This document shows positions 1 through 38,012 of a stretch of 38,012 nucleotides of DNA, one piece after another. Source of the DNA: Micrococcales bacterium. GTDB taxonomy: Bacteria; Actinomycetota; Actinomycetes; Actinomycetales; WQXJ01. Under the pieces are notes generated by a model that ran no database searches, was not told the DNA's origin, and saw only the letters and a list, made by a program, of their open reading frames with translations. The stretch is taken from the NCBI GenBank assembly GCA_009784895.1, contig WQXJ01000021.1:1-38012 (forward strand), given 5' to 3'. Every line of letters begins with the position of its first letter. The stretch's first letter is position 1. A program made the translations under genes and the position numbers.

Positions 1-124
1 AGTGAATCCAGCCAATCGACTTGAACACTTCAGTGAATCCAGCCAATCGACTTGAACACTTCAGTGAATCCAGCCAATCGACTTGAACACTTCAGTGAAT
101 CCAGCCAATCGACTTGAACACTTC
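1..124. repeat. 31-bp tandem repeat array, four identical units
   Basis: Four consecutive identical 31-bp units occupy 1-31, 32-62, 63-93 and 94-124. Each contains the core AATCGACTTGAACACTTC. There are no spacers, so this is not a CRISPR array. The array starts at the window edge and may continue to the left. A period of 31 is not a multiple of three, which argues against coding. Related units in inverted orientation lie at 174-235. Function unknown; protein binding or replication slippage are both possible. Confidence 0.9.
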
Positions 125-173
125 GTTGACTGGCAAACTGCGTTTCCCCAGGTGGCGAAAAACCACCATCATT

Positions 174-235
174 GAAGTGTTCAAGTCGATTCGAACCCTT
201 CAACGAAACGTTCAAGTCGATCGCCCCGGGCTCTA
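174..235. repeat. Two inverted, diverged copies of the 31-bp unit
   Basis: The 18 nt at 174-191 (GAAGTGTTCAAGTCGATT) are the exact reverse complement of the end of the 31-bp unit. A second, weaker copy (core GTTCAAGTCGAT) starts at 205, exactly 31 bp later. The inverted copies therefore keep the period of the direct array. The 49 bp between the two blocks (125-173) contain a small GGTGG/CCACC stem. A transcript across the region could pair the two blocks into a long hairpin. No function can be assigned. Confidence 0.7.
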
Positions 236-266
236 CGGGTGCCGCTGGGCCCGCCGCCCCGGCCCG

Positions 267-289
267 CATGCCAAACCTCGGACTCGCGG
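267..289 (-). repeat. Single copy of the dispersed GCGAGTCCGAG repeat
   Basis: Read on the minus strand this is CCGCGAGTCCGAGGTTTGGC followed by ATG. It is nearly the same as copies near 21.8, 22.9, 24.4 and 28.4 kb. It lies just beyond the 3' end of proB, in non-coding DNA. Confidence 0.75.
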
Positions 290-311
290 TTGAGGCGATA
301 GTCGGGGCTGG

Positions 312-1466
312 TCAGGGTTGGTCTGGGCGGCGAGCGTGGGCTTGGACCACCAGTTCGTCGCGGTGCACGGCCGGCACGGCTCTGTCGGCCCCCAGTTCAG
401 CTTCGATCCGGCTCATATCCCAACCAATGATGCGTTTGAACTCTTCGGCCGAATAGCCGGCCAAGCCGCGGGCCAGGACTTTGCCGTCAAGTCCAGTGAT
501 TTCGACCGGCTCACCGGTGCCGAACTCGCCTTCAACCTGTTTGACACCAACCGCCAGCAGCGACTTCTTGCCTTTGGTGATGGCCAAGGCCGCTCCATCG
601 TCAATCACCAGGCGGCCGCGCATTTTGGCGGCGTAACCCAGCCACATCCGCCTGGCCGGCACCCGCTTGCCGGTGACCTGGAAGAAAGTGCCAACCTCAG
701 CTCCGTCCAAGGCGGGGCCAACTTGGTCTGCAGCGGCCAACAGCACCGGAATACCTGAACTGGTGGCCATGGCGGCGGCCTGGACCTTGGTCAGCATGCC
801 ACCGGTGCCGACGTCTGAACCGCGACCGGTCACCTCGACGGACTCAAGCTCGTCGAAACTGGACACCTCCGCCAGCCGGCGCGCCCCTGGCTTTGAAGGC
901 GGCGCGTCGTAGAGCCCATCTACATCCGTCAAAAGCACCAGACCGTCGGCTCGAACCAGGTGGGCCACCAGTGCGGCCAGCCGGTCGTTGTCGCCAAAGC
1001 GAATTTCGTCAGTGGCCACGGCATCGTTTTCATTCACGATTGGCACAATGTCGCGGTGCAGCAACTCACCAAGGACTCTAAGGGCATTGCGATAGTGGCT
1101 TCGCCTGACCACGTCCTGCGCTGTCAGCAAGACCTGTCCAACCTGCAGTCCGTGGGCGGCAAACGCCGCTGTGTAGTGGGCCATAAGTAGGCCCTGACCA
1201 ACCGAGGCGGCGGCTTGGGCTTGGGCCAAAGACTTGGGCCGGCGGCTCAGGCCCATCGGCTCAAGGCCGGCGGCCTGGGCCCCGGAAGACACCAGCACCA
1301 CTTCACGGTTCTGGCCAACGTGCGCCGCCACCGCGTCAACTAGACCGCCCAGGCAATCCGGATCGAAGACACCGTTGTCACAGGCCAGGGAAGACGAGCC
1401 GATTTTGACCACCAGACGCTTGGCGGCCGCTAGCTCGGCCCGGTTGCGGGGCGGGTTATGCTTCAC
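312..1466 (-). CDS. proB: Glutamate 5-kinase ProB
   Basis: Catalyses ATP-dependent phosphorylation of L-glutamate to gamma-glutamyl phosphate, the first step of cytosolic proline synthesis. The 384-residue protein has the amino-acid kinase fold (VVKIGSSSL near residues 19-27, [18 protein letters not shown], and GTGGM in the substrate/regulatory loop). A C-terminal PUA domain follows from about residue 285 ([20 protein letters not shown]). This length is usual for the PUA-containing form. The start is GTG at 1466, overlapping the obgE stop as GTGA, which indicates translational coupling. It is the last gene of rplU-rpmA-obgE-proB; proA is not in the window. No clear terminator follows; repeat DNA begins downstream. 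Confidence 0.96.
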
Positions 1467-3028
1467 GACTCCACACTATTCGGATCAGTCCAATGGCCTT
1501 CTAGGCGCTCGGTCCAAAGCTCATCCCGGGCCCTGGCCTTGGCGTCCATCAGCTCGTGGTACTGCTGGCGTTTTTCGCCGCGAGTCGGCCGGGTTGATTC
1601 CTCCAGCCGCCTGTCAGTCCCCCTGGGTGATCCAAGCAGTTCGGCACCGGTTGACATAGACGGCTCCCAATCGAAGATGACGCCACCTTCGAGTGGACCA
1701 ATCACCACTGGTACGCCGGCCACCGCACCGACCTGGGCTAACGCCTCTTCGACCCCGGCCTTGGCCAGGCGGTCCGCCAGGTAGCCGACCGCCTCATCGT
1801 TGGCGAAATCGGTTTGCGCCACCCAGCGTTCGACCTTTTCGCCCCGCACCTGGTAGGCCGCACCGGAGCCCTGGCTGGTCCGAGCCATCCCGCTGATGCC
1901 GCCGGCGTGGACCGTGACCTTGAACTGGGGCGCGTCAACCGGTTCTGGTCGCAAGACCACCCGCCGACCCCTGGCCGCCAACTCGCCCTCGGCCAAGGCC
2001 CTTCCCTTGGCCACCGACCGGACCAAGGTAAAGGCCAGCTGGCGCAGACCCAAGTGGCTGGTCGCACTGCACACCACCACCGGCCAGCCAGTGGCCTCAA
2101 GATCGGGTTTGACCATCTCGGCCAGCTCGGCCCCGTCCGGCAAATCAGCCTTGTTCAGCGCAATCACCCGCGGCCGGCGCATCAACGGCACTGACCCACC
2201 GGCAATACCAACGTCGCCGGCGTAGGCCGCCAGCTCGGCCTCCAAGGCTTCGAAGTCACTGACCGGATCGCGGCCGGGTTCAACCGTGGCTGTGTCGATC
2301 ACGTGACAGACCACAGCCGAACGTTCGATATGCCGCAAGAAGTCCAACCCCAAGCCCTTGCCTTGGGCGGCTCCCGGAACCAGGCCGGGCACATCTGCCA
2401 TGGTAAAACGGGCGTCGTCAGCCGCCACCACGCCCAGATTGGGGATCAAAGTGGTGAAGGGATAATCTGCAATTTTGGGCCGGGCGGCTGACATGGCCGC
2501 CACCAACGAGCTTTTGCCGGCGCTAGGAAAGCCAACCAGGGCGACATCGGCAATGGTCTTCAGCTCCAAGACCACCTCGGCCACCTCACCGGGCACACCA
2601 AGCAAGGCGAAACCGGGGGCTTTGCGCTGCGGGCCGGCCAAGGCGGCATTGCCCAAGCCACCCACTCCGCCACGGGCGGCCACAAAACGCGAACCGGCAC
2701 CTATCAGATCTGCCAGGACGCCGGTATCGGGCGATTTGACCACAGTGCCGTTAGGCACCGGCAGCACCAAATCATTTCCGGCCGCCCCGTCGCGCAGTGA
2801 TCCGCCGCCGCCAGAGCCGTTACCGGCCCGTCGCACCGGCGTGTGGTGGTAGCCCAACAGCGTGTTGACTCCCGCGTCAACCTCGAAAACGACTGATCCG
2901 CCTCGACCACCATTGCCGCCGTCCGGCCCACCGAGCGGTTTGAACTTCTCGCGCCTAACTGAGGCGCAGCCGTGGCCACCTTTGCCGGCTTCTAGGTGCA
3001 GCTGGACCCGGTCGACAAACTCTGCCAC
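1463..3028 (-). CDS. obgE: GTPase Obg (CgtA)
   Basis: Ribosome-associated GTPase involved in 50S maturation and growth or stress control. The 521-residue protein has the glycine-rich Obg fold (residues 1-158), a G domain (G1 GFPSAGKS at about 166-173, G3 DVPGLV, G4 NKAD, G5-like CSAT) and an OCT domain after about residue 355. The C-terminal tail of roughly 90 residues is rich in charged residues. A long tail is common in actinobacterial Obg proteins. The start is GTG at 3028 with AGGTG about 7 nt upstream. The gene lies 77 bp downstream of rpmA and overlaps proB by 4 nt. Confidence 0.96.
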
Positions 3029-3105
3029 AGCAATACACCTCTAAGACCTACGAGCCAGCGCCTCGGTCGGAGCCCAGGGCGCCGTTGCCAAGGACAGGGT
3101 CAGCG

Positions 3106-3357
3106 CTAGACCTGAACTACGTCGATGACGCGGCGCCCGCCCCGCTGGCCAAACTTGACGTTGCCGTCTGCCAGGGCAAATAGGGTGTCGTCGCGGCCGC
3201 GGCCAACACCGTTGCCGGGATGGAAATGGGTGCCGCGTTGACGGACAATGATCTGCCCGGTGCGCACGGCCTGGCCGCCGTAGAGTTTCACGCCCAGACG
3301 CTGAGCGTTCGAATCGCGTCCGTTCCTCGAAGATGAGGCGCCCTTTTTATGTGCCAT
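3106..3357 (-). CDS. rpmA: 50S ribosomal protein L27
   Basis: Structural protein of the large ribosomal subunit, near the peptidyl-transferase centre. The 83-residue product begins [17 protein letters not shown] and carries the family signature [15 protein letters not shown]. Length is normal. There is no N-terminal propeptide; the basic N-terminus begins directly at MAHKKG. The ATG at 3357 was chosen from this conserved N-terminus, since the open frame runs much further upstream. The gene lies 35 bp downstream of rplU and upstream of obgE, the usual bacterial order. Confidence 0.97.
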
Positions 3358-3392
3358 GTCGCAGTCCTTTTCGTGCCCTTTGTGCTTTGCGC

Positions 3393-3701
3393 CTACTTGA
3401 TCGAGGTGACCTTGACGCGTGTCAAGTCTTGGCGGTGGCCCTGCCTGCGCCGCTGACCGGTCTTGTTTTTGTAGGTCAGAATGTTGATCTTTTTGCCTCG
3501 CTCGTTGCCGATTATCTCGGCCGTGACCTTGACCTTGGCCAGTTCCTTGGCGCTGGATTTGACCTTGTCGCCGTCTACCCACAACACGGCTGGCAGCTCG
3601 ATGACCTCGCCAGGCTTGCCCGGCTGGCGGTCCATGACCACCACGTCGCCCACCGACACCTTCTCCTGGCGGCCGGAGGCCTTTACAATCGCGTACACCA
3701 C
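3393..3701 (-). CDS. rplU: 50S ribosomal protein L21
   Basis: 23S rRNA-binding structural protein of the 50S subunit. The 102 residues match the family from end to end ([19 protein letters not shown], then a [10 protein letters not shown] strand and a basic [14 protein letters not shown] tail). The start is GTG at 3701. The first gene of the rplU-rpmA-obgE-proB group, it is separated by 157 bp from the end of the haem operon. That gap should hold its promoter. A 14-bp palindrome lies in the same gap (3778-3791). Confidence 0.97.
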
Positions 3702-3777
3702 GTCGCTCGTCTCTAATCGCGGGCACTTGGAGACCGTTGGACTCAGGCTCCCAGGGCTGCCCTGCTGGCTTCAGATT

Positions 3778-3791
3778 CTTGGCGCGCCAAG
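3778..3791. promoter_or_regulatory. 14-bp perfect palindrome upstream of rplU
   Basis: CTTGGCGCGCCAAG is a perfect palindrome lying 77 bp upstream of the rplU start and 68 bp past the end of the haem operon. On the minus strand a weak promoter-like pair (TTGCCA and AAGAAT) flanks it. It could be an operator or a chance palindrome; no U-run supports a terminator. Confidence 0.25.
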
Positions 3792-3858
3792 TCTTGGCAA
3801 CGCCGACCCACTAGGCTACGGCCACCTCGCAGCCAGGTCAAACTCCGGCGCGTGATGG

Positions 3859-5031
3859 TTAGGCAGTCTCTGCATTACCTGAGCCGTCCGAATCGCCCAG
3901 GTCTCCACCGGGCTTAGGGCCGTCATTGGCGGCGGCACCAACTGAGCGCAAGGCCTGGCGGCGAGCCAAAAAGACCGCGCCACCCACCGCTAGTAAGACC
4001 ACCGCCAGCCAGACCCAGGGCACCGACCAGCCTTTGACCGTGCCGGAAGCCGCGGCCGGCTGGCCTTCAGCACCAAGGCCCACGGCCAGGCCGTTGACCG
4101 TGACCTCAGCTGAGGTTCGCACTAGCGGCAAGACCCCGCTGACCTCAGCTTGCCGCTTGACCTCGCCGCCGGGCAGGATTTCTTCAAGGTTCTGCTCCAC
4201 CTGGCGGGAGGCCCAACCAAACGGCCCTGAAACTGTGACCACTTCGTTCGCCACCAGCCGAGCGTTACCGGTGTTAGCCAGCGTGTAGCTGACGGTGACC
4301 CGCCCGCCGCTGAGCGGGTTGGCCGAGGTATGCGATACCAGTCGCAGGTCAGTCAGCTTCAAACCGGGCTCTAGTTCACCAGAAACCGTGACGTAAGCCC
4401 GCAAAGCCAAGCGTCGGTCCACCCCAATAGTGGCGTCGGTGGTGGCCTCAACCAGCGATGTGACCAGACCACCGGCGTGGTCCCCCGGACGGGCCTCGGC
4501 CGGCACAGCCAAGGTGAAGTCGACCTTGGCCTCTTGTCCGGCCTCAATCCGCACCAGGCCGGAGCCGGTCGACTCGGTGCCGAAGCTGAGCCAGGCACCG
4601 ACGTCTTTGGCCTGGTCCTTGGCTGGCGCCAGGTCGAATTGGCCATCGGGCGTGGTGAAAGCATCGGCACCGTAGATGCGCAGCTCGATTGGGACCAGCG
4701 ACAGGTTTGTTATGACCATGGCGTCGTTGATGACGCTGCCGGGATCAGCGTTGTAGGCGAAGGTGGCTCGCCCGGCGCCCAATTGGCCTTCGGCTGGGGC
4801 CAGCGCCCAGCTGACCTCGCCTGGGTCCGGCGCCGGCGTAGCGGCCCTCATGCCCGATGCCGGCCCTGTCCTTGGCGCCGCCAACTCACCTTGGGCGGCG
4901 GCTGGCGCCATCGTCGCCACGACCAAAGCCGCGGTCAGGGCCACGCCGGCCAGTTGAACCAACCGGCCGGTCCGGCGCCGCTTAGAGGCTGGCAGGGTCC
5001 GCCCGCCGGCCGGAGCTGATTCGACCGTCAC
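3859..5031 (-). CDS. WxLIP-like (DUF916-type) membrane-anchored surface protein
   Basis: 390 residues: an N-terminal signal or anchor segment (about 24-47, ending MAPAAAQ), an extracytoplasmic region, then a C-terminal membrane helix (about 343-362, VWLAVVLLAVGGAVFLA) and a short charged tail. Residues 75-200 resemble the WxLIP peptidoglycan-binding domain. They begin with VSWALAPAEGQ, have Y.ADPG, ITNLS.VPIELRIYG.DAFT and DGQFDLAP, and end PGDHAGGLVTS. Residues 205-320 (LALRAYVTVSGEL, YTLANTGNARL) resemble the second WxLIP domain. In Firmicutes such proteins partner WxL surface proteins, and the gene just upstream ends in a WxL-like domain. The start is GTG at 5031, with CTGGGGG upstream and a 21-nt gap. 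It is the last gene of the haem operon. The family call is by eye. Confidence 0.7.
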   Translation of the reverse strand: MTVESAPAGGRTLPASKRRRTGRLVQLAGVALTAALVVATMAPAAAQGELAAPRTGPASGMRAATPAPDPGEVSWALAPAEGQLGAGRATFAYNADPGSVINDAMVITNLSLVPIELRIYGADAFTTPDGQFDLAPAKDQAKDVGAWLSFGTESTGSGLVRIEAGQEAKVDFTLAVPAEARPGDHAGGLVTSLVEATTDATIGVDRRLALRAYVTVSGELEPGLKLTDLRLVSHTSANPLSGGRVTVSYTLANTGNARLVANEVVTVSGPFGWASRQVEQNLEEILPGGEVKRQAEVSGVLPLVRTSAEVTVNGLAVGLGAEGQPAAASGTVKGWSVPWVWLAVVLLAVGGAVFLARRQALRSVGAAANDGPKPGGDLGDSDGSGNAETA

Positions 5032-5052
5032 CTGGTGCCCCCAGCCGGGCGG

Positions 5053-6816
5053 CTAGCCGACCGCCGTAATGGTTAGCATGCCGGTGTACTGGCCGGCCGG
5101 CGTGGTGGTGGGAATCGACAGGTTCAGCAAAGCGGAAAGCTCAGCGCTACCCAGCGGGTGGCCGGCTGAGGAGTAGGCCAAAGTCCGTGGGTCTTTCAGG
5201 CCAACTCCGGGCTGGACGGTGTCACCGGCAACCGCCCCAACGGTGTTGGTGCCAATGGCCGGCACCCAGCCCAGGTATTGGGCGCCAAAACTATCGGTGC
5301 CTTTGACAAAGTCGGTCACCTGGCCGTTTAGAGTCCAGGCGGCCGCGCTGGAGCGGGTATCAGTCACGGTAATTGAGGGCAGCGGGCCGGCGGCGGTAAA
5401 GAAGGCACCGCTTTGACTGGCTGTGCCTAAGGAAACCGCCGGAGTGGAGGTGATGGTCCAGGAGAACTGGCCGGTGCCCGGATCGTCCGGATCTGGCACC
5501 TCGACGTCAATCGGGATGCCCGGTTCGAAGCTGACCGGTGTGTAGGTTTCGAAACTGGCCACATTGGCACCGCCACCGCCGTAGGTGTAGATGCCATAGT
5601 TGCCGCCGGCCACGCCGGCTGCGTCGGCCGCCTCTTTGGAAACTGACAGTGTGGCTGTGAACGAGCCGTCTGACCTGAGCTCAATGGCACCTTGGGTGGG
5701 ACCACCAATAGTGGCCATGTCTGCGGCCAAAACGGCCCAGCGGACATCAGCATTGGGCCGGGTGGCGGCACCGGCGCCCTCGGTTGGTTTCCAAGTCGCG
5801 GCGTACTTGCCAAAGGTGACGTAAACGCCGCCTGATTTACCCATCAGCGGCGGCCGGGTCGAAATGGCCATGGCCGGATCAAAACCGGTGCCTTCGACTG
5901 TCACTTCGGTGGCGCCGGCCTCAGAGAAGACCGTCCGCGAGACTGTTACCGCTGGCGCGCCCCCACCGCCGGAGGCGGTCCAGCTCAGGCTCACTGGCTT
6001 GGGCTGGTGGTTGGCGGCCGAGCCGTACCAATAGGAGCTTTGACCGGTTAGCTGTTGTAGGTCAACCAGCGACTGGGGGAAGGCCCCGGTGACCGAACCA
6101 CCGGGTGTGGTGACGGTGACGTCGGCGTAGCGCGGTGTCAGGGTTAGCTGGCCGGAGGCTGTCGACAGGTCAACGCCAGCGAAATCGGCCAAGGTGATTG
6201 CGCGTGGGCTGATGGGCTGCCAGGCCACGCCGCCGCTTTGGGAGGCCTCGTAACCAGAACCGGTGGCGGTCAAAGAGGCCGTACCGTCTGCCCGCACGGT
6301 TAGGGTCGGGTTGGCCGCACTCCAATAGGTCATGCCACCGTAGAAGACCACCGAGAACGAACCGGTCCAGGAGATCGTGGCTGTCCCGGCGTCCTTGTCG
6401 ATGGTGCCGGTACCGCCGCTTAGGACCACCCGGTTGGCGGTGGTTGATCCGGCTGTCGTGGTGACCGGCGCACCGGTGGCGTCTTGGCATTTGGTGGCCC
6501 AGGTCGGGGTGACCCAGGTGGTTCCAGTGCCCGGTTTTTCGACCTTGACGTTGCCTTCGCTGGACTTGTAGAAACCGTCGGCTTCAGTCCAAAAACGCGA
6601 CGAGCCGGCGTCGCCAGCCGTCCCGGCCATCAGGAAGTTGCAGCCGCCGGCATGCGCTCCGGCGCCAACTTGGTCGTTGATAGCCCAGGTCAGCTGGACG
6701 TCGGTGACCTGCTCGGCGGCACCAGCCACCGAGCTCATCCAGGTCACCCCGGCTAGGGCGAGGGCACCGGCTAGAGCGAGGCTCAGGGCCTTACGGGGAG
6801 ATAACGAGAGCTTCAA
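5053..6816 (-). CDS. HtaA-type haem-binding protein with WxL-like C-terminal domain
   Basis: 587 residues with a signal peptide (1-33, ending SVAGAAEQ). An HtaA-like domain spans about 40-280 (LTWAIND, FSVVFYGGMTYW, FPQSLVDLQQLTGQSSYWYG) and carries cysteines 60 and 110. A beta-domain follows at about 288-432 (VEGTGFDP, GGVYVTFGKYAATWKP, SFETYTPVSF). The last domain (about 450-587) resembles WxL: ITVTDTRSSAAAWTLNGQ includes W494-T-L496, and the end reads PAGQYTGMLTITAV, where the usual second WxL tryptophan is replaced. The start is TTG at 6816: AAAGGAA lies 7 nt upstream, and the TTG overlaps the previous stop as TTGA. An upstream extension is open but has no better start. Expected role: haem capture at the wall, passing haem to HmuTUV. 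HtaA is well supported by context; WxL is inferred. Confidence 0.8.
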   Translation of the reverse strand: MKLSLSPRKALSLALAGALALAGVTWMSSVAGAAEQVTDVQLTWAINDQVGAGAHAGGCNFLMAGTAGDAGSSRFWTEADGFYKSSEGNVKVEKPGTGTTWVTPTWATKCQDATGAPVTTTAGSTTANRVVLSGGTGTIDKDAGTATISWTGSFSVVFYGGMTYWSAANPTLTVRADGTASLTATGSGYEASQSGGVAWQPISPRAITLADFAGVDLSTASGQLTLTPRYADVTVTTPGGSVTGAFPQSLVDLQQLTGQSSYWYGSAANHQPKPVSLSWTASGGGGAPAVTVSRTVFSEAGATEVTVEGTGFDPAMAISTRPPLMGKSGGVYVTFGKYAATWKPTEGAGAATRPNADVRWAVLAADMATIGGPTQGAIELRSDGSFTATLSVSKEAADAAGVAGGNYGIYTYGGGGANVASFETYTPVSFEPGIPIDVEVPDPDDPGTGQFSWTITSTPAVSLGTASQSGAFFTAAGPLPSITVTDTRSSAAAWTLNGQVTDFVKGTDSFGAQYLGWVPAIGTNTVGAVAGDTVQPGVGLKDPRTLAYSSAGHPLGSAELSALLNLSIPTTTPAGQYTGMLTITAVG

Positions 6817-8099
6817 CGGTCGATTCCTTTCGGTGTGAACCTGAACCAGCCTCGCCGCCAGGCGACCAGGCCGAATCCGATGGTAACTATGAGGGTTAGG
6901 AGTGCAATTTGGGCTGCCAGGCGCTGGGCTCGGCGTTCGGCTGTGGCCGTTGGTACCAGGGCTTTGGGGCCGGCCTGGTACATAACCGACTCGGCCGAAT
7001 ACGGCCAAGAGTCGTCTTCGGCGGGCTCGGTGGCGCCGCCGCCAGCACCGCCGCTACCGCCTCCGCCGCCTGTGGTGGTGGAGTTGAAGGCGGTGGCGTC
7101 ACCGGCGCCGCCACTGTTGGCGCCGTCGACCGGCGGCGGTTTGTTGATCGACTTATCGGCATCCCAGGAGACATAGATGGCGTCAGGTGGTTTGCGGTAG
7201 TCGTGGTTGTTGCCGGTCGAATACCAGTACTGGCTCAGGCCAGTGCCTTTCTGGAAATTGACGAAAGCCTGCGGCCAAGCGCCGGGGTGAGTCGAGGCCG
7301 CCCCCAGTTTCTGGTCCGCCACGCCGCTTAGGGCGACACCGGCGTAGCTCGGTTTGAGGACAACGCCTTTGTCTTCCAGTTTGACACCGGTGGCTTGGGC
7401 CACCACCAAAGTGGTCTCTGAGAATTGACGCCACTTAGACGGGTCGTCCCGATCCGAGCCCCAGCCACCGACGGTGGCGGTCAAAGTGGCCCCACCAGCG
7501 GAGACCTTCAACACCGGGTTGCGCAGCCAGAAGTAGACCAAACCGTCGTAGAACACCACTGTGGCTGCGCCTTGCCAGGCGATTTGGGCTTGGCCGGTTT
7601 TGGTGTCAAAGTTGCCGTTGCCTTTGACGATCCGCATTTGGTGGTCGGTGAAGGTGCCGCCCGGTTCGCCTTTGACCGCCTGGCCATCTGGTCCTAGGCA
7701 ACGCTGGCCATAGGGCACCGCCGCCCCCGAGCCACCCACCATCGAAACGTTGCCACTGGTCGAGTGGTAAAGCGAGGCACCGTTCTTTTCCCAGGCGCTG
7801 GCGCTGCCGGCGTTGCCGTTGGTGCCGGGCCTGCCGGCCATGACGAAGTTGCAGTTGCCAAAGTAGGTTTTGCCCCTGACCTCACGGTTGATCGACCAAG
7901 CCAGCTCGGCGTTGGTGGCCTTGCCACCGACCGGGTCGTCAGGCCCTTGGGTCGGGCCGGGATGGGCGTCAGGTACTTCCACGGTCACGGTGATGGGGCC
8001 ATGGTCTGGGTCATCGGCCGCCCAGGCCAAATCGAGGCCACCAATAGCTAGGCCTAGGGTCACACCGAGCGCTATGACGGTGCCGCCAGGCGCCCTCAT
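6813..8099 (-). CDS. HtaA-type haem-binding protein with C-terminal membrane anchor
   Basis: 428 residues: a signal peptide (1-27, ending LAWA) and an acidic, proline-rich linker (28-60). The HtaA-like domain (about 63-325) has LAWSINREV, GNCNFVMAG, TVVFYDGLVYFWLRNP and WPQAFVNFQKGTGLSQYWY. A Gly-rich linker (335-365) leads to one membrane helix (about 394-416) and a basic tail (AWRRGWFRF). The HtaA part is clearly paralogous to the next protein downstream: the same order of motifs, and cysteines at matching places (83 and 134). Corynebacterial HtaA-family proteins bind haem at the surface; the same role is expected here. Starts with ATG at 8099, overlapping the previous stop as ATGA. Confidence 0.82.
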   Translation of the reverse strand: MRAPGGTVIALGVTLGLAIGGLDLAWAADDPDHGPITVTVEVPDAHPGPTQGPDDPVGGKATNAELAWSINREVRGKTYFGNCNFVMAGRPGTNGNAGSASAWEKNGASLYHSTSGNVSMVGGSGAAVPYGQRCLGPDGQAVKGEPGGTFTDHQMRIVKGNGNFDTKTGQAQIAWQGAATVVFYDGLVYFWLRNPVLKVSAGGATLTATVGGWGSDRDDPSKWRQFSETTLVVAQATGVKLEDKGVVLKPSYAGVALSGVADQKLGAASTHPGAWPQAFVNFQKGTGLSQYWYSTGNNHDYRKPPDAIYVSWDADKSINKPPPVDGANSGGAGDATAFNSTTTGGGGGSGGAGGGATEPAEDDSWPYSAESVMYQAGPKALVPTATAERRAQRLAAQIALLTLIVTIGFGLVAWRRGWFRFTPKGIDR

Positions 8100-9451
8100 G
8101 AGGGGACCTCCTGGGTGTCGTCAAGACCGGACACCCGGGTTAAGGGCGGGTATTTGGGTCGGGGCGCGGGCGGCGCTGGCCTGGCCGGCGGCAGTGTTGG
8201 CGCCGACCGCGTTTCAACCGACGTCCGCTCCGGTGCCGCCGGCGCGGTTGGCGGCTCGGGATTTGCCGCGAGGGCCGGTGGGGCCACTTTGGCCTTGGAT
8301 TTGGCCGGTTTTCGGGCCGATGCCGGTGGCCCAGTCCCGCTGCGGCCAGTTTGTTGGCGTTTGCGTTCAGCCCTGGCCTTTGACCGCCTCACCCCGGCGG
8401 CAACCAGCATGAACACCACCATCACGACCAGAGCACCGGCCGCCGCCACAATCGCTGTCTCAAGTGGAGTTAGTCCCTCAGCCTGGGCGGCCTCGGCCTC
8501 GGCCTTTTTGGCGGCCTCTTCGGCGCTGACCAAAGCCGGGTCACGTCTGACCGTGACCTCGGCTTCTGGTTTGGCCCCGGAGGAGGCTCCCTCCAACCTC
8601 AGCACATGGCTGCCCACGCGCAGATCAGGATCAAGCGGCACCGTGCCAGCGACTTCGCCGTAGCGTCCGGCTGTCAACGGTCCTACCGTCACTAAACCGT
8701 CGTCGAAAACGGCTATGACCTGCTCGCCGGGCAAGAAGCCCCGGGCGGTGAAGCCAAGGGCGTGGCCGGCCACCGCCGTAGTTGGGTCGACGCCCAAGGT
8801 GACCTCGACCGGTGGTGCCGCGCTGGCCTCGGGCGCCTGGCTGGCCCCAGGCGAAGCTGTGCCACCGGTCCCACCGCTGGTCTCACCACCGCCAAAGGAA
8901 ACTGGAGTGAAGGTTTCGTTAGCCGCGTTGACCACCGCGTGGGCGCCTATTGTGATGATGCCGCATTGGCTGGTGCGGCAATCGACCGTGACGTTTTGGC
9001 CGGAGGAGTTGACCGTTTGGAAGGTCGGTCCCGGTACCACCAGTGTGGTTGACCAGGTGCCATTGGCGTTGAGCAGACCACCGTTGGCCGTGTCCCCGGT
9101 GGTCGAACCGGGAAAGGCGACGAATTTCTCATAGCCGGCGTTGTCCTTGGCTTGGGAGTCAGGCACATAGAGGTAGTCCTTGCCGCTGACCCCGCCCATC
9201 GACGGCCGCCACGACCCGGTGACTGTGCCAAACATGACGTAAATGCCGCCAAAGCCGTTTTGGATCGACTGGAAACCACTGCCCGATAGCTGCAAGGTGG
9301 TTGGCCCGTCGAGCGCAGCCTGCGCCTTTCCATCAACTCCGGACACGGCCACGCCGGCGGCGGCATGGGCCGGCGGGGCGGCCAGCACAGCCAAGGGCAG
9401 GGCGGCAAGTGCGGCCACGGCCGCCCAAATCCGGATCAGCTTTGGTCTCAT
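8096..9451 (-). CDS. Membrane-anchored surface protein of the haem operon
   Basis: 451 residues with a signal peptide (1-31, ending PPAHAAA). The first domain (about 35-190) has LQLSGSGFQSIQNGFGGIYV, MFGTVTGSWRPS and ETFTPVSF. It matches the central domain of the WxL-HtaA protein in this operon, so the two are related by duplication. A second beta-domain (about 215-305, PTTAVAGHALGFTARGFLPGEQV) looks Ig-like. Then come an Ala/Glu-rich helix, one membrane helix (about 335-358) and a roughly 90-residue cytoplasmic tail rich in Pro, Ala and Lys. There is no HtaA domain proper. Its place between hmuV and two HtaA genes suggests a role in haem relay or in organising the receptors. Starts with ATG at 9451 (ATGA overlap with hmuV). 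Confidence 0.65.
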   Translation of the reverse strand: MRPKLIRIWAAVAALAALPLAVLAAPPAHAAAGVAVSGVDGKAQAALDGPTTLQLSGSGFQSIQNGFGGIYVMFGTVTGSWRPSMGGVSGKDYLYVPDSQAKDNAGYEKFVAFPGSTTGDTANGGLLNANGTWSTTLVVPGPTFQTVNSSGQNVTVDCRTSQCGIITIGAHAVVNAANETFTPVSFGGGETSGGTGGTASPGASQAPEASAAPPVEVTLGVDPTTAVAGHALGFTARGFLPGEQVIAVFDDGLVTVGPLTAGRYGEVAGTVPLDPDLRVGSHVLRLEGASSGAKPEAEVTVRRDPALVSAEEAAKKAEAEAAQAEGLTPLETAIVAAAGALVVMVVFMLVAAGVRRSKARAERKRQQTGRSGTGPPASARKPAKSKAKVAPPALAANPEPPTAPAAPERTSVETRSAPTLPPARPAPPAPRPKYPPLTRVSGLDDTQEVPS

Positions 9452-10227
9452 ACCGTCCCCCGCCTAGGCACAACCATGCGGACGCCGGTTTGAGGGTGGT
9501 CGAGCACATCAACTTTGTGTTGATAAACATTGGACAGCGATTCGGCCGTCAAGACTTGTTCGGCCGTACCGCAACCGGCCAGTTTGCCCCGGTCAAGTAA
9601 CACCACTTGGTCGGCCCAGGCCGCCGCCAGCGAAAGGTCATGGACCACCGCTGCCACCGCTCCACCACCGGCGGCCTCCCCGCGGGCCAAAGCCATAACC
9701 ATTTCCTGGTGCCTAATATCGAGGGCCGCGGTCGGCTCGTCCAGCAGCAAAACCCGACCCCGTTGGACCAAGGTACGGCCAAAGGCCACACGCGCCTTTT
9801 CCCCACCAGACAGAGTTGGAAAACGTCGCTCTGCCAGGGATGAGGTGTCTGTACGCGCCATTGCCAAGGCCACTTCGGCATCGTCCATCTCTGCTTGGTC
9901 GGTCCCATGCCACGGTGCCCGGCCCATCCGCACAATGTCAAGCACCGTGAAGGGGAAAGCCACAACGTTTTCCTGGGCCATAACCGCACGCAGGCGGGCC
10001 AGTTTCGTGACGGAATACTCGCCTATGGGCCGGCCGTCGTAGGTAACTTGCCCTCCGCTGGGCGTCAGGTCGCCGGCCAGCAGGCTCAGCAGGGTCGACT
10101 TGCCAGCACCGTTGGGGCCAACCACCACTGTCACTTGGCCTGGTTTGATCTCCAGGTCAACACCATCAAGCACAGTGAAGTTGTCCACCCGGTAGGTCAC
10201 CGCCTGGGTGGCCAGGACGCCGTTCAT
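9448..10227 (-). CDS. hmuV: Haem ABC transporter ATP-binding protein HmuV
   Basis: Cytoplasmic ATPase that powers haem (or siderophore-type) import through HmuU. The 259-residue protein has Walker A GPNGAGKST, a Q-loop in VMAQENV, the signature LSGGEKARVAFGR, Walker B RVLLLDEPTAALD and an H-loop (VVHDLSLAAAWAD). The layout is that of HmuV/FecE-type subunits. I chose the ATG at 10227 because it overlaps the hmuU stop as ATGA, like its neighbours; a TTG six nt upstream is possible. Substrate is inferred from the HtaA genes in the same operon. Confidence 0.9.
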   Translation of the reverse strand: MNGVLATQAVTYRVDNFTVLDGVDLEIKPGQVTVVVGPNGAGKSTLLSLLAGDLTPSGGQVTYDGRPIGEYSVTKLARLRAVMAQENVVAFPFTVLDIVRMGRAPWHGTDQAEMDDAEVALAMARTDTSSLAERRFPTLSGGEKARVAFGRTLVQRGRVLLLDEPTAALDIRHQEMVMALARGEAAGGGAVAAVVHDLSLAAAWADQVVLLDRGKLAGCGTAEQVLTAESLSNVYQHKVDVLDHPQTGVRMVVPRRGTV

Positions 10228-11324
10228 GCCCAACCCCCTGCCCTGCGGCGGGTGCGGCGCAGCAGCCAGAAGAAAAACGGTCCGCCTACTAGCGCGGTCA
10301 GCATGCCAATGGGCAGTTCAGCGTAGGCCATAGCGGTGCGGGCAATCAGATCAGCGGCCATCAACATAACGGCTCCGCCCAAGGCCGAGGCTGGGATAAG
10401 CCAACGGTGGCCTGGTCCGGTGACCAGGCGAACCAGATGCGGCACCACCAGGCCAACGAAGGCGATAACACCACAAAAGGCCACGGCTGCCCCTGTCAGC
10501 ACGCCAACTAGGACAATGCCACCGAGCCGCAGGCGTTCCACATCCACGCCCAGGTGCCGAGCGTCTTTCTCGCCTAAAGCCAAAAGGTCGAGGCGGCGGG
10601 CCATCAGCCAGGCGCCGGCCACGCCCACTAAGACCAACGGTGTGACCAGAGCCAGGTAAACGCCACGGGTGCCATTAAGGGAGCCAAGTTGCCAAAAGAC
10701 GATCTCCTCACCACCGCGCCGGTCCGCCATGAAGGTGGAAAAGGCGATCAGGGCGCCGGCCACGGCGTTGACGGCCACGCCCATTAGCACCAGTGTGACA
10801 ACCTCGGTTTTCCCACCGGACCGGGACAGGGTGTAGAGCAGGAAAGTGGCGCCCAAGGCTCCGGCAATGGCGGATATGGCCACCGCCCAGGGACCCAGCG
10901 AGCCGGCCCCAAAAGCGATAGCCGCGCAGGCCACTGCGGCCGCACCGGAAGACACGCCAACCACTCCTGGCTCAGCCAGGGGGTTGGTGAAAACCCCTTG
11001 CATCAGGGCACCAGCGGTGGCCAGAGCCATTCCGGCCAGGGCGGCCAAGGCCAGCCTGGGCCAGCGAATGGTCCATAGCACCGCGTCAATTGTGGCGGCC
11101 CCAGGATCATCGCTGGCCGCAGCTGATGCGCCGCCAAAGTGATGAACCAGCGAGGTCCAAAGCTGTCCTGGCGTCACCCGGATCTGCCCCAAGGCAGCCG
11201 AGGCCACGGCCAGCACCAGAACGACAATGCCCAGGCCAACCACTAGGCCAACGGCCTGGCGCCGGCCTTGAGCCAGGCGGGCCAGTTGCTCGGGCGCCAG
11301 GGCTGGCAGGGCGGTCTCGGTCAT
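10224..11324 (-). CDS. hmuU: Haem ABC transporter permease HmuU (FecCD family)
   Basis: Inner-membrane channel subunit of the importer. The 366-residue protein fits the FecCD/BtuC family, with about ten hydrophobic helices. Hallmarks include TIRWPRLALAALAGMALATAG, the QGVFTNPLAEPGVVGVSSGA stretch, FVGLVVPHLVRLVTGPGHRW and the C-terminal GPFFFWLLRR. It normally dimerises and docks two HmuV subunits. Starts with ATG at 11324, overlapping the hmuT stop as ATGA. The family also carries Fe-siderophores and cobalamin; haem is chosen from context. Confidence 0.92.
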   Translation of the reverse strand: MTETALPALAPEQLARLAQGRRQAVGLVVGLGIVVLVLAVASAALGQIRVTPGQLWTSLVHHFGGASAAASDDPGAATIDAVLWTIRWPRLALAALAGMALATAGALMQGVFTNPLAEPGVVGVSSGAAAVACAAIAFGAGSLGPWAVAISAIAGALGATFLLYTLSRSGGKTEVVTLVLMGVAVNAVAGALIAFSTFMADRRGGEEIVFWQLGSLNGTRGVYLALVTPLVLVGVAGAWLMARRLDLLALGEKDARHLGVDVERLRLGGIVLVGVLTGAAVAFCGVIAFVGLVVPHLVRLVTGPGHRWLIPASALGGAVMLMAADLIARTAMAYAELPIGMLTALVGGPFFFWLLRRTRRRAGGWA

Positions 11325-12454
11325 GGCTTCGGGTCGGGGGTGTAAATGGCAGCCGCCATGGCCAACAAGACCTCATTGGTGGAGGGGCCAAAAGCCAGGA
11401 TTTGGGTGTCATCCATGTCGACAACCCGCCGGCGCTGGCCAGCCGGTGTGGCGGCGATGGCCGGTAGGCGCTCGAGTAGGCCGTCGACCCCGCCCACCGA
11501 ATCCAGTCCGTTGGTCATCATCAAGATAAGGTCTGGGTTCATTGCCACCAGGCCCTCGTCGGTGACCGGACGCATGCCGTCCCAGCCAACCTCACCGGCC
11601 ACGTCAATTCCGCCAACCGCTTCGATCAATGAGTCCGTGCCGGAATCCTTGCCGAAGACGTAGTAGATGCCAGCCTCGCCGCGGACGTACAAGAAAATGA
11701 TGCGCAACCGCATGGCCGCGTCCTCAGGCACAGCCTTGGCGATAGTGGCCTTGGCCTGGTCGACCGCCTCGGCTGAGCGCTTTGCCAGGGCTTCGCCCTG
11801 TTCAGGCAGGCCTAGTGACCCGGCTATCTCTTTGATCAGGTCGCTCATCGATTCGAGCGAACGCTCAGAACTAACCAACACCACTGCGATGCCTGCCTCG
11901 CGCATTTGCTCAATCACAGCGAAGGGGCCTAGCGAGGTGTCGGTGATGATGACAGTTGGGGCTAGCTCCAAAATGGCCTCAGCCGAAAGGCTATTGCCGT
12001 TTTGGGTCACCCTTGGTTTGTCTTTGATACCGGGAAAGTCAGAGGAAGTGTCGCGGCCCACGACGTTATCGCCTAAGCCCAAGCCATAGACGATCTGGCT
12101 AGTGGTGCCGTAAATGTCCAGCGCCAGGATTCGGCTAACGTCGTTGACGGTGACTTCGTCCCCGCCTGAATCAGTCACAGTCACCGGCAACTTTGGTGTC
12201 GGTGCCTGGCTGACCGGCACAATTTCGCCCAGGTTCAAATTGGCCGTCGAGGGGCCTTCATAATCCTTCGGGTTGGTCATGGCCTGGTTCGGATCAAATA
12301 CCACCGAGCCGGTTGCCTCAACCTCTTTAGGGCTGGCGCAACCGGACAACAGCAGACCGCCCAGAGCCACTAATGCCAACGTCTTGACCAGTGGTGATGG
12401 GGCAGGTCGGTGGGGGCGAGGGGAGAACACGGCCAAGGTCGGGGGTGGGACCAC
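11321..12454 (-). CDS. hmuT: Haem-binding lipoprotein HmuT
   Basis: Substrate-binding lipoprotein of the importer. The 377-residue protein has a lipoprotein signal with lipobox LLLSGC. The periplasmic-binding-protein type III fold follows (SRILALDIYGTTSQIVYGLGLGDNVVGRD, ILELAPTVIITDTS, a long linking helix, then NPDLILMMTNGLDSVGG). The open frame extends further upstream. I chose GTG at 12454 because AAAGG lies 7 nt upstream and it leaves a sensible basic n-region. It is the first gene of the operon; the 301-bp gap up to rng should carry its promoter. Haem ligands cannot be fixed by eye. Confidence 0.88.
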   Translation of the reverse strand: MVPPPTLAVFSPRPHRPAPSPLVKTLALVALGGLLLSGCASPKEVEATGSVVFDPNQAMTNPKDYEGPSTANLNLGEIVPVSQAPTPKLPVTVTDSGGDEVTVNDVSRILALDIYGTTSQIVYGLGLGDNVVGRDTSSDFPGIKDKPRVTQNGNSLSAEAILELAPTVIITDTSLGPFAVIEQMREAGIAVVLVSSERSLESMSDLIKEIAGSLGLPEQGEALAKRSAEAVDQAKATIAKAVPEDAAMRLRIIFLYVRGEAGIYYVFGKDSGTDSLIEAVGGIDVAGEVGWDGMRPVTDEGLVAMNPDLILMMTNGLDSVGGVDGLLERLPAIAATPAGQRRRVVDMDDTQILAFGPSTNEVLLAMAAAIYTPDPKP

Positions 12455-12755
12455 TCGATGACCTTTCACCGTCAGGCGGCCGAGCCGCGAATTGCTTGGG
12501 CCAACCCGCCAGGCATTGTCCAACCGGGAGATGAATCAAGGCTGCGGCGCAATTGACAAGGCCCAATACTGCCCCAGGGGGCCGTTCCAGGCAAGCAACC
12601 GACCTTGCCCGTGAAGGCATCGACACAAAACATGCACATGACGGGCGCTTTTGTGCCTTCTGAATTGGTGGATATCACCAATCACTTTCTTGGCCAAACT
12701 GGGCCAATTCCGGCGCGGGCTAGGTCGGCGACTGGCGCCTGTTTTGGCGAATCGC
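12455..12755. other. Intergenic region upstream of hmuT
   Basis: 301 bp between the rng stop and the hmuT start, both on the minus strand. No convincing ORF is present. It holds a 19-bp inverted repeat (12664-12682), a weak TTGGCC/GGCCAA stem near 12691-12708, and a promoter-like pair on the minus strand (TTGTCA, 17 bp, ATTCAT, near 12533-12561). I found no match to the classic DtxR/IdeR iron box by eye. Confidence 0.5.
12664..12682. promoter_or_regulatory. 19-bp inverted repeat, candidate operator for the haem operon
   Basis: ATTGGTGGATATCACCAAT has 7-bp perfect arms (ATTGGTG and CACCAAT) around a 5-nt centre. It lies about 210 bp upstream of the hmuT start and 75 bp past the end of rng. 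Symmetry and AT-richness in a GC-rich region make it a plausible repressor site for an iron- or haem-responsive regulator. No regulator is identified. Confidence 0.35.
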
Positions 12756-15284
12756 TTAGCTAGTCTCGCGCGAGTGAGCTGCTGCCGCCGCGATCGAAGC
12801 CAAGGTGGCTTTGACCTCCTCAGTCGCCTGAGGCACGGTGCCGCTATCGGCGGTTTTGGCGGCCGCCTTTTGGCGCTTGCCACCGCGTTTCTTTCGCTTG
12901 GCCGCCCCACCGCTGTCGCCACCTTTGCCCTTGGTCAACGGCGTGGAGTTGATCTGCACGCCACGGCCGTTACAGCAGTCACAGGGCTCTGAAAAAACGT
13001 CCAGCAGCCCCTGACCAACCCGTTTGCGCGTCATTTGCACCAGGCCCAGAGAGGTGACCTCGGCCACCTGGTGGCGCGTCCTATCACGCGACAAAGCCTC
13101 AACCAGGCGCCGTAACACCAGGTCACGGTTGGATTCGAGGACCATGTCAACAAAGTCGACCACGATAATTCCGCCAATATCCCGCAATCGCAGCTGCCGC
13201 ACTATCTCCTCGGCGGCTTCGAGGTTGTTGCGCGTCACAGTTTCTTCAAGCGTGCCACCAGTGCCGGTGAACTTTCCGGTGTTGACATCGATGACCGACA
13301 TAGCCTCGGTGTCATCAATTACCAGCGAGCCACCGGAGGGCAGCCAGACTTTGCGGTCGAGGCCTTTGGCCAGCTGCTCGTCAATCCGGTGTTCAGCGAA
13401 TAGGTCACCTTCTTTCGTCCACAGGCTGACCCGTTGACGCAGTTCTGGCGCCACTTCTTCGATGTAGCCGGTGATCTCTGCGAAAACCTTTTCGCCGCTG
13501 ACGGTCATATCTTCGAAATCGTCGTTGAAAACGTCTCGCACTACCCGGATGGCCAGATCCGGCTCGCCCCTGAGCAAAGCCGGGGCGCTAGCGGACTTGG
13601 TCTTGGCTTTGGCGTTGATCTTGTCCCAGGCCGCGGTTAGGCGTGCCATATCGGCTTTGAGGTCATCCTCGGAGGCTCCTTCGGCCGCCGTGCGCACAAT
13701 CACGCCGCTGTCCGGCGGCACAATGTCCTTCAGGATCTGTTTCAGCCGAGCCCGCTCGCCGGCCGCCAACCGCCGCGAAATGCCGGTCATGCCGCCGCCA
13801 GGCACAAACACCAAATAGCGTCCCGGCAACGTGATTTGCGAGGTCAGCCGGGCCCCTTTGTGACCAATCGGGTCTTTGGTGACTTGCACCATGACCACGT
13901 CACCGGACTTTAGGGCCTGTTCGATCCGCTTTGGCTGACCTTCGAGGCCGGCCGCGTCCCAATTGACTTCCCCGGCGTAAAGCACGGCGTTGCGACCTTT
14001 GCCAATGTCAACAAAGGCTGCCTCCATTGAGGCCAGCACAGTTTGAACCCGGCCCACATAGACGTTTCCGGCAATAGTCGAACCGGATTGCCCGGTGACG
14101 TAGTGTTCCACCAAGACACCGTCTTCCATCACCGCAATCTGAATCCGGCCGTCGAGCTGACGCACCATCATGCGACGAGCCACGGCTTCGCGTCGAGCTA
14201 AGAACTCCGCCTCGGTGATGATGGTCCGCCGCCGCCCGGTCAGCCGGTCCTCTTTGCGCCGCATCCGTTTGGCCGCCAAGCGGGTTGAGCCTTCTAGTGC
14301 CGTTACCTTGTCGCTGTCGCCATCTTCGCCGCCGGTCCGGCGCCGCCGGCGCCGCCGCCTGGTGCCAGATTCGTCCTCTAGACCGTCATCCGGCGTGTCA
14401 GCGCCTGGGGCTGAGGCGGCCGCTTCGCTGGCTTTTGGTTCGGCTTTGCCGCTGGTTTTGGCCGGGTCTTTCTTTTTCTTGGCCGTTTCTTTTTTGGCTT
14501 GGCCGGGGCCGTGGCCCTTCGAGCCGCTGGTTTTGGCCTGGTCCTGGCCGGCCGGCGTTTCGCCTTCGCCGGATTCCTGGGCTTGGCCCTCGCTCCGTTT
14601 GCGACCCCCGCGCGAGCCCCGCCGGCGCCGGGAGCCATGAGCATCGTCGCCGTCTTCGGCGGCGGGGGTGTCCTTGGGCGCCTCGTCGGCTGGCGGCCGT
14701 TTGGGCAGCACCTGGGTTTGCGGGGCTTGGAACAACACCGTCATTGGCCCGGCCTCGGCCTCACTGTCCGATGCCGTCACCTGGTTTGGCTCAGTTGGGC
14801 TGGCCTGGTCTGTGGCAGGCTCGGCGCCGGCTTTGGCCCGGGTTGTGGTCTTGGCTTTGGCCGTGGTCTCAGTCGTGGTCTTGGCCTTGTTTGCGGTCTT
14901 TGCCCTGGCCTTGGCTGCAGTAGTAGCGCCGGCCTTGGGTTCGGCCCTGGCTGCGGCTTCGGTGGTTGCCTCGGCCTCGGTTTGGGGCTCGGCCTCAGTG
15001 GCGGGGGTTGGCTCGGACTTGGCCTTAGCCTTGGCCGTTGGTTTTGTCGCGGTTTTGGACTTGGCGCTGGTTTTGGTGGTGGATTTGGTCGAAGTCTTGG
15101 CCACTGTTTTCGGTTTTGTCTCGGCCACCTCGCTGCTCGCGGTCGCTGCCGCAGCTGCATCTGGGCTGGTCGGAACGTCGACAGCCGGGGCTGGGCCGAC
15201 TGTCCCGGCCTTGGCTGTGGCGCGGCGGGGTCGTTTGGGAGGGGTCTGTTCGTCTCCAGGCACTGGTGTCTGGTCGTCTGCCAT
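12756..15284 (-). CDS. rng: Ribonuclease E/G
   Basis: Single-strand-specific endoribonuclease for rRNA maturation and mRNA decay. The 842-residue protein has two parts. Residues 1-340 are low-complexity, made of Ala/Lys/Thr/Glu runs, RGG-like patches (SRRRRGSRGGRKRS) and an Arg8 run, and are probably disordered and RNA-binding. The catalytic half starts near residue 372: S1 domain (GNVYVGRVQTVLASMEAAFVDIGKG), DNase I-like subdomain with the metal ligands D665 (VIDVNTGKF) and D709 (IIVVDFVDM), then the zinc link CDCC near 767-770. A basic tail (KRKKRGGKRQK) follows. I chose ATG at 15284, where GGAG lies upstream and the product begins MADDQTPVPG. Some annotators would name it rne. Confidence 0.94.
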   Translation of the reverse strand: MADDQTPVPGDEQTPPKRPRRATAKAGTVGPAPAVDVPTSPDAAAAATASSEVAETKPKTVAKTSTKSTTKTSAKSKTATKPTAKAKAKSEPTPATEAEPQTEAEATTEAAARAEPKAGATTAAKARAKTANKAKTTTETTAKAKTTTRAKAGAEPATDQASPTEPNQVTASDSEAEAGPMTVLFQAPQTQVLPKRPPADEAPKDTPAAEDGDDAHGSRRRRGSRGGRKRSEGQAQESGEGETPAGQDQAKTSGSKGHGPGQAKKETAKKKKDPAKTSGKAEPKASEAAASAPGADTPDDGLEDESGTRRRRRRRRTGGEDGDSDKVTALEGSTRLAAKRMRRKEDRLTGRRRTIITEAEFLARREAVARRMMVRQLDGRIQIAVMEDGVLVEHYVTGQSGSTIAGNVYVGRVQTVLASMEAAFVDIGKGRNAVLYAGEVNWDAAGLEGQPKRIEQALKSGDVVMVQVTKDPIGHKGARLTSQITLPGRYLVFVPGGGMTGISRRLAAGERARLKQILKDIVPPDSGVIVRTAAEGASEDDLKADMARLTAAWDKINAKAKTKSASAPALLRGEPDLAIRVVRDVFNDDFEDMTVSGEKVFAEITGYIEEVAPELRQRVSLWTKEGDLFAEHRIDEQLAKGLDRKVWLPSGGSLVIDDTEAMSVIDVNTGKFTGTGGTLEETVTRNNLEAAEEIVRQLRLRDIGGIIVVDFVDMVLESNRDLVLRRLVEALSRDRTRHQVAEVTSLGLVQMTRKRVGQGLLDVFSEPCDCCNGRGVQINSTPLTKGKGGDSGGAAKRKKRGGKRQKAAAKTADSGTVPQATEEVKATLASIAAAAAHSRETS

Positions 15285-15374
15285 TATTACTCCAGGCCGG
15301 CCGGCGCCCCACACCTGGCCGCCAGCTTTGGCCGTTTTTCGCCAGCCCTTGGGCCGGCGCTAAGTCTGATGGAG

Positions 15375-15390
15375 CCTGTTGGTCAACAGG
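15375..15390. promoter_or_regulatory. Palindrome upstream of rng
   Basis: CCTGTTGGTCAACAGG has 7-bp arms around a 2-nt centre, 91 bp upstream of the rng start in a 202-bp gap. It could be a regulator site, or a hairpin in the rng leader. RNase E mRNAs are often regulated through their 5' leader, but nothing here shows that directly. Confidence 0.3.
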
Positions 15391-15486
15391 TTCCCCGTGC
15401 CTGCGCGGCGCACTGAGGCGTCCACCGCCATAGACGCGGTCGGAACCCGGTTTGCCACCAGGTTCCCATTTCACGCCATTGCCGCA

Positions 15487-16326
15487 CTACGAACGGGAGA
15501 GCGGATCCTGCAAGGACCCTGCGTTCCCCCGGAGCAATCCCTGGGCTAACCGCGAGAACCTAGGAGGTGCGTTCGCGGCCAAACCGGCTGCTTCGGCGAG
15601 TGCTGTAACAACGTCATCGGGCCGCACGGCTGGTGTGGTGTGCCGCACAGTCACATCCAGTATTCCACATTGATCGAATTGGCTCCTAAGGTGCCCCGGC
15701 GCGCCCAAGTGGCTGTCACCGCCGGCCCGCTCGCCGCCGTCATCGGCCAACCTCAGTGACACTATGGCGCCGCGCACCTCCCGGCTAACAACCGGCCTGT
15801 CGTGGTTTTGGCTAGCTGGGCGACCTGGTCCCCCACCGGCCAGAGGCGAGGCCGGGCGCACAACTAGGCACTCCTCTAGCGCCATCAGCTTGGCCGTGGC
15901 ATCGGCCAGCTGGGTCTGGTCGAGGCCGGGAAGGTAGACCCGCCAGAGCGAAGCCTCTAGCCGCTCGGCCAGATCGCGACCCGGCCAGCTAACCGCCCGG
16001 AAAACGGACAGTCCCTCCGGTGCGGCCTGATTCATGGCCGCGGTGATCTGGTCGAGCGAACCGGGCGCGGCCAACCGCATCAGCAGGTATTCGGCTTGGC
16101 TCTCAGCTCCAGTTGGGGCCGGAGTCAGGTAGCTCAACCGGGGGTGGGGCGTGAATCCGGCCGAATAGGCGATTGGCACCGACGCCCGGCGGACCAGTCG
16201 TTCGAAAACCCGCTGCATCACCCTAGGCGAGGCCCAGCGCAGCCGCCCGGTTTTGCCGTAGTGCAGGGCCACTTTGACCGGGCCGGGACCCCGCTGCGCC
16301 ATTTCAACCTGGCCTACCGGGCTCAT
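15487..16326 (-). CDS. TIGR03936-family radical SAM-linked protein (DUF2344)
   Basis: 279 residues. Family features are the opening VKVALHYGKTGRLRWASPRVMQRVFERLVRRA and PIAYSAGFTPHPRLSYLTPAPTGAESQAEYL. It lacks its own Cys cluster; family members occur as partners of, or fused to, TIGR03960 radical SAM proteins, and the partner gene is immediately upstream here. Biochemical function is unknown. The steady linkage with RNase E/G and L21/L27 genes suggests a role around RNA or ribosomes. ATG at 16326 overlaps the upstream stop as ATGA; this overlap decides the start over an open extension further upstream. The C-terminal part is less conserved and Gly/Arg-rich. Confidence 0.88.
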   Translation of the reverse strand: MSPVGQVEMAQRGPGPVKVALHYGKTGRLRWASPRVMQRVFERLVRRASVPIAYSAGFTPHPRLSYLTPAPTGAESQAEYLLMRLAAPGSLDQITAAMNQAAPEGLSVFRAVSWPGRDLAERLEASLWRVYLPGLDQTQLADATAKLMALEECLVVRPASPLAGGGPGRPASQNHDRPVVSREVRGAIVSLRLADDGGERAGGDSHLGAPGHLRSQFDQCGILDVTVRHTTPAVRPDDVVTALAEAAGLAANAPPRFSRLAQGLLRGNAGSLQDPLSRS

Positions 16327-18290
16327 CGGTCCGCTCCGGCCAACTGGTTTTCGGTGCCGAGCGTAGTGCATACCCCGCAGTCGTAGCAGGTCGACCAGCG
16401 GCAGTCTTCTACGCCTTGGCCCTGGTGGGCCACAACCCATTCATCCCAGAGCCATTCGCGGTCTAAGCCTGTGTCGAGGTGGTCCCAGGGCAATACCTCG
16501 TCCCAGTCCCGCTGGCGGGTGGTGTACCAGTCGAGCGACAGTCCCTGCGGTTCGAGCACGTCTTTGGCCGCCGCTTGCCAAAGGTCCATATCCAAATGCT
16601 CGCGCCAAGCATCAAATCTGGCGCCGAGGCGCCAAGCCCGTTCGATGACCGCCCCGACCCGTCTATCGCCCCTGGCCAACAAGCCTTCTAAGCTGGCTGG
16701 CCGCGGCGCTCCCCAGCGCACTTTGATTGACTTGGCGGTCGAGCGGTTGGCTGCCACGGCCTGACGCAGGGCTTTGAGCCGCCGTTCGACCTCTGGGACG
16801 GGGCATTGGCTGGCCCATTGGAACGGAGTGTGAGGCTTGGGTACAAACGGCCCTATAGATACTGTGCAATTGATGTCGCGGCGGCCGGTGACTTGGCGGC
16901 CGGTTTGGATAACGCTTGCGGCCAGCTGGGCGATCTGGACTACATCAGCCTCCTCTTCGGTCGGCAAACCGCACATGAAATAGAGCTTGACCGAGCGCCA
17001 ACCCTGCTCAAAGGCGGTTCTGACCGTGGCCATCAGGTCTTCCTCGGTCACTTGCTTGTTGATCACCTGTCGCATCCGCTCCGATCCGCCTTCCGGTGCG
17101 AAGGTCAAGCCGGAACGCCGCCCGCCGCGGTGCAATTCCTGGGCCAAACTCAAGTTGAAGGCGTCAACCCTGGTGGACGGCAGCGACAGGCCGGTTTGGC
17201 TGCCTTGGTATTCGTCCGCCATGGACCGGGCGATTTGGGCGATTTGCGAATGGTCGGCGCTTGACAGCGACAGTAGCGAAACCTCGTCGTAGCCGGTGGC
17301 CGCCAACGCCCGGCGCGCCTGTGAGGCCACCGCCTGGCAACTACGCTCACGCACCGGCCGGGTGATCATGCCGGCCTGGCAAAAACGGCAACCTCTGGTG
17401 CAGCCGCGGAAGATCTCTACGCTGACCCGCTCATGCACGGCCTCGGCTAGGGGCACCAGTGGCGCCTTGGGGTAGGGCCAATTATCGAGCAACTCGACCG
17501 TCTGCTTGGCCGGGCGGCTGGGCAACTGAGGGTCTACCGGGGTGACGGAGGCGATCTGGCCGCAGCCGGCATCGTACTTGACCTGGTAGAAGGCCGGCAC
17601 GTAGACCAAACCGGCGATGGCCAGTTGGCGCAGCAGGCCCTGGCGCCCGCCTGGCCGGCCGGTCTGTTTCCAATGCCCAACCGTTTGGGAAATGGCGCCG
17701 ACCACCTGCTCGCCGTCACCCAAAACCGCACCATCGATGAAGCTGGCCAGGGGTTCTGGGTTGGTGGCGCAGTGCCCGCCCACTATCACCAGGGGGTCAG
17801 TGTCACGGCGTTGGCGGGCCAGCAGTGGCAGCCCGGCCAGGTCGAGCATTGTCAGAAGGTTGGTGTACCCCAGTTCGGTGCTGAGCGACACGCCGAGAAT
17901 GTCGAAACTGGCCACTGGCCTGTGGCTGTCTACGGTGAATAAGGGCAGGTCATGGCGGCGCATAGCCGTTTCCATGTCTTTGCGCGGGGTGTAGGCGCGC
18001 TCCGCCAGGACGTCAGTACGCTCGTTTAGAACCTCATAGAGAATGGCCAAGCCTTGGTTGGGCAGGCCAACCTCGTAGGTATCAGGAAAGGCCAGGCACC
18101 ACCTAATTGTTGGGCCATCCCCTAGATTCCAGGGTTTGACCTGTGAGTTCACCTCGCCGCCAAGGTAGGCCACCGGGCCTTGGACTCGGTCCAGCAAGGC
18201 CTCGAGTTGACGGTAGCAACTGGCCGGCTCGGCCTCAGGCTGCGGACCCGGCTTCGCCCCGTCAATCGCGGCGGATTTGTCAACCATCAC
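16323..18290 (-). CDS. TIGR03960-family B12-binding-like radical SAM protein
   Basis: 655 residues. The N-terminal half (about 60-210) resembles a B12-binding-like region (CLAFPDTYEVGLPNQGLAIL, FDILGVSLSTELGYTNLL, VIVGGHCATNPEPLASFID). The radical SAM core begins at EIFRGCTRGCRFCQAGM with the 4Fe-4S ligands C297, C301 and C304. It includes FAPEGGSERMRQVINK and KLYFMCGLPTE. The C-terminus carries a Cys cluster (CRWSTCYDCGVC). Reaction unknown; it works with the TIGR03936 partner overlapping it by 4 nt. Start is GTG at 18290 (AGGAA 6 nt upstream) or ATG one codon later. It is transcribed divergently from cydA across a 209-bp gap. Confidence 0.9.
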   Translation of the reverse strand: MMVDKSAAIDGAKPGPQPEAEPASCYRQLEALLDRVQGPVAYLGGEVNSQVKPWNLGDGPTIRWCLAFPDTYEVGLPNQGLAILYEVLNERTDVLAERAYTPRKDMETAMRRHDLPLFTVDSHRPVASFDILGVSLSTELGYTNLLTMLDLAGLPLLARQRRDTDPLVIVGGHCATNPEPLASFIDGAVLGDGEQVVGAISQTVGHWKQTGRPGGRQGLLRQLAIAGLVYVPAFYQVKYDAGCGQIASVTPVDPQLPSRPAKQTVELLDNWPYPKAPLVPLAEAVHERVSVEIFRGCTRGCRFCQAGMITRPVRERSCQAVASQARRALAATGYDEVSLLSLSSADHSQIAQIARSMADEYQGSQTGLSLPSTRVDAFNLSLAQELHRGGRRSGLTFAPEGGSERMRQVINKQVTEEDLMATVRTAFEQGWRSVKLYFMCGLPTEEEADVVQIAQLAASVIQTGRQVTGRRDINCTVSIGPFVPKPHTPFQWASQCPVPEVERRLKALRQAVAANRSTAKSIKVRWGAPRPASLEGLLARGDRRVGAVIERAWRLGARFDAWREHLDMDLWQAAAKDVLEPQGLSLDWYTTRQRDWDEVLPWDHLDTGLDREWLWDEWVVAHQGQGVEDCRWSTCYDCGVCTTLGTENQLAGADR

Positions 18291-18331
18291 TGGGTATTCC
18301 TACTTTTTCTCCCGGCCATATTCCCGTGTTT

Positions 18332-18358
18332 TGTGAATGATCTGTGAGAAGCTGTGAA
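18332..18358 (+). promoter_or_regulatory. Three phased TGTGA direct repeats upstream of cydA
   Basis: TGTGAA (18332), TGTGAG (18343) and TGTGAA (18353) recur at 11 and 10 bp, about one helical turn apart. They lie 140-170 bp upstream of the cydA start and 42 bp upstream of the divergent radical SAM gene. TGTGA is the half-site of CRP/FNR-type and Rex-type operators, but here the copies are direct rather than inverted. This is a candidate regulator-binding region for cyd. Confidence 0.4.
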
Positions 18359-18442
18359 GGATTTGGGACTTTCGTCCTGGACTGGCGAGGAGCCTCACCA
18401 TAGCGTGTCACAAGAGCTTGGGGCCCTGCGCCCCTCTGCTTT

Positions 18443-18463
18443 GTGCCCGCGAGGGCACTTTTT
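18443..18463 (+). terminator. Rho-independent terminator-like hairpin in the cydA leader
   Basis: GTGCCC-gcga-GGGCAC is followed directly by TTTTT (18459-18463). It points along cydA, 37 nt before the GTG start. Since the gene to the left is transcribed away, the only transcript it can stop is that of cydA itself. This makes it an attenuator candidate. A competing stem (GGGGC-cctgc-GCCCC, 18420-18434) lies just upstream, and its GGGC could instead pair with the GCCC in the terminator's left arm. Confidence 0.6.
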
Positions 18464-18499
18464 CCAATACCGTACCGACCCCTCACCGCGGAGGTGCAC

Positions 18500-20056
18500 G
18501 TGCAAGCGCTTGATCTCGCCCGATGGCAGTTTGGCATAACCACTGTGTACCACTTCATCTTCGTGCCGTTGACCATCGGTCTGACGCCCCTGGTGGCGAT
18601 CATGCAGACTGCCTGGTACCGGACCGGCAAAGACGAGTGGTACCGCCTGACCAGGTTCTTCAGCAAGTTGTTGCTGATCAACTTTGCGTTGGGAATTGTC
18701 ACCGGCATAGTCCAAGAATTCCAGTTCGGCATGAACTGGTCGGAGTACTCCCGTGTCGCGGGAGATATCTTCGGAGCGCCGCTAGCCATGGAAGCGCTGG
18801 CAGCGTTCTTTATCGAATCCACCTTCCTGGGGATTTGGATCTTCGGCTGGGGCCGCCTCTCTCGTGGCGTCCACCTGCTGTCGATTTGGCTGGTGGCCAT
18901 TGCGACCAACCTCTCAGCCTTCTTCATCCTGGCCGCAAACTCCTTCATGCAGTACCCAGTGGGGGCGCAGTTCGACGCCGCCGCACAGCGGGCGCATCTG
19001 GATTCCTTAACTGATGTCTTGTTCTCCAAGTTGTCAATGTCCACCTTGTGGCACACCATCTCGACGGCCTTCTTGGTGTCCGGCACCTTCGTCGCCGGCG
19101 TCGCCGTGTGGTGGGTTGTCAAGTCAGTGCGGGCCGGCAAAGAAGAGCAGGCCAAGGTCTACCGCAAGGCCGGCGCCTTTGGCTGCTGGGTCATCGTTGT
19201 GGCTGGCTTGTCGATTGGCCTCTCGGGCCACCATCAGGCTCAGATCATGGTCGAAGTCCAACCAACCAAGATGGCAGCGGCAGAGATGCTTTGCGTCACC
19301 CCAGAAAACGAGGGCGTCGGTTTCACCGTAGCGGCCTTTGGGGCCTGCAAGTTCGATGAGAACACAGGCCAATTCATTGATGAGGGTGTGACTCGGATCA
19401 TTGAGATCCCCAAGATGCTGTCCATACTGGCTCACGGGACCCCGCTCAAGCCCCTCGATGGGGGTGATCAGCCGGTGATGGGTGCCGACAAGGCCGCCGC
19501 GGCTTTGGATGCCGCCTACGCCGAGGCCGGTGCCACTGTCGAGGCGAACCCCTCGAAGTTCATTCCCAACCAGATGGCAATTTTCTGGACATTCCGCCTG
19601 ATGATCGCGTTCGCGCTGTTCAGCGGCGTCCTGGCCGTCATTGGCCTGCTGGCGCTACGCGGCGGACGAGTCTCCGGTTCTTCAGGCCTGAAGGCTTGGG
19701 CGGCGTTGTCGCTGCCAATGCCCTTCATCGGGGCTGCCATGGGCTGGATCTTCACCGAGATTGGCCGCCAACCGTTCATCGTCTACCCGCGCTGGGACGT
19801 CTTGCCTGAGGCAGGCGGGTGGCCGGCGCCAGATGTCGGCCTGTCGCTCCAAACCGGTATGGCCAACTCGCCGGTGGTGACCGGTGGCACCGTGGCCTTG
19901 TCCATGACCGTTTACACACTGCTTTATCTGACCCTGGCCGTGGCCTGGTTCTACCTGATGAAGCGGTATGTAGCGAAGGGTGCGCCCTTCGAAGAGGCCG
20001 TCATCGAAGAGAAGTCAGACTTGGATGATTCCAAGCCTCTGACCTTCTCCTACTGA
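18500..20056 (+). CDS. cydA: Cytochrome bd quinol oxidase subunit I
   Basis: Membrane subunit that oxidises quinol and carries haems b558, b595 and d. The 518-residue protein keeps the ligands by position: H18 in TTVYHFIFVPLTIGL (b595), H185 in STLWHTISTAF and M368 in FWTFRLMIAF (b558). GDIFGAPLAMEALAAFFIES is also intact. The Q-loop region (about 245-360) is of moderate length; GRQPFIVYPRWDVLPEAG follows before the last helices. The start is GTG at 18500 with GGAGG at 18490-18494, 5 nt away; upstream in-frame ATG (18443) lies inside the terminator hairpin and is rejected. Followed by cydB after 20 nt. Confidence 0.95.
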   Translation: MQALDLARWQFGITTVYHFIFVPLTIGLTPLVAIMQTAWYRTGKDEWYRLTRFFSKLLLINFALGIVTGIVQEFQFGMNWSEYSRVAGDIFGAPLAMEALAAFFIESTFLGIWIFGWGRLSRGVHLLSIWLVAIATNLSAFFILAANSFMQYPVGAQFDAAAQRAHLDSLTDVLFSKLSMSTLWHTISTAFLVSGTFVAGVAVWWVVKSVRAGKEEQAKVYRKAGAFGCWVIVVAGLSIGLSGHHQAQIMVEVQPTKMAAAEMLCVTPENEGVGFTVAAFGACKFDENTGQFIDEGVTRIIEIPKMLSILAHGTPLKPLDGGDQPVMGADKAAAALDAAYAEAGATVEANPSKFIPNQMAIFWTFRLMIAFALFSGVLAVIGLLALRGGRVSGSSGLKAWAALSLPMPFIGAAMGWIFTEIGRQPFIVYPRWDVLPEAGGWPAPDVGLSLQTGMANSPVVTGGTVALSMTVYTLLYLTLAVAWFYLMKRYVAKGAPFEEAVIEEKSDLDDSKPLTFSY

Positions 20057-20076
20057 GGCGAGGTGAAGGAGTAACA

Positions 20077-21675
20077 ATGTTTATTGAGACATTCGCCGGG
20101 GCTGCTGTAGTGGCAGAACCCCTCGACACCGGCACTGCTGCCGGCGCCTTGATCAGACTGCTTCACGGTCTAACCGCATCCCCAACCACACTGCAATTGC
20201 TGTGGTTCGGCCTAATCGCCGTGCTTTGGATCGGCTACCTGGTGCTCGAAGGCTTCGACTTTGGTGTGGGCATGTTGCTGCCCATTCTGGGTAAGAAGAA
20301 CAACGAACGCCGGGCCATGCTGTCATCGATTGGTCCGTTCTGGGATGGCAACGAGGTTTGGCTGCTAACCGCTGGTGGCGCCACCTTTGCCGCCTTCCCG
20401 GAGTGGTACGCCACGCTGTTTAGTGCGGCCTATCTACCCCTGTTCTTGATCCTTATGGGTCTGATTGTGCGCGCGGTGGCCATGGAGTACCGCGGCAAGA
20501 TCAACAGCCCAGGCTGGCGCAAGCTGTGGGATGGCTGCATCATCTTCGGTTCGTATTTGCCCACCTTCCTGTGGGGCGTGGCCTTCACCATCCTGGTGGT
20601 TGGTGTTAAGGCTGCCGTCAATCCGGCCCAGCTTGGCCCAACCAAGATTCTCTATGACGGAACCTTCTGGGATCTGGTCTTCACCGGTAACGGCCTAGCC
20701 CTGCTGGGTGGCGTTTGCTTGGTAGCCCAGTTCTTGACGCACGGTGCTCTTTTCACCGCGCTGAAGACCGAGGGCGACCTCAGGGCCCGGGCGGAGAAGC
20801 TGGCCCCCAAGTTGGCCATTGTCGGCACTGTGCTGGCGGCCGCCTGGGGTCTGTGGCTAGTCACCATGTACACCAACAACAAGGCCTTCACATGGATCGT
20901 ATTCATTGTGGCTGCCGTGGCGCTGGTGCTGGTTATCCTGACCTCGATGGCCAAGAAGTTCGGTCTGTCGTTCACCTTCATGACCGTGGCCTTGGCCTCG
21001 GTGGTGGTGTTCATCTTTGGCGGCTTGTTCCCCAATGTGATCAACGCTCAAAAGGTGACCATTAGGGGCGGCGACCTGCTGACTGATCCGGTTCTAGCTG
21101 CGGTTATTTATCCGCCGCTGCTGGAAAACGTTGACGGAGATACCGCCCAGGCCATTGCCGATGGTCTTGGCGTTGGTGTTGAGGACGTGGTTGCAGTGGT
21201 CCAAGGTGGCGGCGCCAAACTGGACGGCTGGTCGGAAGACGACATTGGCAAGCTGATCGGAGACGATGGCAACCTGTTGGGCGATGGCGCTGACATCACC
21301 AAGTTGATTACCAACAACCTGAGCTCACTTGACGCCGTGATTGGCAACGCCAACGTGGTACTGGGTGAAGGCGGCTTGGGCGTCGAGGGCTTCCTCGGCC
21401 AGCTCGAGCTGGCGCCCGATGACGCCAAGGCCAAGTACGACGGCCTTGACGGTGCCGAGCACACGGGCTTTGCCCCGATCGACGGCACCATTACCGGCCT
21501 GCCGATCGCAGCATCGTCTTCAACGCCAACCACGTTGAAGCTGATGACGATCGTGGCCTGCATCATGACACCGATCGTGTTGCTCTACCAGGCCTGGTCG
21601 ATCATCACCTTCAAGCGGCGTGTCAACCCCGAGCGGATCCCTGAGGATACCGGTCTGGAACCCGCCAAGAAGTAA
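20077..21675 (+). CDS. cydB: Cytochrome bd quinol oxidase subunit II with a large loop insertion
   Basis: 532 residues, where CydB proteins usually have about 330-390. Residues 40-323 match the family: LLWFGLIAVLWIGYLVLEGFDFGVGML, IGPFWDGNEVWLLTAGGATFAAFPEWYA and the later helices up to FGGLFPNVI. The final helix (PTTLKLMTIVACIMTPIVLLYQAW, about 484-507) is also present. Between them, residues about 325-475 are extra: an acidic, glycine-rich segment (VEDVVAVVQGGGAKL, WSEDDIGKLIGDDGN) with no Cys or His-rich motif. Family topology would place it outside the membrane. There is also a roughly 38-residue N-terminal extension. Start ATG at 20077 has AAGGAG 5 nt upstream. The frame is open throughout, so this is not a sequencing break. 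Confidence 0.93.
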   Translation: MFIETFAGAAVVAEPLDTGTAAGALIRLLHGLTASPTTLQLLWFGLIAVLWIGYLVLEGFDFGVGMLLPILGKKNNERRAMLSSIGPFWDGNEVWLLTAGGATFAAFPEWYATLFSAAYLPLFLILMGLIVRAVAMEYRGKINSPGWRKLWDGCIIFGSYLPTFLWGVAFTILVVGVKAAVNPAQLGPTKILYDGTFWDLVFTGNGLALLGGVCLVAQFLTHGALFTALKTEGDLRARAEKLAPKLAIVGTVLAAAWGLWLVTMYTNNKAFTWIVFIVAAVALVLVILTSMAKKFGLSFTFMTVALASVVVFIFGGLFPNVINAQKVTIRGGDLLTDPVLAAVIYPPLLENVDGDTAQAIADGLGVGVEDVVAVVQGGGAKLDGWSEDDIGKLIGDDGNLLGDGADITKLITNNLSSLDAVIGNANVVLGEGGLGVEGFLGQLELAPDDAKAKYDGLDGAEHTGFAPIDGTITGLPIAASSSTPTTLKLMTIVACIMTPIVLLYQAWSIITFKRRVNPERIPEDTGLEPAKK

Positions 21676-21693
21676 ACCGAATAGACCCTTTCA

Positions 21694-21732
21694 GAAGAGA
21701 CCCGGTGGCCTTGGCCACCGGGTCTCTTCGTT
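21694..21732 (+). terminator. Terminator of cydAB
   Basis: Perfect 17-bp arms (21694-21710, starting GAAGAGACCCGGTGGCC, and 21713-21729) with TT between them, 19 nt after the cydB stop. The right arm is T-rich at its end (TCTCTTCGTT). A strong hairpin that separates cydAB from the repeat region and from cydDC. Confidence 0.85.
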
Positions 21733-21762
21733 AACGCTCCGGCATCGGCCCAACACAAACCC

Positions 21763-22020
21763 GCGAGTCCGAGCTTTGTCACCATCCCCACTTCAGCGAG
21801 TCCGAGCTTTGTCGCCACCCTCTACTCACCGAGTCCGAGCTTTGTCACCACCCTCTACTCACCGAGTCCGAGCTTTGTCACCACCCTCTTTTCAGCGAGT
21901 CCGAGGCATCGCAGCAGGCACCAACACGCGAGTTGGAGCTTTGGCAAGGGACGGCCGGGCTCCGGCAGCGCGCGCCCCGCCTGGCCACCCCTCAGAACGC
22001 GAGTCCGAGGTCTCGCAGCA
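21763..22020. repeat. Dispersed repeat array with a 33-bp period
   Basis: The core (G/C)CGAGTCCGAGCTTTGTC begins at 21763, 21796, 21829, 21862, 21895 and 21928, exactly 33 bp apart. One more copy starts at 21999. The first units are nearly identical including their tails (CACCACCCTCTACTCA); later ones diverge to GAGGCATCGCAGC. The array fills most of the 342 bp between the cydAB terminator and vapC. It contains no gene I can support. Confidence 0.88.
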
Positions 22021-22074
22021 AGCGGCAGGGCTAGGGCGAAAAGTTGGGCCTGACTTGAGGCGAACCTACAGCCT

Positions 22075-22464
22075 CTAGGCAAACGCCGGCTCAACCACAA
22101 CAACCAAGTCTTCTACCAACTCGAAGTCCTTTGAGTTCAAAGTGGCCAGACTCGCACCCAGCGAATAGGCCTGGCCAGCCAGCATGATGTCCTTGGCACG
22201 GGCGTGGGCCCGGCGCCGTTGCCACACCACCGCTGCCAGTTCGGCATAACCCTGGGCGGCCAAGCGGTCAAACGGCAGCCACTCAAGGCCAATTGCGTCC
22301 AGGCCGGCCAAGATGCTTTGCCGTCTGTGGCGTTCGGTCTGGGTTTTTGCCACCCTAACGCCCATGGCCAGTTCGCCGTAGCTGATGGCGCTGAAGCAGA
22401 CTTGATCGTCCAGCGGCTCGAGCCGGTGGTATTCAATCAGCACAGACGTGTCCAGCAGAATCAT
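22075..22464 (-). CDS. vapC: PIN-domain ribonuclease toxin, VapC type
   Basis: 129-residue PIN-domain protein. Acidic residues expected at the metal site are present: D5 (LLDTSVLIEY), E31 (SYGELAMG), D92 (RAKDIMLAGQA) and D113 (LNSKDFE). VapC toxins cleave tRNA or rRNA and are held inactive by the partner antitoxin. Start ATG at 22464 overlaps the antitoxin stop (TGATG), so the two are co-translated; a TTG one codon upstream is less likely. The target RNA cannot be told. Repeat arrays flank the pair on both sides. Confidence 0.88.
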   Translation of the reverse strand: MILLDTSVLIEYHRLEPLDDQVCFSAISYGELAMGVRVAKTQTERHRRQSILAGLDAIGLEWLPFDRLAAQGYAELAAVVWQRRRAHARAKDIMLAGQAYSLGASLATLNSKDFELVEDLVVVVEPAFA

Positions 22465-22733
22465 CAATTCTCCCAGGGGTCCGTCAACCGGTCGCCCTGG
22501 CGCATGGAGGCAAGCTCTGCCGCATAGCCAGAACCTGGCGCGGCAGCACCCTGAAGACGCCTTGAGACCTCGAGTCCGTGCAAGTACCTGGCGCGCGGCA
22601 GCGGCCGGTCGAGCGGACCAAGCAACGCCGCTTCACGGCCTTGAACCGTCACCGTTACGGTCTCGCCAGCCTCGACCCGACGAATGATGGCAGAGGGGTT
22701 CTGTTTGAGTTCCCTGATTCCCACTGAGCGCAT
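22464..22733 (-). CDS. vapB: Phd/YefM-type antitoxin
   Basis: 89 residues. The N-terminal half is typical of Phd/YefM antitoxins (SVGIRELKQNPSAIIRRVEAGETVTVTVQGREAALLGPL), a DNA-binding dimerisation fold that represses its own operon. The C-terminal half is variable and should wrap the VapC toxin. ATG at 22733 was chosen from the conserved N-terminus; longer in-frame starts run into repeat DNA. No Shine-Dalgarno is evident. A TATGCT box ends 6 nt before the ATG, so the mRNA may be leaderless. The symbol reflects its partner rather than an AbrB- or RHH-type VapB fold. Confidence 0.85.
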   Translation of the reverse strand: MRSVGIRELKQNPSAIIRRVEAGETVTVTVQGREAALLGPLDRPLPRARYLHGLEVSRRLQGAAAPGSGYAAELASMRQGDRLTDPWEN

Positions 22734-22739
22734 GGCGCT

Positions 22740-22745
22740 AGCATA
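22740..22745 (-). promoter_or_regulatory. Possible -10 box of a leaderless antitoxin-toxin promoter
   Basis: On the minus strand TATGCT is followed by 6 nt (AGCGCC) and then the antitoxin ATG. That spacing would put the transcription start at the start codon. The -35 is weak (TAGAAC at 17 bp). Leaderless genes are common in actinobacteria. Confidence 0.35.
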
Positions 22746-22849
22746 ACCGCTCCGTAGCACATGTTCTACCCTGGGTCCGCAGCCGCGCAATTCGCAACCT
22801 GCCCGATGCCGGAAACCCGGCATCGGCGTCCGGACGCGCCTTGCCTTCC

Positions 22850-23030
22850 GCCCGGCCTGGCCACCCCTCAGTACGCGAGTCCGAGGCAATGCAGTAAGCA
22901 CCAACACGCGAGTTAGAGCTTTGGCATGGGACGGCCGGGCTCCGGCAGCCCGGCCTCATAGCCCGCCAAACCGCGAGTCCGAGGAATCGCGGCAAGCACC
23001 AACACGCGAGTCCGAGGTTTGGCAGCGCCC
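22850..23030. repeat. Second dispersed repeat block, upstream of cydD
   Basis: Cores GCGAGTCCGAG or GCGAGTTAGAG start at 22875, 22908, 22973 and 23006. Pairs are 33 bp apart, with a 65-bp step in the middle. Its flank (CTGGCCACCCCTCAG) and the later stretch GGGACGGCCGGGCTCCGGCA are also present in the first block, so the two blocks are copies of one mosaic. Together with the bare DNA at 22746-22849 this fills the 341-bp gap between the antitoxin and cydD, where no other gene is supported. Confidence 0.85.
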
Positions 23031-23074
23031 GGCCTGGCGGCGATGACGGCAAACGACAGGTAGGCTCTTGGCCG

Positions 23075-24880
23075 ATGAAACCGCTGGATCCGCGCCTCGT
23101 TCGGCACGCCAAGGCGGCCAGGGGCTACATCATCCTGGCTGCCTCGCTTGGCGTCATCCTCTCGGGCCTGGTTGTGGCTCAAGCCATCATTGTGGCCCGG
23201 GTCGTTGGCACGCTGGCCAGCGGCGGCCAGGTATCGGCGACCGAGTGGCGCGCCTCGCTGATCGGTATTGGGCTGACCACCGCCGGACGGGCTGTGACGG
23301 CCTGGCTGCGGGAGCGCTACGCCCACCGCGCCGCCAGCCACACCATTGCCGAGCTACGGCTAGCGGTGATTCGCCACATCGTCGCTCTGGGACCGCGTTG
23401 GGCCCAAGAGGACGGGCGGGCTCGCGCCACCCAGCTGGTAACCCGCGGCCTGGACGCACTCGACGCCTACTTTGCCCGCTACCTGCCCCAGTTGTTGATG
23501 GTCGTTACCGTCACGCCGATCCTGCTGATCACGACTGGTTTCTTGGACTGGATCAGCTCCTTGATCCTATTTGTCACCATCCCATTGATCCCATTGTTCA
23601 TGTGGCTGATTGGCCGTGTCACCGAGGAGTTCTCGGCCCGGAGGCTCAAGGCCATGACCAGGCTTGGCGCCCAGGTGCTTGACCTGATTTCTGGCTTGCC
23701 CACGATGAAGGCGTTTGGACGTGAGAAAGGCCCGGCCGGCCGGGTCAGAGAACTATCTAACGCCCACGCCAAAGCCACCTTCGGCACGGTTCGCGTCGCT
23801 TTTCTATCCGGCGCCGCCCTGGAGCTAATCGCCACCTTGTCCGTGGCCCTGGTGGCCGTTTCGGTTGGCCTGCGCCTGGACGCGGGCAGGATGTCGCTGG
23901 TGCCGGCCCTGGCCGTGATCATGGTGGCGCCCGAAGTCCTTTTGCCCCTACGCAACGTCGGGGCTCACTATCACGCCTCGACCAACGGGGTGGCCGCCTC
24001 CAGCCAGGTCTTTGACATTTTGTCGATCCCGTTGCCATCCAGTGGCGACCTGCCGGCGCCGGATCTGGCTAAGTCCACCATCCGCCTGGACGGTCTTAGC
24101 GCCAAGGCTCCCGGCCGGGCTTGGACGGCTCCGGCCGATTTGTCCGGCAAAGTGCCGCCGGGCCAAATCACCGCCCTGACCGGGCCCAATGGTGCAGGCA
24201 AATCCACCACCGTCAACCTCATTTTGGGTCTGGTTCAACCCAGCGCCGGCCGAGTGGTAATTGAGAGCCCCGACGGCAGCCAGGTCGACTTGGCCCAGGT
24301 CGACCTGACTAGCTGGTGGCCGCAAATCGCCTGGGTACCCCAGCGGCCGGTCCTCGAACCTGGCACCGTATTGGAAAACCTGACCCAGGACTTCGGCCAA
24401 TACGTTGGTGCCAAAGCTCGGACTGGCGAAAAAGTTGGGTTGGGTGAGGGTGGTGCCAAAGCTCGGACTCGCGGAAATCAGGCTAAGGCGGCCGATGACG
24501 CGCCAGGGGCTCGGGCGGACGACTTGCCTGAGGCGGTGGTACAGGCGGCCCAGGCCACTGGTCTTGATGAGGTCGTGGCCGGCCTGCCGCAAGGTTGGGA
24601 CACTTTGATTGGCCAGGGTGGTGTGGGCCTGTCGGTAGGCCAGAGGCAACGTCTGGCTCTGGCCAGGGCCATGCTGGCCCACCGGCCGCTGGTGATCCTG
24701 GACGAGCCCACCGCCCATTTGGACGCCGTCAGCGAAAAGCGCATCCTGGAGACCATCGATCGGCTAGCCCGGCAGGGTACAACCGTTCTGGTGGTCGCCC
24801 ACCGCCCCACGCTGCTGGCCAGTGCTCATCACCGCTTGCCCGTCGCGGCCGAGGCCGCCGGTCAGGAGGTGCCCGCGTGA
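23075..24880 (+). CDS. cydD: ABC exporter CydD, carrying a repeat-derived insertion
   Basis: One half of the CydDC exporter, needed for cytochrome bd assembly; it exports cysteine or glutathione to the extracytoplasmic side. 601 residues: six-helix membrane domain (about 15-310), then ATPase domain with Walker A GPNGAGKST (370-378), Q-loop VPQRP, signature LSVGQRQRLALARA, Walker B LVILDEPTAHLD (539-550) and H-loop H576. Residues about 444-483 (YVGAKARTGEKVGLGEGGAK and on) are extra, between NLTQDFGQ and LPEAVVQAAQ. Their DNA contains two copies of the dispersed repeat. Catalytic motifs are unaffected. ATG at 23075; TAGGCT 8 nt upstream hints at a leaderless start. Confidence 0.92.
   Translation: MKPLDPRLVRHAKAARGYIILAASLGVILSGLVVAQAIIVARVVGTLASGGQVSATEWRASLIGIGLTTAGRAVTAWLRERYAHRAASHTIAELRLAVIRHIVALGPRWAQEDGRARATQLVTRGLDALDAYFARYLPQLLMVVTVTPILLITTGFLDWISSLILFVTIPLIPLFMWLIGRVTEEFSARRLKAMTRLGAQVLDLISGLPTMKAFGREKGPAGRVRELSNAHAKATFGTVRVAFLSGAALELIATLSVALVAVSVGLRLDAGRMSLVPALAVIMVAPEVLLPLRNVGAHYHASTNGVAASSQVFDILSIPLPSSGDLPAPDLAKSTIRLDGLSAKAPGRAWTAPADLSGKVPPGQITALTGPNGAGKSTTVNLILGLVQPSAGRVVIESPDGSQVDLAQVDLTSWWPQIAWVPQRPVLEPGTVLENLTQDFGQYVGAKARTGEKVGLGEGGAKARTRGNQAKAADDAPGARADDLPEAVVQAAQATGLDEVVAGLPQGWDTLIGQGGVGLSVGQRQRLALARAMLAHRPLVILDEPTAHLDAVSEKRILETIDRLARQGTTVLVVAHRPTLLASAHHRLPVAAEAAGQEVPA
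24408..24473 (-). repeat. Dispersed repeat copies inside cydD, in frame
   Basis: GTGCCAAAGCTCGGACT followed by (G/C)GCG occurs at 24408-24428 and 24453-24473, the reverse complement of the intergenic repeat. The copies are 45 bp (15 codons) apart and keep the cydD frame, each coding for GAKART. The link GCGAAAAAGTTGGG resembles GCGAAAAGTTGGG near 22038 in the first array. Confidence 0.88.
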
Positions 24881-26703
24881 GCAGCCACCCAGGCGAGATG
24901 AATCGATTGCCGGCCGGCGGCATCGGGCCAAGCCAAAAACCAGTCAAATGGGCCCTGCTTAAGGCCACCCGCCTGACCGGTTTGCATCTGGGTCGCCTGC
25001 TGGCGGCGGTCTTCTTTGGCGCGCTAACCCAGGCCGCCTCGGTGGCCCTGGCCGGCACCAGCGCCTGGCTCATTATTCGGGCCTCGCAAATGCCACCTGT
25101 GCTGTCGCTGCAGGTGGCGGTGGTGTTTGTGCGGACCTTCGGCATCACCAGGGGTGTTTCACGCTACATCGAGCGGCTGACCGCCCACCGGGTGGCCCTA
25201 TCCGGTATGACCGAGCTGCGAGTCCGGCTGTACCAGCGTATGGCCGCCGGCTCCCCAGCCGCCGCCGCCTCGCTCAGGCGCGGCGACATTCTGGCCCGGA
25301 TCGGGGCCGATGTCGAGGATGTCGGTGACCTAGTTGTGCGTGGCATCATCCCGGCGCTGGTGGCGGCGGTGCTGATGGTGGGATCCTCGGCGGCAGTGGC
25401 CATCTTCCTGCCACCAGCCGGCCTGGCCCTGTTCATCTGCCTGGCGCTGGTGGCCGTTGGCGGGCCGCTGTTGACCTGGCGGGCGGCTCGCCTGAGCGAG
25501 CGGTTGGCTTCCCAGGCCCGCGCTGCGGTCGCCACATCCAGTCTTGACATTCTGGAGAACGCCTCTGAACTGCGGGTATCCGGCCATCTGCGGCGGGCCA
25601 TGGACGGCTTGGCCGGGCACGAGCGGCGGTTGTTCAAGGCCACCGATGCCACCGCTAAGCCGACCGCCACGGCCGCCTTCCTAACCGAGGCCGCGACTGG
25701 CCTGGCCCTGCTGGCCTGCCTGGTGCTGGGGGCTTGGGCCTTTGCCCGCGGCCAGATCAATGCTGTCGAACTGGGTGTGATCACATTGATGCCGATGGCC
25801 GCCTTTGAGTCGGTGGCGGTGCTGCCCGGGGCGGCGGCGCAGGTTTTTCGCTCGCGTATGGCTGCCAGGCGGATTATCGCCTTGGCCGATGCCGGACAGG
25901 TGGCGGCCGGCTCGCCTGGCCCTGGCCGCCCCAGCTCCAAGGCCAACCTCAGCCAAGTTGCGCCTGACGCGGCCCTACACGCCCAGGACTTGGCCTGCGG
26001 CTGGCCAGGCGAGGCCCCGGTTCTGCGTGGCGTCGACCTGACTTTGAGCCCAGGCCAGTCGATCGGTCTGGTGGGGCCTTCCGGCGCCGGCAAAACCACT
26101 TTGCTGGCCACCTTGGCCGGGCTGTTGGAACCGGCCGGCGGGCGGGCCTGCGTTGGCCAGGCCGATCTGTCCGGCTTGGACCCGGGCGGGCGGGCCTCAA
26201 CTGTGGCCTACATTGCCGAAGACGCCCATATCTTCGCCACCACCGTGCTGGAGAATCTGCGTGTGGCCCGGGGCGACGTTACGGCAGACGAGGCCGTCGA
26301 GGTGCTCGAAACCGCCGGTCTGTCGAATTGGCTGCAGGCGCTACCGGACGGGCTGGCCAGCCTGCTTGGCGGCGGCGGCACGACCGTTTCCGGCGGTGAA
26401 CGCCGCCGGCTGCTGCTGGCCCGGGCTCTACTCTCACCGGCCCGCTTCATCTTGCTGGACGAGCCGGCCGAACACCTTGATCCGGCCACCGCCAACCGCC
26501 TGACCTCTGAGATCATGACTGCCGCGACGCGAGCTGGGCGTGGCGTCCTGATGGTCTCACACCGATTGTCGGCTCTGACCACAGCCGGTTTGATCTTGGT
26601 GCTGGGCGACGGCAAAGTGGTCGAAAGCGGCACACATCTTCAGCTGATGGAACGCTCGGCGGCCTATCGACTGGCCATGGCGGGCGAGGAGAAGGACAAT
26701 TGA
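24877..26703 (+). CDS. cydC: ABC exporter CydC
   Basis: Second half of the CydDC heterodimer. 608 residues: membrane domain (about 20-310, LLAAVFFGALTQAASVALAGTSAWLI, FVRTFGITRGVSRYIERL), then ATPase domain with Walker A GPSGAGKTT, signature VSGGERRRLLLARALL, Walker B FILLDEPAEHLD and H-loop SHRLS. The start is GTG at 24877, overlapping the cydD stop as GTGA, with AGGAGG at 24864-24869 seven nt upstream. The open frame extends far upstream but is non-coding there. Ends 4 nt before the kinase gene. Confidence 0.94.
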   Translation: MSSHPGEMNRLPAGGIGPSQKPVKWALLKATRLTGLHLGRLLAAVFFGALTQAASVALAGTSAWLIIRASQMPPVLSLQVAVVFVRTFGITRGVSRYIERLTAHRVALSGMTELRVRLYQRMAAGSPAAAASLRRGDILARIGADVEDVGDLVVRGIIPALVAAVLMVGSSAAVAIFLPPAGLALFICLALVAVGGPLLTWRAARLSERLASQARAAVATSSLDILENASELRVSGHLRRAMDGLAGHERRLFKATDATAKPTATAAFLTEAATGLALLACLVLGAWAFARGQINAVELGVITLMPMAAFESVAVLPGAAAQVFRSRMAARRIIALADAGQVAAGSPGPGRPSSKANLSQVAPDAALHAQDLACGWPGEAPVLRGVDLTLSPGQSIGLVGPSGAGKTTLLATLAGLLEPAGGRACVGQADLSGLDPGGRASTVAYIAEDAHIFATTVLENLRVARGDVTADEAVEVLETAGLSNWLQALPDGLASLLGGGGTTVSGGERRRLLLARALLSPARFILLDEPAEHLDPATANRLTSEIMTAATRAGRGVLMVSHRLSALTTAGLILVLGDGKVVESGTHLQLMERSAAYRLAMAGEEKDN

Positions 26704-26707
26704 GGCC

Positions 26708-28420
26708 GTGCAGGAAATAGGCCCAAACGCGGACAAGACTCCAGCCCGGGTGGGGCTGCCTGGCGATGAATCGACCCTGCTCAGGGCCGTCATTTCGCTG
26801 TCACGTCATTTGGGACTGGGCGAGGTGCTACAGCAACTGGTGACCACGGCGGCAGAACTAACCGGCGCCCCCTGCGCCGCCATCAACGTGCTGGACGGGC
26901 GTGGTGTGGCAAACACTTTCCTAACCTATGGTGCCTCCGGCCGGGTGCTGAACCAGTTGCAGAAGCTGGCACAGGCTGATCAGGTCCTGGCCTCGATTCC
27001 GGGCCACGAGGTCCTGACCATGGGCCACCCGCCGCCCGGGACGCTGCCCTTGCCGCCAGGCCAACCACTGCTAATTGGCCCTATTCTGGCGGTTTCGGTG
27101 CGGGTGCGGCATATGGTTTTTGCCCACTTGTTTTTGGTCAACAAGCCAGGTGGGTTCGTTTCACTCGACACTGAGGTGGCCGCCGCCCTGGCCACTGCCG
27201 CTGGTGCGGCCATCGAAAATGCCCAACTATATGAAGCCGCCAAGCGGCGCGAGAATTGGTTGGCAGCGGGCACCGAAATCACCACCATGCTGCTTTCCGG
27301 GGCGGACGAAGAACAGGCCCTGTCAACTATCGCCCGCCGGGCCCGTGAAGTGGCGGGAGCCTGCGCCGCGGTTTTGATCCTGCCTTCGGTTGGTGGCCAA
27401 CTGGTGATGGAGATCGCCGATGGCGATGATGCCGAGGACCTGGTCGGCACCCGGTTGCCACCTAACGGCCGGGCTCAAACCGTGCTAACCGAGGGCATTG
27501 GCATGATTGTCGACTCCTTAGCCACGGCCTACACCTTGAGGCTGGCCAAGCTGCGGAGCTACGGGCCAGCCCTATTTGCGCCGATGCGGACCTCTGGCAG
27601 GGGCGTGGGCGTGATGCTGCTGCTGCGCCAACCGGGTGACGCTTCGTTCAATCAGGCCGATCTAGCCACGGCCGAATCGTTCGCCTCACAGGCCGCCCTG
27701 GCCCTGGTGCTGTCCGAGGCCCGCCATGCCTCGGACTACAACTCCCTGGTCGACGAACGCGAGCGAATCGCCCGCGATCTGCACGATCTGGCCATTCAGC
27801 AGTTGTTCGCCACCGGTATGCACATCGAGACTGCCCGCCAACACGCCAGCGTTGGCGATGAACCAGCCGGGCTGGAAAAACTTCTAGCCAACGCGCTTGA
27901 CTCGATCGACGACACGGTCAAGGAGATTCGTTCGATCGTCTCCCACCTGCGTCACCCCGGTACCGACGAGCCGCTCGACGACCGGCTGCGCCACGAGGCC
28001 TCATTGGCCCGGACGCTACTGGGCTTTGCGCCCTCGCTGGTGCTGCTGCTGGACGGCGAGGCGGTGGTGGCTGGCGCCGCCAACGCCACAGCCAGGACCG
28101 AGGCGCTGTGCCAGCTGGTTGGCGCCTCCCTGGCCGACGATGTGGTGGCCGTGGCCCGCGAAGGGCTGTCAAATGCCGCCAGGCATGCCAAAGCCTCGTC
28201 AGTTTCGGTGACCGTGTCAGTGGTGGAGACAGTCGCGGCAGGTCCCGGCCGGGTGTCAGTGATGGTTGACGATGACGGCCAGGGCATTCCGGCTCAGCGT
28301 CAGCGGTCATCGGGTTTGGCCAATTTGGCCCGCCGGGCCGCTATGCGCCAGGGTTTGTTTGAGGCCGCTAGCCGGCCGGAGGGCGGCTCACATATCGAGT
28401 GGTCGGCCCCACTAACCTGA
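26708..28420 (+). CDS. GAF-GAF sensor histidine kinase, DevS/DosS-like
   Basis: 570 residues, soluble. Two GAF domains (about 24-172 and 190-335) precede a HisKA_3 dimerisation domain with the phospho-acceptor H359 in RERIARDLHDLAIQQLFATGM. A HATPase_c domain follows (REGLSNAARHAKASSV, VDDDGQGIPAQ, SSGLANLARRAA). The layout and sequence style match DevS/DosS, which sense O2, NO, CO or redox through haem in the first GAF. By eye the His that binds haem in DosS is not conserved here (see findings). Start is GTG at 26708, 4 nt after cydC; the ribosome site is poor. Its place suggests control by, or of, the cytochrome bd system. The DevR-like regulator at 31.6-32.3 kb is the likely partner. Confidence 0.88.
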   Translation: MQEIGPNADKTPARVGLPGDESTLLRAVISLSRHLGLGEVLQQLVTTAAELTGAPCAAINVLDGRGVANTFLTYGASGRVLNQLQKLAQADQVLASIPGHEVLTMGHPPPGTLPLPPGQPLLIGPILAVSVRVRHMVFAHLFLVNKPGGFVSLDTEVAAALATAAGAAIENAQLYEAAKRRENWLAAGTEITTMLLSGADEEQALSTIARRAREVAGACAAVLILPSVGGQLVMEIADGDDAEDLVGTRLPPNGRAQTVLTEGIGMIVDSLATAYTLRLAKLRSYGPALFAPMRTSGRGVGVMLLLRQPGDASFNQADLATAESFASQAALALVLSEARHASDYNSLVDERERIARDLHDLAIQQLFATGMHIETARQHASVGDEPAGLEKLLANALDSIDDTVKEIRSIVSHLRHPGTDEPLDDRLRHEASLARTLLGFAPSLVLLLDGEAVVAGAANATARTEALCQLVGASLADDVVAVAREGLSNAARHAKASSVSVTVSVVETVAAGPGRVSVMVDDDGQGIPAQRQRSSGLANLARRAAMRQGLFEAASRPEGGSHIEWSAPLT

Positions 28421-28438
28421 CCTGACTTCCCCGCCTAC

Positions 28439-28459
28439 GCGAGTCCGAGGTATGGCAGC
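28439..28459 (+). repeat. Dispersed repeat copy after the kinase gene
   Basis: GCGAGTCCGAGGTATGGCAG lies 19 nt after the kinase stop. It sits in the 272-bp gap between two convergent genes. The rest of the gap has no gene I can support and no strong hairpin. Confidence 0.8.
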
Positions 28460-28692
28460 ACGGCTGTGGTTGTAGCTCCCGCGGCCCGGTGCCGGCCCAA
28501 GGCAGAGGCCAGCAGCGGGCAAAGGCCATTTCTGGGGAACAGGCCCAAACTTGGGTGCCGCCGGCGCCAGGCCGGCGGAATGACTGGGGGCGGCCTGGCC
28601 CTGGGCCTGGCTCGCGGACATCCCGTCACACGCTTGGTTCAACCATGCGACCAGCTCGAATAGTCCAGTTTTGTCTCCGGGCGAACGCCCAA

Positions 28693-31401
28693 CTAGCCGA
28701 TTGGGCCTCCGCCGGCATGGCAACGCTCCGACTTGCCGGGTGACAGTTCGGCAAAAGAGCAAATCTGCCCTAGGGCCGAGTCAACTACGACAACGTCGGT
28801 TAGCGTCGCGTTGCCGGTGTTGGTGACGGTGTAGGTCCACCAGACCGAAGTGCCGGCCCTGACGGTTGAGCCACTTGGCAGCGGTGTGGCATTGGCCAGG
28901 AGCGAATCGGCAGAAACTGGCGGGTTGGCGTTGGTCCAGCCTTGTTTGGTCAGGGACAGCGAGGAGACTGTGGAGTCTTTGACCTCCAGCCCTAAAACCA
29001 AGCGAAGGCCGTCGAGGTTCGGGTCGGCTGACTGGGCCTTGAACGTGACTGTACCGGTCCGGTCCCCTAGCGGCAGACCGTCATCGGCCACCGCCAGGTT
29101 GAAGCCGGTCTGGTCCCAGGCCGTGCGTAACTGAACTGCCCCACCTGCCAGGGACACGTCCGGCGGAGCGGATTCAAGCCTCAGCCCCACGGTGGCCTGG
29201 GCGGAAATGTCCCGGAACAGTGACAAAGCGTCTTTGACCGCCTCACCTTCCGTCACGGTTAGCGACGAAGCAGATAACCGCAACGGATTGGTGAAGGTGA
29301 CAGATTTGGTGGCCGGCACTGCTCGCGGGTTGGCGTTACCGGCCTTGTCTTGCACGGCCCCGGCCAGAAGGGTCAGGTTGACAAGACCAGAGTCATCGAC
29401 CGCGACCGTGACCAGATAGCGTCTGGCTGACAGGCGCTCGACCTGGCTGACCCGCGGGTTGTAGGCGGTCGAGCCGGTCAGGGAAAAAGCCTCGGCCCCG
29501 GGCGTGGTGGCCAGTACTTCGTTGGTTTCGAGGTAGTAGCGGATGAAGCGGCGTGAGGTCTCGAGGTCTTGGGTCACAGCTGGCGCCAGGGTCACCGTTG
29601 GCGGCATTGTGTCCGCCATGCCGCTCAAGGCGAAAGTCCGGCTGAACTGGGATGACTGGACCTGTGGTGTGGCCAGGTTGAAGGTCTGGGTGCGCAAATA
29701 GCCGGTCGTTGAGGGCAATGGAATGACGCCAGTGCCCTCGGTACCGGAACCAACCCGGATCGAGCCCAAATAGACCTCAGCCGTGCGGCTGGCTGTCCAG
29801 TAGATGTCGACCTCCACTGGCGCGCTCACAGCCCGGCCGTAGGTGCCAAGGTTGGTGGTGTTTTGAACGACCTTGACTTGGGCCAGACCGCCTGGCTGAT
29901 GCGTCACCGAGTCAATGATCCAGGGCACAATCTTGCCGTTGGTGGCTTCAAAGGAGTTAGACACCATCAGGTAGGACTGATGCGATGACTCCTCGAATTT
30001 GGTGGTGAGGTCGGTGCGAGTGGCCGTACCAAAGGTGTTTCGTTTGATTGTCGAAGCCCGCGACCTGGCGTACATGTCGACCGAGGCCCACTGGAAGCCG
30101 TCGAAATCGTTGTCTTCAACGTAAACGTTGGATGGTTTGGCCCCCTCGGCCGCATCGTGGGTCAGATCCAAGGCGCCGGAAAACAAGAAGGCATCGGCCT
30201 GGATCGGTTTGGCGGTGGCGTCAAAGGTGTTGTGGCGCACTTCGATGCGTCCGTTGGCCAACTTGGCTTGGGCCATACGCACCACCGCCTGCCAGAACAT
30301 CTCAGTGGTGGAGCTGACCGGGTTGTTGTGAAAGCGGTTGCCCACCAGGGAGATGTTTTTCAGGTCGCCAACGTGGTTGAGTGAGATGGCCGCGTGTCCG
30401 CCGGCATGACCGGTGAAGTAGCTGTCCCTGATGGTCAAGCCCTCGATGTTGACGCCGTTGTAGGCCACCAGGCCGCTCGAATTACAGGCCGTGCCGGACA
30501 TGTAACCGCAGGCGCCTCCGGCCGAGGTCTGGTCAAACCGGACCCGCTCAACAGTTAGGCCCACAATCGGCTGGGACAGGCCTTTCGAGTCGAGCACAAT
30601 TGCGCCATAGCCGGAGGCGGCCGATGTCCCGTCCTCCTCGACCGCTGGGTTGAGCCGCCCAACTGTCAGGTCGCGCACTGTGACGTTATCCGCGCCGGGG
30701 TGGATCAGGATGTAGCGCCGGGCGGCGTCAGAATAGCTTTGACGCGCGTCGCCTTTGTCGACCACCAGGCCAGAAGCGCTCGGGCTGGCGTAAATGGTGG
30801 CGCCCACGCCAAAGACGCGAGTCAGGTTGCGCAGCGTCACATTGGGGGCGTTAACCGAAAAGGCCACGCCAGCGACCGGGTTGTAGCGGTCTGGCGTCAG
30901 CTCGTAACGATTGTCTAGGTCGATAGTTAGACCCGGCGCTGTGATTGTGAAGTAGGCGCCAATGTCCCACAGCGGCCGCCCGGTCACGCTAGTACTCGCC
31001 ATCCAGCCTGAAGCCGTGGTGGTGGAGGTGACTGAGGCGGTGGTGCCACCTTCCCGGAAGGTCGTAGCCACGGTGATGACCACGTCTCGTGGATCACCAT
31101 TGGCGGCCAGTGCGTTGGCCTCTTCTATGGCGGCCCGCAAAGTGCACTGCCCGGCGGTCGCAGTTGAACAAATGCCGTTACCCGGCGCGGCGTCTGAACC
31201 GAGAAAGGCGGTCGAGTTGACCTCTAGATACAGCTTTTCCTGCGAGGTTGCCTGGGTCGCTGGCGCCGCCTGGGCGGTCGAAGCGGTCTGAACGCCCCAG
31301 CCTGGCATCAACGAAATACACAGGGCGCCAACGGTCGCTGCACCTAGCCAAGCGGTCCATCCGCGCCTAGCTCCTATTCTTGGTCCCCTGCGTCCAGTCA
31401 C
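28693..31401 (-). CDS. Secreted CSLREA-type beta-helix protein, C-terminus probably truncated
   Basis: 902 residues. A signal peptide (about 14-45, ending TASTAQAAPA) leads to a CSLREA-like motif (QCTLRAAIEEANAL, about 85-98). A long right-handed beta-helix-like region spans about 130-470 (repeated pattern NVTLRNLT, NVTVRDLT, IVGLTVERVRF, IEGLTIRDSYF, ISLVGNRFHNN, IEVRHNTF, VYVEDNDFDGF). Beta-sandwich regions follow, then a DUF11-like domain (WWTYTVTNTGNATLTDVVVVDS). The protein stops at LSPGKSERCHAGGG, in the middle of that domain, and no wall anchor or membrane helix follows. Role unknown; an adhesin or carbohydrate-binding surface protein is plausible. Start GTG at 31401 lacks a clear ribosome site. 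Confidence 0.75.
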   Translation of the reverse strand: MTGRRGPRIGARRGWTAWLGAATVGALCISLMPGWGVQTASTAQAAPATQATSQEKLYLEVNSTAFLGSDAAPGNGICSTATAGQCTLRAAIEEANALAANGDPRDVVITVATTFREGGTTASVTSTTTASGWMASTSVTGRPLWDIGAYFTITAPGLTIDLDNRYELTPDRYNPVAGVAFSVNAPNVTLRNLTRVFGVGATIYASPSASGLVVDKGDARQSYSDAARRYILIHPGADNVTVRDLTVGRLNPAVEEDGTSAASGYGAIVLDSKGLSQPIVGLTVERVRFDQTSAGGACGYMSGTACNSSGLVAYNGVNIEGLTIRDSYFTGHAGGHAAISLNHVGDLKNISLVGNRFHNNPVSSTTEMFWQAVVRMAQAKLANGRIEVRHNTFDATAKPIQADAFLFSGALDLTHDAAEGAKPSNVYVEDNDFDGFQWASVDMYARSRASTIKRNTFGTATRTDLTTKFEESSHQSYLMVSNSFEATNGKIVPWIIDSVTHQPGGLAQVKVVQNTTNLGTYGRAVSAPVEVDIYWTASRTAEVYLGSIRVGSGTEGTGVIPLPSTTGYLRTQTFNLATPQVQSSQFSRTFALSGMADTMPPTVTLAPAVTQDLETSRRFIRYYLETNEVLATTPGAEAFSLTGSTAYNPRVSQVERLSARRYLVTVAVDDSGLVNLTLLAGAVQDKAGNANPRAVPATKSVTFTNPLRLSASSLTVTEGEAVKDALSLFRDISAQATVGLRLESAPPDVSLAGGAVQLRTAWDQTGFNLAVADDGLPLGDRTGTVTFKAQSADPNLDGLRLVLGLEVKDSTVSSLSLTKQGWTNANPPVSADSLLANATPLPSGSTVRAGTSVWWTYTVTNTGNATLTDVVVVDSALGQICSFAELSPGKSERCHAGGGPIG

Positions 31402-31470
31402 AGGGACAAATAACCTTCAGGCTGGCGCTAATCATCCTGTTTTACCTTCGGGCGAAAGGATCCAAGGCGG

Positions 31471-31597
31471 AACAGGGCGCTCGCGCCTAACAAAGTGTCG
31501 ATTGGCACTGCCGCCCGTGTCGCACGCGGTCGACGCGAAGCGTCTACCAGCGAAGACGCGGCAAACAAACAGGGCGCTCGCGCCTAACAAAGTGTCG
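31471..31597. repeat. Direct repeat of 30 bp, copies 97 bp apart
   Basis: Identical 30-bp copies at 31471-31500 and 31568-31597 both contain GGGCGCTCGCGCCTAACAAA. The second copy forms the left arm of the hairpin at 31579-31618; the first has no matching right arm. Between them is a small GACGC-GAA-GCGTC stem. The block lies between the DevR-like gene and the secreted protein gene. Confidence 0.85.
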
Positions 31598-31618
31598 CAA
31601 GACACTTTGTTAGGCGCG
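31579..31618 (-). terminator. 18-bp perfect hairpin overlapping the regulator stop codon
   Basis: Arms 31579-31596 and 31601-31618 pair perfectly around GCAA. The regulator's TAA (31612-31610) lies inside the right arm. On the minus strand the hairpin is followed by a T-rich stretch (CTGTTTGTTTG). It therefore fits a terminator for the regulator mRNA. Confidence 0.65.
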
Positions 31619-32272
31619 CCAGGAAGCTGATTCCTTGGCGGCCACCCAGGCGGCCACTTGGGTGCGGCGTTGCAGGCCCATTTTGGCTAGCAGGGAGGTG
31701 ATGTGGTTCTTGACGGTTTTTTCCGCCACACCTAGACGTTCGGCGATTTCGCGGTTCGAAAGCCCCTCGCCGATTAGCCCCAGCACCCGATGTTCGGATG
31801 GGGTCAGGTCAGCGGTGGGGTCCTCGTGGTCGGCCCGGCGGCGAGTCAGCGTGCGCTCATCAAGCAGAGTTCGCCCGGCCGCCACTGCCCTAATCACATC
31901 AGCGATCTCGGCGCCTCGAACTGACTTGAGTAGGAAGGCGGCTGCGCCAACTTCGAGGGCCGCGGCCAGAGCATCATCATCATCGAAGCTGGTCAGGACG
32001 ACGGGACGGACATCAGGTGCAACCCCACGCAATTGCCGCATCAGGTCGATCCCGGTGCCGTCCGGCAGTCGCAGATCAACCAGAATCACCTGTGGGTTGA
32101 CTAGGACGGCGCGGCGCAGGGCCTCGGCCACCGAACCGGCCTCGGCCGTCACCCGCATGCCGTCAGAACGCTCGACAACTTCTGCGATGCCGCGGCGCAC
32201 CACTTCATGGTCATCGACAATCATGACGTTGATGACACCGTCAGGCCTTGGTTCATTTTGGTTTCCGGGCAC
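31610..32272 (-). CDS. NarL/DevR-family response regulator
   Basis: 220-residue DNA-binding regulator. Receiver domain (about 14-130): D20/D21, phospho-acceptor D66 in VILVDLRLPDGTG, T94 and K116. LuxR-type helix-turn-helix (about 155-205): LTPSEHRVLGLIGEGLSNRE and KTVKNHITSLLAKMGLQRRT. The sequence is close in style to DevR/DosR (VDDHEVVRRG, EAGSVAEA, RLPDGTGI). It is the natural partner of the DevS-like kinase, although it is 3.2 kb away on the other strand. Start GTG at 32272 has a -10-like box 6 nt upstream, so it may be leaderless. The stop lies in a hairpin. Confidence 0.92.
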   Translation of the reverse strand: MPGNQNEPRPDGVINVMIVDDHEVVRRGIAEVVERSDGMRVTAEAGSVAEALRRAVLVNPQVILVDLRLPDGTGIDLMRQLRGVAPDVRPVVLTSFDDDDALAAALEVGAAAFLLKSVRGAEIADVIRAVAAGRTLLDERTLTRRRADHEDPTADLTPSEHRVLGLIGEGLSNREIAERLGVAEKTVKNHITSLLAKMGLQRRTQVAAWVAAKESASWRA

Positions 32273-32278
32273 GTCAAC

Positions 32279-32307
32279 ACACTACCTGAGCGCAATTGAC
32301 CGGTCCA
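32279..32307 (-). promoter_or_regulatory. Candidate leaderless promoter of the response regulator
   Basis: On the minus strand TGGACC (32307-32302), a 17-bp spacer and TAGTGT (32284-32279) precede the GTG start by 6 nt. Spacing is right for a housekeeping promoter with the transcript starting at the codon. No Shine-Dalgarno lies close to the GTG. Confidence 0.4.
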
Positions 32308-32386
32308 CGGGCGAGGGCAGTAGCTACGCTTTGGGCGCTAACCGGACACGGTTTGGGCAATGGGCGCTACTCCTCGCCCACCTAGA

Positions 32387-33100
32387 TCAGGCCTCGGCCG
32401 CGGTCTGTTCGACCAAACGCTGGTAGGCGTTTTCGGCGGCCTCTTGCTCAGCCACCTTCTTGGCCGTACCCATACCTCGGCCTTCAGTCTCGCCACCAAC
32501 CACGGCCCGGGCCTCGAAGATGCGGGCGTGGTCGGGGCCGGAGGAATCGGTGTGGTATTCGACCACGCCGCGATCCAGCGATGCCGCCAACTCTTGGAGT
32601 GATGTCTTCCAATCCAGGCCGGCCCCCAGTTTGGCCGCCTTTTCCAGCGTCTCACCCATTAGCTTCAGCACCACCGTGCGGGATACCTCTAGGCCGTAGC
32701 TCAAGTAGACGGCACCGATTAGGGCTTCGAGCGTGTCAGAGAGGATCGAGTCCTTCCTGGCCCCTCCAGAGGTCGACTCGCCTTTGCCAAGGAGGATATG
32801 TTTACCCAAGTCAATCGACCGGGCCAGGCTAGCCAGCGACCGTTGCGAAACCGAGGCCGCCCGCATTTTGGCCAAATCGCCTTCCGGCCGGTCGGGGTGT
32901 TGGCGGAAAAGCTGCTCTGTCACGATCACGCCAACCACAGCGTCTCCAAGGAATTCGAGTCGTTCGTTGGTTGGGATGCCGCCAGCCTCATGGGCAAAGG
33001 AGCGGTGTGTCAGGGCAAGCACCAGCAGCTCGGGATCAAGGTCAATCCCAAGCGCGTCCAACAACGCGGCGGCTGAACCGCTTCGCGCCGCGGGGCTCAT
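32387..33100 (-). CDS. rnc: Ribonuclease III
   Basis: Double-strand-specific endoribonuclease for rRNA and mRNA processing. 237 residues: catalytic domain with the signature NERLEFLGDAVVG and the second acidic site DTLEALIGAVYLSYG, then a dsRNA-binding domain (about 163-232, DWKTSLQELAASL, GTAKKVAEQEAAENAYQRL). Length is normal. ATG at 33100 lies 15 nt after rpmF, giving the usual actinobacterial DUF177-rpmF-rnc order. Confidence 0.96.
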   Translation of the reverse strand: MSPAARSGSAAALLDALGIDLDPELLVLALTHRSFAHEAGGIPTNERLEFLGDAVVGVIVTEQLFRQHPDRPEGDLAKMRAASVSQRSLASLARSIDLGKHILLGKGESTSGGARKDSILSDTLEALIGAVYLSYGLEVSRTVVLKLMGETLEKAAKLGAGLDWKTSLQELAASLDRGVVEYHTDSSGPDHARIFEARAVVGGETEGRGMGTAKKVAEQEAAENAYQRLVEQTAAEA

Positions 33101-33115
33101 TGGCTGAGCCTGACC

Positions 33116-33310
33116 CTAGGCCTCGTGTTCGCTGCGCTGAGCTGCGGCGTACAGCTTGCCTTCATAGGTGCCGCAAGCCGGGCAAGCGGTGTGCGGACGG
33201 GTCGGTTCTTTGCAGCGCGGGCAAGTCGTCAGCGTCGCTGGACTAGCTTTCCACTGCGACCGGCGGGCATGGGTGTTGGCCCGGCTGGTCCTGCGCTTTG
33301 GTACGGCCAC
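33116..33310 (-). CDS. rpmF: 50S ribosomal protein L32
   Basis: 64 residues beginning MAVPKRRTSRANTHARRSQW, the family signature. A zinc ribbon of four cysteines follows (CPRC and CPAC), so this is the Zn-binding form. GTG at 33310 was chosen from the conserved N-terminus; the frame is open further upstream. It begins 2 nt after the DUF177 stop, so the two are coupled. Confidence 0.95.
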   Translation of the reverse strand: MAVPKRRTSRANTHARRSQWKASPATLTTCPRCKEPTRPHTACPACGTYEGKLYAAAQRSEHEA

Positions 33311-33312
33311 GA

Positions 33313-33888
33313 CTAACTCTTCTCTTCTCGCTCTATCGCTAATTGTTCCAGGGGCGACCACCTGGGGTCTACCTTGGCATGGGTGTGATCAACCTGACCG
33401 GCCAATTCGACGCCGCATTCGGAGCATAGCCCCGGGCAGCTATCCTGGCACAACGGCCGGAATGGCAAGGCTAGCACCACCGCGTCTCTCACAGGGATGT
33501 TCAGGTCAACCAGGTCGTCGATGACTTGAAGGCTGTCATTGTCAAGGTCACCCGCCTCGGTTGCGGCAACCACCCGCTCGGGGTAACTGAAAAGCTCTTG
33601 GAACGACACCTCAACCGGCAACAGCAGAGGTGACAGGCAGCGAACGCATTGACCCTGAGCCTCGGTTGTGACGGTGCCGGAGGCCAAAACACCCTCCAAG
33701 ACCGATTCAAGCAACAGCTCAAGTCCAAGCTCTTGGCCTTCGAGCACCTCGATAACCGGGCTGCCCATTCCCATGGGCGCCTTGACAGCCAAGTCCAGCT
33801 GACGCGAAGCCCCCGGCTGGCGGGCCAGTTCGTGAACTGACACGACCAGTTCCTTCACTGGTTGTGCTGGTGGCACGGTTGCGGACAT
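33313..33888 (-). CDS. DUF177 (YceD-like) rRNA-accumulation protein
   Basis: 191 residues. The family motif CVRCLSPL is present near residue 80. The Cys set CQDSCPGLCSECG follows near 147-160, probably binding metal. YceD is needed for normal 23S rRNA accumulation in E. coli and plants, and the gene regularly precedes rpmF, as here. ATG at 33888. 144 bp separate it from coaD, so it may have its own promoter there; I see no clear one. Confidence 0.9.
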   Translation of the reverse strand: MSATVPPAQPVKELVVSVHELARQPGASRQLDLAVKAPMGMGSPVIEVLEGQELGLELLLESVLEGVLASGTVTTEAQGQCVRCLSPLLLPVEVSFQELFSYPERVVAATEAGDLDNDSLQVIDDLVDLNIPVRDAVVLALPFRPLCQDSCPGLCSECGVELAGQVDHTHAKVDPRWSPLEQLAIEREEKS

Positions 33889-34032
33889 GACTGAACTTGA
33901 CCTCGAGTTACTGGACTTCTTCTAGGGACCCGATCCAATTGGCACAGTCGCCGGCCGGGACCAGCCGCCCAGTCTATCCGCCCTTGGCACCCTGATTCCA
34001 AACCTCCACCCTTCGGCTGGTTCACAGGGCCG

Positions 34033-34581
34033 CTAGATCGCAACTTTCTTTAGAGCGGCCTCAACCGCCTCGGTGACATAACGGCCAACCTGGCCGCCGT
34101 GGCGGGCGACGTCCCGCACAATCGACGAGGAGACGTAACCATAGGCTGGACTGGCCGGTAAGAAAATGGTCTCTAAGGCGGCCTGATCCCGGTTGACTAG
34201 GGCCATTGGCTCTTCGTGCTCCAGGTCCGAGCCACCGCGCAAGCCCTTGACAATGGCGTGGGCGCCGCGCTGGCGGCAGAAGTCAGCCAGCAGCCCGGGA
34301 ACCGCCGCCACTTCAATCCGGGGCTCGAGCGGCAGCGACGCTTTGATCAGTTCAAGCCTGGTGGCTAGATCGAAAAGTGGGGACTTGTCTTGGTTGGCAC
34401 CAACGGCCACAACGACGCGGTCGAATAGGGTTGCGGCCCGCAAAATGACATCGCGGTGCCCCAGGGTAATCGGGTCATACGAACCGGGCACAACCGCGAT
34501 CGAGGGTCTTCCCGGGGGTTCGAGGCTCAGTAGCGGCGTGGCTTGGGCAGCCGGGCTGGCCGCATCGAACGGACTGGTCAT
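34033..34581 (-). CDS. coaD: Phosphopantetheine adenylyltransferase
   Basis: Transfers AMP from ATP to 4'-phosphopantetheine, the fourth step of coenzyme A synthesis. 182 residues. The nucleotidyltransferase motif VPGSYDPITLGHRDV is present, with Tyr in place of the usual Phe. The VKGLRGGSDLEHE and AYGYVSSSIVRDVARHGG blocks are intact. The motif starts near residue 32 rather than near the N-terminus, so there is an extension of about 25 residues (PFDAASPAAQATPLLS). ATG at 34581 has GGGG just upstream, which supports the long form. It lies 40 nt after rsmD. Confidence 0.95.
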   Translation of the reverse strand: MTSPFDAASPAAQATPLLSLEPPGRPSIAVVPGSYDPITLGHRDVILRAATLFDRVVVAVGANQDKSPLFDLATRLELIKASLPLEPRIEVAAVPGLLADFCRQRGAHAIVKGLRGGSDLEHEEPMALVNRDQAALETIFLPASPAYGYVSSSIVRDVARHGGQVGRYVTEAVEAALKKVAI

Positions 34582-34621
34582 GTCCCCAGCCTATAGGCCC
34601 GTTGCTAAGGGGTTTGGCCCT

Positions 34622-35272
34622 CTAGCCAGCCGGTTCAGAACTGGCGGCGAAGTGGATGGTGGTCTCGCCGTAGCCGCGCCGGTCCAGTGCCATCCAGCCG
34701 CGCGGCCAGGTGGGCGCCGGAGCCTGGGTCGCCCTTTCAACCAGCACCATGGCCCCGGCCGCCAGGTGGCCTACCTGGGCCAGTTGACCCAGCACCCGGT
34801 CCAGAGCGGTGGCCGGCAGATCATAGGGCGGGTCGATGAAAACCAGATCGAACGGTTCGCCCGGAAGCGGGCCACGGATGACCCTTTCGACCCGGCCCAG
34901 TAGCAAAGAGACCTGCCCGATGTCGCCCGCCTGGCCCTGCCTGTCATCTTGCGACGGGCTCGCGGCCGGTTTGCCTAGAGCTAGGGCCGGCTCGCAGCCG
35001 GTCACGGCGGTGGCGTTGGCTCTGGCCACTGCGGCCGCTTGGCGGTCTGATTCGACCAGCAGGCTCCGCCCGGCCCCGCGGGAAATGGCTTCAAGCCCCA
35101 ACGCACCCGAACCGGCGTACAGGTCAAGCACCGCCAGTCCGGCGAAGCCGTCCAGGTGGGCCTCAAGGTAGCCGAACAGCGATTCACGCACCCGGTCAGA
35201 GGTCGGCCTGGTGCCACGTTTGGGTACCTTGAGCACCCGGCCACCGGCCAGACCGGCAATGATCCTGGTCAC
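34622..35272 (-). CDS. rsmD: 16S rRNA (guanine966-N2)-methyltransferase
   Basis: Methylates G966 of 16S rRNA with S-adenosylmethionine during 30S assembly. 216 residues: RIIAGLAGGRVLKVP, RPTSDRVRESLFGYL, the SAM-binding LDLYAGSGALGLEAISRGA and the catalytic FDLVFIDPPYDLP. A short linker rich in Gln and Asp (ASPSQDDRQGQAG, about 115-127) is extra. GTG at 35272 with AGGCGG about 7 nt upstream. 11 nt after recG; recG-rsmD-coaD is a common actinobacterial order. Confidence 0.94.
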   Translation of the reverse strand: MTRIIAGLAGGRVLKVPKRGTRPTSDRVRESLFGYLEAHLDGFAGLAVLDLYAGSGALGLEAISRGAGRSLLVESDRQAAAVARANATAVTGCEPALALGKPAASPSQDDRQGQAGDIGQVSLLLGRVERVIRGPLPGEPFDLVFIDPPYDLPATALDRVLGQLAQVGHLAAGAMVLVERATQAPAPTWPRGWMALDRRGYGETTIHFAASSEPAG

Positions 35273-35283
35273 CTTGCCACCGC

Positions 35284-37548
35284 CTATCCGCGCTCCAGGA
35301 AGTCTTCTCTATCACCGACCAGGTTGCCAACCGCCCAGGCCAAGGCCGGGTGGTTGGCTAAGTCCCGGTCGGCTGCCACCACATTTTGCGCCGCCTGGCG
35401 ACATTGGCCAATTAGCTCGGCGTCACGAGTGACGTCGATCAGACGCAGGGCGCCGCGGTGGCCGGATTGAGCCGTACCCAAAATGTCGCCTTGATGACGG
35501 GTTTGCAGGTCGATTTCCGCCAAGGCGAAACCATCCCGATGCGCCGCCAGGGCGGCTAGCCGCTTGGCCGCTATCGATTCTGGTGCCGCGTTTGACACCA
35601 GCAAGCAGACCGATTCGTGGCTGCCCCGACCGATCCGGCCGCGCAGCTGATGCAGCTGAGACAAGCCAAACCGGTCGGCATCTAGGACCACCAGGGTGGT
35701 GGCGGCCGGCACGTCAATACCAACCTCAATCACCGTGGTGGTCACCAGCGCGTCTATGTCACCGCGGCCAAAAGCCGCCATCACCTGGTCTTTCTGTTCA
35801 GACCGAACGCGCGAGTGCATTGGTGCAAAGCGGACAGCGGCCAGGTCCGGCCGCGCCCGCAGCTCGGTCAAAGTCTGCGCAACAGACGCCATCGGCCGTT
35901 TGGACGCGGCCACAGGGCCCGCCGGCGTGCCAAACAGCAGCGGGCTGACCGCCTCTTCGCTAATCAACATGGCACCGGGTTCGACCTCACCCGGTTCAAT
36001 GGCCGGCACCACTACGAAGGCTCGGTGGCCGGCCCGGACTTCCTCGGCTAGGCGCTGCCAAACCCGGTCGATCCAATGCGGGTGGTTGTCTGGGTTGACC
36101 CAAACCGTTTTGACCTCCGGGCGGCCCGGCGGCGAATGGGCCAAGGTCAGCTGCCCCAAGTCGCCAAAGACCGTCATGGCGATGGTGCGCGGGATGGGCG
36201 TAGCCGTCATTACCAGTAAGTGCGGCGGTGGGCCATCACCGCGGCGCAGCTGGTCGCGCTGTTCAACTCCAAAGCGGTGCTGCTCGTCCACCACCACCAG
36301 ACCCAGGTCTTTGAAAGCCACAGAAGTTTGTAGCAGGGCGTGAGTGCCAACCACAATCTGGGCCGTGCCAGCGGCAATATCGCTTCTAATGGTGTCTTTG
36401 GTTTTAGCCGGGATCGAGCCGATCAGCAGGCGAACGCCCACACCGCCACCACCCTGGTCACACAGGTCAGCCAGCAACGCCTGGATGGTCTTGTGGTGCT
36501 GACCGGCCAGGACCTCGGTTGGTGCCAGCAAGGCAGCCTGGCCTCCGGACTCTACGACTTGAAGCATGGCTCTAAGCGCCACGACCGTTTTGCCGGAGCC
36601 AACGTCGCCTTGCAGCAACTGGTTCATCGGCTGGCGTTGAGCCAGCATTTGGCTAATTAGTTGGCCAACTTCCTGCTGATCATCAGTTAGCTGGAAGGGC
36701 AGGCGGGCATCAAGCTGGTCCACCAGGCCTTTCGCCGTGGCCGGGCGGGCGGTGGTCTGGATGGCGGCCAGCTCTTGGCGACGCCTGGCCAATGCGGTTT
36801 GCACAACGAAGGCTTCTTCGAAGCGGAACCGAGCCCGGCCGGTCCGCCAGTCAGAATCGACTCTGGGCTGGTGGATCAGGCGTAGGCCCTTGTCTAGGGG
36901 CGCCAAACCGTGTTCCTCGACCAGCGCCGCCGGCAGCGGATCGGGCAGCTCCAGCCCGCCCATCTGGTCAATCAAGGTGCGCACCGCCAACTGGATCTGG
37001 GCTGATTCGACCTGGGCGTTGGCGGCGTAGATCGGCGTGGGCCGGCCAGCCTCAATCCAAGCCTCGTCGCCTTGTTGCTCGCTGGCAACCCAAATGACCT
37101 TGGGATGTACCAGTTGCGGCTGGTTGTTGTACAAGTTGACTTGGCCGCTGAATAACCCCATCCGGCCGGGCCGGTACTGCTCCAGAAACCAGTCAACTTG
37201 CCAGGTCCTAGACAAGAAATGGGTCAGAGACAGAGCCCGTTCACCGTCGCTAACCACCACCGACAAAATGGTCTTCTTGCCGGAGCGGGCCCGGCGAGCA
37301 GAGGCCCTGAGGACCTGGGCCATAACCGAGACAAACTCACCCACCCTGAGGCTAGACAGATTGGTGGCTTTGGCCGGATCCTCATAACGGCGGGGGAAGT
37401 TGTAGAGCAGGTCCGCCACGGTGGACAACCCCAATGACCCCAGTTTGCTGGCCTTGGCTCCAAGCAAGCGAGTCAGCGGCCGCGCCATGAAGGCGCGCCC
37501 GGCCTCAACCGCCCCACCGGCCTGGCCAAATGACCCGGGCTCAACCAT
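35284..37548 (-). CDS. recG: ATP-dependent DNA helicase RecG
   Basis: Branch-migration helicase that remodels stalled forks and Holliday junctions. 754 residues: wedge/OB domain at the N-terminus (LLYNFPRRYED, FSGQVNLYNNQPQLVHPK), helicase core with Walker A QGDVGSGKT, DEQH box (VVVDEQHRFGVEQ), TATPIPRT and the motif VI region QLRGRIGRGSHESVCLL. The RecG C-terminal module is complete (LQTRHQGDILGTAQSG). ATG at 37548 is used; ATG at 37488 (MARPLTRLLG) and a TTG at 37584 are alternatives, none with a strong ribosome site. Confidence 0.94.
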   Translation of the reverse strand: MVEPGSFGQAGGAVEAGRAFMARPLTRLLGAKASKLGSLGLSTVADLLYNFPRRYEDPAKATNLSSLRVGEFVSVMAQVLRASARRARSGKKTILSVVVSDGERALSLTHFLSRTWQVDWFLEQYRPGRMGLFSGQVNLYNNQPQLVHPKVIWVASEQQGDEAWIEAGRPTPIYAANAQVESAQIQLAVRTLIDQMGGLELPDPLPAALVEEHGLAPLDKGLRLIHQPRVDSDWRTGRARFRFEEAFVVQTALARRRQELAAIQTTARPATAKGLVDQLDARLPFQLTDDQQEVGQLISQMLAQRQPMNQLLQGDVGSGKTVVALRAMLQVVESGGQAALLAPTEVLAGQHHKTIQALLADLCDQGGGGVGVRLLIGSIPAKTKDTIRSDIAAGTAQIVVGTHALLQTSVAFKDLGLVVVDEQHRFGVEQRDQLRRGDGPPPHLLVMTATPIPRTIAMTVFGDLGQLTLAHSPPGRPEVKTVWVNPDNHPHWIDRVWQRLAEEVRAGHRAFVVVPAIEPGEVEPGAMLISEEAVSPLLFGTPAGPVAASKRPMASVAQTLTELRARPDLAAVRFAPMHSRVRSEQKDQVMAAFGRGDIDALVTTTVIEVGIDVPAATTLVVLDADRFGLSQLHQLRGRIGRGSHESVCLLVSNAAPESIAAKRLAALAAHRDGFALAEIDLQTRHQGDILGTAQSGHRGALRLIDVTRDAELIGQCRQAAQNVVAADRDLANHPALAWAVGNLVGDREDFLERG

Positions 37549-37755
37549 GCCGCCCAGGCTACAACCTGCCACCGACACGACCAATCACAGCCAACGGCGG
37601 ACTTCCAGGCCTCCACCTATCTTCCCTATGCTGCCGCAGGCCAAGTCACGAACAGCCGCCTAGTTCATGAAATTTTGTCCGGGTAGTTGGGTCCAGAAGC
37701 TGGCCCAAGTCACGGGGCCCTGTCGCCGCAGCGGGGTCCAAGTTTGGTTCCTGGT

Positions 37756-37998
37756 TCACCCGGTCAACTCGTCCCAGTTCATCAAACGGGCCTGGCCGTC
37801 GCGGACCGCAAGCGGTAACCACCCACCGTAGACAAACGGTTGGCTAATCACGACTACGGTTTCGTCGCCCCACTGGCACCCCTGTACCTCCCGACTCGTG
37901 CCACTTTTTTGGGTTTCTGTTGAGGTATGGGCTGTGACCTGCTTGTTTGCCCTGGATTTGGGTGTGGGGCCAGCACTAATCTGGGGTGATGGCGCCAT
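37756..37998 (-). CDS. Small ORF of unknown function
   Basis: 80 residues, starting ATG with a TAA stop two codons before it, so the ORF is complete. The first 38 residues are Ser/Thr/Pro/Lys-rich and low in complexity. The second half (CQWGDETVVVISQPFVYGGW and on) looks more like folded protein. No ribosome site, signal peptide or membrane helix is visible, and codon use is less GC-rich at third positions than in neighbours. It could be a remnant of a larger protein or non-coding. The rest of 37549-38012 holds nothing I can support. Confidence 0.3.
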   Translation of the reverse strand: MAPSPQISAGPTPKSRANKQVTAHTSTETQKSGTSREVQGCQWGDETVVVISQPFVYGGWLPLAVRDGQARLMNWDELTG

Positions 37999-38012
37999 AT
38001 GTTAGGACAACC

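Follow-up and report, generated by a model that had tools for sequence, protein, structure and literature searches.

An HtaA-like receptor with a WxL-like C-terminal domain beside a WxLIP gene in an actinobacterial Hmu operon

Background

In the NEAT/Isd haem relays of Firmicutes, surface receptors feed an ABC importer, which is the kind of relay that we propose for the locus described here; their receptors differ in having an unrelated fold and in being anchored by sortase. The closest described receptors are HtaA, HtaB, ChtA, and HbpA of corynebacteria, which the present locus resembles in its CR fold (Z 11–14), its Hmu neighbourhood, and a secreted receptor that would act before HmuTUV. The corynebacterial receptors are described as either held by a C-terminal helix or released, whereas the receptor P0002 of this locus has a WxL-like domain in the place of the helix. 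The haem site of the corynebacterial proteins is made by an axial tyrosine together with a helper histidine or tyrosine (PMC12494546).

Reviews of WxL proteins describe mainly Firmicutes, which hold more than 91 per cent of the known sequences (PMC9772566). For comparison we used the DUF916-DUF3324 systems of that phylum, represented by the Csc clusters of L. plantarum, the E. faecium loci, and the PDB structures 9i1y and 9i25. As in these clusters, a large protein of the C-terminal-WxL type here adjoins a WxL-interacting protein (WxLIP) with two Ig domains and a membrane helix. Unlike in these clusters, only one WxL motif is kept, no separate small WxL gene is seen in the operon, the pair lies inside an importer operon, and the cargos of the module look like nutrient-acquisition proteins. 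The original prediction held the joining of HtaA to WxL to be new, and our literature search agrees in that it found no paper with both HtaA and WxL; subscription journals were mostly outside its scope, and an earlier mention is possible.

The operon and its importer

The window, which is the whole stretch of DNA that was analysed (38,012 nucleotides), is contig C21 of a 2.36-Mb draft genome (a MAG, 96.5 per cent complete). It holds a seven-gene operon on the minus strand, with HmuTUV at the start and the receptor–WxLIP pair at the end, in which neighbouring genes either overlap or are separated by no more than 21 bases. In operon order, the genes are:

11321–12523, minus strand: HmuT, haem-binding lipoprotein of the importer (E = 3.9e-82 to C. 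glutamicum HmuT, 5az3; Peripla_BP_2)
10224–11324, minus strand: HmuU, permease (Pfam FecCD, 297 bits)
9448–10233, minus strand: HmuV, haem ABC transporter ATPase (NCBIfam equivalog NF010068, 300.5 bits, cut-off 261)
8096–9451, minus strand: P0004, secreted or membrane Ig-like protein related to domain D2 of P0002 (own profile across loci)
6813–8099, minus strand: P0003, HtaA-like receptor that carries a C-terminal membrane helix of its own (at about 6858–6926; hydropathy 2.28 in the tail)
5053–6816, minus strand: P0002, HtaA-like receptor with a C-terminal WxL-like domain and without a membrane helix of its own (TTG start at 6816)
3859–5031, minus strand: P0001, WxLIP (Pfam WxLIP_PGBD and fold)

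The positions of the last three genes are as originally predicted. A haem-type substrate protein, a FecCD permease, and a haem ATPase are all present, and because HmuT matches its C. glutamicum counterpart and HmuV lies above the NCBIfam haem-transporter cut-off, the operon is, on these matches, one for haem import. Since P0004 follows HmuV in most of the complete hmu-type loci examined, it may represent a so far undescribed part of such haem systems; its match to NCBIfam chromo_anti (E = 7e-4) is under the cut-off of that family.

Some further observations concern the surroundings of the pair. In HmuT, Tyr240 and Arg242 of the C. glutamicum haem site are retained and the axial His141 is replaced by Thr. 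Elsewhere in the window, positions 28693–31401 encode a secreted protein of 902 aa with the look of a right-handed beta-helix and Pfam DUF7507 at its C-terminus. The closest named loci to P0002 come from 'Bifidobacteriaceae bacterium' MAGs, which, judging from their isolate names, we take to be termite-gut bins.

The receptor domain of P0002

The listed reading frame of P0002 starts at 7008, and we prefer the TTG at 6816 because it overlaps the stop codon of P0003, has AAAGGAA ahead of it, and opens a signal peptide. The resulting protein has 587 aa, and the tryptophan previously numbered W494 is residue 558 of the longer frame. Its AlphaFold2 model (mean pLDDT of 90) comprises three domains:

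5959–6720, minus strand: D1, HtaA/CR-fold domain (fold matches and hmmsearch alignment to 6jsa)
5485–5958, minus strand: D2, Ig-like middle domain (relatives inside an HtaA protein of locus L020)
5056–5484, minus strand: D3, WxL-like C-terminal domain (hhalign to Firmicutes WxL)

The structural matches listed for the D1 part of this model include HbpA (9bcj, Z = 13.8), HtaA CR2 (13.1 and 12.7), HtaA CR1 (11.8), and HtaB (11.1), well above the unrelated rows. Single-sequence Pfam and NCBIfam scans of P0002 and P0003 gave no useful match, PF04213 (HtaA) found nothing in the genome to which the window belongs, and a PDB sequence search with P0003 found nothing relevant. The relatives are more telling: an orthologue of P0002 (G002) exceeds the Pfam HtaA cut-off (33.0 bits vs 24), and proteins with the same C-terminus and the same neighbour in G043 and G025 reach 61 bits. 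A D1 profile retrieves canonical HtaA proteins at 1e-8 to 1e-55, and hhalign aligns the D1 family with canonical HtaA at 90.8 per cent (reversed control, 0.1 per cent). The predicted HtaA domain is supported by way of its relatives and its fold, and the receptor fold of D1 is HtaA/CR. P0003 carries the same domain (E = 1.3e-84).

The middle domain has relatives within a canonical HtaA protein of 1473 aa (L020, genome G075), in which two D2-type domains stand in tandem between HtaA repeats (E = 1e-50), and 8 of 41 D2 members have a weak Pfam Neocarzinostat match. As Ig-like domains, P0004 and D2 are related to each other, and both weakly resemble the enediyne chromoproteins of the neocarzinostatin family.

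By alignment, His119 of D1 (6652–6654) lies where the axial tyrosine is expected, Val114 replaces the propionate-contacting serine of helix alpha-1, and Tyr223 (6340–6342), in the beta6–beta7 loop, takes the helper position, aligned with the position of C. glutamicum His434. Besides the two substitutions, two conserved cysteines and a greater length (about 255 aa) set the domain apart from the corynebacterial CR domains. Of 169 D1-type domains, 88 have Tyr in the axial column and 72 have Phe, and because of this split canonical haem ligation is, as far as the alignment goes, not a family trait. Axial Tyr/Phe also failed as a marker of WxL-linked versus helix-anchored receptors, as both residues occur in both classes.

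These features bear on whether D1 would bind haem at all. The WxL-like/WxLIP pair could be real, and D1 could bind a haem protein, as HbpA does, or some other ligand, with haem that is released spontaneously reaching P0003 or HmuT. HbpA is the top fold match of D1, tied with HtaA (Z = 13.8 vs 13.1); the axial tyrosine is a histidine in P0002, at a position unconserved among its relatives; and in C. diphtheriae the CR domains take up passively released haem, with HbpA engaging haemoglobin (PMC12494546). Against this, the helper tyrosine is invariant among the D1-type domains (169/169) and a YW motif near the propionate-tyrosine position is kept in 168–169 of the 169; ChtA, which P0002 resembles in this respect, likewise employs a helper tyrosine (PMC12494546). 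P0003 also keeps, by alignment, a tyrosine (Tyr79) at the candidate axial position, and the operon encodes a haem importer. We consider a D1 that does not bind haem itself a serious possibility, although one that falls short of an even chance, and continue with P0002 as a secreted CR-fold protein that would receive haem or a haem protein.

Fate of the imported haem

Ferrochelatase, porphobilinogen deaminase, HemQ, and haem oxygenase were not found in the 96.5 per cent complete genome (no match to PF00762, PF01379, PF06778, or PF01126, with positive controls detected), and because the MAG is not fully complete these absences are no proof. The genes for cytochrome bd, cydAB, lie in the window at 18443–21675. 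The genome thus appears to be that of a haem auxotroph with a haem-dependent oxidase. Because core genes of haem synthesis and haem oxygenase are missing and cytochrome bd is present, imported haem would probably be used whole, as a cofactor. The corynebacterial Hmu/HtaA systems serve iron supply (PMC12494546), and import of haem as an iron source would bring this operon into line with them. We find that reading unlikely in view of the same gene absences (haem degradation being searched by PF01126 alone) and of the oxidase; in addition, no DtxR-type box was found within the window.

A WxL-like domain and its WxLIP neighbour

D3, the last 143 residues of P0002, is an Ig/pilin-like domain at the C-terminus of a secreted protein that adjoins a WxLIP gene. 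The W-T-L motif is retained at about 5329–5337 and the motif 'PAGQYTGMLTIT' is also present; the second Trp-x-Leu motif is gone, with LTIT in its place. Pfam WxL (PF13731) does not match P0002 itself, matches 5 of 12 D3 homologues (best E = 1.6e-4), and has matches in 3 of 119 actinobacterial genomes, all under the cut-off. When D3 was aligned by hhalign with genuine WxL domains from five Lactobacillales plasmids, the probability was 81.6 per cent, against 0.1 per cent for the reversed decoy and at most 0.7 per cent for decoys and cross-pairs; a second pair of alignments gave 62 per cent. The blocks that align, in register, are the two motif regions: VTDTR..AWTLNGQVTDF and LSIPTTTPAGQYTGMLTIT, of which the second has lost its motif tryptophan in D3. 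A PDB sequence search with the D3 profile found nothing relevant, the best 50 matches listed for the three-domain model of P0002 do not include the 9i25 WxL chain, and the D3 region of that model matches fimbrial subunits (CFA/I pilin domains) at Z 7–9. D3 is, by profile comparison, a remote WxL homologue, which we call WxL-like rather than canonical because the second motif is missing and P0002 lies under the Pfam WxL threshold. The WxL-like C-terminus originally proposed is supported by the W-T-L, 'PAGQYTGMLTIT', the profile–profile match, and the matches of homologues, but has neither the second motif nor a Pfam match of P0002's own.

The neighbouring P0001 has a visible N-terminal signal, followed by three features:

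4465–4788, minus strand: PGBD-like first Ig domain (Pfam WxLIP_PGBD)
4018–4365, minus strand: second Ig domain, in place of the WxLIP HBD (Pfam NPCBM_assoc, 31 bits; within the match to 9i1y)
3925–4017, minus strand: C-terminal membrane helix (helix 292–322 of the model; hydropathy 2.34)

WxLIP_PGBD (DUF916) matches P0001 at 32.6 bits, above the curated cut-off of 27.3, and also matches all 36 of the aligned homologues. The model of P0001 (pLDDT 89) superposes on the Enterococcus faecium WxLIP 9i1y with Z = 18.0 (239 residues, rmsd 5.1) and on 9i25_C, a WxLIP bound to a long WxL, with Z = 17.7, compared with 11.5 for the next unrelated row. A PDB sequence search with P0001 found nothing relevant. 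The identification of P0001 as a WxLIP, and so as the probable partner of P0002, is borne out by the PGBD match and the fold. WxLIP_HBD (PF11797) is not among the Pfam matches of P0001 or the families listed for the 36 homologues, so that the second Ig domain differs from that of Firmicutes WxLIPs in matching NPCBM_assoc instead; the fold over both Ig domains nonetheless matches 9i1y. A membrane helix had been expected only in the HtaA paralogue; P0003 does have one and P0002 has none, but P0001 has one too.

Linkage between D3 and WxLIP genes

We collected 72 named loci, with flanks of up to 10 kb, by their similarity to P0002. A WxLIP gene lies next door in 42 of the 44 loci that bear D3, the other two ending at a contig edge, and in none of the 28 loci without D3. 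Loci with both come from Microbacterium, Cellulomonas, Pseudoclavibacter, Herbiconiux, Labedella, Brachybacterium, Tessaracoccus, and others, and most of them also adjoin HmuTUV and P0004; those of Bifidobacterium, Brevibacterium, and Nocardioides have neither D3 nor a WxLIP gene. Because similarity to P0002 defined this sample, its counts are biased, and a count over 149 genomes of the order is the better measure: 38 have both D3 and a WxLIP, one has a strong WxLIP only, and 110 have neither (P about 1e-34, a value that ignores shared ancestry). In the same genomes, a WxL-like domain lies within 500 bp of 69 of the 85 strong WxLIP matches.

Membrane helices are distributed in a complementary way. 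D3 proteins end right after D3, and 43 of 44 have no C-terminal helix, whereas such a helix is present in 40 of 42 WxLIPs and in at least 70 of 98 HtaA-like proteins without D3. The gene pair proposed for an actinomycete, HtaA–WxL-like and WxLIP, is found, with near-absolute linkage, but it is unique neither to this organism nor to haem.

Proposed mechanism

We propose that secreted P0002 is kept at the cell surface by P0001, which would bind D3 and is itself predicted to be fixed in the membrane through its C-terminal helix, so that P0002 would need no membrane helix of its own. The captured ligand would be handed to the membrane-anchored paralogue P0003, then to HmuT and HmuUV. Taken as a whole, with a surface HtaA-type receptor held through WxL-like/WxLIP contact, a relay to HmuTUV, and haem as a cofactor, this model is in our view likely to be right.

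P0001 also matches the periplasmic pilus chaperones CfaA, CsuC, and FimC in fold searches, and D3 matches their pilin clients, so the WxLIP might serve mainly as a chaperone for the folding or secretion of D3 proteins, with D3 itself binding the wall. Soluble chaperones, however, have no membrane helix such as that of P0001, and D3 proteins have no other anchor; we judge a chaperone without a permanent anchoring role to be rather improbable. The locus resembles chaperone–usher pairs (CfaA with CfaB/CfaE) in that P0001 matches the chaperone and D3 the pilin domains in fold, but has no usher, a membrane-tethered partner, and a Gram-positive envelope; the likeness is one of fold, and we do not claim homology. 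It is very improbable that D3 is a generic pilin- or Ig-like domain with convergent WxL similarity and that P0001 acts elsewhere, as might be argued from the sub-threshold Pfam results and the low fimbrial Z scores of D3, because the profile match picks out WxL specifically, both motif regions being in register, P0001 has the WxLIP fold at Z = 18, and D3 and WxLIP genes are almost absolutely linked and co-occurring. We retain P0001 as the probable membrane-bound holder of P0002.

A probable wider display module

D3-type domains are fused to other proteins besides HtaA. Identified by reading the sequences by eye rather than by profile matches, these cargos comprise, among others, metallophosphoesterases, alkaline phosphatases, GH20, GH53, esterases, and one protein each resembling a glycerophosphodiesterase, an X-Pro peptidase, and M64. 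The fusions to secreted enzymes (L135, L137–L149) nearly all adjoin a WxLIP gene. A second WxL-like/WxLIP pair, with an Ig-repeat cargo, occurs in the window's own genome (L134, contig G000:C39, 164–3116). Public annotation already labels such an actinobacterial gene 'DUF916 domain-containing', and a copy on a Clavibacter plasmid is annotated as 'hypothetical' beside 'DUF916'. Because phosphatases, glycosidases, esterases, and peptidases all seem to be cargos of the same module, WxL-like/WxLIP seems to be a general and widespread actinobacterial display system, of which haem capture would be one cargo. The host-adhesion role proposed for Firmicutes WxLIPs is unsupported here, as the cargos resemble enzymes for nutrient use and soil genera account for many of the carriers.

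A study of 2023 predicted that a hairpin strand of the WxLIP is inserted to complete the WxL sandwich (PMC10599100). Strand complementation of this kind would fit the CfaA and CFA/I matches, a fold analogy at Z 7–11. More tentatively, and with somewhat less than even confidence, we suggest that WxL-like/WxLIP may work as a general plug and socket at the surface, with strand complementation like that of chaperone–pilin pairs, the WxLIP being a permanent, membrane-tethered socket for interchangeable nutrient-acquisition cargos, and that in this case it would supply haem to a gut bacterium that is a predicted haem auxotroph and bears cytochrome bd.

The operon joins HtaA haem capture and WxL/WxLIP clusters, which were known from different phyla. 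If the model is right, actinobacteria outside Corynebacterium hold haem receptors in a way other than by a membrane helix or release. WxL/WxLIP would then be suggested as a general device for displaying nutrient enzymes, and not only as a host-adhesion device of gut Firmicutes. The model predicts partners for dozens of genes annotated as 'DUF916' or 'hypothetical' in cultivated Microbacterium, Cellulomonas, and their relatives, and is therefore testable in these genera.
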